Translations under genes and position numbers: made by a program
The notes under the pieces: generated by a model
Databases searched by the model: none
Told to the model about the DNA's origin: nothing
What the model saw: only the letters and a program-made list of their open reading frames with translations
Origin: Anaerotruncus sp. G3(2012)
GTDB lineage: Bacteria; Bacillota; Clostridia; Oscillospirales; Ruminococcaceae
Assembly: GCF_000403395.2 (NCBI RefSeq)
Contig: NZ_KE159657.1
Location: forward strand, 710,147 to 774,146
Length of the DNA: 64,000 nucleotides
Reading direction: 5' to 3'
Part shown: in pieces, positions 1-64,000 of the stretch
Position numbering within the stretch: position 1 is the first letter of the stretch
Layout: each line of letters begins with the position of its first letter

Positions 1-101
1 ATATTCAAAAGTTGCTGGACATTCCATTGCGGTATCCTTGTCCACCAGGATGGAAACAGGGCAGCACCCATGTGCCGGTCCGACCATAACCATTAGTACG
101 A
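1..101 (-). ncRNA. Possible structural RNA, 5' part (SRP RNA candidate), truncated by window edge
   Basis: A textbook promoter (108-136, minus strand) points into this stretch, and no reading frame follows it. Read on the minus strand the transcript contains a TGCCCTGT block, then ACCGCAAT, then AGCA and GAAT blocks, an order that resembles the 5' part of the large Firmicutes SRP RNA (scRNA). The match is from memory and partial, and the rest lies outside the window. It could equally be another small RNA or a long leader. Confidence 0.4.
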
Positions 102-107
102 TAGCTT

Positions 108-136
108 ATTATACCACTTGACAGCACTTGCGTCAA
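108..136 (-). promoter_or_regulatory. Sigma-A type promoter reading leftward
   Basis: On the minus strand TTGACG (131-136) and a perfect TATAAT (108-113) are separated by exactly 17 bases. Transcription would start near position 101 and leave the window to the left. Confidence 0.75.
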
Positions 137-236
137 ATTGAATTGAGGACTAGGCTTCGCAGAACAAGACACCAGGGAACAAACCTGTTATGCAGGCCGA
201 CCAACACTTCAGCATAGTTTCACCCAATAACAAATC

Positions 237-267
237 CAACGTCCCTCTTCGAGGACGTTGTTTTTTT
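237..267. terminator. Rho-independent terminator
   Basis: An 8-bp stem (237-244 with 253-260) is followed on the plus strand by a run of eight T and preceded by A-rich sequence. It may end a rightward transcript or act in both directions behind the leftward gene ending at 306. Positions 137-236 hold no gene I can support. Confidence 0.65.
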
Positions 268-305
268 GCCGAACTTTTTGATTTTGTTGGGGGCATCCTA
301 TCGGA

Positions 306-647
306 TTATTTCAGAGGGATGATCCGAAACGGTTTGTCCTGCTCGATACAGAGTTTAAGCGTATATGCGGTTCCACGGGATTGATTATCCCAGAACGCAT
401 AAATCTGATCGGCATATTCGACGATCTGTCGGTTGCGGACGAGCGGTGCGAGGCGTCCGTTGGTTTTATAGTCGGGACGAAATATCCGGATAGGCAGTCC
501 CAGAACCTGAGCAGCCTGCTCTGCCATCTGATCAATCCCATGTGCGCCCCCGCTTACCAGTTCAGTAGCTTCCGGCGGAATGTGCGGCAGCATCCGCTCG
601 AGGGTGAACCCTTTTACATCTCGAGACCCAACAATGGCAATCCGCAT
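306..647 (-). CDS. SLOG/DUF2493-like nucleotide-binding protein
   Basis: The 113-residue product begins with a beta-strand and glycine motif, IVGSRDV at residues 4-10, followed by SGGAHGID near residues 32-39. This is the pattern of the SLOG superfamily (YspA/DUF2493, related to DprA and lysine-decarboxylase-like folds), whose members bind nucleotides or nucleotide-derived ligands. A GAGAGGTG Shine-Dalgarno lies seven bases before the ATG at 647. The gene stands alone and is followed by a terminator-like hairpin at 237-267. The ligand and role cannot be told from sequence. It is too short to be DprA itself. Confidence 0.7.
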   Translation of the reverse strand: MRIAIVGSRDVKGFTLERMLPHIPPEATELVSGGAHGIDQMAEQAAQVLGLPIRIFRPDYKTNGRLAPLVRNRQIVEYADQIYAFWDNQSRGTAYTLKLCIEQDKPFRIIPLK

Positions 648-668
648 CTACCGACACCTCTCTGCAAT

Positions 669-695
669 AAAATGGGAAATTTTACTTCCCATTTT
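669..695. repeat. Inverted repeat upstream of the SLOG gene
   Basis: Perfect 10-bp arms (669-678 and 686-695) flank a 7-base spacer just upstream of the leftward SLOG gene start. A TAAAAT on the minus strand lies inside it, so it could be an operator over a -10 element or a simple hairpin. Confidence 0.4.
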
Positions 696-759
696 TAAAA
701 ATAGGAATTTTCACATGCTGACTGGACAACCTATTACAGTTCTGTTCTCAATTCCGCAC

Positions 760-1059
760 TTATAGCCAGAATAGATAAAAATAAGTACGGGTTTTATACG
801 GCAAAAGCCCGCGGGCAGATTCGATGGCTATAGAATCTGACCAAATGCTTCGATTATAACGCTCACGCACTGTGAAAATGATATTGGAAAGTTGGCAGAC
901 GTTCCACCCAGTTTTGGTCTGCCGTTGACGACTCGCCCCAAAACCGTATGATAAGCGGATTCTTTCGGCTGTCCTCGAATATTGTAACATAATATAAACC
1001 GTTTCACCATGCTTTTTCAAAATTTTTACGGAAAATTTCGGATCGGGGCGAGCAGCCAT
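760..1059 (-). pseudogene. Possible frameshifted coding remnant
   Basis: The stretch 696-1169 has no intact gene. On the minus strand a frame opens at 1059 with an acceptable AGAGGG Shine-Dalgarno, and the first 26 or so residues look protein-like (basic, with ETVYIMLQY). Sense then seems to continue in an overlapping frame (828-1010) with a RGQPKES...VLGRVVNGRPKLG-type stretch. That would fit a short transposase N-terminus broken by a frameshift, but I cannot assign the family. Chance ORFs are a real alternative. Confidence 0.22.
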
Positions 1060-1169
1060 TTTTCCCTCTGGCGAAAATGCTTGCAGTTATTCCCCGCTAT
1101 AAAATTTGTGCGGGGTGGAACAGTAAAGGCATGAAAGACATTCAAAAAAATTGTAGGGGGAATCATCCG

Positions 1170-2396
1170 ATGAGAAAGCAATATCAACGGTTTGCGAAGC
1201 TGCTGTCACTTGCGATTGTCGCGGTGCAGTCGGTCGCTCTCTATACACAGGCGGTCCTGCCCGACCACTACTATGTAGCGGCGGGAGAAACCCTCAACAT
1301 ACGTTCCAGCCTTCCGATCACCACCCGAAGCAGCCAGGGGAGCTTGCCGGCCGAAGCGTATGCTGCCCCGGGCAACAGCTATAATGTGAACCTTAAACTG
1401 CCGTATGGAGTAGAGATCAAACAGGTGCAGGTGCAGGTGGTTGATCGCGAGATGGTCATTCCGGGAGGGAACCCATTTGGGATTAAGATGTTTACCGAAG
1501 GGGTGATTGTGGTCGGTCTGAGCGACATTGCCAGCGGTGGCACCTCTCAAAATCCGGCAAAAGAAGCAGGAATTAAGGTGGGGGATATCATTACCTCCAT
1601 GAATGGGCAGTCGGTTCAGACCAATGAGGATGTTGGGGCAGTGGTTTCCTCCTGCTCGGGCGGGAAGATCAGCGTCGAACTGGAGCGCTCAGGGGAGGAG
1701 ATGCTCCTCCATCTGCAGCCGGTCCGGGGGGATGACGGTATTTATCGCGCCGGCATCTGGGTGCGGGATAGTTCAGCCGGGATTGGCACCATGACCTATT
1801 ATAACCCGACCAGCAACGTATTCGCAGGGTTGGGACATGCGATTTGCGATGTTGATACTGGGGACATTATGCCACTGCATTCAGGTGAAATTGTCGGGGT
1901 AGAGATCACTGGGGTGAACCGCGGCGAGAGCGGTTCACCAGGCGAGCTGCGCGGCAGCTTCACCGGGGAGCATACCGGGGAACTGCTCATCAACTCACAG
2001 GTTGGAATTTTTGGGGTAGGGGAGCGCCCGCTGCGAAATGCGAAACCTGTCCCGCTGGCGATGAAATATGAGGTGACCGAAGGTCCCGCATCAATTCTCT
2101 GCACACTGGACGATGGGCAGACGCGGGAATACACCATTTCGATCGAAAAGGTGAGTATTACCGAGAACAATCCGACAAAAAACATGGTTGTTCGGGTGAC
2201 CGATCCACAGCTTTTGGCAAAAACCGGGGGGATTGTACAAGGAATGAGCGGCAGCCCCATCCTGCAAAATGGGAAACTGGTGGGGGCAGTTACCCACGTT
2301 TTCGTCAACGATCCTACTCGAGGATACGGGATTTTTGCAGAAAATATGGAAAAAATGTCAAAGGGAGTCGAAAATAGTCATAAAAACACGCGGTAA
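1170..2396 (+). CDS. spoIVB: SpoIVB signalling peptidase (S55 family)
   Basis: SpoIVB is a serine peptidase secreted from the forespore. It cleaves SpoIVFA to release the SpoIVFB protease and so triggers pro-sigma-K processing. The ATG at 1170 is chosen because GTAGGGGG precedes it; upstream in-frame codons lack a ribosome site. The 408-residue product has an N-terminal hydrophobic anchor (about residues 8-26), a PDZ domain (about 105-190), a GLGHAI motif with the catalytic His near residue 223, and a GMSGSP motif with the catalytic Ser near residue 360. Length is close to the usual 420 or so. It is followed after 114 bases by spo0A, the conserved Firmicutes arrangement. Confidence 0.95.
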   Translation: MRKQYQRFAKLLSLAIVAVQSVALYTQAVLPDHYYVAAGETLNIRSSLPITTRSSQGSLPAEAYAAPGNSYNVNLKLPYGVEIKQVQVQVVDREMVIPGGNPFGIKMFTEGVIVVGLSDIASGGTSQNPAKEAGIKVGDIITSMNGQSVQTNEDVGAVVSSCSGGKISVELERSGEEMLLHLQPVRGDDGIYRAGIWVRDSSAGIGTMTYYNPTSNVFAGLGHAICDVDTGDIMPLHSGEIVGVEITGVNRGESGSPGELRGSFTGEHTGELLINSQVGIFGVGERPLRNAKPVPLAMKYEVTEGPASILCTLDDGQTREYTISIEKVSITENNPTKNMVVRVTDPQLLAKTGGIVQGMSGSPILQNGKLVGAVTHVFVNDPTRGYGIFAENMEKMSKGVENSHKNTR

Positions 2397-2510
2397 TTTG
2401 AACAAAGTTTTATCTAAAATTTATAAAGCTTTCGTCTGCAAATGCCGTTGTAATGTGCCGGAAATCATGGTAAAATACCGACAGGGACGTGAGATTAAGG
2501 AGAGAGCTGG

Positions 2511-3290
2511 ATGAAAGAGCACACAAAAGTGCTGATTGTTGAAGGTAATGGGGATTATTGCAGTAAATGCGCACTGGCGCTTCGGACCTATGGATTTGAG
2601 ACGATCACCGCTCCTCGTGACGGGCTTGCTGTTACCCGCGTAGTTGGAGAGGCGTTGCCTCAGGTCGTATTGATGGACATTTTTATGCCTCAGTTAGACG
2701 CAATCGGCGTCATGAAAGCGGTCAAAGAGATGGGGCTGTTACATCCGCCGCGCTTCATGGTGACTTCTACATTTAGCACTCCTATGCTGGAACAGGAAGT
2801 CATGAGCGCCGGAGCTTGTTACTTCTTTTTGATGCCGTTCGATGTCGACCAGATGGTTGAGCGGATCGTCAAGATCGCGGGAGGAACGATTTCGACCGCC
2901 AGCGGCCTGCCGGAAACGACCGCTGCAAGCGAACCTGACCTTGAACTGATGGTCACCGAGATCATCCATCAGATTGGTGTGCCTGCACACATCAAAGGAT
3001 ACCACTATGTCAGAGAATCGATTATACTTTCGGTCAAATCTCCTGAAATGATCAATTCGGTAACCAAGCTGCTTTATCCGACCGTCGCCAAACGGTTTGA
3101 TACGACCGCTTCGCGTGTGGAACGTGCCATCCGTCATGCGATCGAGGTCGCGTGGGACCGCGGCGATGTGGACACGCTTAACAGCTATTTCGGCTATACG
3201 ATCCACAATGGACGCGGAAAGCCGACCAATTCGGAATTTGTTGCAATGATTGCCGACAAACTGCGCCTTCGTCTGAAAGCTGCGAACTAA
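2511..3290 (+). CDS. spo0A: Spo0A sporulation master regulator with an atypical receiver
   Basis: This is a 259-residue response regulator with an N-terminal receiver (about 1-125) and a C-terminal Spo0A DNA-binding domain (about 140-259). The effector half is nearly canonical ([39 protein letters not shown]). In the receiver the phospho-acceptor Asp56 (VLMDIFMP) and Thr85 are present. The second acidic-pocket residue is Gly12 (VEGNGD) and the invariant Lys of the LKPF motif is Met108 (FFLMPF). These changes should alter phosphorylation or its read-out. The RBS AAGGAG precedes the ATG. A strong terminator follows at 3320-3376. Confidence 0.95.
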
Positions 3291-3319
3291 TCCTATGAAT
3301 TTCCCGGCAGAACCCGTGT

Positions 3320-3376
3320 AACCGAGATGCCGCGCCACCCGTTTGAAACGATGGCGCGGCATCTCGGTTTGTTTTG
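3320..3376. terminator. Bidirectional terminator between spo0A and the chemoreceptor gene
   Basis: Very long stem of about 18 bp (3320-3337 with 3352-3369) followed on the plus strand by a T-rich tail. The convergent chemoreceptor gene ends at 3399, so it probably serves both. Confidence 0.85.
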
Positions 3377-3398
3377 GGTTTTCAGCCATGTGCCGGAA

Positions 3399-5114
3399 TC
3401 ATCGCAGATACCCGGTTCCGAGAGCAGATTGTTCCCGAAGCTGGAAATGCTGAACTGCGCGCTTCAACTCATCGGCCTGACCATAAAGCTCCTGTGCCGA
3501 CTGTGCGGATTCTTCAGCGGTGGTGCTGTTGGTCTGGATCACGCTGGAAATCTGCTCCATGCCGCTGGTCAGCTGGTTGAGCGACTGCGCCTGCTGTACC
3601 GCAGATTCGGCGATCTGCGCGATCAGTTCGGTTGCTTTTTTCGCCCCTGTCATCACTTCGTCCATCGAGTTGGCAGTATCTGTGGTCAAAGCGGTCCCCT
3701 GCTTAATCATGCGCAGCGAATTTTCAATCAGATTGGAGGTGTTCTGCGCAGCTTCCGCACTCTTATTTGCCAGGCTCTGCACCTCGTTTGCCACAACTGC
3801 GAAGCCCTTTCCGGCTTCACCGGCACGAGCTGCTTCCACCGAAGCGTTGAGTGCCAGAATATTGGTCTGGAACGAGATGTCCTCAATGGTTTTGATGATC
3901 CCGCCGATCTGGCTCGCCGCATTTGAGATGTCCTGCATAGCAGAAATCAGGGTACGGAGTTTCTGGTCACAGACCATCAGTGCGCCTGCCGCCTGGGTCG
4001 AACAGGCATGGGCAGTTTCGGCATCTTCGGAGGTGTTGGTTACCTGGTGAGACAGCTCCTGGATGCTGGATGCAAGCGCTTCAATACTCGCAGACTGCTC
4101 CATTGCGCCCTGAGAGAGAACCTGAGCACCGGACGCCATCCGTTCCGAGCTTGCAGACACCCGTTCAGCAGTCACATGGATCTGCGCAAGCGCATTGTTG
4201 AGCGAATCCAGAATTTGGCGCATCGCCTTCTGAATAGGCAGGAATTCCCCATGGTAATCCAGATCGATCGCAAGATTCATCTTTCCATCTGCCATTTGTG
4301 CAAGTTTGGAGTCAATGTCATGGATGTAGGTCTTCAGATCCCGTTTGGTTTCGTGGATCGCTTTCACCAGCATCCCGATTTCGGAGGTATCAGATTCCAG
4401 AGGAAACTCGGAGGAAAGATTTCCGCTGGAGATTTCCCCCATCTGGTCGCGGATAATCACAAGCGGACGCAGAACCCGTTTTTGAGTGGATCGTATGCTT
4501 ACCACCAAAAGGATGCAGACAAGCGCCAGTGCCAGAAAGATGGCAACCTTGATGACATTACAGAGCTGAAGCAGTCCCTGTACCTCTGCGAAGGTACGGG
4601 AATCTAATGTCTCAAGAAACTGGGATTTCAGACTGTTGATCTGTGTAATCGCCGCATCGTAATCCTTCCCGTAAACATAATCAACGGCCTCCTTCATGTT
4701 ACCGGCCTTGACATTTTCCATCGCATTTTCTTCAAGGGGGACCAATTCTTGGGAAAGGTTGGACATTGCATCAATCAGCGCCTGTTCCTCTTTGGTAATG
4801 CCGATTTCCTGCATCGCCGCGACGCCCTGATCACGGTTTTTCAGATTGTTGACTTCATTCCAGTAGTTGTCATAGTGGACTGTGTCCCCGGTTGCAGCAT
4901 AAGCGCGTACCTCGTTGGTCAGATAAGATGAACCGTTCATGAACCGGTTGGCATTGTAGGTTAGATCAAACCGCTCCTGGTTTGCAGTATAAAGCCTACT
5001 GTTCATATTGCTGTAAAACAACAGCAGGAGTGCTGTGATCAACAGGGCAAGAATGGAAAAACCATTCAGAATATAGGATCTTGTAGACTGGTTCATCGTT
5101 TTTTTCATTTTCAT
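3399..5114 (-). CDS. Methyl-accepting chemotaxis protein
   Basis: The 571-residue transducer has a first membrane helix at about residues 15-34, a periplasmic-type helical sensor segment of roughly 150 residues, a second membrane helix near 187-207, a HAMP region, and a long cytoplasmic coiled coil. The kinase-control tip is clear ([16 protein letters not shown], then [19 protein letters not shown]). The sensor part is helical rather than Cache-like, suggesting a four-helix-bundle ligand domain; the ligand is unknown. The start has AAAGGAT just upstream. No other chemotaxis or flagellar genes lie in the window. The 374 bases upstream (5115-5488) hold its promoter region and a hairpin, but no gene. 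Confidence 0.92.
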
Positions 5115-5427
5115 AACCTATCCTTTCGATGCGTTGCACCTCTCCGGGAAGAGAATCCATCTTGCTGAAAACAAGGATGCATTCAACAAAAATCACGTTT
5201 CCCCCGTTGAACATGCCAACCGGCGCCGTTGCGGGCAAAACACCATTTTCTCCTCGAACAGAAAGCAAAAAGAGTTGGATTCAACAACGTCCCCTTCTAT
5301 TCTACAAAAAAATATAGAAAATTTCAACATCTTTCGGTAAATTTCATCAAAGAGATGGGCGAATCTTTAAAACAGAGGGTAAAATAACTGCCAATCGCTC
5401 CAAAAGCTGCTCGTAGGACGATAGGCG

Positions 5428-5458
5428 CCGGGGCAGGCTGCCGGAAGCCCTGCCCCGG
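5428..5458 (-). terminator. GC-rich hairpin downstream of the alpha-galactosidase gene
   Basis: Ten-base perfect arms (5428-5437 and 5449-5458) lie just downstream of the alpha-galactosidase stop on the minus strand. There is no clear T-run, so termination is likely but not certain. Confidence 0.5.
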
Positions 5459-5488
5459 TATGGATTGTCTGGAGGCAGCGTTTGCCTG

Positions 5489-7711
5489 TCAGAGTGCTTT
5501 CAGGACAAAAATACGCGAATCGAAATCGCAGCTTGGGGTCCCGCCAGCCGGAACCTCTCCGGCAGAGGGGTCGCTGATCATCAATCCTGCGTACATCAGC
5601 TCATCCCCGTAGAAACTTTCGCTGTCATTGATCTGGTAGCAGCGGTCAGGGTCAAGCCCTTGCAGACGGATCCGGGTAAATGGTGCATTCACATCGTTAA
5701 GCACCCGGTACCATCCTACAACTGCCTCGGACTGATCCCTGTTCACCGACATCCATGCGGTCACATTGCCCTCAAACGGACTTTTTAAGCGGTAGAACCG
5801 GCCAAACTGAAGGGTGCGGCGGTGTGCTTTCATAAAGTTGATCTGCTGGCGAACCTCTTCCTGTTCCGACAGAGTCAGCTGGTTGAGGTCCAACTCGTAG
5901 CCAAAAGTACCAAAGCAGGCGACATTCGCCCGGGTGTGCAGCGGGGTGATGCGGAATACCTGATGGTTCGGGACAACCGAGACATGGCTGCCGATGCTGC
6001 TGATCGGATAGCAGAATGAGCTGCCATACTGGATTTTCAACCGCTCGACCGCATCTGAGTCATCGCTGGCCCAAGCCTGCGGCGCGTAATAGAGCATACC
6101 GGGATCGAAACGTCCGCCGCCACTCGCACAGGACTCAAACAGAACCTCCGGGAACTGGGAGGTCAAACGCTCATACAGGTCATAAACGCCCAAAATATAG
6201 CGGTGAAAGACCTCGCCCTGGCGGTCGGCGGGAAGCGCATTCGAGAAGCATTCGGTGATGCTGCGGTTCATGTCCCATTTAATGTAGGAAAGGTTCGCTT
6301 CTTCCAAAATTTTGGCCATCATGTGGTAGATGTGATCAACCACCTCTTTACGGGAAAAGTCCAGAACATACTGAAACCGTCCGTGGGAGGCGGGGCGTTC
6401 GGGTGTTTCCAGCAGCCAGTCTGGGTGGGCGCGATAGAGCTCCGAGTCCTTGTTGATCATCTCCGGTTCAAACCAGAGCCCAAACTGCATCCCAAGTGCT
6501 TCAATGCGCTGTGCAAGCCCTGATATTCCATTTGGGAGCCGCTCAGGGTTTGCAACCCAGTCCCCCAGCCCGGCATGGTCGTTGCAGCGCTTGCCGAACC
6601 AGCCGTCATCAAGCACGAAGAGTTCGACGCCACATTCCATGGCCTTCTGGGCGATCTCAACCAACCGATCCTCGGTGAAATCGAAATAGGTGGCCTCCCA
6701 GTTGTTAATCAGGATCGGACGCTCCCGGTCACGCCAGATGCCCCGGGCGAGGCGGGTCTGGTAGAGCTGGTGGAAGTTTTGGCTCATGCCGTTCAGGCCT
6801 TTATCCGAGTAGACCATAACCGCTTCGGGAGTCTGGAACGACTCCTGTGGTTCGAGCTTCCAGTCGAACCCGGATGGGTGGATGCCGAGCAGCACACGGG
6901 TGACATTGTAGGTGTCGACTTCGGCCTGTGCCAGAAAGTTGCCGCTGTAGATTAGGCTGAAACCGATCGTTTCCCCTTGGAATTCATCTGCAGTAGGACG
7001 TTTTAGAACGATGAACGGGTTGTGATGGGGAGAGGAGTGGCCGCGCCGGCTTCCGACCGACTGGATTCCCGGCGTGAGCTTTCGAGTCATGAGATGCCGT
7101 TCCCGCGCCCATGCACCGGAAAACTGCATCCAGTCATAATTACAGTCCGGCAGATCAAGACAGAGGCTCATCGCAGTGAGCAGATGGACCGCCTTTTTAC
7201 CACGATTGGTGAACCGGGCGCTCCGCGCGACAGCACCTCCCTCTGAAAAGATGGTATAAAGCAGTTCGAGCGTGATACCGGTAACAGGGTCCTCCAATGT
7301 CAATGTCAGGGTTTCGGCCTCGTCATCCCGCTCGGTATAGGTTGCGGGGAGTCCGGCAAGACGGGGTTTCCCGGAGGCAATTTGATGCCCTTTGTAACGG
7401 AAATCAGACAGACGGCTTCCGTTTTCCTGCAAAATCTCGACTGCGGGCTGCCGGAAATCGGTTGTCCCATAAACGCCATATTCCTGCTTGACGTGTTCCA
7501 GCGAGAAGGTGCGGTCGTCCTCCCGAAGATAGGCGGTGACCGGCCGATGGGTTGCAAGTTCCAGCAGGTGCGAGTAATCCCGTTCTGGGTGGATGTGTTT
7601 CCCGAAATAGAGCTGTCCCATCTGCCCGTTTGGAAGGACAGCCATGATATAGCTGATTTCGTTGTTGCATAGGTGGAATGTTTGTTTTTTTTCATCAAAA
7701 AAAATAGACAT
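5489..7711 (-). CDS. Alpha-galactosidase, glycoside hydrolase family 36
   Basis: This enzyme removes terminal alpha-1,6-galactose from raffinose-family sugars and galactomannans. The 740-residue protein has the usual GH36 layout: an N-terminal beta-supersandwich, a (beta/alpha)8 barrel and a C-terminal beta domain. The nucleophile motif YIKWDMNR and the acid/base motif WASDDSD are present, together with CASGGGRFD. There is no signal peptide, so it is intracellular. I place the start at 7711 because GGAGG lies seven bases before this ATG; an in-frame ATG at 7726 overlaps that ribosome site. No transporter gene is adjacent. Confidence 0.93.
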   Translation of the reverse strand: MSIFFDEKKQTFHLCNNEISYIMAVLPNGQMGQLYFGKHIHPERDYSHLLELATHRPVTAYLREDDRTFSLEHVKQEYGVYGTTDFRQPAVEILQENGSRLSDFRYKGHQIASGKPRLAGLPATYTERDDEAETLTLTLEDPVTGITLELLYTIFSEGGAVARSARFTNRGKKAVHLLTAMSLCLDLPDCNYDWMQFSGAWARERHLMTRKLTPGIQSVGSRRGHSSPHHNPFIVLKRPTADEFQGETIGFSLIYSGNFLAQAEVDTYNVTRVLLGIHPSGFDWKLEPQESFQTPEAVMVYSDKGLNGMSQNFHQLYQTRLARGIWRDRERPILINNWEATYFDFTEDRLVEIAQKAMECGVELFVLDDGWFGKRCNDHAGLGDWVANPERLPNGISGLAQRIEALGMQFGLWFEPEMINKDSELYRAHPDWLLETPERPASHGRFQYVLDFSRKEVVDHIYHMMAKILEEANLSYIKWDMNRSITECFSNALPADRQGEVFHRYILGVYDLYERLTSQFPEVLFESCASGGGRFDPGMLYYAPQAWASDDSDAVERLKIQYGSSFCYPISSIGSHVSVVPNHQVFRITPLHTRANVACFGTFGYELDLNQLTLSEQEEVRQQINFMKAHRRTLQFGRFYRLKSPFEGNVTAWMSVNRDQSEAVVGWYRVLNDVNAPFTRIRLQGLDPDRCYQINDSESFYGDELMYAGLMISDPSAGEVPAGGTPSCDFDSRIFVLKAL

Positions 7712-7728
7712 AGCAACGTCCTCCATGG

Positions 7729-7761
7729 TATAGTCAATTCACCGGATGCACAGAATGCATC
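7729..7761. repeat. Short hairpin with CAGAAT core (dispersed family member, weak)
   Basis: TATAGTCAA (7729-7737) is followed by a 6-bp hairpin (7745-7750 with 7756-7761) whose loop begins the word CAGAATG. The same two words recur at 46.0 and 57.8 kb. Confidence 0.3.
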
Positions 7762-7868
7762 ATGGTTGCCAGGCTGCGGCTGGAGCCACATTGCTGTTAA
7801 GCATAGCACAGGCGGTGGAAAATCTCAAGGGGAAACCTGTTTTTTGTTTGGAAAACCGGTTATTTCCA

Positions 7869-7903
7869 TAAAAAATACCAATCCTGTTTCCAGGACTGGT
7901 ATT
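7869..7903 (-). terminator. Terminator of the 95-residue hypothetical gene
   Basis: On the minus strand an imperfect 13-bp stem (7874-7886 with 7891-7903) is followed by a run of T. Confidence 0.7.
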
Positions 7904-7921
7904 TGGGCGGTCAGTTTGGTA

Positions 7922-8209
7922 TCAGACCCGGTTCTGATACTGGCTGACCATTGCATCAAGATGTTTTTTCAGAGTGGAGCGGCTGAAAATATCGCTTTTC
8001 ATGTCAACCATTTCTACAGGGCAGCGCCCTTCACGCAGCAGATGCCAGATATAGACACCATATGTATGGAACAGAGATTCGGACCGGGAAATTTCGATCT
8101 CATAGAGCTCGTTCAGCCTTCTATACAGGCAGGGTTCGCCATCAATCACTTTGGGTTCATATTCGGGGCCAAGATATTCCAAAAGCTGTTTTTGGGTCTT
8201 TACGTCCAT
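7922..8209 (-). CDS. Conserved-looking small protein of unknown function
   Basis: The 95-residue product (start chosen at 8209, with GGGAG about nine bases upstream) begins MDVKTQKQLLEYLG and contains a central IEISRSESLFHTYGVYIW segment. It has no membrane helix, signal or metal motif. The charged helical character and its own terminator suggest a real cytoplasmic protein. I do not recognise the family. The longer frame reaching 8464 lacks a ribosome site at its first codon. Confidence 0.6.
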   Translation of the reverse strand: MDVKTQKQLLEYLGPEYEPKVIDGEPCLYRRLNELYEIEISRSESLFHTYGVYIWHLLREGRCPVEMVDMKSDIFSRSTLKKHLDAMVSQYQNRV

Positions 8210-8295
8210 CGCACCATCTCCCTTTTTTGAAAATAGTACCATATTGAGGGTGGAAAGACAAGGGATAAAGATAGGCTTTCGGAGATCTGGCTGCA

Positions 8296-8328
8296 AAAAC
8301 CCCCTCCACTCCAAAGAGCAGAGGGGAC
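8296..8328 (-). terminator. Terminator of the ComEA-like gene
   Basis: Minus-strand hairpin (8300-8306 with 8321-8326) followed by GTTTTTG, 24 bases after the stop of the leftward gene. Confidence 0.6.
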
Positions 8329-8351
8329 TGTAATCAAGGCATGGATCAGCT

Positions 8352-8705
8352 CTATTCCAAGGTGATATATCTGCGGATTTCCCCAAGCGTTTCCTTACCA
8401 ATTCCGTCGACCTCAAGGAGCTGCTCCACAGAGACAAACGGTCCGTGAGAAGCGATATATTCACGGATTGCCTGCGCTTTTGCCGGGCCGATTCCTGGCA
8501 GGCGGTCCAGCTCCTCTGCCGTGGCAGTATTGATATTGATCTTTACGCCAGCCAGTTCAGGATAAGGGTCAAGCACCGGCGGCGGGGTAAACTCGATTAC
8601 GGCAGGGACCTCAAGCGGTGCGTTTTCGACCTGATACCAGATCAGCGTTGCGGTAAGCAGCAGCGCGATCAATCCGAGCGTTCCATAACCAAGTTTGAAA
8701 TCCAT
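8352..8705 (-). CDS. ComEA-like helix-hairpin-helix protein
   Basis: A 117-residue protein with one N-terminal membrane helix (about residues 8-24), a proline-rich linker and a C-terminal ComEA-type domain: ININTATAEELDRLPGIG, then AIREYIASHGPF and LLEVDGIGKETL, i.e. two helix-hairpin-helix motifs. In competent Firmicutes ComEA is the membrane receptor for incoming DNA. This copy lacks the longer linker (SLBB-like) region seen in many ComEA proteins, and no comEB/comEC follows. The start at 8705 has AGGAG upstream at slightly long spacing. Confidence 0.8.
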   Translation of the reverse strand: MDFKLGYGTLGLIALLLTATLIWYQVENAPLEVPAVIEFTPPPVLDPYPELAGVKININTATAEELDRLPGIGPAKAQAIREYIASHGPFVSVEQLLEVDGIGKETLGEIRRYITLE

Positions 8706-8819
8706 ATTTTTGCCGTCTCCTATGTTGTTATTGTGTTCATCTGTTTGCATCCCAGAATCGAACCCTTCCCCAAGAAGGGAACCGCCAAAGGCAGATCGGG
8801 TTCGCCTTGTACAGTCAGC

Positions 8820-8838
8820 GGGCATATAGCATATGCCC
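8820..8838. repeat. Small perfect hairpin
   Basis: Eight-base arms (8820-8827 and 8831-8838) with a 3-base loop, directly adjoining the hairpin at 8840-8869. Confidence 0.5.
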
Positions 8839-8839
8839 A

Positions 8840-8869
8840 ATGCTTGAAAACAGAATTGGGTTTAAGCAT
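8840..8869. repeat. Hairpin of the CAGAAT family
   Basis: Arms ATGCTTGAAA-like and TTTAAGCAT enclose ACAGAATTGGG. It matches the element at 57853-57880 closely in both arms and loop. Confidence 0.5.
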
Positions 8870-8902
8870 CTCAATTATACCACATCAGGAGAGGAAATAC
8901 CA

Positions 8903-9556
8903 TCAGGCGATAAAAAACAACACCATAAAATAGTGAAACATACTCCCTAAGATTACAAAAATATGAAACAGTTCGTGGAATCCGAATGTTTTTGAAAAAT
9001 TGGGATGCTTGAGCATATAGATCACACCGCCAAAAGTGTAGCAGAGTCCACCTGCAAGGAGCAGCGCAATCCCTGGGGCGGGCAGGGTACCAACTGCGGG
9101 AAGATCGATCAGAATGGCCCATCCAAGCAATAGATAGAGGGAGGTGCCAAGCCAGCGAGGAGCATTGATCCAGCAGAGCTTCATTACGATTCCGCCGAGT
9201 GCAACCGCCCAGATCGCGCTGGTAAAAAGGATTGCCTTGGTGGGAGGGAGCAGATTGAGCAGTACCGGGGTATAGGTTCCTGCAATCAGCACGTAGATCA
9301 TCGCATGATCGAGCTTGCGCAGAAGGGCGATGATACGGGCAGAAGCCCGGGAAAAATGGTAAAATCCGCTTGCGCTGTAGAGTGCGATCAGAGAGAGGCA
9401 GAAAAGCAGGGTCGAAATCACGGTCATCAAGGAAACCGGGCCAGAGACAGCCAGATGCAGGATCATCACCGCGAGCCCTAGGACGGAAAGTCCTGCGCCG
9501 ATAAAATGAGAATAGCTGCTGATAGGGTCACGTGCTTTTAAAAAGATGCGTGGCAT
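8903..9556 (-). CDS. Hemolysin III family (HlyIII/AdipoR-like) membrane protein
   Basis: The 217-residue protein has seven predicted membrane helices. It shows the family's conserved polar residues: SHFIGA near the start (residues 14-19), LYSASGFYHF, and a C-terminal GFHELFHIF with the paired histidines that bind zinc in adipoR/HlyIII-fold hydrolases. The function of bacterial members is poorly known; membrane lipid (ceramidase-like) hydrolase activity has been proposed for the fold. GAGGTGAT precedes the ATG at 9556. It appears to be a single-gene unit. Confidence 0.88.
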   Translation of the reverse strand: MPRIFLKARDPISSYSHFIGAGLSVLGLAVMILHLAVSGPVSLMTVISTLLFCLSLIALYSASGFYHFSRASARIIALLRKLDHAMIYVLIAGTYTPVLLNLLPPTKAILFTSAIWAVALGGIVMKLCWINAPRWLGTSLYLLLGWAILIDLPAVGTLPAPGIALLLAGGLCYTFGGVIYMLKHPNFSKTFGFHELFHIFVILGSMFHYFMVLFFIA

Positions 9557-9713
9557 AGGATCACCTCGTTTTTGATATTTTATAATATGGTTTTCAAAAC
9601 TACTTTATAGGATTATTATACTGCATATCATGGGAAATTGCAAGATATGATTGAAAAAGAATCTGATTTGAGGTATGATAGAGGCAAAAAAGATCAATCA
9701 GTGAGGTAAGATC

Positions 9714-10235
9714 ATGAAATCATTTCCTGAATTGCTGGAACAGGCATTTTCCGACGCCAATCTCCCGGTGGAGTCGATCCCGGCGATCGACCTGTATATG
9801 GATCAGATTCTGACGCTGGTGGAGGATGGGCTTTCTGCCAACAAACGCCGCCCGCAGGACAAGCTGCTCACCAAGTCGATGATTCACAATTATAGCAAGG
9901 AACAGCTTATTATGCCTGTGAAAGGCAAGAAATATTCTCGGGAGCAGGTTTTTCAGCTGCTTTGTGTGTTAAATCTGAAACAGACGCTTTCCATGTCGGA
10001 TATTCGCACCCTTACTGCCCATGAAGCGGATTTTTCCGGATTTGCCTGCGCCTATGGAGCGTCACTCGCACTGAAAGAGAACCTGCGTGGACAGCTGGAA
10101 CAGGTTCTGCTGGAGACGTTCGGCTCCGAACCGGATCTCTCCGACCGGGAACAGCTTCTGACGCTCTGTCTGGCGCTGTCCTCCGCTTCTACACTGTTGC
10201 GCAGGCTTTGTGAAAAGATGATCGACGAAACATAA
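9714..10235 (+). CDS. DUF1836 domain protein, probable regulator
   Basis: The 173-residue product contains the DUF1836 pattern: a predicted helix-turn-helix with KLLTKSMIHNYSKEQLI and a following KKYSREQVFQLL. The family is thought to be DNA-binding, MerR-like in its HTH, but targets are unknown. GAGGTAAG lies before the ATG. The gene is monocistronic and ends at a strong terminator. Confidence 0.8.
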   Translation: MKSFPELLEQAFSDANLPVESIPAIDLYMDQILTLVEDGLSANKRRPQDKLLTKSMIHNYSKEQLIMPVKGKKYSREQVFQLLCVLNLKQTLSMSDIRTLTAHEADFSGFACAYGASLALKENLRGQLEQVLLETFGSEPDLSDREQLLTLCLALSSASTLLRRLCEKMIDET

Positions 10236-10239
10236 AAAA

Positions 10240-10273
10240 CGCATCATCCAGTTCTGGATGATGCGTTTTTCTA
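10240..10273 (+). terminator. Rho-independent terminator
   Basis: AAAAACGCATCATCCAG pairs with CTGGATGATGCGTTTTT; almost perfect stem with T-run directly after the DUF1836 gene. Confidence 0.9.
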
Positions 10274-10308
10274 TGACGTTAAAAATATGACGTTAAAAAA
10301 ATGTGTAC

Positions 10309-10677
10309 TCACAATTTTGTGCCGCATTTGCTGCAAAAGACATCCCCCTGCTGACGTGGAGCGCCACAGGATGCGCAGCGCGGGACACAGTTGTTTTTTA
10401 GAAGGTGCAGGTCAGACGGGGAGGGGTGCACTGGTTCACCGCGCAGCATCCGTTTGCCGGATTCGGGGTTCAGCTCGTAGACGCTGGCGCAATGCGGACA
10501 GGTGGCGAGATAGGATATCCCATATTTGACCAGCGGGATGAAAAATGCATGGACATAGCTGTACTGGCGGCAGACGCTGAAATCTGCCTGACGACCGCAG
10601 GCAGCGCAGGGGACGCCTGAAATCTGGCCAACGGGTACTACTTTTGCATCTGTACCGAATATACCTATAAAAAACAT
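10309..10677 (-). CDS. Zinc-ribbon protein
   Basis: A 122-residue protein with two zinc-binding parts. An N-terminal CAAC...CPHC set (residues about 22-25 and 61-64) forms the first, and a C-terminal CASC...CSKC ribbon the second. A short hydrophobic stretch (HAFFIPLVKYGISYLA) lies between. It resembles the zinc-ribbon proteins of Firmicutes that carry a small N-terminal beta domain. The start at 10677 has GGAGG eight bases upstream. Function unknown. 10678-10944 holds its promoter region and no other gene. Confidence 0.75.
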   Translation of the reverse strand: MFFIGIFGTDAKVVPVGQISGVPCAACGRQADFSVCRQYSYVHAFFIPLVKYGISYLATCPHCASVYELNPESGKRMLRGEPVHPSPSDLHLLKNNCVPRCASCGAPRQQGDVFCSKCGTKL

Positions 10678-10944
10678 ATTGTGTCCTCCAGTCCAGGGAT
10701 TGTTTGGAAATAGAGAGATCGACGGAGCCTTGGCAGGAGGCGGACATGGCCGATGCTGCGCCCTTGCCAAAAGCAATCATTTCCATTTTCAAACGTTTTT
10801 TCAAGTGCGGAATAGAACGCTCTTTCTTTTAGTGTATCTGATTTTTTGAAATTGTCAATTCTTTTGCACTTGACCGAAACGGTCGAAATGTGTAAAATGA
10901 ACATAAATTCTGAATGATGTCATGCGGCAGGAGGAGATTTGCCT

Positions 10945-12405
10945 GTGAAAAATGTGAGAAAATGGTGTGGTATATTGCTTCTGTCCGGCTTGCTTTTGTT
11001 GGCGGCTTGTATGGTGCTGTCGTTCGCCGGATGCAGCGGGCCGGATAGGGCTTCTGTCTCTTCGGGCGCCTCCGCAGAGCCTGGAGTGTCGGACGCACAG
11101 GATGCTGAAATTCTGCTCAGCCGGTCAGAGAGCCGGAGCGTTTATGGGGTGGAGGCCCCTTCCGCAGAGGATGGGCGCCTGCTCGTTTCCCAGGAAATAG
11201 ACCAGGTACCGTCCGAACCATCTGAACCGGAGATGGAGGAGGAATCTGCCGCTTCGCAGGGGATGCCGGAACAGGGGGAGGCGGTAATGCTCGCCAAGCG
11301 GACCCAGCCCGCCCAGCCGGTCGAGGGGGAAGCGCGCGGGGTCTGGTTCTCCTATCTTACTCTGGGGCCGCTGGCGAAAAACAAAACCCAAGCGGAGTTT
11401 GCCAGCAACATCGACACCGCTTTCGGCAAGATTGCGGACGAGGGGTTTAACACCGTATTTGCACAGGTGCGCCCGTTTGCAGATGCCCTCTACCAGTCGG
11501 ATTATTTTCCGTGGTCCTATCTGCTGACCGGGACCGAGGGGGAAAATCCTGGTTATGACCCGCTTGAGATCATGTGCGAGATCGCGGATAAACATGGTTT
11601 GCGGATCGAAGCGTGGATCAATCCCTATCGGGTGCGGCTGAGTGGCTATAAGGATGCGCTTTCCAGCAAAAATCAGGCCCGGAAATGGCTCAAATCGGGC
11701 AGCGACAGCGTGGTCGAATGGAATGGCGGCATCTACTACAATCCCGGGAGTGCACAGGCGCGGGCACTGATTGTCAACGGAGTGAAGGAGATCGTTGCGA
11801 ACTATAATGTGGACGGAATTCACTTTGATGACTATTTCTACCCCACCACCGATATGGCATTCGATCAGGCGACCTGGCGTGCGGCAAAGAGCAGCCTTCC
11901 GCAGGCGGACTGGCGCCGTGAAAATGTCAATCAGCTGGTGCGGGAGGTGTATACGGCGGTCAAGTCGATTGATCCCAACTGCCTGTTCGGGATCAGCCCG
12001 CAGGGAAACACCCAGAACAACTACAACGGCCAGTTCATTGATGTTGAGAAATGGCTTGCGAATCCCGGCTATCTCGATTATATCTGCCCGCAGATTTACT
12101 ACGGGTTTGAGAACGGCACCAATCCCTATGCGCAGACGGTTGAAAAATGGGACCGAATGATAAAAGTCCCGACCATCAAGCTTTACGTTGGAATCGCAGC
12201 CTATAAGCTCGGCACCGAAGATCAGTGGGCAGGCGCGGGCAGCGGGGAATGGCTGAATACCGAGGACATCCTCGCCCGGATGGTCGAGACCGCGCGAAAG
12301 GCGTCCCATTACGGTGGGTTCGCGATCTATAGTTACGATTCTCTCTTCTCCACCGATACGCCTCAGGTGCGCATCGAGCGGGAAAACCTGAAAAAAATCC
12401 TGTAA
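10945..12405 (+). CDS. GHL10-type glycosyl hydrolase-like lipoprotein (DUF187 family)
   Basis: The 486-residue protein starts most plausibly at the GTG at 10945 (AGGAGG ten bases upstream). A lipoprotein signal with lipobox SFAGC is followed by an acidic, low-complexity linker to about residue 125. A GHL10 (DUF187) TIM-barrel domain then fills the rest: RGVWFSYLTLGP, EGFNTVFAQVRPF, YNVDGIHFDDYFYP, NPGYLDYICPQIYYGF. Members with this domain are exported enzymes thought to act on cell-wall or exopolysaccharide; GHL10 and YngK-like proteins are the closest named relatives. It is followed 30 bases later by a gene with a related domain, so the pair is probably an operon for envelope remodelling. 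Confidence 0.88.
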   Translation: MKNVRKWCGILLLSGLLLLAACMVLSFAGCSGPDRASVSSGASAEPGVSDAQDAEILLSRSESRSVYGVEAPSAEDGRLLVSQEIDQVPSEPSEPEMEEESAASQGMPEQGEAVMLAKRTQPAQPVEGEARGVWFSYLTLGPLAKNKTQAEFASNIDTAFGKIADEGFNTVFAQVRPFADALYQSDYFPWSYLLTGTEGENPGYDPLEIMCEIADKHGLRIEAWINPYRVRLSGYKDALSSKNQARKWLKSGSDSVVEWNGGIYYNPGSAQARALIVNGVKEIVANYNVDGIHFDDYFYPTTDMAFDQATWRAAKSSLPQADWRRENVNQLVREVYTAVKSIDPNCLFGISPQGNTQNNYNGQFIDVEKWLANPGYLDYICPQIYYGFENGTNPYAQTVEKWDRMIKVPTIKLYVGIAAYKLGTEDQWAGAGSGEWLNTEDILARMVETARKASHYGGFAIYSYDSLFSTDTPQVRIERENLKKIL

Positions 12406-12435
12406 ACGGCTTTTCCCGCGCATCGGAGGGCGCCT

Positions 12436-15400
12436 ATGGCAAAACAACCGGCTCCAAATCAGAAGAAAATGGCAATCGTCCTGTCAGCAGTGCTCGTTGC
12501 GATCACACTGCTGACGGGCGTTTTGGCGTTGTTGCAGGGAAATCCTTACGGCAAGGCATCCGGTAGTTCGCCGGTTGAGACGGTGCTGCCAGAACGGGGG
12601 GAAAGCAGCAGCTCACAAGGCGAGCCGACGCCGGATTCCTCCATGTCCGGACCGGATTCGCCGTCCCTGCCGGAAGGGGAAACGGATATCCCTTCGGAAT
12701 CCGAGACATCGGACGAATCCGAACCATCTGAACAGCCGCAGGAGCCGGAAGAACCGGTCTATTTCAACGTTCCGGAGGAGATGCGCGCGGTGCAGATCAC
12801 CGCAGGGCGGGACTACCTGACCGGAGAGGACCGCTCGCGTGCCGCAGTTGCCGCACAGATAGACCAGGCGCTGCAGCACGCACAGGAGTTGACGATGAAC
12901 AGCATCATTATCGACACCAAGTGGGAGGGCAGCGTATTGTTCACCAGCTCGGCGCTCCAGATGGCGCAGACAGAGCTTGACTGTGTAGACTACCTCGCGG
13001 CGCAGGCGCGGGAAATGGGTTTTTTTGTCTATGCGACTTACGATGTCTCCGACCTCGCGGATGCGGATGGAAATTTTCTGCGGGGATTCTCTGCCGACGG
13101 GGAGACGCTTGACAGCATCCGGTTCAGCATTGGGGAATTCGCCGGGAAATACCAGTTTGACGGCATCCTTCTGCAAAACTATGACGCCCCATCCGGTGCG
13201 GAGCGTTATGCGTCCTATCTGCAAAGCGGCGGCGGAATCGGCTACCAAAACTATCTCCGGCAGATTCCGGAGGCGATGGTTTTGGCGGCGGCGGATGCGA
13301 TTCGTCAGGCCGCGCCGGGAACGCAGGTGGGCCTGATGGTAGACGCAGTCTGGGAAAATCAGTCGGTCAATCCGGACGGGAGCGAGACGGCGGCCGATGC
13401 TACCTCGCTCGGGACCGGCAACGCGGATACCAGAAAGTTTGTCGAAAGTGGACAGTTCGATTTTGTGATGGTCCGCAACTTCGATTCAACCACCGATCCG
13501 AAAGCGGAGTTCCGGACGGTTGCACGCTGGTGGAAAGGGGTCGCGGAGGGCGCGGGTGTGACCCTCTACACGATGCACGCCAACGAGCGGCTGGGCGTCG
13601 AGCCGTATGGCTGGCAGGTGATGGAGCAGCTCACTAAGCAGGTGATCGACCTGCGGGACATCGGTGTGGGCAGCGGAAGCGCGTTCCGTTCGCTGAAAGC
13701 CCTTGCGGACAATCCCGGCGGCACGACCACTATGCTGGTGCAGTACATGAACAACGAGATCGACGAGACCTATGTTCTCCAGCAGCTTTCGATCAGCAAA
13801 CCGGCCGAGCTGGTCTATAAGACGCGGGAACCGACTGTCACCTTTCAGGGCGCGTCCGACCCGCGGGAGAAGGTCACGATCAACGGGGAGGAGATTCCCC
13901 GCAACGAGAGCGGCTATTTCACAGTCCGGAAGGATTTGGCGGAGGGCCTGAACACCTTTGCAATCTCCCATAAAAACAAGACGTTCACCTATCAGATCAC
14001 CCGCGAGGTCATTGTTCTGAAGGATATACAGCCGACCGGTGCGATCAGTGTGGATGGCGGTATGGCTGTGACTGTCACCGCGCTGGCTTATGAGGGTTCA
14101 TCGGTCACTGCGTCGCTTGGCGGGCAGCAGATCACCCTCACCGAGACCGAGTTCGAGGGGGACGACACCGACCGCGATTCCGGATACCGTACCTATACCG
14201 GGGTATTCACCATGCCTTCTGCATCCGAATCGGCGACAAAGCTCGGCGCGATCTCAGTCACGGCGGTCATGTCGGACGGGCATTCGATGACCTTGGAAGG
14301 AGCATCAGTGACGGTCAACAAGAAAGCTAAGATGGGGGACGGCGTCGTGGTGCAGGTGGTAGCGGATCAGGCGGAGACCTTCCCGATCTCGTCCCTGGAC
14401 GACAGCTCACACTCTGGATATTATCCACTGCCGCGGGGAACGGTCGACCGCACCTACGGGAGCGAAATCATCTATAAAAACGGCAACACGACTAAGAGCT
14501 ACTGGAAACTGCAATCAGGCGTGCGGGTCTACTCCAAGGACATCACGACCGGCGGACAGATGCCGGACAACAACAAAATTTCAGGTATGAGCATCAAATC
14601 TTCGGGAGGGTATACCACCGTTTCGCTCACGACTGGAAGCAAGATTCCCTATACCGTCGCTTACGACGGAAACCGGATCGTGTTCAAGTTTGCCTACACT
14701 GCTTCTGTACCCGAATCCCGGACGCTGGGCAGCGACAACGCGCTCTTTACCTCCGCTGAATGGAGCGGCTCCGATCTGACACTCAATCTCAAGAAGCCGG
14801 GCGGATTTATCGGTTACCGGGCGTACTATGAGGAGGAGACCCGGTTGGTGCTGCGGTTTAACAATTCTCCCGGTTCGCTTTCAGGGGCGCGGATTGTCGT
14901 GGACCCGGGGCATGGCGGAAACGACCCTGGCGCACTCGGGTTCTATCCGGACAAGGATGAAGCGGATATCAACCTCGAGATTGCCCAGCGGCTTGCCGAC
15001 GAGCTGAAGAGCCAGGGTGCGTCGGTGCTGATGGTTACGCCCGGCAGCACGATGGCTTCACGGTTGGAATCGGCGCGGGCGTTCAATCCGCAGGTCCTGG
15101 TAAGTGTGCACAACAACACCAACTGGAATCCAGAGGCGAAGGGAAGCGAGGTCTATTACTTCTATCCGTTCCAGAAACAGCTTGCAGCGCTGATTTCGGC
15201 AAATGTTTCCGCTGCGCTCGATACTGTCAACCGCGGCGCAAAGTCCGGGCTTTACTACATGACCCGGGAGTCCCAATTCGCCTGTGTGCTGATCGAAACA
15301 GGCTTTATCTCGAACGAATCCGAATACAGCAAACTGATTAACTCGAAGTATCAAAACCGGATCGCGCAGGGGATTGCCAGCGGGATCAGCAGCTATCTGG

Positions 15401-15744
15401 CCGGGGCCTGGTCGGGCGGCGGAACCGGCAGCGGGGATGATGAGGATCAGCCGGATGCACTGGTTGAAGTGACCGGCGTATCGCTTGATACCAGCCAGCT
15501 GAATCTGGAAGTGGGAGGGACTGCGGCGCTTGAGGCGGCCGTTGAGCCTGCGGAAGCGGAAAACCAGAAGGTGGTCTGGGAATCGGCGGATGCAGGGATC
15601 GCCAGTGTCGACCAGTCCGGGACGGTGACCGCGGTTTCGGAGGGAAAAACGACGGTTCGGGTCACGACCGAGGAGGGCGGATATACCGCTGAATGTGAGG
15701 TCGAGGTGAGCGGGGCGTCCGGGTCTGCTCCAGAGGCAGGATGA
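12436..15744 (+). CDS. Multidomain N-acetylmuramoyl-L-alanine amidase with GHL10-like N-terminus and BIG2 domain
   Basis: A 1102-residue exported protein. After a signal anchor (about residues 12-34) and a Ser/Glu/Pro-rich linker comes a divergent GHL10-like barrel (about 115-440: MRAVQITAGRDYLTG, NSIIIDTKWEGSVLF, FDFVMVRNFD). Beta-rich segments follow (about 450-810). An amidase_3 domain then spans about 818-990 (VDPGHGGNDPGALG, a Glu in DEADINLEIA, SVHNN, LIETGFISNESE), with the usual His-Glu-His zinc ligands and catalytic Glu. It ends in a BIG2 Ig-like domain (about 1010-1095). Amidase_3 enzymes cut the bond between muramic acid and the stem peptide. GGAGGG precedes the ATG. Confidence 0.88.
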   Translation: MAKQPAPNQKKMAIVLSAVLVAITLLTGVLALLQGNPYGKASGSSPVETVLPERGESSSSQGEPTPDSSMSGPDSPSLPEGETDIPSESETSDESEPSEQPQEPEEPVYFNVPEEMRAVQITAGRDYLTGEDRSRAAVAAQIDQALQHAQELTMNSIIIDTKWEGSVLFTSSALQMAQTELDCVDYLAAQAREMGFFVYATYDVSDLADADGNFLRGFSADGETLDSIRFSIGEFAGKYQFDGILLQNYDAPSGAERYASYLQSGGGIGYQNYLRQIPEAMVLAAADAIRQAAPGTQVGLMVDAVWENQSVNPDGSETAADATSLGTGNADTRKFVESGQFDFVMVRNFDSTTDPKAEFRTVARWWKGVAEGAGVTLYTMHANERLGVEPYGWQVMEQLTKQVIDLRDIGVGSGSAFRSLKALADNPGGTTTMLVQYMNNEIDETYVLQQLSISKPAELVYKTREPTVTFQGASDPREKVTINGEEIPRNESGYFTVRKDLAEGLNTFAISHKNKTFTYQITREVIVLKDIQPTGAISVDGGMAVTVTALAYEGSSVTASLGGQQITLTETEFEGDDTDRDSGYRTYTGVFTMPSASESATKLGAISVTAVMSDGHSMTLEGASVTVNKKAKMGDGVVVQVVADQAETFPISSLDDSSHSGYYPLPRGTVDRTYGSEIIYKNGNTTKSYWKLQSGVRVYSKDITTGGQMPDNNKISGMSIKSSGGYTTVSLTTGSKIPYTVAYDGNRIVFKFAYTASVPESRTLGSDNALFTSAEWSGSDLTLNLKKPGGFIGYRAYYEEETRLVLRFNNSPGSLSGARIVVDPGHGGNDPGALGFYPDKDEADINLEIAQRLADELKSQGASVLMVTPGSTMASRLESARAFNPQVLVSVHNNTNWNPEAKGSEVYYFYPFQKQLAALISANVSAALDTVNRGAKSGLYYMTRESQFACVLIETGFISNESEYSKLINSKYQNRIAQGIASGISSYLAGAWSGGGTGSGDDEDQPDALVEVTGVSLDTSQLNLEVGGTAALEAAVEPAEAENQKVVWESADAGIASVDQSGTVTAVSEGKTTVRVTTEEGGYTAECEVEVSGASGSAPEAG

Positions 15745-15783
15745 GGAACAGCCATGAAGCTGCGGGCCTGTACAAATTCCTTG

Positions 15784-15812
15784 TTGCAGTCCGCCTGAAA
15801 GGTTGCTATAAT
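15784..15812 (+). promoter_or_regulatory. Sigma-A promoter for nfnAB
   Basis: TTGCAG (15784-15789), 17-base spacer, perfect TATAAT (15807-15812). The first gene starts about 300 bases later, leaving a long leader. Confidence 0.85.
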
Positions 15813-15849
15813 ATCTAAAAGACAGGCGGCTTTGTTTGGAGTGTCTTTT

Positions 15850-15886
15850 GCAGGGGCTTTTTCGCTTGCAAAAAGTCCCCTCCTGC
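15850..15886 (+). promoter_or_regulatory. Stem-loop in the long nfnAB leader
   Basis: GCAGGGGCTTTTT (15850-15862) pairs, with one or two mismatches or bulges, with 15870-15886. A weak pyrimidine tail follows. It may be an attenuator. I match it to no riboswitch class. The rest of the leader to 16116 shows no ORF I support. Confidence 0.4.
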
Positions 15887-16116
15887 TGCCCTTTGGCTAG
15901 CAATTCACCCGACTGCCGGCTTACATAGGAAAACTGACCTTTTAGGCCGGAGCAAAAAGTGCCTCATGGGACAAAGCGTTCCGCGTCCTGCGGGGTTCTG
16001 ACAGATCTCGTGCTGATATCCCGCCTGTGACGGGCTGCGGCTCGCCGTGAAAACCATGATTTTTTGAAAAATTGAGCAACATTTTGGACTATTTTGTAGC
16101 TGGGGGGAAGGGCTAT

Positions 16117-16965
16117 ATGTATAAAATTGTGACCAAGCGCGCACTGAATCCCACCGTGACACTGATGGAGGTGGAAGCGCCGCACATTGCCCGCAAGGCA
16201 AAGGCCGGACAGTTCATCATCTTCCGCGTGGATGAACAGGGGGAGCGCGTCCCGCTGACCATCGCGGACTATGACCGCGAACGCGGCACTGTGACGATTA
16301 TTTTCCAGATGGTCGGAGCTTCGACCAGATTGCTGAACGCACTGGAGGAAGGGGATTCGATCCTTGACTTTGTGGGGCCGCTCGGTGTTGCAACCGAGAT
16401 CGCCCCGGAGGTGCAGCGGGTCTGCGTGATCGGCGGCGGCGTGGGCAACGCGATCGCCTACCCACAGGCAAAAGCACTGCATGATGCGGGCAAACAGGTG
16501 GACATGATCGCGGGGTTCCGTTCCAAAGATATTGTGATCCTCGAAGAGGAGATGAAGGCGGTCACCGACCATCTCTACCTCATGACCGATGATGGCAGTT
16601 ATGGCGAGAAGGGTCTGGTGACCAACAAGCTCCAGGAGCTGATTGAGGCAGGCCGGCAGTACGACGAGGTCATCGCGATCGGCCCGGTCATCATGATGAA
16701 GTTTGTCGCCGAGACCACCAGACCGTATGGAATCAAGACGCTGGTTTCACTTAACCCTATCATGGTGGACGGGACTGGTATGTGCGGCGGATGCAGGGTC
16801 AAGGTCGGCGGAGAGACCAAGTTTGCCTGTGTGGACGGGCCTGACTTCGACGGGCATCAGGTAGATTTTGATGAGCTGATGAAGCGCAACACCTTTTACA
16901 AAGAGCGCGAAGCGGCAGACCGTTCGCATGTCTGCCGCCTGACAGGAGGGAAACGAAATGGCTAA
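16117..16965 (+). CDS. nfnA: NfnA-type ferredoxin:NADP+ oxidoreductase, FAD/[2Fe-2S] subunit
   Basis: With the next gene this makes the NADH-dependent reduced ferredoxin:NADP+ oxidoreductase, a cytoplasmic flavin-bifurcating transhydrogenase. The 282-residue protein has an N-terminal FAD-binding beta barrel, an NAD-binding Rossmann part (IGGGVGNAIAYPQ) and a C-terminal cluster motif VDGTGMCGGC plus FAC, matching the Asp/three-Cys ligation of the NfnA [2Fe-2S] centre. GGGGGAAGG precedes the ATG at 16117; an upstream ATG at 16072 has no ribosome site. It overlaps nfnB by 8 bases. SudB and dihydroorotate dehydrogenase electron-transfer subunits are close paralogues, but the partner gene favours Nfn. 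Confidence 0.88.
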   Translation: MYKIVTKRALNPTVTLMEVEAPHIARKAKAGQFIIFRVDEQGERVPLTIADYDRERGTVTIIFQMVGASTRLLNALEEGDSILDFVGPLGVATEIAPEVQRVCVIGGGVGNAIAYPQAKALHDAGKQVDMIAGFRSKDIVILEEEMKAVTDHLYLMTDDGSYGEKGLVTNKLQELIEAGRQYDEVIAIGPVIMMKFVAETTRPYGIKTLVSLNPIMVDGTGMCGGCRVKVGGETKFACVDGPDFDGHQVDFDELMKRNTFYKEREAADRSHVCRLTGGKRNG

Positions 16966-18346
16966 TATGGCACCCCACAAGGTTCCGATGCCGGAACAGC
17001 AGCCGGATGTGCGCAACCATAACTTCCTTGAGGTTGCGACCGGCTATACCGAAGAGATGGCGGTCGAAGAAGCGGCGCGCTGCCTCCACTGTAAGAATCA
17101 GCCGTGTGTTGCGGGATGTCCGGTCAATGTACATATCCCCGCCTTTATCGAGAAGGTTGCCAACCGGGATTTTGCCGGGGCTTATCAGGAGATTGCGCTG
17201 ACAAACTCGCTTCCGGCGGTCTGCGGACGGGTCTGCCCCCAGGAAACCCAATGCGAGGGCAGATGTGTGCGCGGAATCAAGGGGGAGCCGGTCGGAATTG
17301 GCCGGCTCGAACGGTTTGTCGCTGACTGGCAGCTAGCCTATGGGGAGGACAAGGTGGAAAAGCCGGCCCCCAACGGGCACCGCGTGGCGGTTGTGGGAGC
17401 TGGCCCCGCCGGGCTGACCTGTGCGGGAGATCTCGCCAAAATGGGATATACGGTCACCGTCTATGAAGCGTTCCACGCGGCGGGCGGCGTGCTGATTTAC
17501 GGAATCCCGGAATTCCGGCTTCCAAAGTCGATCGTGGCGAAAGAGGTCGGCAAGCTCGAGCAGATGGGGGTAGAAATCCGCCCCAATATGGTGATCGGCC
17601 GGGTGGACTCGGTGGATGAGCTGTTTGAACAGGGCTATGAGGCGGTTTTTATCGGCTCAGGCGCGGGACTTCCCAGTTTTATGCATATCGAGGGGGAGGA
17701 CCTGCTCGGCGTTTATTCGGCCAATGAATACCTCACCCGTATCAATCTGATGAAGGCATACCAGAAGGGATACGATACCCCGATTGCAAAGAGCCATGCG
17801 GTCGCGGTGGTCGGCGGCGGCAATGTTGCGATGGATGCGGCACGCTGTGCCAAGCGGATGGGTGCCGAGACGGTCTATATCGTCTATCGCCGTTCGATGG
17901 AGGAGCTGCCTGCGCGTGCGGAAGAGGTCCATCACGCCAAGGAAGAGGGGATCGTCTTTAAGCTGCTCAACAATCCGGTCAGGATCACCGGGGATCAGGA
18001 TGGACGGGTGACCGGCATGGAATGTGTCGAGATGGAGCTTGGGGAGCCGGATGAGTCCGGGCGCCGCCGTCCGATCGTTAAGGAGGGGAGCAACTTCTTT
18101 CTCCCAGTAGACACGGTGATTATGGCGATCGGAACCAGCCCCAACCCGTTGATCCGCTCGACTACCACTGGGCTGGAGGCCAACCGGCGCGGCTGCCTGG
18201 TCGCAGACGAGCGCGGCGCGACCACCAAACCAGGGGTCTTTGCCGGAGGTGACGCAGTCACCGGAGCTGCTACTGTCATTCTGGCAATGGGTGCGGGGAA
18301 GACTGCGGCGGAAGCGATCGACGCGTACATCCGCTCAAAGGAGTAG
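16958..18346 (+). CDS. nfnB: NfnB-type NADPH oxidoreductase subunit (GltD-like)
   Basis: The 462-residue flavoprotein has an N-terminal Cys-rich region that binds two [4Fe-4S] clusters (CLHCKNQPCVAGCPV near 31-45 and CGRVCPQETQCEGRC near 80-94). An FAD Rossmann motif VVGAGPAGLTCAG and an NADPH motif VVGGGNVAMDAARCA follow. This is the architecture of NfnB and of the small glutamate synthase subunit. The translational overlap with nfnA, and the lack of a large glutamate synthase gene, favour NfnB, the bifurcating-FAD subunit. It is followed by a terminator at 18511-18544. 18347-18510 holds no gene. Confidence 0.88.
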   Translation: MANMAPHKVPMPEQQPDVRNHNFLEVATGYTEEMAVEEAARCLHCKNQPCVAGCPVNVHIPAFIEKVANRDFAGAYQEIALTNSLPAVCGRVCPQETQCEGRCVRGIKGEPVGIGRLERFVADWQLAYGEDKVEKPAPNGHRVAVVGAGPAGLTCAGDLAKMGYTVTVYEAFHAAGGVLIYGIPEFRLPKSIVAKEVGKLEQMGVEIRPNMVIGRVDSVDELFEQGYEAVFIGSGAGLPSFMHIEGEDLLGVYSANEYLTRINLMKAYQKGYDTPIAKSHAVAVVGGGNVAMDAARCAKRMGAETVYIVYRRSMEELPARAEEVHHAKEEGIVFKLLNNPVRITGDQDGRVTGMECVEMELGEPDESGRRRPIVKEGSNFFLPVDTVIMAIGTSPNPLIRSTTTGLEANRRGCLVADERGATTKPGVFAGGDAVTGAATVILAMGAGKTAAEAIDAYIRSKE

Positions 18347-18510
18347 TGTTTGTCAATGTGATGCCAGTCTTTGGAAAAGCCTGTGGCGAAAAGTGCTATT
18401 TACCTGCACAAAGGGATGGGGATGAGGGCGGACAGAAGGCTGGTTTCAGGCAGACTCAAAGATGCATCTACGCCTGCTTGTTAAAAGGTATCTTTATTTC
18501 AAAAAGCACA

Positions 18511-18544
18511 AAAGCTCCGACAGACGATTCTGCCGGAGCTTTTA
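18511..18544 (+). terminator. Terminator of nfnAB
   Basis: AAAGCTCCG (18511-18519) pairs with CGGAGCTTT (18534-18542), followed by a short T-rich tail. Confidence 0.8.
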
Positions 18545-18604
18545 CGTAAATTTCCATTATCGTTTGCAAAAAAAGGGTTTTTTGGATTATTTACAAAATT
18601 GCGC

Positions 18605-18633
18605 TTGACATGATTGACCAACCATGGTAAAAT
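18605..18633 (+). promoter_or_regulatory. Sigma-A promoter for rpoBC
   Basis: Perfect TTGACA (18605-18610), 17-base spacer and TAAAAT (18628-18633). The leader of about 210 nt to the rpoB start is GC-rich near its end, with a CCCCCAGCCCGGGGG hairpin around 18804-18820 that may be a control element. Confidence 0.85.
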
Positions 18634-18848
18634 AATATACTGTATCAAAATGGCGTTTTCTGTAATCTGCCGTAATCAATTATAACAGATTTCGACAGGT
18701 TTGGCAACCTTTTTTTGCAATTTTCGCTGTGCGTCACCGCAGAGTTTGCCGAAAGGGGAGCCGGGGAATTCACAGCGCCTTTCTGGCGCGGCGGACACAC
18801 ATGCCCCCAGCCCGGGGGCAAATCAGATGAATGGAGTGATCAAAGCCT

Positions 18849-21800
18849 ATGGTGAATGTCAAGCCGGTTACACAGGGCAAAACCACCCGTATGAGTTTTT
18901 CACGCATCAATGAAGTGCTTCAGATGCCGAACCTGATTGAGGTTCAGAAAAATTCGTACAAGCAGTTTCTGGATGAAGGGCTGAAGGAAGTCTTTAAGGA
19001 TATTTCCTCCATTTCCGACTATCAGGACAACCTGGTTCTGGATTTTATCGACTATCACCTCGACGATAAGCCAAAGTACACGATTGAGGAGTGCAAGGAA
19101 CGCGATGCGACCTATGCGGCCCCTCTTCGGGTGCGGGCGAGCCTGCTCAACAAAGAGACCGGGGAGGTCAAGGAGCAGGACATTTTCATGGGCGACTTCC
19201 CGCTGATGACCGAGAGCGGAACCTTCATCATCAACGGCGCGGAGCGTGTTATCGTTTCGCAGCTGGTGCGTTCTCCGGGCGTTTACTACGGTGCGGCGCA
19301 CGACAAGAGCGGAAAGCAGCTTTTTACTGCCACGGTCATCCCCAACCGCGGCGCATGGCTCGAATATGAAACCGATTCCAACGACGTTTACAACGTCCGT
19401 ATTGATAAAAACCGCAAACTGCCGGTGACCACCTTTGTCCGGGCGCTGGGCCTTTCCTCCAATGACGAGATTCTGGAGATGTTCGGCAGCGACCCGCTGA
19501 TCCTCTCGACACTCGAGAAGGATTCGACGGTCAATCTCGAAGAGGCGCTGCTCGAGGTCTACCGCAAGCTGCGCCCTGGCGAGCCGCCGACCGTTGAGTC
19601 CGCTCAGAGCCACATCGACGCGCTCTTTTTCGACCCGCGCCGGTATGACCTCTCCAAGGTGGGACGCTACAAGTATAATAAAAAACTTGCGATCGCGCCG
19701 CGCATCCTCGGGCGCACAGCTGCCCGTCCGGTTATCGACCCGCTCACCGGCGAACTGCTTGCCGATGCAGGCGATGTCTTTGCCCGTGAACTCGCTGAAC
19801 GGATTGGAAAAGCGGGCGTGGATACCGTTTACCTCAAGGATGATGCGGACGGTGAAATCAAGGTCTTTTCCAACGGCATGGTTGATATCCACGACTTCGT
19901 TGGATTTGACTGCTCCGAACTGGGCGTCAATGAGAAGGTCCGGTTTGTCGTGCTGCGCGAAATCCTTGAGAATTGCGCCACCGATGATGAGAAAAAAACG
20001 CAGATCGTCGCACGTCATGACGAGCTGATCCCCAAACACATCATCAAGGACGACATTTTCGCTTCGATCAACTATCTCTGCGGACTGGGCAGAGGAGTCG
20101 GAACGGTCGATGACATCGACCATCTGGGCAACCGCCGCATCCGTTCGGTCGGTGAACTGCTCCAGAACCAGTTCCGGATCGGTTTTTCCCGTATGGAGCG
20201 TGTCATCCGTGAACGGATGGCCACCCAGGCGCAGGATATGGATGTCATTACCCCGCAGGCGCTCATCAATATCCGGCCGGTGGTCGCTTCGATCAAGGAG
20301 TTTTTCGGCTCCTCTCCGCTCTCCCAGTTCATGGATCAGACAAACCCACTCGCCGAGCTGACCCACAAACGCCGCCTTTCCGCCCTCGGCCCCGGTGGTC
20401 TGTCCCGTGACCGCGCCGGATTCGAGGTCCGCGACGTCCACTACAGCCACTATGGGCGGATGTGCCCGATCGAGACTCCGGAAGGCCCGAACATCGGCCT
20501 GATCTCCTATCTCGCAACCTTCGCAAAAATCAATGAATATGGCTTTATCGAAGCGCCTTATCGCCGGGTTGACAAGGCGACCGGGCGGGTGCTCGATGAA
20601 GTGGAATATATGACCGCCGATATTGAGGACATGTATGTCATTGCACAGGCGAACGAGCCGCTTACGTCTGAAGGGGCCTTTGCCAACGAGCGGGTCAGCG
20701 TCCGTTACCGTGATGCGGTAATGGTCTGCGAACGCGAAAAAGTCGATTATATGGATGTTTCGCCTAAAATGGTGGTGTCGGTCGCGACCGCGATGATCCC
20801 GTTCCTCGAGAACGACGACGCCAACCGCGCACTCATGGGCGCGAATATGCAGCGTCAGGCGGTACCTCTGCTGATCCCGGAGGCCCCGATTGTCGCAACG
20901 GGTATGGAGTATAAGTCCGCAGTTGACTCGGGTGTTGCGGTCGTTTCCAAACATTCCGGCGAAGTTGAGTCGGTCTGTGCCAACGAGATCGTTATCCGTG
21001 ACGCGCAGGGCGAGCGCCACCCCTATCACCTCATCAAATTCATGCGCTCCAACCAGAGTACCTGCATCAACCAGCGTCCGATTGTCGCAAAGGGCGAGCG
21101 GGTAGAGGTCGGGCAGGTAATTGCCGACGGTCCCTCGACCGACGGCGGAGAGATCAGTCTTGGACGCAACATGCTGATCGGCTTCATGACTTGGGAGGGC
21201 TATAACTACGAGGACGCGGTTCTCATCAACGAGCGTCTGGTCAAAGATGATATCTACACCTCGATTCACGTCGAGGAATTTGAAACCGAATCCCGTGACA
21301 CCAAACTCGGCCCGGAGGAGATCACCCGCGATATCCCTAACGTGGGTGACGATGCCCTTAAGGAACTGGACGAGCGCGGTATTATCCGAATCGGTGCGGA
21401 GGTGCGTGCAGGCGATATTCTGGTCGGCAAGGTCACACCCAAGGGTGAAACCGAGCTGAATGCTGAAGAGCGGCTGCTGCGTGCGATCTTCGGCGAGAAG
21501 GCCCGTGAGGTGCGCGATACCTCACTCCGCGTCCCACACGGCGAATATGGTACGGTGGTCGATGTCAAGGTATTCACCCGCGAGAATTGTGACGAGCTGT
21601 CACCCGGCGTGAACATGGTTGTTCGCTGCTACATTATCCAGAAGCGTAAATTAAGCGTTGGAGATAAGATGGCGGGCCGCCACGGCAATAAAGGTGTTGT
21701 CTCGCGCGTACTGCCGCAGGAGGATATGCCCTATCTGCCTGATGGGCGTCCGCTCGACATCCTGCTCAACCCGCTGGGCGTTCCGTCCCGTATGAACATT

Positions 21801-22601
21801 GGACAGGTGCTTGAAGTGCATCTGGGCCGCGCTGCCGCAGAGCTGGGTTGGAAGGTCATGACCCCGGTTTTTGACGGTGCGAACGAAGAGGACATCGCCG
21901 ACTGCCTTGAGCAGGCCGGATTGTCCCGAGATGGTAAAACCTGGCTGCGCGATGGGCGTACCGGTGAACTGTTTGACAACCCGGTCACTGTCGGCTATAT
22001 GTATTATCTCAAGCTCCATCATCTTGTTGATGATAAGATCCATGCCCGCTCGACCGGCCCGTACTCGCTGGTCACCCAGCAGCCGCTGGGAGGTAAGGCA
22101 CAGTTCGGCGGACAGCGGTTTGGAGAGATGGAGGTCTGGGCGCTGGAAGCCTACGGCGCCGCTTATACCCTTCAGGAGATTCTGACTGTCAAGTCGGATG
22201 ACGTGGTGGGCCGCGTCAAGACGTTCGAGTCGATCGTCAAGGGCAAGAATGTGCCGAAACCGGGCATTCCCGAGTCATTCAAGGTTCTGATTAAGGAGCT
22301 TCAGTCGCTCGGCCTTGATGTGCGGGTGCTCGATAAGGACGATCAGGAGATCGATCTCAAGCAGACGTTTGACGATGACGACAACATGGGCCTCACACCG
22401 GTGGACGATTCCCTCATGGAAGGGGTAGAGGTTGCCGGGGAGTTTGAGGACGGGTTTGACATCGAGCATCCCGACGTTGATCCGGATGCGGAACCGGATC
22501 TCGACCTGCTCGACATGGAGCCGGACCTCGACCTGGAGGACAGCTTTGACCCGCTCGAGGTACTCGGGCTGGACAACATCCCGAATGACGACAATTTCTA
22601 G
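18849..22601 (+). CDS. rpoB: RNA polymerase beta subunit
   Basis: This 1250-residue protein is the beta subunit of the core RNA polymerase. The rifampicin region is wild-type in appearance ([30 protein letters not shown]), and the catalytic-region motifs such as [15 protein letters not shown] and the C-terminal [19 protein letters not shown] are intact. After the normal C-terminus (about residue 1170) there is an unusual Asp/Glu-rich tail of about 75 residues. The ATG at 18849 has GGAGTG about eleven bases upstream. Unlike the usual order, rplKAJL does not precede it; nfnAB does. Confidence 0.98.
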
Positions 22602-22674
22602 GCAGGATCGCGCGGGAATCCCTGCGCAGCTCGCCGGAAAGATTCTGCCATAAACAAGAAAGAGGGGTTCGCAT

Positions 22675-25600
22675 TTGGAATTTAACGTATTTGAATCAAT
22701 CAAAATCGGACTGGCGTCGCCCGACCTGATTCGTGAATGGTCGAGCGGAGAGGTCAAGAAGCCCGAAACCATCAACTACCGCACGTTAAAGCCCGAACGG
22801 GAAGGGCTTTTCTGTGAAAAGATATTTGGACCCACCAAGGACTGGGAGTGCTACTGCGGACGGTATAAGCGCATCCGCTACAAGGGAAAAGTCTGCGAAC
22901 GCTGCGGCGTCGAGGTCACCCGCTCCAAGGTTCGCCGCGAGCGGATGGGCCATATTGAGCTGGCTGCGCCTGTCTCCCACATCTGGTATTTCAAAGGCAC
23001 CAGTTCCCGTATGGGGCTGCTGCTCAACATGTCTCCGCGCCTGCTCGAAAAGGTGCTCTATTTCGCATCCTATGTGGTCATTGATCCCGGCATGACCAAC
23101 CTGAAAAAATATACCCTGCTTTCTGAAAAGGAATACCGCGATCTCAAGGAAGCGTATGAGGACGATTTCCGCGCCGGCATGGGTGCGGAGGCGATCAAGG
23201 AGCTGCTTGCCGAGCTGGATCTCGACAAGCTAGCTGCAGAGCTGAAAACCGACCTCGAAACCGCTGCCGGACAGAAACGGATCAAGCTGATTAAGCGGCT
23301 TGAGGTGGTTGAGGCGTTCCGCCAGAGCCAAAACCGGCCTGAATGGATGATTCTCGATGTGGTGCCGGTTATCCCGCCGGACATCCGTCCGATGGTTCAG
23401 CTGGACGGCGGACGGTTCGCCACCTCCGACCTGAACGACCTCTACCGCCGGGTTATCAACCGCAATAACCGTCTGAAAAAACTGCTTGAACTGGGTGCAC
23501 CCGATATCATTGTGCGCAACGAAAAGCGGATGCTTCAGGAGGCGGTCGACGCGCTGATCGACAACGGCCGCCGCGGCCGCCCGGTCACCGGCCCGAATAA
23601 CCGCCCGCTGAAATCCCTCTCGGATATGCTCAAAGGCAAACAGGGCCGGTTCCGCCAGAACCTGCTCGGCAAACGTGTCGACTACTCAGGGCGTTCGGTT
23701 ATCGTCGTCGGCCCGGAGCTGAAGATGTACCAGTGCGGCCTGCCCAAGGAGATGGCGCTCGAGCTGTTCAAGCCGTTCGTTATGAAGCGTCTGGTCGATC
23801 TCAAGGTCGCCACTAACATCAAAAATGCGCGTAAGATGGTCGAGCGCGCCACTGTCAAGGATGTTTGGGACTGTCTTGAAGTGGTTATCAAGGACCATCC
23901 GGTTCTTCTCAACCGCGCACCGACCCTTCACCGCCTAGGAATCCAGGCGTTCGAGCCGGTGCTCGTCGAAGGACGTGCGCTCAAACTGCATCCGCTGGTC
24001 TGTACTGCGTATAATGCGGACTTCGATGGCGACCAGATGGCGGTGCATGTCCCGCTTTCTGCCGAGGCACAGGCTGAAGCGCGGTTCCTGATGCTCGCGG
24101 CCAACAACCTGCTCAAACCGTCGGACGGTAAGCCGGTTGCGGTCCCGACGCAGGACATGGTGCTTGGCTCCTACTACCTCACCATGCTGCGTGAGGATGA
24201 AAAGGGCGCGGGCAAGGTGTTCCGTGACTGTGATGAGGCGTTGATGGCGTACCAGGCGGGTGCGGTTGGACTGCATGCGCCAATCAAAGTCCGTGTGACC
24301 CGTGAAGTGGGCGACCGGTCCCTTTCCAAAATCATCGACGCGACAGTCGGGCGCATCATCTTCAACGATCCGATTCCACAGGATCTCGGTTATGTCAACC
24401 GCGATGACCCTGAGCGGATGTTTGACCTTGAGGTCAGCTTTCTGGTGCGCAAGAAAGAGCTTGGAAAAATTATTGATAAATGTATCCGCACCTACGGCAC
24501 CGCAAAAACGGCCGAGGTGCTCGACCGGATCAAGGCGCAGGGTTTCAAATATTCTACCAGAGGCGCGATCACTGTTGCGGTCTACGATGCGGTGATCCCG
24601 CCCGAAAAAGCGGAATATATCGCAGAGGCGGAGAAGAAGGTCGAGACGATCAAACGGCAGTACGACCGCGGATTTATCTCGGACGATGTGCGTTACGAGC
24701 GGGTGGTTACCACCTGGAACGACTGCTCGGCCAAGATTAAGGATGCACTGACCGATACGTTCACCTCAAGCAACCCGATCTTCATGATGGCAGATTCGGG
24801 CGCGCGTGGTTCAATGGACCAGATCAAGCAGCTTGCCGGTATGCGCGGGCTGATTGCAAATACCTCCGGACGTGCGATTGAAATCCCAATCAAGGCGAAC
24901 TACCGTGAGGGCTTGAACATCCTCGAATACTTCAACTCCTCCCGAGGCGCACGTAAGGGCCTTGCCGATACCGCGCTGCGTACCGCTGACTCGGGTTACC
25001 TGACCCGACGTCTGGTTGACGTTTCGCAGGAGGTCATTATCCGAGAGCACGACTGCGGCACCCATGAGGGGCTTGTGGTCTGCGACATCGTGGACAGCGG
25101 GCGTGTCATCGAGGACTTCACCGAGCGTCTGATTGGCCGCTACGTGGCGGACGACGTGGTAGACCCGGCCACCGGCGAGGTAATCGTCTCCCGCGACCAG
25201 ATGATGACCGAAGCGGATGCAATCAAAATCCGTGATGCGGGCTTCACTGAAATTAAAATCCGGACCCCGCTCAACTGCGAGTCCAAGATCGGCGTCTGTG
25301 CGAAATGCTATGGATCCAACCTTGCCAACGGTCAGCCGGTTGGGATCGGTGAGGCGGTCGGCATCATAGCGGCACAGTCGATCGGTGAGCCGGGTACCCA
25401 GCTCACCATGCGTACCTTCCACACAGGCGGTATTGCGTCCACCTCGGATATTACACAGGGTCTTCCGCGCGTTGAAGAGCTGTTCGAGGCCCGCAAGCCC
25501 AAGAACAGCGCGATTATCTCCCATTTGGATGGGGAAGTCTCGTTCGAGAAGGATCCCAAGGGCGGCGACTTTGTGGTCGTCACTGCGGATGATGGCGAAC

Positions 25601-26268
25601 GGTTCGAGCGTCAGGTGGTCTATGGTTCCACCTTGCGTGTTTCGGCAGGTGACCGCGTCAAAAAAGGCGATATGATTACCGAAGGCGCGATTGAGCCGAA
25701 CGAAATCCTTGCGGTCAGTGGACATCTCGCAGTGCAGGATTATCTGATCAAAGAGGTGCAGCGCACCTACCGTACACAGGGTGTTGACATCAACGACAAG
25801 CATATCGAGGTCATTGTCCGCCAGATGATGCGCAAGGTCAAGATTGCAGACGGCGGCGACACCGCGCTGATCTCCGGTTCGAATATTGAAAAGAGCGAGC
25901 TGGCACAGGTCAACCGCGAGGTCGACGAGCTGAACGCGGCAGACGGTGGGATTCGCCGTCATGCGGAGGGGATTCCGGTCCTGTTGGGAATCACCAAGGC
26001 TTCGCTGGCAACCGAGAGCTTTATGTCGGCAGCTTCGTTCCAGGAGACCACCCGCGTGTTGACCGAGGCTGCGATTAAAGGCAAGATCGACAAACTGACC
26101 GGTCTGAAAGAAAATGTCATCATCGGCAAGCTGGTGCCGGCTGGTACTGGTACGGTCGATTATGACACGCTCGAACTGGTCAGCATGGATTCGAACGCCG
26201 AAAAAGGAGACTATGACTTCATTACCGAGCTGGACGGCGAACCTTCAGACGCCGCTCAAACGGTCTGA
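22675..26268 (+). CDS. rpoC: RNA polymerase beta' subunit
   Basis: The 1197-residue beta' subunit has the N-terminal zinc site (CYCGRY...CERCG near residues 59-77), the catalytic NADFDGDQ at 447-454 with its three Mg-binding Asp, and the second zinc-site Cys near 887-899 (CAKCYG). It starts at a TTG (22675), supported by AGAGGGG eight bases upstream and by alignment with the normal N-terminus ([14 protein letters not shown]). It follows rpoB after 73 bases. Trigger-loop sequence ([16 protein letters not shown]) is intact. Confidence 0.98.
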
Positions 26269-26354
26269 TTTTCCGGATTTTCTCCAGCATCGGTGTGGAT
26301 ACGCGCCTGTTTGTTGTGCATCTGTACAAAAATTGTAAAATTTAAATGTATGTA

Positions 26355-26384
26355 TTGACAAGGGGTGCGGTCACAGGATATAAT
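26355..26384 (+). promoter_or_regulatory. Sigma-A promoter for the str operon
   Basis: Perfect TTGACA (26355-26360), 18-base spacer and perfect TATAAT (26379-26384). Confidence 0.9.
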
Positions 26385-26421
26385 AAAAAACTGTGAGATT
26401 ACTCATGGTTCTGGTTTCAGC

Positions 26422-26460
26422 GGGGCAGGGGATTTCCTCTGCCCCTTGAAATAAAATTTT
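26422..26460 (+). promoter_or_regulatory. Terminator-like hairpin in the rpsL leader
   Basis: GGGGCAG (26422-26428) pairs with CTGCCCC (26439-26445), extended inward by further pairs. A short spacer and a T-rich stretch follow, before the AAGGAGG of rpsL. It probably acts as an attenuator or autoregulatory ribosomal-protein leader. Confidence 0.5.
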
Positions 26461-26479
26461 TATTTAAGGAGGTGCAAAT

Positions 26480-26905
26480 ATGCCAACCTTCAACCAGCTT
26501 GTCCGCAAGGGTAGAGAGGTCACGGTGAAGAAGTCCACTGCGCCTGCGCTCCTGAAAGGATGGAACTCGAAAAAACGGGTTGCGATCGATCAGAATTCGC
26601 CGCAGAAGAGGGGCGTCTGCACTGCTATCAGAACTTCCACCCCAAAAAAGCCGAACTCCGCGCTCAGAAAAGTTGCAAGGGTCAGGCTGTCCAATGGTTT
26701 TGAGGTCACGTCCTATATTCCGGGCATCGGCCACAACCTGCAGGAACACAGCGTGGTTCTGATTCGCGGCGGTCGTGTTAAGGACCTCCCTGGTGTCCGT
26801 TACCACATCATCCGCGGTACGCTCGACGCGCAGGGCGTTGCGAAGAGGATGCAGGCCCGTTCCAAATACGGCGCCAAACGTCCGAAGGCTGGTGCCAAGA
26901 AGTAA
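26480..26905 (+). CDS. rpsL: 30S ribosomal protein S12
   Basis: The 141-residue S12 of the decoding centre starts [12 protein letters not shown] and carries the normal streptomycin-sensitive [11 protein letters not shown] and [13 protein letters not shown] loops. AAGGAGGTG precedes the ATG. It is the first gene of a canonical str operon and is followed by rpsG after 131 bases. Confidence 0.98.
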
Positions 26906-27036
26906 TAAAACTTTTCGAGTATTCTGCCATTTTCAGGCTATCATAATAGATGAGCGGCTGAAAACTGGCACGTACGGAAGTTTTGTCACTTTCGAGTACC
27001 AATGAATTCATTACAATTATGAAGGAGGGAAGCGAA

Positions 27037-27507
27037 GTGCCAAGAAGAGGTCGCATTGCAAAACGTGACGTTTTGCCTGATCCTGTTTACAATTCCAAGC
27101 TGGTGACACGCCTGATCAACAACATCATGTATGATGGGAAAAAGGGCGTTGCCCAGAAGATTGTATACGGTGCATTCGATATTGTCAAAGAAAAAACCGG
27201 CAAGGACCCGCTGGAGGCTTTCGAGCAGTCGATGGAAAACATCATGCCTGTGCTGGAGGTAAAAGCACGCCGTGTCGGCGGCGCCACCTATCAGGTTCCG
27301 ATGGAGGTCCGTCCGGAACGCCGTCAGACCCTCGGTCTGCGCTGGATCACCAACTATTCCAGAAACCGCGGCGAAAAGACGATGAAAGAGCGTCTGGCCG
27401 GGGAGATCATGGACGCGCTGAACCAGACCGGCGGCGCGGTGAAAAAACGCGAGGATACCCACAAGATGGCGGATGCAAACAAAGCGTTTGCACATTACCG
27501 CTGGTAA
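27037..27507 (+). CDS. rpsG: 30S ribosomal protein S7
   Basis: S7 nucleates assembly of the 30S head and contacts the E site. The 156-residue product begins at a GTG (27037) preceded by GGAGGGA; this gives the universal N-terminus [15 protein letters not shown]. An upstream in-frame ATG (26983) would add 18 foreign residues and has no ribosome site. The typical hairpin and C-terminal residues ([14 protein letters not shown]) are intact. Confidence 0.97.
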
Positions 27508-27604
27508 TGCGCTACGGGTTTTCGCAGGTCTATTTTATCTTTCACCCGGCGGGGTCAGCTTTTGCTGAACCGGCGTCGGTGCGCAAAAAATAAGGGAGGA
27601 CACT

Positions 27605-29689
27605 ATGCCAAGAGACGTCTCTTTGGAATTAACCCGTAATATCGGCATAATGGCCCACATTGACGCCGGAAAAACCACCACTACCGAGCGAATCCTGTAT
27701 TATACAGGCATCAACCACAAGATTGGTGAGACCCACGAGGGTACGGCGACAATGGACTGGATGGCGCAGGAGCAGGAGCGTGGTATTACCATCACCTCCG
27801 CTGCGACCACCTGTTACTGGAAGGGCCACAGAATCAACATCATCGACACCCCTGGACACGTTGATTTCACGGTTGAGGTTGAGCGCTCGCTGAAAGTGCT
27901 CGATGGCTCGGTCACCGTATTCTGCGCAAAGGGCGGCGTTGAGCCTCAGTCGGAAACCGTCTGGCGCCAGGCAAATAAATACCATGTCCCGCGTATGGGA
28001 TATGTCAATAAAATGGACATCATGGGCGCGGATTTCTATCGTGTCGTCGATATGATGCGCGCGCGCCTCAAATGTAATGCGGTGCCCATCCAGCTCCCGA
28101 TCGGTGCAGAGACCTTTTTCAAAGGGATCATCGACCTGATCGAGATGAAGGCGGACATCTATTACGACGACCTCGGCAAGGATATGCGCGTCGAGGAGAT
28201 TCCCGAGGAGATGAAGGAGAAGGCGGAAGAGTATCGTGAGCAGATGCTCGAAGCGATCTCCGAAACCGATGAGGGGATCATGGAGAAATACCTCGCGGGC
28301 GAGGAAATTACGATCGAAGAGATCAAAGCTGCGCTGCGCAAGGCGACAATTAATAACGACATTGTTCCGGTCTGCTGTGGTACCTCTTATAAAAATAAGG
28401 GTGTCCAGAAGCTGCTCGATGCGGTGATCGACTTTATGCCGGCTCCGACCGATATTGAGGCGATCAAGGGGACCAACCCCGAGACTGAAGAGTCCGAGGT
28501 TCGCCATGCGAGCGATAAAGAGCCGTTTGCAGCTCTGGCGTTCAAGATCGCAACCGATCCATATGTGGGCAAGCTCTGCTTCTTCCGCGTCTATTCGGGT
28601 ACTGTCGATGCAGGAGCGACTGTTTATAATTCGAGCAAGCAGAATTCCGAGCGTATGGGCCGTATCCTTCAGATGCATGCCAATCACCGCAAGGATATCG
28701 ATACGGTTTATGCAGGCGACATTGCTGCGGCAGTTGGCCTGAAGAATACGACCACTGGCGATACCCTTTGCGACCCGAAACACGAGATCATTCTCGAGTC
28801 GATGGAGTTCCCGGAGCCGGTTATCAACCTGGCGATCGAGCCTAAGACCAAAGCTGGTCAGGAAAAGATGGGTATTGGCCTGAGTAAGCTCGCCGAGGAG
28901 GATCCGACCTTCAAGACTTGGACCGATCAGGAGACCGGTCAGACGATCATCGCAGGCATGGGCGAGCTCCATCTGGAGATCATCGTCGACCGTCTGCTCC
29001 GTGAGTTCAAGGTCGAGGCGAACGTCGGTAAACCGCAGGTCGCCTATAAGGAGACCATCCGCAAGCTTGCTGACGTCGATCACAAATATGCACGTCAGTC
29101 GGGCGGTAAAGGCCAGTATGGTCACGTCAAGATCAAGATCGAGCCGAACGAGAGCGGCAAGGGATATGAGTTTATCAATGCAATCGTTGGTGGTGCGATC
29201 CCCAAAGAGTACATTGGTCCGATCGACCAGGGTATTCAGGGCGCAATGCAGGCGGGAGTGCTCGCCGGCTATCCGGTCGTTGACGTGAAGGTCACCCTTT
29301 ACGACGGTTCTTACCATGAGGTTGACTCCTCTGAAATGGCGTTCAAGATCGCCGCTTCGATGGCGTTCAAACAGGCGATGTCGAAAGCTGACCCTGTTTT
29401 GCTCGAACCGATCATGAAGGTTGCGGTCAACACTCCGGAGGACTATATGGGCGATGTTATCGGCGACCTGAACAGCCGCCGCGGACAGATTCAGGGAATG
29501 GAAGCGGTGTTCGGTGCGCAGGAGATCAAGGCGTTTGTGCCGCTCTCCGAGATGGCCGGTTATTCCAACGATCTGCGCTCCAAAACCCAGGGACGCGGCA
29601 GTTATGTTATGGAACCGAGCCACTATATCGAGGTTCCGAAGTCGATTGCCGAGGATATCATGAGTTCTCGCGGCAAAAAAGCGGAATAA
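27605..29689 (+). CDS. fusA: Elongation factor G
   Basis: The 694-residue translocase GTPase carries [19 protein letters not shown] (P-loop), [16 protein letters not shown] (switch II) and NKMD (base recognition), followed by domains II-V. AGGGAGG precedes the ATG. It sits in the normal place between rpsG and tuf. Confidence 0.98.
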
Positions 29690-29787
29690 TCTGTCTTTTA
29701 GGCTTGCATTTTGCAGCTTAACTTGGTAGAATAAGACCAAGAGACCTATGATAAAAAAATAAGGATTACAAGGGAGGAACATTTACG

Positions 29788-30987
29788 ATGGCAAAGGCAC
29801 ATTTTGAAAGAAACAAGCCGCATGTAAATATCGGCACCATCGGTCACGTTGACCACGGCAAAACCACGCTGACCGCGGCGATCACCAAGACGCTGGCAAT
29901 GAAAGGCCAGGCGAAATACGAGGCTTACGACATGATCGATAAGGCCCCGGAGGAGAGAGAGCGCGGCATCACGATCAATACCGCTCACGTTGAGTACGAG
30001 ACCGACAACCGTCACTATGCGCACGTTGACTGCCCGGGACATGCTGACTATGTTAAGAACATGATCACCGGTGCTGCACAGATGGATGGTGCGATTCTGG
30101 TTGTTTCTGCTGCGGATGGCCCGATGCCCCAGACCCGTGAGCACATCCTGCTCTCCCGTCAGGTTGGCGTTCCTTATATCGTTGTTTTTATGAACAAATC
30201 GGATCAGGTTGACGATCCCGAGCTGCTTGAGCTGGTCGAAATGGAGATCCGTGAGCTGCTTTCGAGCTATGAGTTCCCGGGTGATGATATTCCGATCGTT
30301 AAGGGTTCTGCACTTCAGGCTCTTGAGGCACCGGATGATATCAGCAATGACGCTTATAAGCCGATCCTTGAACTGATGCAGGCAGTTGACGACTACATCC
30401 CGACTCCGGAGCGTAAGGCTGATCTGCCGTTCCTGATGCCGGTTGAGGATGTCTTCACCATCACTGGACGCGGCACCGTTGCGACTGGTCGTGTTGAGCG
30501 CGGTAAGCTGAACACTGGTGATGAGGTTGAGATTGTTGGTTTGACCGATGAGAAGAGAAAGACTGTCGTTACCGGTATCGAGATGTTCCGCAAGATCCTT
30601 GACTATGCTGAGGCAGGCGACAATATCGGTGCACTGCTCCGCGGCGTTCAGAGAACCGAGATCGAGCGTGGTCAGGTTCTGTGTAAGCCCAACTCGATCC
30701 ATCCCCACACCAAATTCCGTGGACAGGTTTATATCCTGAAAAAGGATGAGGGCGGCCGTCATACCCCGTTCTTCAACAACTATCGTCCGCAGTTCTATTT
30801 CCGTACCACTGACGTTACCGGCGTGATCACACTGCCCGAGGGCGTTGAGATGTGTATGCCTGGCGATAACGTTGAGATGGATGTTGAGCTGATTACTCCG
30901 ATCGCGATCGAAGAAGGTCTGCGTTTTGCGATTCGTGAGGGTGGTCGTACCGTTGGTTCGGGTGTTGTTATCAAGATCAACGAATAA
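29788..30987 (+). CDS. tuf: Elongation factor Tu
   Basis: The 399-residue GTPase delivers aminoacyl-tRNA to the ribosome. [29 protein letters not shown] and NKSD mark the GTPase domain; domains II and III follow at full length. The base-recognition motif is NKSD in place of the common NKCD. AGGGAGGA precedes the ATG. A strong terminator at 31008-31040 closes the operon. Confidence 0.98.
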
Positions 30988-31007
30988 GTTTTAGCTGTTG
31001 CTTTTTC

Positions 31008-31040
31008 AAAAGGACGCTCTGGAAATCGGAGCGTCCTTTC
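31008..31040 (+). terminator. Terminator of the str operon
   Basis: AAAGGACGCTC (31008-31018) pairs with GAGCGTCCTTT, followed by a short T-rich tail. 31041-31269 holds no gene. Confidence 0.9.
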
Positions 31041-31269
31041 TGTACATCTTTCCGAATTTTGAAGTCTTTTTGGACTTTTGCTCGTTTTATGTTTAGAGTG
31101 GCCACTTCCTGCGTTAGAAAGGGTATTCTCCAAAGGCTAAAAAGCAGGTGTTTCTCGGGAAATATGTTATCCTTGAATAAACTGCTAGAGTTTGGAACGA
31201 TGCTCTATGGTTTTCGCAGACAACAGATGTGCTCCGCCTTCTGACGATATTGACAAAGGGGGAATCTAA

Positions 31270-31638
31270 ATGGGATGTCTTGGAAATTTGATCTGGTTTC
31301 TATTTGGTGGAATTTGGCTCGGGCTCGGCTGGGTTTTGGCAGGAGTGCTTTGGTGCATCACCATTGTGGGAATCCCGGTGGGCATACAGTGCTTTAAGTT
31401 CGCGCAGCTCAGTTTTTTTCCCTTTGGGAAAGAGGTGCGGTATGGCGGGGGAGCGGGGACGATGCTGCTGAATATCCTCTGGCTGATAGCCAGCGGCTTG
31501 CTGCTTGCGGCAGAGGCCGCGTTGATTGGATGCCTGTGGAGCTTGACGATTATAGGCATTCCGATCGGGATACAGTGTTTTAAGATCGCTAGACTTGCGT
31601 TAATGCCGTTTGGAGCCTCGGTTGTAACAAATTCTTGA
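31270..31638 (+). CDS. YccF domain (DUF307) membrane protein
   Basis: The 122-residue protein is built from two YccF repeats, each an amphipathic segment followed by a membrane helix: GVLWCITIVGIPVGIQCFKFAQL near residues 26-48 and CLWSLTIIGIPIGIQCFKIARL near 88-110. The duplicated IGIPxGIQCFK is diagnostic. The function is unknown; E. coli YccF is an inner-membrane protein. AAAGGGGG lies before the ATG. It is separate from the str operon. Confidence 0.85.
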   Translation: MGCLGNLIWFLFGGIWLGLGWVLAGVLWCITIVGIPVGIQCFKFAQLSFFPFGKEVRYGGGAGTMLLNILWLIASGLLLAAEAALIGCLWSLTIIGIPIGIQCFKIARLALMPFGASVVTNS

Positions 31639-31788
31639 GTTTTCAGAGATGTTATCGAAAAGAAGATATTAATAAAAAAATCACATAATAGCCGCTGCAG
31701 CCGTGTTCCTTTGGACGGTTTTGTGGCTTTTCAGAGGCAGAACCAACAGAAGGTTTTGGTATCTGCTGAATAAGGAGGATTTGAAGAA

Positions 31789-32487
31789 ATGAGGCATTGG
31801 TCCTCGCAAGAAAAAAAGCAATTTATTAGACTGGGATTGCTGGTTGCAGGCACAGTATTGGTAATTGGCGCGTTGACATTGCTCTGTATGCCATTTTTTG
31901 CAAAGATTGAGGAGCCAGAGTTTCAGCAACAGTTTCAGAAATGGGTCTATTCTCTTGGCTGGAAGGGGTGCTTGATCCTGCTCGGCATCCAGATTTTCCA
32001 GATCATCATTGCCTTTATCCCGGGGGAGCCGGTTGAGCTGCTTGCCGGGATGTTATACGGTGCATGGGGCGGGCTGATGATCTGTCTGACAGGGATTCTG
32101 ATGGCTTCTACAGCGATCTTTTTTGCTGTAAGAAAACTGGGTTATCCAGCCGTTGTACGAATTTTTGGCAAGGAAAAACTGGACGAGTTTAAGTTTTTCA
32201 AGAGCGCGGAAAAGGCTGAGGTTGTGACGTTTATCCTTTTCTTGATTCCAGGAACTCCCAAAGATATGTTGACCTATCTGGCAGGTATCAGCAGGATAAA
32301 ACCAGCATCTTTCCTGTTCCTTTCGACGTTTGCGCGCATCCCGTCTGTGGTTACTTCTACGCTAATGGGGTCGACGATGAGCAGTGGGAACTGGGAGATG
32401 ACAGTTTTGATCTTTCTGCTGACCGCTGCGATTGGTCTGGTGGGGATTCTCTATAAAGACAGAATTTTACATCGTCTGCGCCGCTGA
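31789..32487 (+). CDS. TVP38/TMEM64 family (VTT domain) membrane protein
   Basis: The 232-residue protein has about five membrane helices and the VTT/SNARE-associated signature: FIPGEPVELLAGMLYG (residues 75-90), a reentrant loop, and FLIPGTPKDMLTYLAG near 162-177. The family relates to DedA and to eukaryotic lipid scramblases; lipid transport or membrane homeostasis is the usual suggestion. AAGGAGGA precedes the ATG. It ends at a strong terminator, and its promoter region (31639-31788) holds no gene. Confidence 0.88.
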   Translation: MRHWSSQEKKQFIRLGLLVAGTVLVIGALTLLCMPFFAKIEEPEFQQQFQKWVYSLGWKGCLILLGIQIFQIIIAFIPGEPVELLAGMLYGAWGGLMICLTGILMASTAIFFAVRKLGYPAVVRIFGKEKLDEFKFFKSAEKAEVVTFILFLIPGTPKDMLTYLAGISRIKPASFLFLSTFARIPSVVTSTLMGSTMSSGNWEMTVLIFLLTAAIGLVGILYKDRILHRLRR

Positions 32488-32565
32488 AAAAGGTTGCCAG
32501 GTGCCAGTGTGTGACTGGATTCGATCCTCTGAAAAATGCGTCCGGATGATTCCATATAAACGCAG

Positions 32566-32614
32566 CAAGCGGCGGTAAGGAAGTGGATTATTCCTTACCG
32601 CCGCTTTGTTTTTT
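32566..32614 (+). terminator. Strong rho-independent terminator
   Basis: Sixteen-base perfect stem (32567-32582 with 32591-32606) and a run of six T. The following 32615-33082 is AT-rich and shows no gene I can support. Confidence 0.9.
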
Positions 32615-33082
32615 ACCGCTGAAAGAAGAGCAAGTTTTCCTCTGTAGCTTTGCGCACAAAATACAAAAATAGTTCCGCACCTTTAGAACTACTTAATTTT
32701 ACTGAATCCTTTGCAAAGTGGATTCTGAAGCCGTTATATGAGCTTTACAAAGTTCGAAAAGATGCGAAACGCCCGAATTTTTTGCAAATAGTGTGCAAAC
32801 GGAGTGGGGGCATTTTCGAGCGATTTTAAAGTATATATCATAGATTTAGCATATCAAATGAAAACCCCTGTCTGGGGGATATTTGCGAAAATATCTTTTG
32901 AAATTGCGAAAATAATGGGATTTCCAGGATGCCCCTCTGTACTATGTACAAGGCAGAGTACCAGCCGTGTGGCTTTTGAATGGGGGCCTGTTGCTTTTGG
33001 ATCATTGCCGCAGTGTATGGGAGATGTACTGCAAAACAATCTCTTATGAAATCGGCGTTGAAGAAAGGAGCGGCATGAAATA

Positions 33083-33123
33083 GAAGCGGCCGAAACATCC
33101 ATGTTTCGGCCGCTTCCAATTTT
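33083..33123. terminator. Terminator-like hairpin downstream of beta-glucuronidase
   Basis: Perfect 15-base arms (33083-33097 and 33102-33116) with a 4-base loop. A T-run follows on the plus strand, a weaker one on the minus strand. It lies just beyond the leftward uidA stop. Confidence 0.75.
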
Positions 33124-33162
33124 TGTAGAAAAAGACGGCTGTTTCGATTTTTCAAGCAGCTC

Positions 33163-34959
33163 CTAGTGCTTATAATCAAAATCGGGGATTTCGTGCCAGC
33201 GTTGGCGGAAATAATGCGCCGCGAGCTTGGGTCTGCGATCTCGGCTGAACAGCCCTTTTTTGTTTCCATCCACCCGCAGGATGCCTTGCGAAGTTGCAAA
33301 ATCAGCGAAGTTCCAGACCTGCTCGCCAATGAAGTTGGGATATCGGTCAGCAACTTCGTTGTTTGCTCGGTAGTAGTCCACTTGATATTCCTCGGTAAAC
33401 ATGGTCGGGGTGGCCAAATGCAGGCCGCTTACTGTATCCGCGCCATATTCGGTGAACATGACCGGTTTGCCAGTCTGCGCCCAATAATCCAGCTCCTTGG
33501 CAAGCGCCTGTTTCGCCGCTTCCAGATCACCGCCGTAAACGTACCAGCCGTAGTAACGATTGAGGCAGACCACGTCCGAAAGCAGCATCGCCTTGTCTTT
33601 CCGATAATCGTTCTGGATTGCGACGAGGGAGACCGGCCGTTTTTGCGGGTCACACTCCCGGACCAGCGAGAGAAGAGGCTGAAAATAGTCCACTGCGCTG
33701 TCCGGGTGGGAAGCTGTATCCGCTTCGTTGGCAACGATCCACATGACGACGCAGGCATGGTTTTTGTCGCGGGCCACAAGGTCGCGGAGCACCTCCCGGT
33801 GGTGCTCATGCGTGCGGATGGTCTCATAGGTGTTGATTGCATTTCCGTGGTTTGAGAGTCCAAAATTGAGGTTGACTCCTACGGCTGGAGCCTCGTCCAG
33901 CACGACGATCCCCTCCCGGTCGCACAATCGGAGCATCTCTTCGCTATAGGGATAGTGGCTGGTGCGGAACGAGTTGGCTCCCTGCCATTTCATCAATGCG
34001 AGGTCTTTGACATTGAGCGCCTCGTCCAACCCCCGTCCGCGGAAGTAGGAATCCTCATGCTTCCCGTACCCTTTGAAATAGAATGGGCGGCTGTTGATGA
34101 GGAACTGGTTTCCCTGTAGTTCGACAGTGCGCACCCCAACCGGAAGCGTGTAGCAGTCTGTCCCAAACCGCACACAGACCGTATAAAGGTAGGCGTTTCC
34201 CGGCTGCCAGAGCCGCACATTCCGGATGGTGATCTGTCCAGATGCGCCGGACGCCTGCGCAACCTCGATTCCGTCCTCGTCGGTCACGGTGAGTGAAACT
34301 TCACCGGAACCACAGGTCCTGACCTCGTAAGAAAGTTCCGCATCGTTTCCGTGTACAGAGGGCACCACAGTCAGGTCCTCGATAAACGCTTTTGGAGTCG
34401 AGTAAAGTTTGACCGGACGGACGATCCCGGCATAGTTGAAAAAGTCAAAGTTGGGATAGTTCTGTTTTTTCAGGGTAATTTCCGGGTCGGCGGGAATCAT
34501 ACCGCCGAGCTGCCCGGGCGTTTCGCATCCGACCGGGAGGGTGCTGTGGTCGATCCGGTTATCCACCACGACAGTCAGCAGATTGGAACCATCCCGGACC
34601 ATCCCGCTAATTTCCACCTCGAATGGCAGAAATCCTCCTTTGTGGGAGATCATCAGGTTGCCGTTCAGGTATACCTGTGCATGATGGGTCACCGCACCAA
34701 ACCGAAGTACCAGCCGTTCCTGCGTGAGCAGGGAAGGAACCGAAAATTCTGTCTGGTAAAACGCCAGTCCATAGTGGTCTCGGAAGGCTTCTCCTTCCTT
34801 TTGATCGTTGTAGGAAGCGGGAACGGCGATGGTATCACAGTTTTCCAATCGACGGGCCTGCCACCCCTGTTCGACACCGGACCCGTCATCCAGCCGGAAC
34901 CGCCAGATGCCGCCAAGATCAATCACTGCCCGGGCATCGTTGAGGATTGGATACAGCAT
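33163..34959 (-). CDS. uidA: Beta-glucuronidase, glycoside hydrolase family 2
   Basis: The 598-residue GH2 enzyme hydrolyses beta-D-glucuronides, in the gut both polysaccharide fragments and host drug or bile conjugates. A sugar-binding jelly roll (about 15-185), an Ig-like domain and a TIM barrel (about 285-598) are present. The acid/base Glu is in VANEADT, the nucleophile Glu in MFTEYGADTVSGLH, and the glucuronate-recognising Asn-Lys pair in GNKKGLFSRD. I start at the ATG at 34959, six bases after AAGGAGTG. The loop after AVGVNLNFG appears a few residues shorter than loop 1 of the E. coli enzyme. No signal peptide; no adjacent glucuronide transporter. Confidence 0.93.
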   Translation of the reverse strand: MLYPILNDARAVIDLGGIWRFRLDDGSGVEQGWQARRLENCDTIAVPASYNDQKEGEAFRDHYGLAFYQTEFSVPSLLTQERLVLRFGAVTHHAQVYLNGNLMISHKGGFLPFEVEISGMVRDGSNLLTVVVDNRIDHSTLPVGCETPGQLGGMIPADPEITLKKQNYPNFDFFNYAGIVRPVKLYSTPKAFIEDLTVVPSVHGNDAELSYEVRTCGSGEVSLTVTDEDGIEVAQASGASGQITIRNVRLWQPGNAYLYTVCVRFGTDCYTLPVGVRTVELQGNQFLINSRPFYFKGYGKHEDSYFRGRGLDEALNVKDLALMKWQGANSFRTSHYPYSEEMLRLCDREGIVVLDEAPAVGVNLNFGLSNHGNAINTYETIRTHEHHREVLRDLVARDKNHACVVMWIVANEADTASHPDSAVDYFQPLLSLVRECDPQKRPVSLVAIQNDYRKDKAMLLSDVVCLNRYYGWYVYGGDLEAAKQALAKELDYWAQTGKPVMFTEYGADTVSGLHLATPTMFTEEYQVDYYRANNEVADRYPNFIGEQVWNFADFATSQGILRVDGNKKGLFSRDRRPKLAAHYFRQRWHEIPDFDYKH

Positions 34960-35060
34960 GAAAAACACTCCTTTTCAAATCACTGACCATAGTGTTGCCG
35001 GAAAGTACCGGTATAGTCAGCAGACCTGAAAACAACGCAGATTTCCTGAGAGGATGTTAG

Positions 35061-35405
35061 TCAATTTTCTCTGTTCAAATCCGGCAGCAGCCGGGATTGG
35101 GTATCCAGCAGGTCTCTGGCGGTCTTAATCAGGTAATCCTGGAGATCCGGCAGAAGTGCATCAAATATCTCAAAAAATTCCTTCTGTTTTTTCTCATTTT
35201 CAAGAAACATCTGACCCAATCCGGTGCGTAGCCAGTGTTCATTGACGTTGAACTGAGAACAGATGGATTTGATGTTCTGTTCAGTGACTGTAGAACCATT
35301 TTTCTCCATATAGCTGATCGCGTTCTGCTTTAAGCCGATCCGTTCCGCAAATTCCCTTTGGCGCAGGCCAAGTGTTTTTCTCAGCTCGCGGATACGATTA
35401 TTCAT
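35061..35405 (-). CDS. Cro/CI-type helix-turn-helix repressor
   Basis: A 114-residue protein with an N-terminal xenobiotic-response-element HTH (residues about 5-60: RIRELRKTLGLRQREFAERIG, then NAISYMEKNG) and a helical C-terminal tail, the length and layout of phage-type or lifestyle-switch repressors. NEHWLRTGLGQMF matches the conserved segment after the HTH. The ATG at 35405 follows GGAGGTG. It is transcribed away from a 54-residue ORF; the 142-base spacer contains repeated TTATTGAT half-sites, which are the likely operator. Autoregulation is inferred. Confidence 0.88.
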   Translation of the reverse strand: MNNRIRELRKTLGLRQREFAERIGLKQNAISYMEKNGSTVTEQNIKSICSQFNVNEHWLRTGLGQMFLENEKKQKEFFEIFDALLPDLQDYLIKTARDLLDTQSRLLPDLNREN

Positions 35406-35428
35406 TTGCAGCACCTCCAATCTCATAA

Positions 35429-35443
35429 TATCAATAAATGATA
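35429..35443. promoter_or_regulatory. Operator-like palindrome near the repressor start
   Basis: TATCA and TGATA flank a 5-base centre (35429-35443). It contains one ATCAATAA half-site identical to those in the 35484-35523 repeat, placed where it could overlap the repressor promoter. Confidence 0.5.
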
Positions 35444-35472
35444 AAAAAGTCAAGAAAAATAGCATGTACGGG

Positions 35473-35501
35473 TTGACTTTAAACTCTTATTGATGTAAAA
35501 T
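35473..35501 (+). promoter_or_regulatory. Promoter of the 54-residue ORF
   Basis: TTGACT (35473-35478), 17-base spacer, TAAAAT (35496-35501). The left arm of the inverted repeat fills most of the spacer, so repressor binding there would block the polymerase. Confidence 0.75.
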
Positions 35502-35523
35502 AAAACTATAAAATCAATAAGAG
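35484..35523. promoter_or_regulatory. Perfect 11-bp inverted repeat, probable operator
   Basis: CTCTTATTGAT (35484-35494) and its exact reverse complement (35513-35523) flank an 18-base AT-rich spacer. The arms lie in the spacer and just downstream of the -10 of the rightward promoter. Confidence 0.75.
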
Positions 35524-35547
35524 ATAAAACAGGGAGGAGGATTCGAC

Positions 35548-35712
35548 ATGGAAAGAAACAGGAGGTCAGATATGCTGATGATCTTCAACGCACTTTCGGA
35601 ACAGAACAAGGACATCGTGCTCCTGGTCGCAAAAAGTGTGCAGGTGGCACAGGAAGCGGTCAAACAGCCTTTGCACCTTCCAAAACCTGACAGTACGGCG
35701 ACGCGGGCTTGA
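35548..35712 (+). CDS. 54-residue small protein divergent from the repressor
   Basis: The ORF starts with an ATG at 35548 after AGGGAGGAGG and encodes MERNRRSDMLMIFNALSEQN..., a basic N-terminus followed by one amphipathic or hydrophobic helix (DIVLLVAKSVQVAQEAV) and a short polar tail. It has its own promoter and strong ribosome site, directly under the operator. I do not recognise the family. The position suggests an antirepressor, antitoxin/toxin partner or small regulator, but nothing in the sequence decides. Confidence 0.65.
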   Translation: MERNRRSDMLMIFNALSEQNKDIVLLVAKSVQVAQEAVKQPLHLPKPDSTATRA

Positions 35713-35817
35713 TCTTCGGAAATTTTTTTTGATGGAGCATTTCCTTTTTAGCCTGCCGGCCGATTATTATAATTAAAAGGACATAGCTGGGAACGGTCAG
35801 CAGGGGAGGGACAAAGC

Positions 35818-36516
35818 ATGATCCGCGGCAACTATAACATTACATTTTTACAGCAGATGTTGGGGATTTCCTCACCGATGTCCCCCATGTCGAAGCTCTC
35901 GGTGTCGTCCCTGTCATCGCCCGAGGTGCAGAACCAACTAAAGGCGGCGGGGATTGATGTCAACAGCAGGCAGTATCAGGTTGTCATGAAGGATATGATG
36001 GGTGCGCTCGACGGAAGGGCCGGGTACACAACTGTTAGCGCGATCAAAAACAGGATGAGACAATATAACGCCGATGGGGATTATGTCGGGCCGGGCGGGA
36101 TTGTCGTGCCGGGAATGATTGCAACTGGGATACCGGAATCCGAAAGACACCAGATTATCAATGTTTCGGAGGATGCGCGCCAAAAAATGTTCGATGAAAC
36201 CAAGCGGCATTTTCTTCAGGAATATGGCGTTGCAAATGGGGATACCACCAAGCGGTCGGAAGTGTTCCGGGCGTTCCAGCTTAGTATCCCAAAAGAAGAC
36301 AGGCTAAAGGGGACATGGACGCTCGGACAGTATGAAAGGGCATACACGCGGGCATTTGTGGATGCTGTTAAGGCCGTCAATCCAAACTGGGAGCCAGGGC
36401 AGCCGTTTGATAAAAGTATTCTGGACAGTGTGACAAGAGAATCTGTGGATCATGCACTTGTGAAGTCAGGAAATAAGCTCGTTTTTTCGAACAAATCAGT
36501 GAACATCCGTATATAA
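35818..36516 (+). CDS. DUF3879-like protein
   Basis: The 232-residue product begins MIRGNYNITFLQQMLG, then a Ser-rich linker, VQNQLKAAGIDVNSRQY, AIKNRMRQYNADGDYV, YGVANGDTTKRSEVFR and ESVDHALVKSGN. I recall this pattern from DUF3879 proteins of Lachnospiraceae and Bacillus; the family has no known function. There is no signal peptide or membrane helix. AGGGGAGGG precedes the ATG. The next gene (FlxA-like) follows after 50 bases, probably in one operon. A TATAAT at about 35767 may be its -10. Confidence 0.7.
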   Translation: MIRGNYNITFLQQMLGISSPMSPMSKLSVSSLSSPEVQNQLKAAGIDVNSRQYQVVMKDMMGALDGRAGYTTVSAIKNRMRQYNADGDYVGPGGIVVPGMIATGIPESERHQIINVSEDARQKMFDETKRHFLQEYGVANGDTTKRSEVFRAFQLSIPKEDRLKGTWTLGQYERAYTRAFVDAVKAVNPNWEPGQPFDKSILDSVTRESVDHALVKSGNKLVFSNKSVNIRI

Positions 36517-36566
36517 CAGGCGGGTATCTGCTTGTTTTCAATATAACCGTTTAAGGAGGAGAAACA

Positions 36567-37298
36567 ATGAATGTTGGGGCAGTTGGGACAGTTGGGACTG
36601 CGCAGGCTCAGCAGGCCGGGCGCGGCGGAAAAAATGGAAATGCCATTCAGAATCTGAATAAAGAGATTCAGTCTCTCAAGGAAGAAGTGAAAAAGCGGCG
36701 GATCGATATACGCAAGCTGAGCAAAGACAAGACATTGAGCGATGCGCAGAGAGAAGCCAAACAGAAGCTTTTGGAGAGCGAGATTGAAAATTATCAGCAG
36801 CAGATCACGCAGAAGCAGCAGAGAATTCAGGAGTTGCGGGAGGAGCAGTCGAACAAAAAATCGTCCGAATCGTCTCAGAAGTCTGAGCCGGAGAAAACGC
36901 CGGAAGAGACGCGGCATGTGGACACCAAGACGGTGCATGGCCTGATTTCTTCCAGCACAAGCCTAGATACGGTCGAACAGCTGAATTCGGTGAAGAACGG
37001 TCTTGCGCGTGCGGCCAAAACGCTTGCACGCACGATCGAATCAGATGACGCAACCTTTGGCAAATGGGGCGGCGCTTTGCAGGTCAATCGAGATGAGCTG
37101 GAAAGCCTGAACAGCAAGGTGCGCAAGATGGAAATGGACATTAGTGGGCGCTTGGGAGATTTGCTCGAGGAGAGCAAGGAAACCGAGGACGAAAGTTTGG
37201 AAGCGAAAGATCCGGGGAAGGCCGAAGATGCGAGTGGAAACAGGCACAAAGAGGCTCAGAAAGAGGAAGAACCGCAAAAAATCGACACCTACGCATAA
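36567..37298 (+). CDS. FlxA-like coiled-coil protein
   Basis: A 243-residue charged protein. Residues about 27-100 form a heptad-rich coiled coil interrupted by DKTLSDAQREAKQKLLESEIENYQQQI, the FlxA-like signature. A Ser/Glu-rich linker follows, then a second helical domain (about 125-205) and an acidic tail. FlxA-like proteins occur near flagellar or surface genes, but the role is unknown. AAGGAGGAG lies before the ATG. It is the last gene of the unit and ends at the terminator 37318-37352. Confidence 0.7.
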   Translation: MNVGAVGTVGTAQAQQAGRGGKNGNAIQNLNKEIQSLKEEVKKRRIDIRKLSKDKTLSDAQREAKQKLLESEIENYQQQITQKQQRIQELREEQSNKKSSESSQKSEPEKTPEETRHVDTKTVHGLISSSTSLDTVEQLNSVKNGLARAAKTLARTIESDDATFGKWGGALQVNRDELESLNSKVRKMEMDISGRLGDLLEESKETEDESLEAKDPGKAEDASGNRHKEAQKEEEPQKIDTYA

Positions 37299-37317
37299 TA
37301 AATACAGTTTATGATTC

Positions 37318-37352
37318 AGGGCGGCTACCGAAGTCAGGCAGCCGCCCTTTTG
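37318..37352 (+). terminator. Rho-independent terminator
   Basis: AGGGCGGCT (37318-37326) pairs with AGCCGCCCT (37340-37348), followed by TTT. Confidence 0.85.
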
Positions 37353-37431
37353 CTGTTTACAGGGAAAGAAATACGATACAGATTTTACAGTTCAAGGCTG
37401 GGTGCCCTTTCCAATAAGAGGGACGAAGGGA

Positions 37432-37460
37432 TTGCAAGATTACAAAAGCCATGGTATAAT
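37432..37460 (+). promoter_or_regulatory. Sigma-A promoter for gdpP
   Basis: TTGCAA (37432-37437), 17-base spacer, perfect TATAAT (37455-37460); leader of about 130 nt follows. Confidence 0.8.
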
Positions 37461-37596
37461 AATCATAGTATGCCGTTGGGGTGCTGTCTGCGGACGAGAA
37501 ATCGTATGCTGATCGGATGGCTCCACAGAATCCATCTACATAAATATAGATTGGGCTTATGCAGAATCCAATCTCAGAGACGGGCGAGGTATCCCT

Positions 37597-39570
37597 GTGA
37601 AAAGAAACAAAACCCTGATCCAACCAATTTTATATATTGTTGCGGGCTGCTGTATCGCGATGTCGGTTTCGGCGGCATTCTTCGACGTACGGCTGTTCTA
37701 CATCTGTGCGTTTGTATCCTGTGCCTGTGTCGGCCTCACCTATTGGCATATCTGTAACGCGAGGCAGGAGATCAACACATTTCTCATGCAGAGTGCACAT
37801 GCCCTTAATACGATCCAGCGGGATGCCCTGCGGGATTATCCGATCCCTGTTTTTGTCTGCGCCGCGGATGGAGAAATCCTCTGGTGTAATCCTCTGGCGG
37901 AAAAAATTGTGCTGAAGGGCGAGGAGACCTGTTCCCGCAGCATCTATACGATCCTTGCGGGCGGCGAGATTACCCACCCCTGCCCAATTGGCGGATATGA
38001 TGTTTCCTATCACGACAGAAACTACGCGGTTTATACTGTCCCGGCAGTCAGCGAGAGCGATACGCTTTATATGGTGTATTTCTATGAAAACACCGAGCTG
38101 AAAAAGTATACACAGGAATATTTCGAGAGCCGTCCGTCGGTTATGCTGATCCTTGTGGACAACTACGAGGAGATTCAGCAGGGCTTGCCTGACAATGAGC
38201 GCACCCGGATGATGGGGCAGATCGAGTATACGGTGAGCAAGTATATCACCGATAATGGCGGGCTGCTGCTCAGGGCAGAACGGGACCGGTTCACTGCGGT
38301 GCTGGAGGAACGGTATCTGCGGGGGATCATCTCGGGACGGTTTCAGATTCTTGAACAGATCCGGGCGATCGAGACCGACCGCCATATGGTTGCCACCCTT
38401 TCGATCGGCGTCGGAAGGGATGCGGAGACATTGCCCGAAAGTGAGCAGATTGCGCGGCAGGCTCTGGACATGGCGCTTGGGCGCGGCGGGGATCAGGCCG
38501 CGGTGCGCGGGGCGAGCGGTTATGAATTCTTTGGAGGCGTATCGAGCGGGGTTGAGAAGCGCACCAAAGTTAAAACCCGTATTGTAGCAAATGCGCTTGA
38601 AGAGTTGATGAAGGTCAGCGACAATGTGATCGTTATGGGACACCGGATGGCTGACCTCGACTGCTTTGGGGCGTCGGTGGGAATCATGAAGGCCGCAAAG
38701 ATGATGGGCAAAGAAGCATATATCGCGATCCGCCGGGAAAAAAATCTGGTCAACCAGATTTATGACCGGATGCTCGAGAACGGCTACCATGGATTGCTGA
38801 TTGAACCCGAGGATGCGCTCCAGCGGGCGACTAAAAAAACCCTCTTGGTGGTTTGCGATACCCACACAACCAACATCATCGAGTCGGTGGATCTGTACAA
38901 TGCGTGTCATACGGTTGTCGTGATCGACCATCACCGAAAGATGGTCGGACACATCGACAATGCTGTAATCTTTTACCACGAACCGTATGCGTCGAGCGCG
39001 TCCGAGATGGTCACCGAGCTGGTGCAGTATTTTAATGAAAAGATCAAGATCGGGCGGCCGGAAGCAGAGGCCCTGCTTGCGGGAATCATGCTTGATACTA
39101 AAAATTTTATCATCAAAACCGGCGTGCGTACCTTCGAAGCTGCCGCCTATCTGCGTAAGATGGGTGCGGATACAGTAGAGGTGAGAAAGCTGTTCGCCTC
39201 AACGATGGAAGCCTACCAGCGCAAAGCCAAACTGGTTGCGAATGCGCAGGTTTACAAGGGGTGTGCGATCGCATGGTCGACCGAACGGGACGATACGGAA
39301 ATCCAGGTCACGGCGGCGCAGGCCGCTGACGAACTGCTCAATATCAGCGGTGTGCAGGCATCGTTCCTGATGTTCGAGCAGGGCAAGGGAGTTTCCTACT
39401 CCGCCCGCAGTATGGGACAGCTCAATGTCCAGATTATTATGGAAAAGCTCGGCGGTGGAGGACATCACACGATGGCAGGTGCACAGACTCCCGGGATCAC
39501 GATGGATGAGGCGCGGCAGCGGCTGCGTGAAGCGATCGACCAGTATTTTGAGGAAAACAGCCGCAAATAA
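37597..39570 (+). CDS. gdpP: Cyclic-di-AMP phosphodiesterase GdpP (YybT)
   Basis: GdpP hydrolyses the essential second messenger c-di-AMP. The 657-residue protein has two N-terminal membrane helices (about residues 8-50), a PAS domain (about 75-155), a degenerate GGDEF domain (about 165-300, ending GRGGDQAAV) and a catalytic DHH/DHHA1 module (about 335-650): GHRMADLDCFGASVG, VVIDHHRK and GGGGHHTMAG. It starts at a GTG (37597) with GGCGAGGT upstream. Many Firmicutes encode gdpP next to rplI and dnaB; here it is alone, ahead of rpsU. Confidence 0.94.
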   Translation: MKRNKTLIQPILYIVAGCCIAMSVSAAFFDVRLFYICAFVSCACVGLTYWHICNARQEINTFLMQSAHALNTIQRDALRDYPIPVFVCAADGEILWCNPLAEKIVLKGEETCSRSIYTILAGGEITHPCPIGGYDVSYHDRNYAVYTVPAVSESDTLYMVYFYENTELKKYTQEYFESRPSVMLILVDNYEEIQQGLPDNERTRMMGQIEYTVSKYITDNGGLLLRAERDRFTAVLEERYLRGIISGRFQILEQIRAIETDRHMVATLSIGVGRDAETLPESEQIARQALDMALGRGGDQAAVRGASGYEFFGGVSSGVEKRTKVKTRIVANALEELMKVSDNVIVMGHRMADLDCFGASVGIMKAAKMMGKEAYIAIRREKNLVNQIYDRMLENGYHGLLIEPEDALQRATKKTLLVVCDTHTTNIIESVDLYNACHTVVVIDHHRKMVGHIDNAVIFYHEPYASSASEMVTELVQYFNEKIKIGRPEAEALLAGIMLDTKNFIIKTGVRTFEAAAYLRKMGADTVEVRKLFASTMEAYQRKAKLVANAQVYKGCAIAWSTERDDTEIQVTAAQAADELLNISGVQASFLMFEQGKGVSYSARSMGQLNVQIIMEKLGGGGHHTMAGAQTPGITMDEARQRLREAIDQYFEENSRK

Positions 39571-39645
39571 AAAATATACCAGATGCTTGCATAACCGTAG
39601 TTTTGTGGCGAAATCATGAAATTTTTTTGGTTGGAAGTAAATGGC

Positions 39646-39675
39646 TTGACAAATTGCACAGATGCATTGTATAAT
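39646..39675 (+). promoter_or_regulatory. Sigma-A promoter for rpsU
   Basis: Perfect TTGACA (39646-39651), 18-base spacer, perfect TATAAT (39670-39675). Confidence 0.9.
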
Positions 39676-39681
39676 TAACTA

Positions 39682-39708
39682 TGTTATCCACAAACTGTGG
39701 ATGATAAC
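39682..39708 (+). promoter_or_regulatory. Leader hairpin containing DnaA-box sequences
   Basis: GTTATCCACA and TGTGGATGATAAC form an inverted repeat right at the expected transcription start of rpsU. The left arm contains a perfect TTATCCACA DnaA box (39684-39692); the right arm (39696-39704, reverse) matches at eight of nine positions. Confidence 0.55.
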
Positions 39709-39741
39709 TCCGGCCTTAAGGCGTGGGGAGGGAATTGGTAA

Positions 39742-39918
39742 ATGTCAGAAATCAGAATTAAAGACAATGAGTCTTTGGACAGCGCGCTGCGTAGATTTAA
39801 ACGCTCCTGTGCCCGCTCCGGCGTTCTCGCTGAGGTCCGTAAAAGAGAGCACTACGAGAAGCCTTCTGTCAAGCGCAAAAAGAAATCTGAGGCTGCTCGC
39901 AAGCGCAAGTTCAAATAA
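39742..39918 (+). CDS. rpsU: 30S ribosomal protein S21
   Basis: A 58-residue, highly basic protein starting [21 protein letters not shown] and ending in a Lys/Arg-rich tail ([15 protein letters not shown]). S21 helps the 30S subunit engage mRNA leaders. GGGGAGGGA precedes the ATG. It is monocistronic with its own promoter and terminator, rather than joined to yqeY or dnaG as in many genomes. Confidence 0.97.
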
Positions 39919-39936
39919 TTGCATATTGTGAACAGG

Positions 39937-39966
39937 AACCGGCGGGAATCTCCTGCCGGTTTTTCC
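39937..39966 (+). terminator. Terminator of rpsU
   Basis: Eleven-base stem (39937-39947 with 39951-39961) followed by T-rich sequence. Confidence 0.85.
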
Positions 39967-39976
39967 TTTTCCATAG

Positions 39977-40005
39977 TTGTAAAAATCGGACATCTGTGCT
40001 ATAAT
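39977..40005 (+). promoter_or_regulatory. Sigma-A promoter for the yqeG-aroQ-peptidase chain
   Basis: TTGTAA (39977-39982), 17-base spacer, perfect TATAAT (40000-40005). Confidence 0.8.
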
Positions 40006-40006
40006 C

Positions 40007-40045
40007 GAAGCACTCGAGAGAAGGATCAGAGTGCTTCTTTTCAAG
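40007..40045 (+). repeat. Terminator-like hairpin at the transcript start; dispersed repeat
   Basis: GAAGCACTC (40007-40015) pairs with GAGTGCTTC (40029-40037), followed by TTTT. Bases 40022-40045 match 46141-46164 at 22 of 24 positions. The hairpin sits at the very start of the transcript, so its effect on the yqeG chain is unclear. 40046-40162 holds no gene I support. Confidence 0.55.
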
Positions 40046-40162
40046 CCCGTGGCGGGATCTTCGAAGAAGATTATTATAAGCAGCTTTGCTATGGAAATGC
40101 TGTGAAGCACTCGTTGAAGATTTATTCCGGGATACGCAAAACAGCACAATGGAGGGGCGCAT

Positions 40163-40660
40163 ATGTCGCTTTTTTACCCCTGTTACAGGTTCCGCCGGAT
40201 TTGGGAGATTGCTCCGGAATGGTTTACGGTGCACCAGATCTCGGTGGTTTTGCTTGATGTGGACAATACATTGACCACCCATGATAACCCCGAGGTCCCG
40301 GATGAGGCCCGGAGATGGATCGCACAGATGCAAAAGGCGGGAATCAAGCTGCTGATCCTCTCGAACAACCGCCCTGAACGGGTAGAGCCGTTCGCCAGAA
40401 AGTTGGGGCTGGGATGCATCGCAAACGCGGCAAAGCCATTGACGCGGGGCGTGCGGCGTGCAGGCGAGCGGCTGGGGGTCCAGAAGCGGGAAATGGCGTT
40501 GATTGGAGATCAGATTTTTACCGATATACTTTGCGGTAATCTGGCGGGGATCGTCTCGATTCTGGTTGAGCCAATGGAGTTGGAGCGGTTCCTGTTTTTT
40601 AAATTGAAACGCGCAGCCGAGCGAGTGGTTCTGCGCAGAGATCGGAGAAAAGAATTATGA
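40163..40660 (+). CDS. yqeG: YqeG-type HAD-IIIA phosphatase
   Basis: A 165-residue HAD-family hydrolase with motif I LLDVDNTLT (nucleophile and acid/base Asp), motif II LILSNN, a Lys in NAAKPLTRG, and motif IV LIGDQIFTDILCGN. This matches the YqeG/TIGR01668 family of Firmicutes, whose B. subtilis member lies upstream of yqeH and aroE; the substrate is uncertain. GGAGGGG precedes the ATG. Its stop overlaps the next start (ATGA), so the genes are translationally coupled. Confidence 0.9.
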   Translation: MSLFYPCYRFRRIWEIAPEWFTVHQISVVLLDVDNTLTTHDNPEVPDEARRWIAQMQKAGIKLLILSNNRPERVEPFARKLGLGCIANAAKPLTRGVRRAGERLGVQKREMALIGDQIFTDILCGNLAGIVSILVEPMELERFLFFKLKRAAERVVLRRDRRKEL

Positions 40661-41529
40661 ATTTGAAAACCAGGTTTGGCCCGGCAGGGAATGCGCAAAG
40701 CTTTTCTGAACTGGGCTATAAAAAAAATACACAGATCCCGGAATATCTGGGGAGATGGGGCTTGAATGCCTACGAATACCAGTGCGGACGGGGTGTTAAA
40801 ATTTCGGAGGCCGCTGCGAGAGCATTCGGGCAGGTTGCGGCGGAGCAGGACATTCAGCTCAGCCTGCACGCCCCCTACTATATCTCAATGTCGAGTGTCG
40901 ACCCTGAAAAGCGGGACAAGAGTGTTGACTATGTATTGCAGTCAGCGCGGGCGGTTGACGCACTGGGGGGTGACCGGGTGGTTATCCATACCGGCTCCTG
41001 TGGAAAAATCAGTCGGGAGCAGGCGCTTGAGCTGGCGATTGACACCACCAGAAAATGCATAGCGGCACTCGACGGGGAAGGGCTTTCCCACATCCATATG
41101 TGTCCGGAAACAATGGGCAAGGTCAACCAGCTTGGCACGCTGGAAGAGGTGCTCACGCTTTGCAGGCTCGATGAACGGATCCTGCCCTGTATTGACTTTG
41201 GGCACCTGAACGCCCGGACATTTGGCAGCCTGAACACGGCGGCGGCATTCGCTGAAATTTTTGAGAAGATGGAAAATGAAATCGGAATCGACCGGATGCG
41301 GATGTTCCATTCCCATTTCAGCAAGATTGCCTACACCATCCCAGGCGGTGAAAAATGCCATCTGACCTTTGCGGATACTGAATTCGGACCGGAGTTTGAA
41401 CCGGTTGCCGAACTGATCGTGAAGAAGGGCTGCACGCCGACGATTATCTGCGAATCCGCAGGAACACAGGCAGAGGATGCGGCTGCAATGAAGGAGCTTT
41501 ATCTGACAGCGGGGGGAAATATCACATGA
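40657..41529 (+). CDS. Endonuclease IV-like TIM-barrel protein
   Basis: The 290-residue product is an AP-endonuclease-2 type TIM barrel. Candidate metal ligands fall in the right order: LHAPY, VVIHTG, CPETMGK, CIDFGHLNAR, FHSHFSK and ICES. This resembles deoxyribonuclease IV (Nfo), which cuts at abasic sites, and Firmicutes relatives of unproven activity. It is coupled to yqeG upstream and aroQ downstream by 4-base overlaps. I lean to a DNA-repair nuclease but the shorter barrel and context leave a sugar isomerase-like role open. Confidence 0.82.
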   Translation: MNLKTRFGPAGNAQSFSELGYKKNTQIPEYLGRWGLNAYEYQCGRGVKISEAAARAFGQVAAEQDIQLSLHAPYYISMSSVDPEKRDKSVDYVLQSARAVDALGGDRVVIHTGSCGKISREQALELAIDTTRKCIAALDGEGLSHIHMCPETMGKVNQLGTLEEVLTLCRLDERILPCIDFGHLNARTFGSLNTAAAFAEIFEKMENEIGIDRMRMFHSHFSKIAYTIPGGEKCHLTFADTEFGPEFEPVAELIVKKGCTPTIICESAGTQAEDAAAMKELYLTAGGNIT

Positions 41530-41957
41530 AAAAGATACTGCTGATGCATGGACCCAACATCAATCTGGTGGGGGAGCGGGAACCGGGAATTTATGGTTCC
41601 GAGAGCTTTGATTCGATCAATCAGGAGACGGTCGCATATGCAAACCGTCTGGGGATGGAATGTGATGTGTTCCAATCGAACAGCGAAGGGGCGTTGATCG
41701 ACCGTCTGCATGCGGCGCGGGGCGTTTACGACGGGGTGATCCTCAATGCAGGCGCTTATACCCATTACAGCATCGCGATCCGAGACGCAATCGCGGCCAT
41801 CCGTATTCCGGTGATCGAAGTCCACCTGTCAAACGTTCATGCGCGGGAGGAATTCCGGCATGTTTCGGTGATCGCGCCGGTCTGCAAGGGCGGTATCTTT
41901 GGGTTTGGAAAGGGAAGCTACCTGCTGGCAGTCGATGCACTGTCGCGGATCGAATGA
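41526..41957 (+). CDS. aroQ: 3-dehydroquinate dehydratase, type II
   Basis: This enzyme converts 3-dehydroquinate to 3-dehydroshikimate in the shikimate pathway. The 143-residue product carries GPNIN (residues 9-13), the catalytic Tyr region GIYGS, SNSEGALID, NAGAYTHYSIAIRDAI and EVHLSNVHAREEFRH, all diagnostic for type II. It overlaps the upstream gene (ATGA). The following M24 peptidase and efp continue an arrangement common in Firmicutes. Confidence 0.96.
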   Translation: MKKILLMHGPNINLVGEREPGIYGSESFDSINQETVAYANRLGMECDVFQSNSEGALIDRLHAARGVYDGVILNAGAYTHYSIAIRDAIAAIRIPVIEVHLSNVHAREEFRHVSVIAPVCKGGIFGFGKGSYLLAVDALSRIE

Positions 41958-41972
41958 GGAGGGAATATCCAG

Positions 41973-43049
41973 ATGGAAGACAGGCTACAGAGGCTTGCGC
42001 AGCAGCTGCCGGATGATATCGATGCAATGCTGATCTGCGAAGCGGTCAACCGGCAGTATTTCACCGGGCTGCGTTCGTCAGCGGGTACCCTGCTGGTTTT
42101 CAAACAGGCGCCAGCGGTCTTTTTGATTGATTCGCGTTATTACGAGCGTGCAAAAAAAGACATCCATGGATGCGAGGTCGTTTTGCAGGGGAAACTGTTT
42201 GAGCAGGTCAGCGAATGGTTCCAGAGACATGGCGTCCGGACGGCGGCGGTCGAAGGGGATTATCTGAACCTTTCTCAATACGCCCGATTCAAAGAAGGCC
42301 TCCCCAAGGTTTCTCTGGTTTCGAAGCCGGAGATTGACTCGGCGATCCGGCGGATGCGGATGATTAAATCGCCGGAGGAAATCGCTTCGGTCAGAGCGGC
42401 CCAGAAGATTACCGATGATGCATTTTCCCACATCTGCGGTTATATTAAGGAAGGCCGAACCGAGCGTGAGATCGCCGGCGAGCTGCTGGATTTCTGTTAC
42501 CGGCATGGTTCCGAGCGCCCTTCCTTTGATTACATCGTGGTTTCTGGAAAAAATTCCTCCATGCCTCACGGAGTGCCGGGGGAAAAACCGGTAGAGCGAG
42601 GAGATTTTATCACGATGGATTTCGGCTGCATGATCGACGGCTACTGCTCGGATATGACCCGGACTGTCGCAGTAGGTGCGCTTTCGGATGAGCAGCACCG
42701 GGTTTATCAAACAGTGCTGGATGCCCAGCTTGCGGGGATCGCAGCGGTGCGCGCGGGAGTCTCCTGTAAGACTGTCGATGCGGCTGCGCGGGACCTGATT
42801 ACAGCGGCCGGATATGGGGAGGCATTCGGACATGGGACCGGGCATTCTCTGGGAATTGAGATCCATGAGCCGCCAGCTTTTTCAAAGTCTGACGAAACAA
42901 TCTGCGAGGCAGGCATGGTGCTTTCGGTGGAACCTGGCATCTATCTGGAGGGGAAGTTTGGTGTGCGGATTGAGGACCTCGTCCATATTACGGCGGATGG
43001 ATGCGAGAATTTGACCGCATCCGAAAAAAAGCTGCTGGTCCTCCCATAA
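41973..43049 (+). CDS. M24 family Xaa-Pro aminopeptidase
   Basis: A 358-residue cytoplasmic metallopeptidase removing N-terminal residues before proline. An N-terminal creatinase-like domain (about 1-125) is followed by the pita-bread catalytic domain. The metal ligands are visible: MDFGCMIDGYCSDMTRT (two Asp), GHGTGHSLGIEIHE (His), SVEPGIYLEG (Glu) and VRIEDLV (Glu). GAGGAGGGA lies before the ATG, and the gene follows aroQ after 15 bases. Confidence 0.93.
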   Translation: MEDRLQRLAQQLPDDIDAMLICEAVNRQYFTGLRSSAGTLLVFKQAPAVFLIDSRYYERAKKDIHGCEVVLQGKLFEQVSEWFQRHGVRTAAVEGDYLNLSQYARFKEGLPKVSLVSKPEIDSAIRRMRMIKSPEEIASVRAAQKITDDAFSHICGYIKEGRTEREIAGELLDFCYRHGSERPSFDYIVVSGKNSSMPHGVPGEKPVERGDFITMDFGCMIDGYCSDMTRTVAVGALSDEQHRVYQTVLDAQLAGIAAVRAGVSCKTVDAAARDLITAAGYGEAFGHGTGHSLGIEIHEPPAFSKSDETICEAGMVLSVEPGIYLEGKFGVRIEDLVHITADGCENLTASEKKLLVLP

Positions 43050-43176
43050 TAGCCATCCGTTGAGGCGAGTACAGGCAATAGCCCGCATCAGGTTTGCGAC
43101 ATCTTCTCAACATCCTGAAACTGTAAGATTTTGTATGGATATACAGAATAAATTATCAGATTCCCCGCAAAAGGGC

Positions 43177-43205
43177 TTGCAATATTTGTGATTTTGCTAT
43201 AAAAT
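43177..43205 (+). promoter_or_regulatory. Promoter for efp
   Basis: TTGCAA (43177-43182), 17-base spacer, TAAAAT (43200-43205). So efp can be transcribed independently of the aroQ chain. Confidence 0.7.
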
Positions 43206-43290
43206 TAGAGTGTTAATCATTGATACAGCGTTGCCCTGCCTGGAATCGGGGAACATCAAGGATTGTATCATAACTTTTGGAGGTAACAAT

Positions 43291-43848
43291 ATGATTTCTG
43301 CCGGCGATTTTAGGAATGGCGTGACCTTTGAGATGGATGGAAATGTTGTCCAGATCATCGAGTTCCAGCATGTGAAGCCTGGAAAGGGCGCAGCGTTTGT
43401 CAGAACCAAGATCAGGAATGTCATTTCTGGTGCGGTGACTGAGAAAACCTTCAGCCCGACCGAAAAATTTCCGACTGCGTTTGTCGAGAGAAAGGACATG
43501 CAGTACCTGTATCAGGACGGCGATCTCTATTATTTTATGGATAATGAGACCTATGAGAACATCCCGATTTCCGCAGATACCCTTGGGGACAATTTCAAGT
43601 TTGTCAAGGAAAATATGGACTGCAAGGTTCTTTCCTACAAGGGGAATGTATTCGGTGTGGAGCCCCCGTTCTTTGTAGAGCTGGAGGTCGTTGAGACCGA
43701 TCCCGGCTTTAAAGGCGATACCGCGACCAATGCTACCAAGCCCGCAAAGCTCGAGACAGGCGCTGAGATCAAGGTTCCGCTGTTTATCGAGGAAGGGGAT
43801 CACATCAAAGTGGATACCCGTACCGGTGAATATATGGAGCGCGCATAA
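43291..43848 (+). CDS. efp: Elongation factor P
   Basis: EF-P relieves ribosome stalling at polyproline stretches. The 185-residue product starts at 43291 (GGAGG upstream) with [10 protein letters not shown]. It has the three OB-like domains and the tip loop KPGKGAAF, with a Lys at the position that is modified in some bacteria. No modification enzyme gene is nearby. The longer frame from 43210 has no ribosome site. Confidence 0.97.
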
Positions 43849-43901
43849 TTACAGATTTTTTCGATTATTGTGATATTTTATAAAAAAGGGAGGTAACTGC
43901 T

Positions 43902-44339
43902 ATGACAATTACCGAAAGAGCTGCTTATATCAAGGGACTGGCCGAGGGGCTGGGCATTGATGATTCGACCAAAGAAGGGAAGATTATCAATGCGCTGATT
44001 GGTGCGATAGATGATATGTCCCTTACCATTTCCGACCTGGAGTCTCAGATTGATGAGCTGAGTGAGCAGGTGGAAACGATCGACGAGGATCTGGGGAGCC
44101 TGGAAGAGGATTTCTATGACCTCGATGATGAGTGTGGCTGCGGCTGTGAGGACGATGAGGATGACGATTATCTGGACGGCGACCTCTACGAAGTCTGCTG
44201 CCCGACCTGCGGGGACACTGTCTGCATCGACTCCGACATGCTGGAAGAGGGGCAGACTACCTGCCCGAACTGCGGTGAACTGCTCGAGTTCGATCTGGAA
44301 GAGGACTGCGGGGACGATCATTGCGATTGCGATAAATAA
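43902..44339 (+). CDS. CD1247-type acidic zinc-ribbon protein
   Basis: A 145-residue, very acidic protein. The N-terminal segment (about 1-62: RAAYIKGLAEGLGID, IIDEDLGSLEEDFYDLD) matches the CD1247 N-terminal domain of Clostridia. A linker with CGCGC and a run of Asp/Glu leads to a C-terminal zinc ribbon (CPTCG near 102-106, CPNCG near 123-127). Function unknown; the combination suggests an RNA-polymerase or ribosome associated factor only by analogy. GGGAGGT precedes the ATG. Confidence 0.82.
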   Translation: MTITERAAYIKGLAEGLGIDDSTKEGKIINALIGAIDDMSLTISDLESQIDELSEQVETIDEDLGSLEEDFYDLDDECGCGCEDDEDDDYLDGDLYEVCCPTCGDTVCIDSDMLEEGQTTCPNCGELLEFDLEEDCGDDHCDCDK

Positions 44340-44362
44340 GCTGTTCGGCTTGTATCTTAGGG

Positions 44363-44392
44363 AAACACCCCGCTTGCCCGCGGGGTGTTTTC
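44363..44392 (+). terminator. Rho-independent terminator
   Basis: AAACACCCCGC (44363-44373) pairs with GCGGGGTGTTT (44380-44390). Confidence 0.88.
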
Positions 44393-44434
44393 GTGAGGGC
44401 AGGCTGGGAAAAAGTAGTTGAATGAGGGGACGGA

Positions 44435-45481
44435 ATGGTAAAAAAGAAATGGGTTGCACTCCTGATCTCTGCTTTGGGGATCGCCCTGGTGCTTGGAGCG
44501 CTGGAACGGGCGTCTGCAAACCGTCTGGTAACAGGAACCTCATTCGTGATGGACACTGTCGTGCAATATAGTTTCTATGGGAAGCATGCGCAAGAGGCAA
44601 GAGATATGGTTGCGCAGGAGCTTTCCTCGATTGAATCCCGGATGTCGATGCATTTGGAGGATTCAGAGATCAGCGAGTTGAACCGGAATGCGGGGAAAAA
44701 CGCAGTCCAGCTTTCGGAAGATACATATGAATTGCTTTCCCGCAGCGTTGCATATGCGGAACAAACAAGCGGCATTTTTGATGTGACCATCGCGCCGCTC
44801 GCTTCTGCATGGGGGATTACCTCCGATCATCCGCAGGTTCCGGAGCAGAGCCGGATTGATGCACTGCTCGCGTTGGTGGGCTATCAGGACGTTCAGCTCG
44901 ATCCAGATTCTGCATCTGCCCGTCTTGCCCGGGAAGGGCAGGCGGTGGATGTTGGGGGGATCGCCAAAGGGTATGCCTGCGATGTTGCCAGAAGAATCGC
45001 ACAGGAATGCGGTGTCAAGTCCGGGTATCTGTCGATCGGGGGGAACATCATGGTGATCGGGGAAAAGCCGGACAAAACCCCCTTTAAATTTGGCATCCGT
45101 GACCCGAGAGGCACGCCCAACCAATATTTTGGGGTTGTCACGATCCCGGATCTTACGATCGCTACGTCAGGAGATTACGAACGCTTTTTTGAGCAGGGTG
45201 GGGTTCGTTACCACCACATCCTTGACCCGAGAACCGGTTATCCTGCCCAGGAGGGGCTGATGTCGGTTTCGGTAATCTCTCCGGACGGTGCGTACGCCGA
45301 TTTTATGTCAACCTGGCTGTTCATCATGGGGCGTGAATTTGTGGTTGAGAATCTGAATAACTTTGATTGTGGCCTGGTGGCGGTTGATCTGGAAAACCGG
45401 GTTTATGTTTCGGAAAATCTGAAAGACAGATTTTTTCCGGCAGATCAGACTGGTGTCTACCAGTTCGAGGGGACGCCATGA
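44435..45481 (+). CDS. apbE: FAD:protein FMN transferase ApbE
   Basis: ApbE covalently attaches FMN to threonines of exported or membrane flavoproteins; in Rnf these are RnfD and RnfG, encoded just downstream. The 348-residue product has an N-terminal membrane/signal segment (about 5-24), then the ApbE fold with FVMDTVV, VDVGGIAKGYACD, a SGDYER motif, and the Mg-binding HHILDPRTGYPA plus GAYADFMSTWLFIMG. It is coupled by a 4-base overlap to the next gene, and rnfC follows 230 bases after that. Confidence 0.94.
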   Translation: MVKKKWVALLISALGIALVLGALERASANRLVTGTSFVMDTVVQYSFYGKHAQEARDMVAQELSSIESRMSMHLEDSEISELNRNAGKNAVQLSEDTYELLSRSVAYAEQTSGIFDVTIAPLASAWGITSDHPQVPEQSRIDALLALVGYQDVQLDPDSASARLAREGQAVDVGGIAKGYACDVARRIAQECGVKSGYLSIGGNIMVIGEKPDKTPFKFGIRDPRGTPNQYFGVVTIPDLTIATSGDYERFFEQGGVRYHHILDPRTGYPAQEGLMSVSVISPDGAYADFMSTWLFIMGREFVVENLNNFDCGLVAVDLENRVYVSENLKDRFFPADQTGVYQFEGTP

Positions 45482-45981
45482 GATACAAAGCGGCAAGACC
45501 TGCGCTTCTGGGGCTTCTGTTCGCACTTTCGGTTGTGCTTAACCTTGTAGAAGCCGGATTTTCCGGACTGGTCCCAATTCCGGGGATCAAGCTGGGGCTT
45601 TCCAATGTCGTAACCATGTATTGCCTGTTCTGTATGGGTAAGCGGGAAGCCTTTCTATTGGCGGGGCTGAAGGCGTTTTTTGTCCTCCTGACCCGCGGAC
45701 TGGTTGGTGCGTGTCTGAGCCTTTCCGGGGGGCTGCTTTCGGTGGCGATGATGCTGCTGCTGAAAAAGCTGGGCCGCAACAGATTGAGCCATACCTTTTT
45801 GAGCATTTCCGGAGGGGTGTCCCACAATGTCGGGCAGATTTCTGTGGCAGCTCTGATCCTTGAAAGCAGCGCGGTGTTTTATTACCTGCCGGTTTTGATG
45901 ATCTCCGGAGTGGGGATGGGGCTGTTGACCGGCATACTCTTGCGGCAGCTCCTGCCGTATCTGAACAGAATCTTTTTTTGA
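45478..45981 (+). CDS. Gx transporter family membrane protein (heptaprenyl diphosphate synthase component I-like)
   Basis: The 167-residue protein has about five membrane helices and the signature GLVPIPGIKLGLSN followed by a hydrophobic core with AFLLAGLKAFFVLLTRG. This family is annotated both as Gx transporter and as heptaprenyl diphosphate synthase component I, and resembles ECF-type S components. It very often sits between apbE and rnf genes, so a part in flavin or quinone supply to Rnf is a fair inference. It starts at an ATG overlapping the apbE stop. Confidence 0.85.
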   Translation: MRYKAARPALLGLLFALSVVLNLVEAGFSGLVPIPGIKLGLSNVVTMYCLFCMGKREAFLLAGLKAFFVLLTRGLVGACLSLSGGLLSVAMMLLLKKLGRNRLSHTFLSISGGVSHNVGQISVAALILESSAVFYYLPVLMISGVGMGLLTGILLRQLLPYLNRIFF

Positions 45982-46000
45982 TGTTCCAGCGTCAGAATTG

Positions 46001-46164
46001 TGATATAGTCAACATACTGAAAGAGAAGAGCTTGTTTTTAAGCGGCAGGCAGAAGCACGCAGGGCGTGTTGGATGATTCTGTAATCTGAACAGGGCTGCT
46101 GTCAGCAGCCGCCTGCGGCAGTCTCGCCGCAGGCTTGAAAAGAATCAGAATGCTTCTTTTCAAG
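46001..46164. repeat. Structured intergenic stretch before rnfC
   Basis: It opens with TGATATAGTCAACA (46001-46014), a 14-mer also found inverted at 57881-57894. GC-rich hairpins follow (GGCTGCTGTCAGCAGCC near 46093-46110 and GCCTGCGGC/GCCGCAGGC near 46111-46134). It ends in a hairpin with CAGAATG in the loop (46134-46143 with 46155-46164). It could be the rnf leader, a mobile repeat, or both. Confidence 0.5.
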
Positions 46165-46211
46165 TGCTTCAATGATAATTTGCAATGTAAATCTCAAGGA
46201 GGAAAAGGGAA

Positions 46212-47525
46212 ATGAGTTTTTTGCAAAAAACCATGAAGGGTGCGAAAATCGGACACTTCAAAAACACGGAAAACAGCCCTAGTGTCGTGATGCCGATCCC
46301 GCAGGAAGTCTGCATTTCGATGTCACAGCACATGGGACCGCCGTGTAAGCCGGTCGTCGCAAAGGGGGATACCGTAAAGGTCGGGACCCTGGTTGGCGAC
46401 AGTGATGCGTTCCTTTCCGCACCGATCCATTCGAGCGTTTCGGGCACCGTCAAGGAGATCAGCGAGATCGTGGTCGCCAACGGGTCGAAATGCCAGGTCG
46501 TCGTCATTGCGGCTGACGGCGAGCAGACAGTGGATGAAAATGTGAAGCCGCCTGTTGTGGAAACCCACGCGGATTTTGTCAAGGCGATCAAGAATTCCGG
46601 TCTGGTGGGGCTTGGCGGCGCAGGTTTTCCGACCCACATCAAGATGAACCCCAAAAATCTGGATGCGGTCGATACACTGGTCATCAACGCGGCGGAGTGC
46701 GAACCCTACATTACTTCCGACTATCGCACGATGCTTGAGCGTACGCAGGATATTCTGGACGGAATTGCGGCAATCAAAAAGTTCATCGGGATCAAACAGG
46801 TGAAGATCGGCATTGAAAACAACAAACCGAAGGCGATCGAACTGCTCAAAAAAGAGACTGCGAACGATCCCAGCGTCGAAGTTTGCAGTCTGCCATCCCT
46901 CTATCCGAAGGGGGCCGAGAAAGTCACGATCTTCGAGACGACCGGGCGGGTGGTCAAAGAGGGGATGCTGCCTGCGGATGCCGGCGTCATCTTGGATAAT
47001 GTGACTTCGGTCGCGTTTATCGGGCAGTACCTGCGCACAGGGATGCCGCTGGTCACCAAATGCCTGACTGTCGATGGGGATGCGATCGCCGAGCCGAAGA
47101 ATGTGGTTGTCCCGATCGGTACCCGCTATGCGGATGTTATCGCTTTCTGCGGCGGTTATAAAAAGCCTGCCAAAAAGCTGATTATGGGTGGTCCGATGAT
47201 GGGCATTCTCGTTTACAGCGACAGCTATCCGGTACTCAAAAACAACAATGCTCTGCTCGCATTCAGCTCGGAGCGCGCGATTATCGAGCCGGAAAGCCCC
47301 TGCATCCGCTGCGGGCGCTGCATGAACACCTGCCCCTACCAGCTCCAGCCGCGTCAGATAGAACTTGCCGCCCAAAACGACAATATCGAAATGCTGAACC
47401 GGCTGAAGGTCATGCTCTGCATGGAATGCGGTTGTTGTTCGTATGTCTGCCCCGCCAAACGGAACCTGACCTTCTCAAACAAACTGGCAAAACAGAAGGT
47501 TCGTGCGGCTTCGGCGAAAAAATAA
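46212..47525 (+). CDS. rnfC: Rnf complex subunit RnfC
   Basis: RnfC is the soluble NADH/FMN-binding subunit of the ferredoxin:NAD+ oxidoreductase that pumps Na+ or H+. The 437-residue product has the SLBB-like and NADH/FMN-binding parts (GLGGAGFPTHIKM, INAAECEPYITSD) and two C-terminal [4Fe-4S] motifs, CIRCGRCMNTCP and CMECGCCSYVCP. AAGGAGG precedes the ATG. It is the first of six consecutive rnf genes in the order C-D-G-E-A-B. Confidence 0.96.
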   Translation: MSFLQKTMKGAKIGHFKNTENSPSVVMPIPQEVCISMSQHMGPPCKPVVAKGDTVKVGTLVGDSDAFLSAPIHSSVSGTVKEISEIVVANGSKCQVVVIAADGEQTVDENVKPPVVETHADFVKAIKNSGLVGLGGAGFPTHIKMNPKNLDAVDTLVINAAECEPYITSDYRTMLERTQDILDGIAAIKKFIGIKQVKIGIENNKPKAIELLKKETANDPSVEVCSLPSLYPKGAEKVTIFETTGRVVKEGMLPADAGVILDNVTSVAFIGQYLRTGMPLVTKCLTVDGDAIAEPKNVVVPIGTRYADVIAFCGGYKKPAKKLIMGGPMMGILVYSDSYPVLKNNNALLAFSSERAIIEPESPCIRCGRCMNTCPYQLQPRQIELAAQNDNIEMLNRLKVMLCMECGCCSYVCPAKRNLTFSNKLAKQKVRAASAKK

Positions 47526-47541
47526 GATAGGAGGGCTTATT

Positions 47542-48576
47542 TTGGCTACAAACACTGAAAATCAGGTGGTACAGACGGAATCGGCGGTCAGCTCCAAGCT
47601 GATGATGACCCCGTCCCCACATGTCAAAGATTCGATCAATACCCAGAAGGTCATGCTCACAGTGGCAATCGCCCTGCTTCCGTCCCTTCTGGCAGCGCTC
47701 TATTATTTCAGCTTTCCTGCACTCGTACTGGTGGCAACCTGTGTGATTTCCTGTGTGGTTTTTGAGCAGCTTTTCTGTATGGTGACCAAAACCCAGAGCA
47801 GTATCCATGATTGCAGCGCAGTTGTCACCGGCATGATCCTTGGATTTAATGTCCCGGTTACGCTTCCGCTCTGGATGGCCATTGTCGGTTCGTTTATTGC
47901 GATCGTTGTGGTAAAATGCCTGTTCGGCGGCATCGGCTGCAACTTCGCAAACCCGGCGGCGACCGCCCGTATCTTCCTGCTGGTTTCGTTCGCAACCGCA
48001 ATGACCAACTGGGTTGCGCCCCTGCATGGCGTTGCGGATACCGTTGCAAGTGCTACCCCCGGTCGTGCGATGTGCAATGTCATGGGTGTTGATTACCTTG
48101 CAGCGGCGACCCCGCTTAGCAGCCATGTTGTCGAAAAACCCGGATTTATGCAGCTTCTGCTCGGGCAGCATGGTGGTTCGCTGGGTGAGACCTGCGCGAT
48201 CGCGCTTATCATCGGCGGTGCATTCCTGCTCTGGCGCGGCATTATCACCTGGCATATCCCGGTTTCGGTGATCGGCAGCGTCTTTGTATTTGCGCTTCTC
48301 TTTGGACAGGATCCGATCTTCTCAATCCTCACCGGCGGTGTTATGATCGGTGCATTCTTCATGGCGACCGATTATTCGACCAGCCCGGTCACTCCGAAAG
48401 GCCAGATTATTTTTGGTATCGGTATCGGCTTCATCACGATGGTGATCCGCACATTCTGTTCCTATCCGGAAGGAATGTCCTTTGCGATCCTTCTGATGAA
48501 CATTCTGACTCCGCACATCGACAGCCTCACGATGACCAAACCGTTTGGCGCTGTCTTTGCAGAGAAAAACAAATAA
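47542..48576 (+). CDS. rnfD: Rnf complex subunit RnfD
   Basis: RnfD is an integral membrane subunit carrying covalent FMN. The 344-residue protein has about eight to ten membrane helices. The flavinylation site is in ADTVASATPGRAM near residues 166-178, where the Thr of SATP is the attachment residue. I choose the TTG at 47542 because AGGAGGG lies seven bases upstream; the longer frame from 47503 would overlap rnfC without a ribosome site. Cys residues in the half-membrane FGGIGCNFANP region and elsewhere may ligate the intramembrane cluster with RnfA/E. Confidence 0.94.
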   Translation: MATNTENQVVQTESAVSSKLMMTPSPHVKDSINTQKVMLTVAIALLPSLLAALYYFSFPALVLVATCVISCVVFEQLFCMVTKTQSSIHDCSAVVTGMILGFNVPVTLPLWMAIVGSFIAIVVVKCLFGGIGCNFANPAATARIFLLVSFATAMTNWVAPLHGVADTVASATPGRAMCNVMGVDYLAAATPLSSHVVEKPGFMQLLLGQHGGSLGETCAIALIIGGAFLLWRGIITWHIPVSVIGSVFVFALLFGQDPIFSILTGGVMIGAFFMATDYSTSPVTPKGQIIFGIGIGFITMVIRTFCSYPEGMSFAILLMNILTPHIDSLTMTKPFGAVFAEKNK

Positions 48577-48593
48577 GGGGAGGCGTGCGATTT

Positions 48594-49100
48594 ATGAATA
48601 TGACAAAACCTGTAATTGTTCTGACGGTTATCTGTATTGTCTGCTCGGCGCTGCTCGGCGCAACCTATACCGCGACAGCTCCTCTGATTGCGGCTTCTGA
48701 AAAAGCAGCTTCGGATGCGGCGATGATCGAGGTGCTGCCGGGTGCGGCATCGTTTACCGAGATTCCGGTTGAACTGGAAGGCGTGCTTACTGTGGCCAAG
48801 GACGACAGTGGGCTTGGTTATGCATTTAAAGTGCAGGACAAGGGGTTTGGCGGTGCATATACGATTATGGTCGGCATCAGCTCTGACGGAAAGGTCACGG
48901 GCGCAAAGCTGCTTGACAACAGTGAAACCCCGGGACTTGGTTCCAAAACCGGTTCGGCGGATTTCATCCAGCGGTTTGTTGGGGTGGAATCCAGCGGTGT
49001 TGAGGGCGTACAGGCGATTACCGGCGCAACCATCTCGTCCAATGCATTTAAAAGATGCGTACAGACTGCTTATACCGCGTTCGACAGCGTAAACGCGTAG
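48594..49100 (+). CDS. rnfG: Rnf complex subunit RnfG
   Basis: The 168-residue subunit has one N-terminal membrane helix (about residues 5-27) and an exported FMN-binding domain. The covalent flavin motif is TGATISS near residue 150 (Thr of GAT). The ATG at 48594 with GGGGAGG upstream is preferred to a GTG at 48585 that overlaps the ribosome site. The preceding rnfD ends 17 bases earlier. Confidence 0.94.
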   Translation: MNMTKPVIVLTVICIVCSALLGATYTATAPLIAASEKAASDAAMIEVLPGAASFTEIPVELEGVLTVAKDDSGLGYAFKVQDKGFGGAYTIMVGISSDGKVTGAKLLDNSETPGLGSKTGSADFIQRFVGVESSGVEGVQAITGATISSNAFKRCVQTAYTAFDSVNA

Positions 49101-49113
49101 GGGAGGGTGTATA

Positions 49114-49836
49114 ATGGCTAATTCTACAAAGGCGAAACCAAGTTATCTGGCAACATTGACCAATGGTATTATCAAAGAAAACCCTGTTCTGGTGTTGATC
49201 CTCGGTACCTGTCCGACCCTTGCGGTCACCACCATGGCGATCAATGGGCTTGGCATGGGCCTTGCGGCTACCGTTGTTCTGATCTGCTCCAACATCGTAA
49301 TCTCTCTGCTCAAAAAGGTGATCCCGGACACCGTCCGAATCCCTTGCTATATCGTTGTCATTGCGGCGTTTGTGACCATCGTCCAGTTCCTGGTCAAGGC
49401 ATATGCCCCGGCGCTTGACAGCGCGCTCGGCGTATTCCTGCCTCTCATCGTCGTAAACTGCATCATCCTCGGCCGCGCCGAGATGTTCGCAAACAAAAAC
49501 GACGTAATTTCCTCTGCACTGGATGGCCTTGGCATGGGCATCGGCTTTACGCTTGCGCTTTTCTGCATGGGTTCGGTCCGTGAGATCCTCGGCAACGGGA
49601 CCTGGATGTCCGGCGCTTCCTGGATCGGCATTCAGAATGGCATCAACCTCCACTGGGAAAATCCGATCATCGTATTCCTGCTCGCTCCCGGCGGTTTCAT
49701 GGTCTTTGGAGCGCTGGTTGCGCTGGTCAACTTCCTGACCAAAGGCAAAGCGATCAAGAAAAAAGAGTTTGGCTGTGAAGGCTGCCCGTCGGCTGCGGCC
49801 TGCAAAGCTGCCCAAAAAGGAGGCTGTAACGCATGA
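49114..49836 (+). CDS. rnfE: Rnf complex subunit RnfE with a Cys-rich tail
   Basis: The 240-residue integral subunit has about six membrane helices. Together with RnfA it forms the pseudosymmetric core that holds an intramembrane iron-sulfur cluster (Cys in LGTCPTLAVT and VNCIILGRAE). After the last helix a short basic stretch leads to GCEGCPSAAACKAAQKGGC at the C-terminus, four to five Cys that could bind metal. The stop overlaps rnfA (ATGA). GGGAGGG precedes the ATG. Confidence 0.94.
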   Translation: MANSTKAKPSYLATLTNGIIKENPVLVLILGTCPTLAVTTMAINGLGMGLAATVVLICSNIVISLLKKVIPDTVRIPCYIVVIAAFVTIVQFLVKAYAPALDSALGVFLPLIVVNCIILGRAEMFANKNDVISSALDGLGMGIGFTLALFCMGSVREILGNGTWMSGASWIGIQNGINLHWENPIIVFLLAPGGFMVFGALVALVNFLTKGKAIKKKEFGCEGCPSAAACKAAQKGGCNA

Positions 49837-50426
49837 AACAATTTGCAATTATTCTCATCAGCGCGGTACTGCTCAATAACTACGTCCTCTCCCGGTTCCT
49901 GGGTATCTGCCCGTTTTTGGGCGTCAGCAAAAAGCTGGATTCCGCTTTCGGCATGAGCGTTGCGGTAACTTTTGTCATGGCGCTGGCCACCGCTGCAACC
50001 TGGCCGATCTACACATACATTCTGCTCCCGAATGGGCTGGCCTACCTCCAGACGATCGCATTCATCCTGATTATTGCGGCGTTAGTGCAGTTCATCGAGA
50101 TTGCGCTGAAAAAGTACATCCCATCCCTGCATGCTGCACTGGGAATCTATCTTCCGCTGATTACCACCAACTGTGCGGTGCTCGGCGTCACCATCCTCAA
50201 TCTGGATGAAGGCTACAATTTTGCCGAGTCGATGGTCAATGCGGTCGGTTCCGGTCTGGGCTTCATGCTGGCGATGGTGCTTTTTTCGGGCGTCCGTTCC
50301 CGTGTTGACGCAGCCAGGACGATCCCGAAGGCATATCAGGGAATCCCGATCACCCTGACTGCGGCAGCGATCTGCTCGGTCAGCTTTATGGGCTTCAGCG
50401 GCATCGTTGACGGCCTGTTCCATTGA
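49833..50426 (+). CDS. rnfA: Rnf complex subunit RnfA
   Basis: The 197-residue membrane subunit has about six helices with the family motifs NNYVLSRFLGICPFLGVSK near the N-terminus and LPLITTNCAVLGVTIL in the middle; the Cys in each are the expected ligands for the RnfA/E intramembrane cluster. It is translationally coupled to rnfE. Confidence 0.95.
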   Translation: MKQFAIILISAVLLNNYVLSRFLGICPFLGVSKKLDSAFGMSVAVTFVMALATAATWPIYTYILLPNGLAYLQTIAFILIIAALVQFIEIALKKYIPSLHAALGIYLPLITTNCAVLGVTILNLDEGYNFAESMVNAVGSGLGFMLAMVLFSGVRSRVDAARTIPKAYQGIPITLTAAAICSVSFMGFSGIVDGLFH

Positions 50427-50441
50427 TAGGGGGTAGTAAAG

Positions 50442-51254
50442 ATGTTGTTACCAGTCGTAATTGTTGGCGGGATCGGCCTTGTCTGCTCTGTGATCCTCGT
50501 GATTGCCGCAAAGGTGATGGCAATGCCCGCCGATGAGCTGTTTGATGCGATCCGCGCAGAGCTTCCGGGCGCAAACTGCGGTGCGTGCGGATACGCCGGA
50601 TGCGATGACTATGCAAAAGCGGTCGCGCACAGCGGTGCAAAAACCAACCTTTGTATCCCTGGCGGTGCAGGGACTGCGGCGGCAGTCAGCGCTGCAATGG
50701 GTGTTGTAGCCGAAGAGGTCAAACCGCAGTACGCGGTTGTCCACTGCTCGGGAAACTGTAATGTTACCGAGGACAGCATGGATTATCAGGGCAAACAGAC
50801 CTGTGCGGCAAGCAAGATGTTCTATAACGGCAAGGGGAGCTGCCAGTTCGGCTGTCTCGGATTTGGCGACTGCATGAACGTCTGCCAGTATGGCGCGATT
50901 GCGATTGTAAACGGAATCGCGGTTGTGGATAAGTCGGTTTGCGTCGGCTGCGGAATGTGCTCCAAGGTGTGCCCGAACCATCTGATCTCGGTGATCCCTG
51001 CTACCAACACGATCTATGTTGGATGCAGTTCCAAGGATAAGGGCGCTGTAACACGCAAGGTCTGTAAAAATGGCTGCATCGGCTGTAAGAAGTGCGAGAA
51101 AGCCTGTGAGCAGGGCGCGATTACTGTGACAGATAATGTCGCTTCGATTGATCCGGAGAAATGCATCAACTGCGGCAAGTGTGTCACAGGATGCCCCACT
51201 GGTGCTATCGTCACCTGCGAGTCCCGCTGTGAGTCGATCCCCGTCAGTGCATAA
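50442..51254 (+). CDS. rnfB: Rnf complex subunit RnfB
   Basis: RnfB accepts electrons from ferredoxin. The 270-residue protein has one N-terminal membrane helix, the cluster motif GANCGACGYAGCDDYA, and further ferredoxin-type motifs: CMNVCQYGAI, CVGCGMCSKVCP, CIGCKKCEKACEQGAI and CINCGKCVTGCPTGAI. That gives about four to five clusters in all. It ends the rnf operon before a perfect palindromic terminator. Confidence 0.95.
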   Translation: MLLPVVIVGGIGLVCSVILVIAAKVMAMPADELFDAIRAELPGANCGACGYAGCDDYAKAVAHSGAKTNLCIPGGAGTAAAVSAAMGVVAEEVKPQYAVVHCSGNCNVTEDSMDYQGKQTCAASKMFYNGKGSCQFGCLGFGDCMNVCQYGAIAIVNGIAVVDKSVCVGCGMCSKVCPNHLISVIPATNTIYVGCSSKDKGAVTRKVCKNGCIGCKKCEKACEQGAITVTDNVASIDPEKCINCGKCVTGCPTGAIVTCESRCESIPVSA

Positions 51255-51260
51255 GAAAGC

Positions 51261-51300
51261 GACATCCCATCGGATCATATGATCCGATGGGATGTCTTTT
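51261..51300. terminator. Perfect palindromic terminator between rnfB and the pseudouridine synthase gene
   Basis: A perfect 36-base palindrome (51261-51296) followed on the plus strand by TTTT. It also lies just inside the 3' end of the convergent gene (51275), so the last codons of that gene are part of the stem. Confidence 0.88.
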
Positions 51301-52255
51301 CCATATCATTAAATTCGTCCTGAAACCAGACCTTTGGGACCGTAAATGTTTTTCCGTCCAGATAGTTGAGAATCCCGGCATCAGTGCGGAATCGAAAGGT
51401 TAGTTTATAGGAGTAAAGCGCCTGAAACTTGTGTCCGGTTCCCTTATTGTCGCGTTGATGTCCATATTTTGCATCCCCGAGCAGCGGATGCCCGATAGAA
51501 GCCAGGTGTGCCCGAATCTGGTGGGTACGGCCGGTGAGCAGATCGACTTCAAGCAGGGACCGGTGGCCATGCTCTGCAAGGACGCGATAACGGGTGAGGA
51601 TCGTCCGGCCGTCTTTGAGCGGGCGCTCTGAAACCGTAACGGTATTGGTTTCGCTGTTTTTGACAAGGTATCCCTTGAGGGTATCGGAAGTGTTTGGCAT
51701 CCTTCCATGGACGATGCAGAGATAGAGTTTTTGCAGTTCCCGGTCTTTGATCTTCTGGTTCAGCACGCGCAGGGAGGCGGCATTTTTTGCCGCAATCACG
51801 ATCCCGCCAGTGTTCCGGTCAATCCGGTTGCAGAGAGCGGGGACAAAGCTGTTTTCCTGCCCGGGCTGGTATTCTCCTTTTTGATAGAGATAGTGCAGGA
51901 TTCGATTAATCAGGGTATCAGGAAGGCGGCTGTCGTCCTCATGTACGACAAGCCCCGGGCGCTTGTCTACCAGCAGAAGGTTGTCGTCCTCATATAAAAT
52001 GTCAAGCCGCATGGGAGCCGATAAGAATTCCAGACATTTTTGCGGAGGAGAAAAGAATTCATCGTTGATGTAGAGGGCAAGGAGGTCCCCTTCCGCCAAA
52101 CGAGTGGAAATTTCGCAGCGCTTGCCATTCAGCTTTACCCGTTTTAGCCGGATATATTTGTAAAGCAGATTTTGCGGCAGAAGCGGGACCGCTTTGGTTA
52201 GGAATTTATCTACCCGCTGGCCGGCATCATTGGCATTGATTGTGAATTCCTTCAT
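51275..52255 (-). CDS. RluA-family 23S rRNA pseudouridine synthase
   Basis: The 326-residue enzyme has an N-terminal S4 RNA-binding domain (about 1-70) and the RluA catalytic domain. The catalytic Asp is in NRIDRNTGG, where the family norm is HRLDxxTSG. RTHQIRAHLASIGHPLLGDAKYG is intact. The start at 52255 follows GGAGGAACTT. The site specificity cannot be told from sequence. It faces pyrE across 241 bases that hold both promoters. Confidence 0.92.
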   Translation of the reverse strand: MKEFTINANDAGQRVDKFLTKAVPLLPQNLLYKYIRLKRVKLNGKRCEISTRLAEGDLLALYINDEFFSPPQKCLEFLSAPMRLDILYEDDNLLLVDKRPGLVVHEDDSRLPDTLINRILHYLYQKGEYQPGQENSFVPALCNRIDRNTGGIVIAAKNAASLRVLNQKIKDRELQKLYLCIVHGRMPNTSDTLKGYLVKNSETNTVTVSERPLKDGRTILTRYRVLAEHGHRSLLEVDLLTGRTHQIRAHLASIGHPLLGDAKYGHQRDNKGTGHKFQALYSYKLTFRFRTDAGILNYLDGKTFTVPKVWFQDEFNDMEKTSHRII

Positions 52256-52412
52256 AAGTTCCTCCGTTCTCAGGATTCGAAACGCTGCTTTTGCAGCAGT
52301 TTGCTGGAATTGGCTACCAGAGCGGAAACCTGCATATCTTCTGGCCGTAATTGTGATACCAGCTCTTTTTACAGCCATTATAGCATATTTTTTTAAAATA
52401 CGGCAGATTCTA

Positions 52413-52441
52413 TTGGCAAAAAACGAAGGATTTGCTATAAT
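52413..52441 (+). promoter_or_regulatory. Promoter for pyrE
   Basis: TTGGCA (52413-52418), 17-base spacer, perfect TATAAT (52436-52441). Confidence 0.8.
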
Positions 52442-52496
52442 ATGCGCAGAAGCAAAGGTTTGCGCCGCCATAACAATTCAGAAAGAGGTTGTATAT

Positions 52497-53081
52497 ATGA
52501 TTACACGTGAAAGAGTAGAAGAGATTTTAAAAGAGTCCGGTGTGCTGCTGGAAGGGCACTTTCTTCTGACATCCGGCCGCCATTCCAACAAATATATGCA
52601 GTGTGCCAAAATCTTCCGGCATACGAAATATAGTGAGGAGCTTTGTGGTGCGCTTGCAGAGCTTTATCAGGATGAAAAAATTGATGTCGTGATTGGTCCC
52701 GCGATGGGAGCAGTACAGATGGCCTACGAGGTCAGCCGGCAGATTGGGTGCGAAAATTTCTTCACCGAGCGGGTTGACGGTAAGATGGAACTGCGCCGCG
52801 GGTTTGAGGTCACGCCTGGAATGCGCTGCCTGCTCGTCGAAGATGTTGTGACCACTGGAGGTTCGGTCAAAGAGGTTGCCGAGCTGGTGAAATCGTTGGG
52901 CGGCGTGGTGGTCGGGATTGGCTCGATCGTCGACCGCAGCAACGGGGCTGTTGACTTTGGGTTCCCGTTCAAGGCGGTTTATCCGGTAGAGGTCGTCTCG
53001 TGGGAAGCGCAGGATTGCCCGCTCTGCCGTGAGGGGAAGCTGCCGGCGGTGAAGCCCGGAAGCAGAAAGCTTCCGGAATAA
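52497..53081 (+). CDS. pyrE: Orotate phosphoribosyltransferase
   Basis: PyrE joins orotate and PRPP to make OMP in pyrimidine synthesis. The 194-residue product has TSGRHSNKYMQC near the N-terminus and the PRPP loop CLLVEDVVTTGGS. The C-terminal CPLCREG and basic tail are typical of the TIGR01367 (Thermus-type) branch. The start at 52497 follows AGAGG; the longer frame covers the promoter. No other pyr genes are adjacent. Confidence 0.95.
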   Translation: MITRERVEEILKESGVLLEGHFLLTSGRHSNKYMQCAKIFRHTKYSEELCGALAELYQDEKIDVVIGPAMGAVQMAYEVSRQIGCENFFTERVDGKMELRRGFEVTPGMRCLLVEDVVTTGGSVKEVAELVKSLGGVVVGIGSIVDRSNGAVDFGFPFKAVYPVEVVSWEAQDCPLCREGKLPAVKPGSRKLPE

Positions 53082-53107
53082 AAGAAACAGGTCGGGTGGT
53101 GTAAAGG

Positions 53108-53827
53108 ATGTCCGGCTATCATGATGGTCATAGGCAGCGGCTCAAAAAACGCTTTTTGAAAGAGGACCTGGATGGGTTTGAACCACATGAGGTGCTGGAA
53201 CTAATCCTGTTTTATGCGATACCCCGAAGAGATACCAATGATTTGGCACATCGTTTGATCCAGTATTTTGGGGACATCACTGCTGTATTTGATGCGGAGG
53301 TTCCAGAGCTTTGCGAGGTAGAGGGAATCGGTGAGAACGCTGCTGTTCTGATCAAACTGTTTGCATCCGGCTGCCGTTATTATCTTAATGCATACAACAA
53401 AAAAGGTGCGGTAATTCAAACAACAGAGCAGGCGGTGGAATATCTGCGTCCGAAGTTCATCGGCAGATCGAACCGGGAAAATATCTGTGTCCTTTTTCTG
53501 GATAACAAGGGGAGAGTTTCCTACTGCGATATTGTGGGTGAGGGAACCATAAATATGGCGTCAGTTTATATCCGCAACATTGTTGAACTGGCGCTTCGGT
53601 TCCGGGCGGTGTCTGTCATCTTCTCTCATAACCATCCGCGGGGACTGGTGAATCCTTCAAATGCGGATATTTCTGTCACACACGAGCTTTACCAAGCCTT
53701 GAAAACAGTGCAGATCAAGCTGACAGATCATATCATCTTTACCGAAACCGACTTTCTTTCGATGCGCAGTTTTGGCTACTTTTCGTTTGAAGATGGGCAT
53801 ACATATAGCCAAATCGCTTCGAAGTGA
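53108..53827 (+). CDS. radC: RadC family JAB/MPN-domain protein
   Basis: The 239-residue product has an N-terminal helix-hairpin-helix part (LCEVEGIGENAAVLIKL) and a C-terminal JAB metalloprotease-like domain with the metal motif SHNHPRGLVNPSNAD. The early claim of a DNA-repair role for RadC is not well supported; the true substrate is unknown. It follows pyrE by 26 bases and may be cotranscribed. Confidence 0.93.
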   Translation: MSGYHDGHRQRLKKRFLKEDLDGFEPHEVLELILFYAIPRRDTNDLAHRLIQYFGDITAVFDAEVPELCEVEGIGENAAVLIKLFASGCRYYLNAYNKKGAVIQTTEQAVEYLRPKFIGRSNRENICVLFLDNKGRVSYCDIVGEGTINMASVYIRNIVELALRFRAVSVIFSHNHPRGLVNPSNADISVTHELYQALKTVQIKLTDHIIFTETDFLSMRSFGYFSFEDGHTYSQIASK

Positions 53828-53915
53828 CATGTTATTTGGAAGCGGGTTGACCAATGACTGAAAACAGGAGCTTTCAGAACTGGATTGCTCCGATTGGATA
53901 TGGGAGGATTTGCGT

Positions 53916-54581
53916 ATGATGTTCAATAAAAACCGGTTGCTTCTGGTGATGCTGGCATCACTTATGGTGTTGTCGTCGTCTGCATGTGCGAAGTCAGGGG
54001 GAGGACAGGAGCAGAGCAGTGAACCTGTTGCATCCTCGTCTGCTTCTGCACAGGTGGAGGAGCCTGTCTCTTCAGAAAATATGTCCGGAGATGCCAATCC
54101 GGATGAACCAACCCTGAAGAATTTTAAAACCACCGATTTGGATGGCAATGAGGTCACGCAGGAAATTTTTTCGAATGCTGACCTGACCATGATAAACATT
54201 TGGGCGACCTACTGCAATCCCTGCCTCGGGGAGATGCCAGACCTTGGCGTACTCGCAGAGGAATATGCGGATCAGGGGGTGCAGATTGTCGGTATTTTGA
54301 TGGATGTTTATGACCAGAATTGGAATGTGGTCCAGTCACAGGTGGATTTGGCGAAGGAAATTATCCAAGAGACCGGTGCGGACTATCTCCACCTGATGCC
54401 GTCTACTGATCTGATCTATGCAAAACTGCGATATGTGCAGGCGGTGCCCGAAACCATTTTTGTGGATAAAGAGGGGAACCTGGTGGGGGAACCTCACCTT
54501 GGTGCCCGCACAAAGGACAAGTGGTCGGAGGAAATTCAAAAACGTCTGGAGATGGTGCATAGTGAAGCTGGTGCAGGCTAA
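53916..54581 (+). CDS. TlpA-like thioredoxin-fold lipoprotein
   Basis: A 221-residue membrane-anchored thiol oxidoreductase. The lipoprotein signal ends LSSSAC; a Ser/Glu-rich linker leads to an AhpC/TSA-TlpA-type domain (about 70-215) with the active site [15 protein letters not shown] and a cis-Pro loop [11 protein letters not shown]. The ATG at 53916 follows GGGAGG. The gene overlaps the next one by 20 bases and that overlaps the third, so the three are very probably one functional unit. Confidence 0.9.
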
Positions 54582-54708
54582 CTGGAAGGCCGCGGCATTG
54601 CTTATTGTCGGCGCAGCTATGATCGTTGCTGGCATCCTGCGCGGAGAGGTATATACCGTGTTTACAAAAGCGGCAAATATCTGTTTGGAGTGTATCGGAA
54701 TTGGGTAA
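54562..54708 (+). CDS. CD1871A-like 48-residue membrane peptide
   Basis: A GTG at 54562 inside the end of the upstream gene (GGAGATG seven bases before) opens a 48-residue frame: a basic start, a membrane helix ([15 protein letters not shown]), then [22 protein letters not shown], ending in a CxxC-type CLEC motif. I recognise this as the CD1871A family of CXXC-containing peptides in Clostridia. It sits between a TlpA-like protein and a 4Fe-4S membrane protein. The role is unknown; a small thiol or cluster carrier is one idea. Confidence 0.85.
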
Positions 54709-55573
54709 TCATCTGAAACGAGCGGGAAACCGGCTGCGCCTTTTGGTGCAGATTGGCTTTACTGCATTAACAAATGGCTATCTGGCAGGATTTCTTCGTG
54801 GTAAGATTTACACGGGAAAGACAAAATCCCTTTGCGTTCCCGGTTTGAATTGTTATTCCTGCCCAGGAGCGCTTGGTTCCTGCCCAATCGGTTCCCTTCA
54901 GGCTGTGCTTGCGGACCGAAACTACAAATTTGCATTTTATGTTTCGGGTTTTCTCCTGTTGTTCGGGGCGGTTCTGGGACGGTTTGTCTGTGGCTGGCTT
55001 TGCCCGTTCGGACTGGTACAGGACCTTCTCCACAAAATCCCATTTCCCAAAAAGTTCCGGAAAATTCCGGGGGATCGCTGGCTGAAATTTCTCAAATACC
55101 TGATTTTGGCGGGGTTTGTGATCCTTTTGCCGCTTTATGCAGTGAATTTTATCGGGCAGGGCCAACCATGGTTCTGCAAATATATCTGTCCATCCGGCAC
55201 TTTGCTTGGCGGATGGCCGCTTGTCTCTGCAAACCCCTCGCTACAGCAGACGATCGGGTGGCTGTTTGCATGGAAAAATCTGATTCTGGTGGTTCTGCTG
55301 GTTCTGTCCATGCTGATCTATCGTCCGTTTTGCAGGTATCTTTGCCCACTCGGTGCGATTTACGGGCTTTTTAACCCGATCGCGTTCTATCGTTATCGGA
55401 TCAATGCTGAAAAATGTACGGCATGCGGTCTTTGCCAGAGGACATGCGGCTTGGATATACCGGTTCACCAAACTCCGAATAGTCCGGAGTGCATCCGCTG
55501 TGGGAACTGTGCGAAAGCCTGCCCGCATCAGGCGATTGAAACCCCGTTTTCAAAAATCTGTCAGGCAGATTAA
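54701..55573 (+). CDS. Membrane 4Fe-4S protein, NapH-like
   Basis: The start is most likely the TTG at 54701, with GGAGTG eight bases upstream inside the preceding gene; no ATG is well placed. The 290-residue protein has about four membrane helices. It carries paired cysteine motifs typical of NapH/CcoG-like proteins ([32 protein letters not shown]) and two C-terminal [4Fe-4S] motifs ([24 protein letters not shown]). A short [14 protein letters not shown] lies near the N-terminus. It probably passes electrons across the membrane, perhaps to the TlpA-like partner. Confidence 0.87.
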
Positions 55574-55590
55574 AAAGCAGATTGGACTTT

Positions 55591-55628
55591 ATTCCGCACA
55601 GTTTTTGCTGCTGCGGAATTTTTTTTGG
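55591..55628 (+). terminator. Terminator of the redox cassette
   Basis: ATTCCGCA (55591-55598) pairs with TGCGGAAT (55612-55619), followed by eight T. Confidence 0.88.
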
Positions 55629-55669
55629 AAATTTACACAAACTATTCCGGATAAATGCACCGCACCCTC

Positions 55670-55698
55670 TTGCAATTCCTTTCTGGTTATGGTATTAT
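55670..55698 (+). promoter_or_regulatory. Promoter for rpsB-tsf
   Basis: TTGCAA (55670-55675), 17-base spacer, TATTAT (55693-55698). The roughly 120-nt leader can fold and may carry S2 autoregulation, but I cannot prove a known motif. Confidence 0.75.
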
Positions 55699-55828
55699 AT
55701 TACGGCTGATATGGAACGATTGTCAGCAAAACACACATCATGCCATCGTTTTGTCGGTGTCCTCACGGGGATGATAGGGCGAGCCGAAAGCGTGATGGAG
55801 GAAATGAACCGAAAGAGAGGAATTTATC

Positions 55829-56563
55829 ATGGGCGTAGTATCTATGAAACAACTGTTGGAGGCGGGCGTTCACTTTGGTCATCAGACCAGAAGATGGAAC
55901 CCTAAAATGGCACGTTATATCTTTACGGAGAGAAACGGCATCTATATCATCGACCTCCAGAAAACAGTCAAGAAACTGGACGAGGCGTATATGTTTGTCC
56001 GCGACCTTGCCGCAAATGGCGGGAATGTCCTGTTCGTCGGGACCAAGAAACAGGCGGGGGATTCGGTCCGTGAGGAAGCGACTCGCGCAGGCGCCTATTA
56101 TGTAAATGCCAGATGGCTGGGCGGTATGATGACCAACTTCAAGACCATCCGCCGCAGAATCGACCGTCTCGCACAGCTGCGCAAGATGGAAGAGGATGGA
56201 ACCTTTGACCGTCTGCCGAAGAAAGAGGTCAGCAAGCTCAACCTCGAGATCGAGAAGCTCGAAAAGTTCCTTGGCGGTATCAAGGATATGAAGAAGCTGC
56301 CGGCAGCAATGTTTATTGTCGACCCCAGAAAAGAGAAGATTGCGGTTGCAGAAGCGAAAAAGCTTGGTATTCCGATCGTTGCGATCGTCGATACCAACTG
56401 TGATCCGGACGAAATCGACTATGTAATCCCGGGCAATGATGACGCAATTCGTGCGGTTAAGCTGCTTTCTGCCACAATGGCTGATGCAATCATTGAAGGC
56501 CGTCAGGGTGCGGAATCCGCAGAAGCTGCTGCAGAGAAAGAAGAGGAAGCGGCAGCGGAATAA
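55829..56563 (+). CDS. rpsB: 30S ribosomal protein S2
   Basis: The 244-residue S2 starts [27 protein letters not shown] and has the central coiled-coil and the conserved [20 protein letters not shown] segment. The tail is Ala/Glu-rich ([16 protein letters not shown]). It is followed by tsf after 41 bases, the standard order. Confidence 0.98.
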
Positions 56564-56604
56564 ATTCGATTGTGCGGAAACGATAGAATGGAGGTTTGAA
56601 TAAA

Positions 56605-57525
56605 ATGGCTTTTACAGCGAAAGACGTACAGGCGTTGAGAGAGAAAACCGGCGTCGGCATGATGGAGTGCAAAAAGGCACTTACCGAGACCGACGGCGAT
56701 ATGGATAAGGCAATCGAGGTGCTCCGTGAAAAGGGGCTCGCAGCTGTTACCAAAAAGGCTGGCAGGATTGCGGCTGAGGGCGTTGTACTTGCGATGGTCG
56801 ACGAGGCAACAAAAGTGGGCGTCGTGATCGAGGTCAACTCGGAGACTGATTTTGTCGCGAAGAACGAAAAGTTCATGGAGTTTGTCACTTCCTGTGCAAA
56901 AACAGTTGCGGCAAATAAACCTGCTTCGGTGGAAGAGCTTCTGCCGATGAAAGCGGTTGGTTCTGATCTGACGGTCGAGGAAGAGCTGCGTGACAAAGTT
57001 CTCACGATTGGTGAGAACATGAAGATTCGCCGCTTCACCTATGCGGAGGGTGTTTTGACCACTTACGTCCATGGCGGCGGTAAGATCGGTGTTATGGTTA
57101 CCTTCGATTCGGATGTTGCCGATAAAGAAGGCTTTGGTGCCTACGCAAAAGATGTTGCGATGCAGGTTGCGGCAATCAATCCGGGATATCTGGATTCCGC
57201 TGCTGTTCCGGCTAACGTGATCGAGCATGAGAAGGAGATTCTCAAGGCGCAGATTTCGAATGATCCGAAGCTCAGCAACAAGCCTGCAAATATCATCGAG
57301 AAGATGGTTGATGGTAGAATCGGAAAATACTACAAGGAGAACTGCCTCCTTGAGCAGGCATTTGTAAAGAATGGCGATATTAACATCGCACAGTATACCG
57401 AGCAGACTGCAAAAGAGCTTGGCGGTTCTATTAAGATCACTGGATTTGTCCGCTATGAGAAGGGCGAGGGCCTTGAGAAAAAGGAAGAGAACTTTGCGGA
57501 TGAAGTTGCCAGCATGATGAAATAG
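56605..57525 (+). CDS. tsf: Elongation factor Ts
   Basis: EF-Ts reloads EF-Tu with GTP. The 306-residue protein has the N-terminal UBA-like domain (VQALREKTGVGMMECKKALTE) and the core with ETDFVAKNE. The ATG at 56605 follows GGAGG at long spacing; a TTG at 56596 would add three residues and is less likely. It ends the rpsB operon at a strong terminator. Confidence 0.97.
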   Translation: MAFTAKDVQALREKTGVGMMECKKALTETDGDMDKAIEVLREKGLAAVTKKAGRIAAEGVVLAMVDEATKVGVVIEVNSETDFVAKNEKFMEFVTSCAKTVAANKPASVEELLPMKAVGSDLTVEEELRDKVLTIGENMKIRRFTYAEGVLTTYVHGGGKIGVMVTFDSDVADKEGFGAYAKDVAMQVAAINPGYLDSAAVPANVIEHEKEILKAQISNDPKLSNKPANIIEKMVDGRIGKYYKENCLLEQAFVKNGDINIAQYTEQTAKELGGSIKITGFVRYEKGEGLEKKEENFADEVASMMK

Positions 57526-57587
57526 TCTGCCGTATCTCAACTTTTTAAGGCAACATAAAAACAGAGCGGTTATCAGACAGAATGCGG

Positions 57588-57632
57588 AAAAGGACAAGCA
57601 AAAAGCGGTTTGTTTTTGCTTGTCCTTTTTTC
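57588..57632 (+). terminator. Terminator of rpsB-tsf
   Basis: Stem of about 17 bp (57588-57604 with 57613-57629) and a T-run. Confidence 0.9.
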
Positions 57633-57692
57633 TGTGTTATGAACTTAAATGTAAAATAGATCAATTTGAAAGCACGCTCCCTAAAAACAGAG

Positions 57693-57731
57693 ACCGGGTG
57701 GAAAAGCAAACTGCTTTTCCACCCGGTTTTA
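57693..57731. terminator. Second strong hairpin downstream of tsf
   Basis: Perfect 16-base arms (57693-57708 and 57712-57727), 3-base loop, then TTT on the plus strand. No gene lies between it and the tsf terminator; it may terminate leftward transcripts from the SASP gene. Confidence 0.75.
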
Positions 57732-57823
57732 TAGTCGAAAAACCTCAAAAGGATCATTACTTTCTTTTGAAGCCTGCGTTTTTTGCCCGCAGGGAGCCGA
57801 CTTTGACGGCTCTGTTTCGTCTT

Positions 57824-57892
57824 ATATAGTCAACAGGTACGCCTTGTCCCCTTCCTTGAAAGCAGAATGGGTTTCAAGGATGTTGACTATAT
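57824..57892. repeat. Nested inverted repeat (hairpin within a hairpin)
   Basis: Outer perfect 12-base arms ATATAGTCAACA (57824-57835) and its reverse complement (57881-57892) enclose an inner 9-bp stem (57853-57861 with 57872-57880) whose loop contains CAGAATG. The outer arm recurs at 46003-46014. Confidence 0.75.
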
Positions 57893-57913
57893 CATAGGGC
57901 TGTCCGGTAGGGT

Positions 57914-58105
57914 TTACTTAATCGAGTTCTCGTATGCCTGAATCATCTTTTTGACCATCTGGCCACCGATCGAACCAGCCTGTCTGGAGGTCAGATCACC
58001 ATTGTAGCCCTGTTTCAGGTTGACGCCGACTTCGTTCGCCGCCTCCATCTTGAAACGGTTCATCGCATCTTTCGCCTCGGGGACAACATGTTTGTTACTA
58101 GCCAT
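57914..58105 (-). CDS. Alpha/beta-type small acid-soluble spore protein
   Basis: SASPs coat and protect spore DNA and are degraded by the GPR protease at germination. The 63-residue product has the GPR site region FKMEAANEVGV and the family's C-terminal block TSRQAGSIGGQMVKKMIQAYE. The start at 58105 (MASNKHVVPEAK) follows AAGGAG. It is monocistronic and leftward. A sigma-G-like promoter may lie upstream. Confidence 0.95.
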   Translation of the reverse strand: MASNKHVVPEAKDAMNRFKMEAANEVGVNLKQGYNGDLTSRQAGSIGGQMVKKMIQAYENSIK

Positions 58106-58158
58106 AATGATATACACTCCTTAAAATCGTTTGGTAGAATTGATTGCGTTTGCAGTAC

Positions 58159-58187
58159 TAGTATCGTCCACAGGGAATGGATTATCA
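58159..58187 (-). promoter_or_regulatory. Possible sigma-G promoter of the SASP gene
   Basis: On the minus strand TGATAA (58182-58187) and GATACTA (58159-58165) are 16 bases apart, similar to the sigma-G pattern (-10 near CATACTA). Weak; no other good promoter precedes the gene. Confidence 0.35.
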
Positions 58188-58320
58188 CTGACAAATCTTG
58201 TGTGTGTATCCAGATTTCAGCTTATCCCGATTAAAAAGTCAGGGAGGTTGCTTTGAATGGGCTGTACCTTCTATGAAAAAATAAGATCGGATCTGCAATC
58301 ATTGCTCTGGATAGCAGGTG

Positions 58321-58863
58321 CTATAGGCTCAGATGCCAGCGGCTCAACCCCGCGAGCGGATTTTTTTTGCCAAGCAGACAGAAAATGGCGGCACACGCAA
58401 GCAGGCAGAACGGATCGGGGGGAAAAGAAAATGCGGCAGGAAGTTCAAATGGTTCGACAGTGGAGCCATCAAATGCGTGCACCGGGCGCTGGAGAGAAAT
58501 CACTGCGCTGTCCGGGGTCAGCGAGGAGAGGGTAAAGGTGTCAGAACTCAGGCGTCCGCAGGTCAGCGCGGGCAGATGACGGCTCGCAGCCTGCTTGAGC
58601 GTGCGCGGGTCGGAACTGTTCAGAATTGCGATTGCGTGCCGGTTGACGGGTCCCACGGGTAGTTCTCTGCCATTGCGCAGAATCAAAACTGCGTTTTCGC
58701 AGGAGAGACGCGGAAACCGTGGTCCAGTTGCGAACACCAGGTCAGGCGTTTCCCCTTCCAGTTTTGCGGACAGGGTACGCACATTCAAAAGAGAAATCCG
58801 TCCACCGTGACACTGAAGCAGTTTAAAAAGCTGTTTGTCTGGATCTTTTGCGGCAACCACCAC
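58321..58863 (-). CDS. Unknown protein with nucleotide-ligase-like C-terminal features
   Basis: About 180 residues. The start is uncertain among tandem GTG codons at 58863, 58860 and 58875; AGGTGAT upstream favours 58863. The sequence opens KDPDKQLFKLLQCHGGR and includes HAIAILNSSDPRTLKQ, PALTCGRLSSDTFTLSS and AVISLQRPVHAFDG. The last is loosely like the NxxDP...TCG...SSDT pattern seen in Mur-ligase-related Firmicutes proteins. A hydrophobic stretch (FCLLACAAIFCLLG) lies near the C-terminus. I cannot assign a function. 58876-59117 upstream holds no gene. Confidence 0.6.
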   Translation of the reverse strand: MVVAAKDPDKQLFKLLQCHGGRISLLNVRTLSAKLEGETPDLVFATGPRFPRLSCENAVLILRNGRELPVGPVNRHAIAILNSSDPRTLKQAASRHLPALTCGRLSSDTFTLSSLTPDSAVISLQRPVHAFDGSTVEPFELPAAFSFPPDPFCLLACAAIFCLLGKKNPLAGLSRWHLSL

Positions 58864-59117
58864 CAAAAAAATCACCTGCCAACTATTTTTCGCTATGAAA
58901 TCGGATGCTTATAACCATCTTGCTGCGGCAAATCTGCCGGGGATTCCAAAAAACATTTTTTTGAAACCATGCAATGATAGCTTTCCCTGGACACCAGTTA
59001 AAATCCACCATGCATGGACTGTATTTTTGCGGGACCACATTTTTGATAAAAGAGGTTACCAGGAGGCACAAAATTACTTTTTTCGGTCAGGTATTTGGAA
59101 CATTTTTCTGACAAGGC

Positions 59118-59146
59118 TTTACAAACGATTTTTTGGACAATATAAT
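59118..59146 (+). promoter_or_regulatory. Promoter for the PepV-like peptidase
   Basis: TTTACA (59118-59123), 17-base spacer, perfect TATAAT (59141-59146). Confidence 0.75.
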
Positions 59147-59187
59147 AGATAAAGTGGTATTGACTGAAACAGCAAAGGAGCGAAACT

Positions 59188-60453
59188 ATGAAACAATATC
59201 CATGGGAGGAAGCCCAGTTTATCAATGATCTAAAAGGTCTGCTCAAAATTAGAAGTGTGAATGGAGATTGTGGTCCTGTAAGCGAGCGGGCTCCGCTGGG
59301 ACAGGGCATCTACGATGCAATCGAATATATGTTAGATCTCGGCAGAAAATTTGGCTTTCGCACCAAAAATCTCGATGGATATGCGGGCTGGATCGAGATG
59401 GGTGAGGGAGAACGGCTGGTGGCGGTCGTCGCACATCTCGATACCGTTTCGGTCGATCCGGAAGGATGGGTTGCTGATCCATTCGATGGTACTGTGATTG
59501 ACGGAAAGTTATATGGGCGTGGCGTCTCGGATGATAAGGGTCCCGCGATGGTCGCACTCTACGCAATGAAGGCGATCGCTGCCAGCGGCGTAAATCTCGG
59601 CAAACGGGTGCGCCTGGTTCTGGGCGGCAGCGAAGAAGCTGGTGGATGGCGGTGTATTGAACGGTATAAAAAGACTGAAGAGCTGCCTGACTGTGCATTC
59701 ACCCCGGACTCGGAGTATCCTGTGACCTTCGCTGAAAAGGGTCTGTTGCATCTGGATTTTCACCGTGACCTCGATGATTCGATCCCGCCTCTTTCGCTCC
59801 ACTGTGGGCAGATGTACAATATTGTTCCCGCATTTGCCGAAGCGGAATTTGCAGGGAAACATTATGAGGCGGAGGGACGCGCGGCCCATGCAATGGAGCC
59901 GCATAAGGGGGAAAACGCCCTTTTGAAACTGTGCGCACAGCTCCGCGCGCAGGGGATAGAGCATCCATTCCTGTCGCTCGCCGGAATCGCGACCGCCGAG
60001 GGGCTTGGAATCGCATTTTCGGACGAGCCTTCGGGCTGCACGACAATCAATCCCGCAATTGCTCATGTGGATGAAAAGCACGCCAGCCTTTGCTGTGACC
60101 TGCGCATTCCGGTCACCGTTCCACTCGAACAGGTAGTCGGAGCCGCCGAAAAAGCAGCAGCGCAGTTCGGCTTTGAGACGCGCAACACTTCCTATATGCC
60201 GCCGCTCTATGTGAAAAAGGACTCCCCGCTCGTGCAGACTCTGCAAAGGGTTTTCCAGGAGTGCACCGGGACAGATCTTCCGCCCGTTTCATGCGGCGGC
60301 GGTACCTACGCGCGCGCTTTTGAAAATGCAGTCGCGTTCGGTGCACTTTTCCCGGAAGACCCGGTCACCTATCATCAGACCAATGAGTTCTGGAAGCTGG
60401 ATTCGATCGGAAAAACCTTCCAGATTATTACCAACGCAATCGAGTTGATCTGA
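59188..60453 (+). CDS. M20 family dipeptidase, PepV/Sapep-like
   Basis: A 421-residue cytoplasmic zinc or manganese dipeptidase. Metal and catalytic residues are in place: VAHLDTVSVDPEGW (His, Asp), GRGVSDDKGPAM (Asp bridging two metals), GGSEEAGGWRCIERY (catalytic Glu pair), TPDSEYPV and the C-terminal YHQTNEFW (His). It is shorter than the 460-470 residues of lactobacillal PepV, mainly in the lid domain. AAAGGAGCG precedes the ATG. The OPT oligopeptide transporter gene follows 210 bases later, which suits peptide use. Confidence 0.92.
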   Translation: MKQYPWEEAQFINDLKGLLKIRSVNGDCGPVSERAPLGQGIYDAIEYMLDLGRKFGFRTKNLDGYAGWIEMGEGERLVAVVAHLDTVSVDPEGWVADPFDGTVIDGKLYGRGVSDDKGPAMVALYAMKAIAASGVNLGKRVRLVLGGSEEAGGWRCIERYKKTEELPDCAFTPDSEYPVTFAEKGLLHLDFHRDLDDSIPPLSLHCGQMYNIVPAFAEAEFAGKHYEAEGRAAHAMEPHKGENALLKLCAQLRAQGIEHPFLSLAGIATAEGLGIAFSDEPSGCTTINPAIAHVDEKHASLCCDLRIPVTVPLEQVVGAAEKAAAQFGFETRNTSYMPPLYVKKDSPLVQTLQRVFQECTGTDLPPVSCGGGTYARAFENAVAFGALFPEDPVTYHQTNEFWKLDSIGKTFQIITNAIELI

Positions 60454-60663
60454 CCGGAGATTTGTGGTTTACACTGCAATGCGTCGCATTGCGGTGTCAT
60501 TCTTCTTTTGATGAATCGCGCGGTAAAAATGTGGAAAAATAGGCTCGGACATGCCGTCAACCGGACTGGCAGCCATTTGAGCTGTGAAAGGAACCGTCTG
60601 ATGGTTCGTTTTGCCGTACGGAACTGATCGCTCCCCTCAATCCAAAAGAAAGTGGTAAAACAG

Positions 60664-62595
60664 ATGGAGAAAAATAACTCGTTCAAACCATTCATCCCCG
60701 CTGATCGGATCGTCCCGGAATTCACCGCGACCTCGGTAGTTCTTGGAATCCTGCTCGCTGTGCTTTTTGGTGCGGCGAACGCCTATCTCGGGCTGCGGGT
60801 TGGTATGACCGTTTCGGCGTCGATTCCCGCCGCAGTGATCTCGATGGGGATTATTCGTGTATTGCTGCGCAAGGATTCAATACTTGAAAATAATATGGTG
60901 CAGACGATCGGCTCTGCTGGTGAATCGGTCGCGGCAGGCGCGATCTTTACCCTCCCGGCGCTGTTCATGTGGGCGGCCGAGTGGGGTGTCTCCAGCCCGT
61001 CCCTGATTGAAATTTCGTTGATTGCACTCTGTGGAGGTCTGCTCGGGGTTCTCTTCATGATCCCTCTGCGCAAGGCCCTGATCGTACAGGAGCATGGCGT
61101 CCTTCCTTATCCGGAGGGAACCGCCTGCTCGGAAGTACTGCTCGCCGGGGAACGCGGTGGTTCCCAGTCCACCACGGTTTTTGCCGGCCTTGGCATCTCA
61201 GCAGCCTATAAATTTATTGCGGATGGCCTGAAGCTTTTTCCGAGCAAGGTCAACTACGATCTCAAAAGCTATAAAGGTGCCGCAGTTGGGATTGATGTCC
61301 TGCCCGCGCTGCTCGGCGTCGGGTACATCTGCGGACCCCGCATCTCCTCCTATATGATGGCGGGCGGTATCCTGAGCTGGTTGGTTCTGATGCCGCTGAT
61401 CTCGCTGTTTGGCGGGGTGTCGATTATCTTTCCCGGCACAGACCCGGTCTCCACGATGGATCCCTCGACACTCTGGAACAACTATATCAAATATATTGGA
61501 GCGGGGGCGGTAGCAACCGGCGGCATCCTGAGTCTCGCAAAATCGCTGCCGCTGATCGGCCGGACCTTTCTGCAATCGGTTCAGAGCTACAACCGGGGCC
61601 CCTCTTCCAAAAGTTCGCTGCGCACCGATGATGACCTGCCGATGCGGCTGATTGCAGTCATCATCTCGGTCGTTATCATCGTTATCTGGCTGGCGCCTGC
61701 CATCCCAGTGACCCTGCTTGGAGCAGTTGCAATCGCTCTGTTCGGTTTTTTCTTTGCGACAGTCTCCGCGCGGCTGGTGGGCTTGGTCGGATCGTCCAAC
61801 AATCCGGTCTCGGGCATGGCTATCGCGACCCTGCTGCTCTCCACCATCCTGCTGAAATATACCGGAGATGTTGGGCGACATGGCATGAGCGGCGCAATCG
61901 CGATCGGGTCGGTTATCTGTATCATCGCGGCAATCGCGGGGGATACCTCCCAGGACCTGAAAACCGGCTATATCCTCGGCGCGACTCCCAGAAAACAGCA
62001 GATCGGGGAGCTGATCGGAGTGGTTGCCGCCTCACTGGCACTTGGCGGTGTGCTCTATCTGCTGAATGCCGCATGGGGATTCGGATTGACAGAGCTGCCC
62101 GCCCCGCAGGCGATGCTGATGAAGATGGTGGTAGAAGGGGTCATGAACGGGAACCTTCCATGGACACTGGTGTTTGCCGGTGCAGGTATCGCGGTGGGGC
62201 TTGAAATTCTGCGGATTCCGGTGCTCCCGTTCGCGGTCGGGCTTTACCTGCCGATCCACCTCAGTGCACCGATCATGGCGGGCGGCCTGCTCCGCCTCTG
62301 GTTTGAGCGTCGGAAGGCTCGCTCGGACGAGGCACGCAAAGATGCGATTGACAGCGGTATTCTCTACACCTCCGGTATGATTGCCGGGGAAGGGCTGGTC
62401 GGTGTTTTGCTTGCGGTGTTTGCGGTTATCAAAGTCGGTGTAGACTCCCTCGGTGAGCCGGTCTATCTTGACGCAGTGCTTGACCTTTCAGAAAAACTTT
62501 CCCTTGGCAGTATTGGTTCCCTCGTCTTTTTCGTGCTTTTGATTCTGTCGGTGCTTAAATTTTCGATCTGGCGCAAAGCGAGCCGCATTGGTTGA
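60664..62595 (+). CDS. OPT family oligopeptide transporter
   Basis: The 643-residue transporter has about 14-16 membrane helices and OPT-family motifs: NAYLGLRVGMTVSASIPAAVISMGI near the N-terminus, GVLPYPEGTACSEVLLAGE, a glycine-rich GDTSQDLKTGYILGATPRKQQ, and the C-terminal FAVGLYLPIHLSAPIMAGG. Bacterial members import oligopeptides, or metal-chelates in the YSL branch. The ATG at 60664 is chosen; a GTG at 60652 is possible and both ribosome sites are weak. It is followed closely by a PqqD-like gene. Confidence 0.92.
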   Translation: MEKNNSFKPFIPADRIVPEFTATSVVLGILLAVLFGAANAYLGLRVGMTVSASIPAAVISMGIIRVLLRKDSILENNMVQTIGSAGESVAAGAIFTLPALFMWAAEWGVSSPSLIEISLIALCGGLLGVLFMIPLRKALIVQEHGVLPYPEGTACSEVLLAGERGGSQSTTVFAGLGISAAYKFIADGLKLFPSKVNYDLKSYKGAAVGIDVLPALLGVGYICGPRISSYMMAGGILSWLVLMPLISLFGGVSIIFPGTDPVSTMDPSTLWNNYIKYIGAGAVATGGILSLAKSLPLIGRTFLQSVQSYNRGPSSKSSLRTDDDLPMRLIAVIISVVIIVIWLAPAIPVTLLGAVAIALFGFFFATVSARLVGLVGSSNNPVSGMAIATLLLSTILLKYTGDVGRHGMSGAIAIGSVICIIAAIAGDTSQDLKTGYILGATPRKQQIGELIGVVAASLALGGVLYLLNAAWGFGLTELPAPQAMLMKMVVEGVMNGNLPWTLVFAGAGIAVGLEILRIPVLPFAVGLYLPIHLSAPIMAGGLLRLWFERRKARSDEARKDAIDSGILYTSGMIAGEGLVGVLLAVFAVIKVGVDSLGEPVYLDAVLDLSEKLSLGSIGSLVFFVLLILSVLKFSIWRKASRIG

Positions 62596-62599
62596 GCCG

Positions 62600-62959
62600 A
62601 TGGCCAGACAGAAGCAGAATTATCTGGATTTTATCCCCTGTAGGAACCCGTCTTTTTCCTGGGAAAAGGGCGAAGACGGAATGGTGACAGTCACAGTGGT
62701 GCATACCGGTTTTTTTGACCGGATTGCGCAGTTTCTGGGGCGTCCGAAGCAGAGCCGGATTGCGCTCGACCGGTATGGCAGCTTTGTCTGGGAGATGATC
62801 GACGGAGAGCGGTCGGTCTATGCCATCTCGGAGGCGGTGCGGGAGCAGTTCGGGGAACAGGCGGAACCGCTGCTGCCGCGGTTGATCCGGTATTTTGAAA
62901 TTTTAAGAGAACATCGTTTCATCGACTGGGATGAAAAAAGAGAAGGGATTCGACGGTAA
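62600..62959 (+). CDS. PqqD-like peptide-chaperone domain protein
   Basis: A 119-residue protein with a PqqD (RRE) fold pattern: RIALDRYGSFVWEMIDGERSVYAISEAV. RREs bind leader peptides for radical-SAM or other RiPP enzymes, but many standalone PqqD-like proteins have no RiPP partner. Here the only neighbour is the OPT transporter, whose stop is 5 bases away. No precursor peptide or radical-SAM gene lies in the window. The start is uncertain; a TTG at 62588 overlaps the transporter. Confidence 0.8.
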   Translation: MARQKQNYLDFIPCRNPSFSWEKGEDGMVTVTVVHTGFFDRIAQFLGRPKQSRIALDRYGSFVWEMIDGERSVYAISEAVREQFGEQAEPLLPRLIRYFEILREHRFIDWDEKREGIRR

Positions 62960-62979
62960 ACCGTCGAATCCCTTTTTTG
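62945..62979. terminator. Bidirectional terminator
   Basis: GGGATTCGACGGT (62945-62957) pairs with ACCGTCGAATCCC (62960-62972), followed by TTTTTT. It lies between convergent genes. Confidence 0.9.
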
Positions 62980-62985
62980 GTGCAT

Positions 62986-63849
62986 TCATGAAACCAGGAT
63001 GCCGTTCAACATTTCGAATAGGCCGATATCGGTCGAGGACTGTCCGTTTTCACCAAACAGGACTGTAACCTCCTCGCCGATTGATTCGGGTGTCCCGGGA
63101 AAGATGATCCATTGTTCAGAGCTCCCATCCCGGATGATTGTCAGGTTGATCGAAGGACTGCCTTCTCGTTTTTCGATCAGGTCGTCGGTGTCGGAAAGGG
63201 GGGAGAGCGTTTCCAACATAGAAAGGATCGGCCCGACCGCCGCTTGTTCGCTTAGCTCTTTCTCACCATAACTCGTGTTGCTGACCAGTTTGATCGAAAC
63301 CCTGGATTCCTCTGCGGAGGAAGTTTCCGGTTCTTTTCCGGCATTCATTTTCTGGCGCTTAAAGAGGTCATACGGGTTGGTGACGCCGATGGCCTGTTCC
63401 TCCGAGTCATTCCCCATATAGATCAGATCATTGCCAGTTGCAACTTCAAAGTAAATCTCTCCGACCTGGTCCGCAGTAAACCCCTCAAAATCGACCGTAT
63501 CCACAGTCAGCGTGACCTGCATATTGTCGACTTTACAGCCTCCTTCGAAATGCCCCAGATAGTTGAGCAGATTCGCAGTAAAACGGAATGTCCCATCCGC
63601 ATAGATTTCCAGGGCAGGGTAGTTCTGCGGTTCCACACCGCGCACTTCGAAGGTATAGCTGCCTACCACAGCAGGCAGCTCGGAAAGCTCCTCCTCGGGA
63701 GGATCGTCCGGCTGCGGTTCGGCTTGACTGCTGCCCGTCGGTTCGGGGGAGACGGAAGCCGCCTGAGCAGGATTTTCACTGCGGGAGCTGCACGCCGAAA
63801 GAACAAACAGTATCAGCAGAACAGCAGCCATTATTTGTATTTTTTTCAT
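62986..63849 (-). CDS. Lipoprotein of unknown function
   Basis: The 287-residue product starts MKKIQIMAAVLLILFVLSAC, a lipoprotein signal with lipobox LSAC. A Ser/Pro/Glu-rich linker reaches about residue 60. The mature part is beta-rich, with YTFEVRGVEPQNYPALEIYADGTFRF and an IIRDGSSEQWIIFPG region. I see no catalytic motif. AAAGGGGAAT precedes the ATG at 63849. The ferredoxin-domain gene ends 33 bases upstream, so the two may be cotranscribed. Confidence 0.75.
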   Translation of the reverse strand: MKKIQIMAAVLLILFVLSACSSRSENPAQAASVSPEPTGSSQAEPQPDDPPEEELSELPAVVGSYTFEVRGVEPQNYPALEIYADGTFRFTANLLNYLGHFEGGCKVDNMQVTLTVDTVDFEGFTADQVGEIYFEVATGNDLIYMGNDSEEQAIGVTNPYDLFKRQKMNAGKEPETSSAEESRVSIKLVSNTSYGEKELSEQAAVGPILSMLETLSPLSDTDDLIEKREGSPSINLTIIRDGSSEQWIIFPGTPESIGEEVTVLFGENGQSSTDIGLFEMLNGILVS

Positions 63850-63881
63850 GCTGGATTCCCCTTTGTACAGAAAAGATGGAT

Positions 63882-64000
63882 TCAAGATTTTGAGAGAAAC
63901 CGGAAAATGCGGGTTGTTTTGATGTCGATCGCCTTGACAGGACACATCTCATGGCAGCAGAAGCAGTGGATACAGCTGGAAAGGTCGATCTTTGCCCTGC
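63882..64000 (-). CDS. Ferredoxin-domain protein, C-terminal end (cut by window edge)
   Basis: The last 38 codons of a leftward gene. They contain CIHCFCCHEMCPVKAIDIK, a [4Fe-4S] motif CxxCxxCxxxCP, ending RFLSKS at 63882. DUF362-type proteins commonly end this way, and that is my best guess; other ferredoxin-domain proteins remain possible. Confidence 0.6.
   Translation of the reverse strand, partial: RAKIDLSSCIHCFCCHEMCPVKAIDIKTTRIFRFLSKS

Follow-up and report, generated by a model that had tools for sequence, protein, structure and literature searches.

The locus analysed here raises the question of whether a Spo0A whose receiver pocket is incomplete can still be switched by phosphate and, if it cannot, what else might set the onset of sporulation. 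As stated in passages of an mBio review (PMC11210211), all endospore-formers initiate sporulation through Spo0A, which becomes active once a conserved aspartate is phosphorylated, and the Ruminococcaceae lack the Spo0F/Spo0B relay. A study of Spo0 evolution split spore-formers into 33 with a phosphorelay and 15 with direct phosphorylation, according to passages of that paper (PMC6136694); neither 'Ruminococc' nor 'Oscillospir' occurs in its main text. The window, a stretch of 64,000 nucleotides from Anaerotruncus sp. G3(2012) (Ruminococcaceae, Oscillospirales), carries a spo0A gene with such a pocket.

The gene (Table 1) is a genuine, orthologous spo0A. Its product matched the NCBIfam spore_0_A profile (TIGR02875) with a full-length score of 271.2 bits, above the cut-off of 200, and Pfam recognized both halves, Spo0A_C at 151.6 bits and Response_reg at 43.5 bits. 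The spoIVB-spo0A gene order is present, with SpoIVB intact (TIGR02860, 396.7 bits; cut-off 305). Among 18 compared loci, spoIVB adjoined spo0A in 17, and 1.7 kb separated the two genes in the remaining one (L050). SpoIVB lay within the fetched stretch at all 11 loci of the genus, 90 of the 147 of the family, 20 of the 50 of the order sample and 21 of the 50 of the class sample, so that neighbourhood supports orthology for these loci. Twelve of the 17 other spo0A loci in the comparison have a match to the 113-residue gene divergent from spoIVB. A paralogue in place of the orthologue was ruled out, as the single full-length Spo0A of the genome is sited at spoIVB and a second is absent from the 3.62 Mb (24 contigs) of sequence.

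Table 1. Features of the spo0A locus and related reading frames of the same genome. Positions are those of the window unless preceded by another identifier.
Feature	Position	Strand	Basis
113-aa gene, divergent from spoIVB	306..647	-	
spoIVB (SpoIVB peptidase), usual upstream neighbour of spo0A	1077..2396	+	TIGR02860
Two 0A-box-like words (TGTCAAA, AGTCGAA), 10 bases apart, end of spoIVB	2356..2372	+	
Sigma-A-like promoter TTGTAA-17-TAAAAT, upstream of spo0A	2448..2476	+	Pattern match
spo0A, 259 aa	2511..3290	+	Pfam and NCBIfam profile matches
Receiver domain, residues 5-125	2523..2885	+	Pfam Response_reg; AlphaFold2
Acid-pair position, Glu11 (GAA) and Gly12 (GGT)	2541..2546	+	Codons, alignments
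Cys17	2559..2561		
Asp56, position of phosphorylation site, retained	2676..2678	+	Codons, alignment
Ser86, conserved Thr/Ser position	2766..2768	+	Codons, alignments
Cys103	2817..2819		
Met108 (ATG), invariant Lys position	2832..2834	+	Codons, alignments
Flexible linker, residues 126-141	2886..2933	+	pLDDT under 50, disordered in AlphaFold2 model
Spo0A_C DNA-binding domain, residues 146-257	2946..3281	+	Pfam; alignment to 1lq1
Terminator-like inverted repeat, perfect 17-base arms, T-rich run after	3321..3375	+	Read from sequence
Short Spo0A_C-like ORF	L002:1432-1830	+	Profile match
Short Spo0A_C-like ORF	L003:1414-1764	-	Profile match
Short Spo0A_C-like ORF	L003:2165-2557	+	Profile match

The phospho-acceptor pocket of a receiver consists of two acids, the aspartate, a threonine or serine and a lysine. 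Codon checks and alignments gave E11, G12, D56, S86 and M108 for these places in the window protein, so that the first acid is retained as glutamate, glycine takes the place of the second, and methionine that of the lysine. An earlier note on this DNA had read Gly12 and Met108 in the same way, and both readings were borne out. It had also listed Asp56 and Thr85 as retained; Asp56 is indeed present, but the residue at the threonine position is Ser86, which aligns with T86 of B. subtilis Spo0A. Since a serine sits there, the hydroxyl at this position is kept.

Pseudo-receivers, or atypical response regulators, are defined in passages of Bourret et al. 2025 (PMC12632262) by the absence of any of the five residues. 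The window Spo0A is a receiver by profile that misses two of them, and is a pseudo-receiver in this sense; its predicted intact fold, and glutamate as the commonest replacement of the aspartate among its relatives, are further likenesses. It differs from the aspartate-less receivers typified by ChxR (passages of PMC4395418) in keeping Asp56, although three relatives with Glu56 and further pocket changes (L013, L014 and L015) resemble them. Compared with canonical Spo0A (B. subtilis, C. difficile; TIGR02875), it likewise follows spoIVB and shares the receiver fold, the linker, the helix sequence of Spo0A_C and Asp56, but is unlike in missing the second acid and Lys108 and in belonging to a genome with no match to Spo0E.

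On balance we think it probable, with considerable reservation, that this Spo0A is a pseudo-receiver that acts with little or no aspartate phosphorylation and is controlled by its level and by dimerisation. We propose that standard phosphorylation of Asp56 and its coupling to activation would be lost because the pocket has neither the phosphate-contacting lysine nor the second of the Mg2+-site acids. The receiver fold would be retained for dimerisation and to hold the DNA-binding domain, and the onset of sporulation would be set by the amount of Spo0A, made from its own sigma-A-like promoter and perhaps autoregulated, together with the ease of dimerisation. The genus would then stand at the far end of a loosening of phospho-control throughout the order, with no Spo0E match, repeated losses of pocket residues and Asp56 giving way mostly to glutamate. 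Weak phosphorylation, a different activation and control by level alone, the options offered in the earlier note, are all compatible with the sequence. Against this reading, the window protein keeps residues usual in working receivers (Ser86, F105, P60 and F110). Further points against it, detailed below, are the receivers of the order that stay canonical despite the missing Spo0E match, the unassociated losses of different pocket residues and the marginal or non-significant extra loosening of the catalytic and kinase-contact sites. Simple independence from phosphate would not require the persistence of Asp56 either, so it also counts against; this objection is softened by GlnR and RamR, in which the aspartate serves dimerisation without phosphorylation (passages of PMC12632262).

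The substitutions are genus-wide: a search for Spo0A in each of the 11 genus genomes found the canonical pocket in none. Position 108 is Met in eight, Leu in two and Gln in one; position 12 is Gly in six, Ser in four and Glu in one, with the alignment around residues 11-12 of L013 possibly off by one. Scoring these two positions in relatives, as the earlier note had proposed, thus gave Lys108 in 0 of 11 genomes and no acid at position 12 in 10 of 11. At position 56 there are eight Asp and three Glu (L013, L014 and L015, each with further pocket changes), and at position 86 eight Ser, two Ala and one Thr. The Spo0A of L006/L035, 96% identical to that of the window, has the same five pocket letters, and Met108 is also present in A. 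colihominis (L037, L038), Marasmitruncus massiliensis (L036) and A. massiliensis (L040). When 31 Spo0A sequences were placed on a tree with the pocket columns excluded, the 11 genus sequences formed a single clade with support of 100/100; the remaining 20 have Lys or Arg at position 108. In the simplest history, the basic residue would have disappeared once, in the ancestor of the genus, and Asp56 would later have turned into Glu once or twice, in L013 and in L014 with L015; the forks within the genus are mostly weakly supported.

Comparison of closely related pairs indicated that the altered receiver is kept by selection, at least in the short term. Receivers of the window and L006 differ by 2 non-synonymous and 24 synonymous changes (dN/dS 0.019), and L009 and L010 gave 0.034; wider pairs ranged from 0.05 to 0.19 or were saturated. 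The DNA-binding half had dN/dS near zero in the closest pairs. The Glu56 pair L014/L015 had a higher receiver value, 0.19, which counts against our reading. Sequencing error or a frameshift was ruled out, as the residues are common to relatives and selection in close pairs is strong. We also inspected other receivers of the window genome (20 of 45) and of the genus relative G001 (20 of 28), mostly the better-scoring ones, a choice that favours canonical pockets, and all 40 carried the canonical quintet. Genome-wide receiver decay was thus not seen in this sample, and the degeneration looks like a matter of Spo0A.

AlphaFold2 (50 sequences) predicted a normal (beta-alpha)5 receiver followed by the Spo0A_C domain, with a mean pLDDT of 82.9 and a pTM of 0.50. 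Within the receiver, pLDDT was 88-97 from residue 21 and 77-78 across residues 1-20, which include E11 and G12. The model bears on the fold, which is predicted to be intact, and is silent about phosphorylation. The top Foldseek matches were structures of the Spo0A DNA-binding domain (1fc3, 1lq1), and the Spo0A receivers 1qmp and 5wq0 were among those that followed. The earlier note's statement that the DNA-binding half is conserved held: the recognition helix is conserved, and the DNA-binding helix sequence is identical to that of B. subtilis Spo0A in the alignment to 1lq1. In random pairs, mean identity of this half was 70% within Oscillospirales and 62% outside, whereas that of the receiver was 32% within and 41% outside. 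Compared with other orders, Spo0A of Oscillospirales is thus tighter in its output half and looser in its input half.

The spread of pocket changes was assessed in three further samples. Of 197 family genomes, 170 had a Spo0A match, and 147 loci from 145 genomes (two giving two copies) were taken as the best-scoring among the matches listed. The order sample comprised 50 loci read of the 58 matches listed, which came from 54 of 59 genomes; for the class, 50 loci were read in 47 genomes that belong to other orders. Genus, family and order together gave 206 distinct sequences, of which 5 with gaps at pocket columns were set aside, as was 1 of the 50 class sequences. Among the loci read, at least one residue of the quintet was missing in 137 of 201 readable Oscillospirales Spo0A compared with 10 of 49 from other orders, which leaves 64 of the 201 canonical. 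Lys108 was present in all 49 readable sequences outside the order and in 142 of 205 inside it. Asp56, which simple independence from phosphate would not require, remains the commonest letter at its position (153 of 204 readable in the order), and its replacement is Glu in 36 of 51 cases. The reworked sporulation decision suspected in the earlier note fits these results, but not as a peculiarity of this organism, since the changes are genus-wide and recurrent in the order. Receiver degeneration in so many relatives suggests that these bacteria may start sporulation by another route.

A FastTree phylogeny of 303 rows (gapped and duplicate rows dropped) required at least 43 changes at Asp56, at least 33 at Lys108 and at least 36 at the second acid. 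Independent pairs on starred branches numbered 26, 14 and 17, respectively, and sign tests on six trait pairs detected no significant association among losses of pocket residues on the tree (median p 0.6 to 1); linked loss was rejected. The excess loosening of the five catalytic sites over the rest of the receiver was marginal, as 4% of random groups reached the same level. For the seven sites that Davidson et al. (PMC6136694) give as kinase contacts, 22% did so, and no special relaxation was found.

Spo0E is a phosphatase in Bacillus. Its profile (PF09388) matched none of 59 Oscillospirales genomes; it matched 24 of 59 class-sample genomes, two of these 59 being Oscillospirales and both without a match. 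For the comparison of pocket residues with Spo0E, three second copies were additionally omitted. A readable Spo0A was available for 46 class genomes from other orders; all 24 of them with Spo0E had a canonical pocket, and the 22 without it were divided between 12 canonical and 10 non-canonical (Fisher p 0.00016, kinship ignored). A canonical pocket thus accompanies Spo0E, and the absence of Spo0E seems to permit rather than force decay, because the 64 canonical order receivers and 12 of 22 outside lack a Spo0E match. Passages of PMC11115286 describe Spo0E as a Spo0A inhibitor that covers Asp56 in a predicted complex and has a further partner in C. difficile. A divergent Spo0E might escape the 42-residue profile. 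For so short and divergent a protein, which in C. difficile also acts on further partners, an absent match says little about phosphorylation.

The kinase complement is relevant to the possibility that phosphorylation of Asp56 still switches Spo0A through an altered chemistry, in which Glu11 and another group would hold the metal, Met108 would stabilise the active form in a different manner and a paired or hybrid kinase of this genome would donate the phosphate. The window genome has 19 HisKA kinases, and 3 of the 8 scanned with Pfam are hybrids with receivers. All 19 HisKA matches lie within 1.7 kb of a receiver. Considering HisKA kinases only, matches more than 3 kb from a receiver numbered 0 of 19 in the window genome, 0 of 13 in G292, 2 of 9 in G287 (one with a score below the Pfam cut-off) and 1 of 15 in G001. 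G292 and G287 served as controls with canonical Spo0A and Spo0E, and in G292 no match lay beyond 1.9 kb. The absence of orphan kinases was dropped as proof of lost phosphorylation, the canonical control G292 likewise having none.

Besides this supply of kinases, including hybrids, a retained phosphate switch is favoured by Asp56 in 8 of 11 and Ser or Thr at position 86 in 9 of 11 genus genomes, and by kinase-contact positions that are not specially relaxed. Passages of PMC12632262 add that substitutions at the acids, the threonine or the lysine do not necessarily abolish phosphorylation, some of which can survive pocket substitutions. Conversely, Glu56 in three genus members precludes the usual phosphorylation there, Spo0E was matched in no genome of the order sample, and the lysine is lost genus-wide yet in none of the 49 readable sequences of other orders. 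We regard a retained switch of this kind as possible but rather unlikely.

It is less probable still that the receiver has become a sensor of some other input, such as a small ligand, a thiol state or a partner protein, in place of phosphate, as in other pseudo-receivers. The pseudo-receiver of ShkA binds c-di-GMP (PMC7010744), titles cited in PMC12632262 refer to redox control of relatives, and purifying selection in close pairs despite fast divergence between species would fit such a role. Cys17 and Cys103 are both present in eight and both absent in three of the 11 genus sequences, and a thiol switch through them is possible. Their proximity is an assumption, however, and the three members without both cysteines also have altered pockets; moreover, no conserved gene was found downstream of spo0A across the 18 compared loci.

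Decay of the sporulation pathway, with Spo0A drifting along, is very improbable: the receiver sequence is highly variable, 27 of 197 family genomes had no Spo0A match at E 1e-40 and SpoIIE matches of the genus scored 372-411 bits, below the curated cut-off of 490.8, but dN/dS in the closest pairs is about 0.02-0.03 for the receiver and near zero for the DNA-binding half, 10 of the 11 genus genomes encode a SpoIIE-like protein that covers nearly the whole model (the remaining genome is 78% complete), SpoIVB is intact and the DNA-binding half is better conserved than in other orders.

For a Spo0A that acts largely without phosphorylation and is controlled by its level, as we propose, the flanking DNA holds candidate regulatory elements. 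The sigma-A-like pattern upstream of spo0A was initially picked by eye and then scored across the genus; 10 of 11 genomes (exception L013) have TTG.../TA...T with a 17-base spacer, 62-72 bases before the match start. This pattern and the terminator-like repeat suggest that spo0A can be transcribed on its own. Both 0A-box-like words at the end of spoIVB are one mismatch from the 0A-box consensus TGTCGAA, and a pair at the same 10-base distance was found in 7 of 11 genus genomes (at most one mismatch; a raw count, in or near coding DNA). The pair is a possible autoregulation site. Two CGACA-type words at a 13-base distance precede spoIIE in 5 of 10 genomes (at most one mismatch; exact words in 0 of 10), and 9 of 10 have a TACAAT within about the next 50 bases. 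This arrangement resembles Spo0A-activated promoters.

Extended to the order, the proposal would be that the endospore decision of Oscillospirales was freed from the His-Asp switch, with Spo0E lost first, the Spo0A pocket then decaying repeatedly, Asp56 often becoming a phosphomimetic Glu, and timing set by both the amount and the dimer state of a constitutively competent Spo0A. We offer this sequence of events tentatively and consider it doubtful as a whole. An Asp-to-Glu change alone is often non-activating, Spo0A being among the cited examples, and other changes are needed (passages of PMC4395418).

Pseudo-receivers as such are already known; they make up about 6% of bacterial receivers by direct count and 13% by earlier inference (passages of PMC12632262). 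In the present case a developmental master regulator is affected across a whole order, and Spo0A occurs 0 times in that review. No report of Spo0A receiver degeneration in Oscillospirales was present among the open-licence literature matches listed. If a major gut order does largely dispense with phosphorylation of Spo0A, it would provide large exceptions to a central developmental rule, and predictions of sporulation kinases for gut genomes would need revising. The many natural pocket states would form a ready series for testing how a phosphate switch comes apart when selection on its output persists. The review terms pseudo-receiver mechanisms a mystery (PMC12632262); a Spo0A pseudo-receiver would come with a developmental regulon and, in spores, a readout that is easy to score. 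BldM and WhiI of Streptomyces differ from Spo0A in that their output domain and spore type are unrelated. They are likewise atypical receivers controlling a development that ends in spores (PMC4125116 and PMC12632262).

Additional Spo0A-like genes were noted in several genomes. In the window genome, three short ORFs (116-132 aa) match Spo0A_C, with no receiver match there; the two of L003 are divergent with 0.4 kb between them. Binding to 0A boxes or pairing with Spo0A is conceivable for such short proteins. Some genomes of the family, G114 (L188, L195) and G073 (L206, L213), have two whole-length Spo0A matches each, which would allow two copies to be compared within one cell. In another order, G267 (L358) carries three Spo0A-like genes, two of them side by side and one apart; all score below the family cut-off, and the best of those read has Ser at the phosphorylation site.
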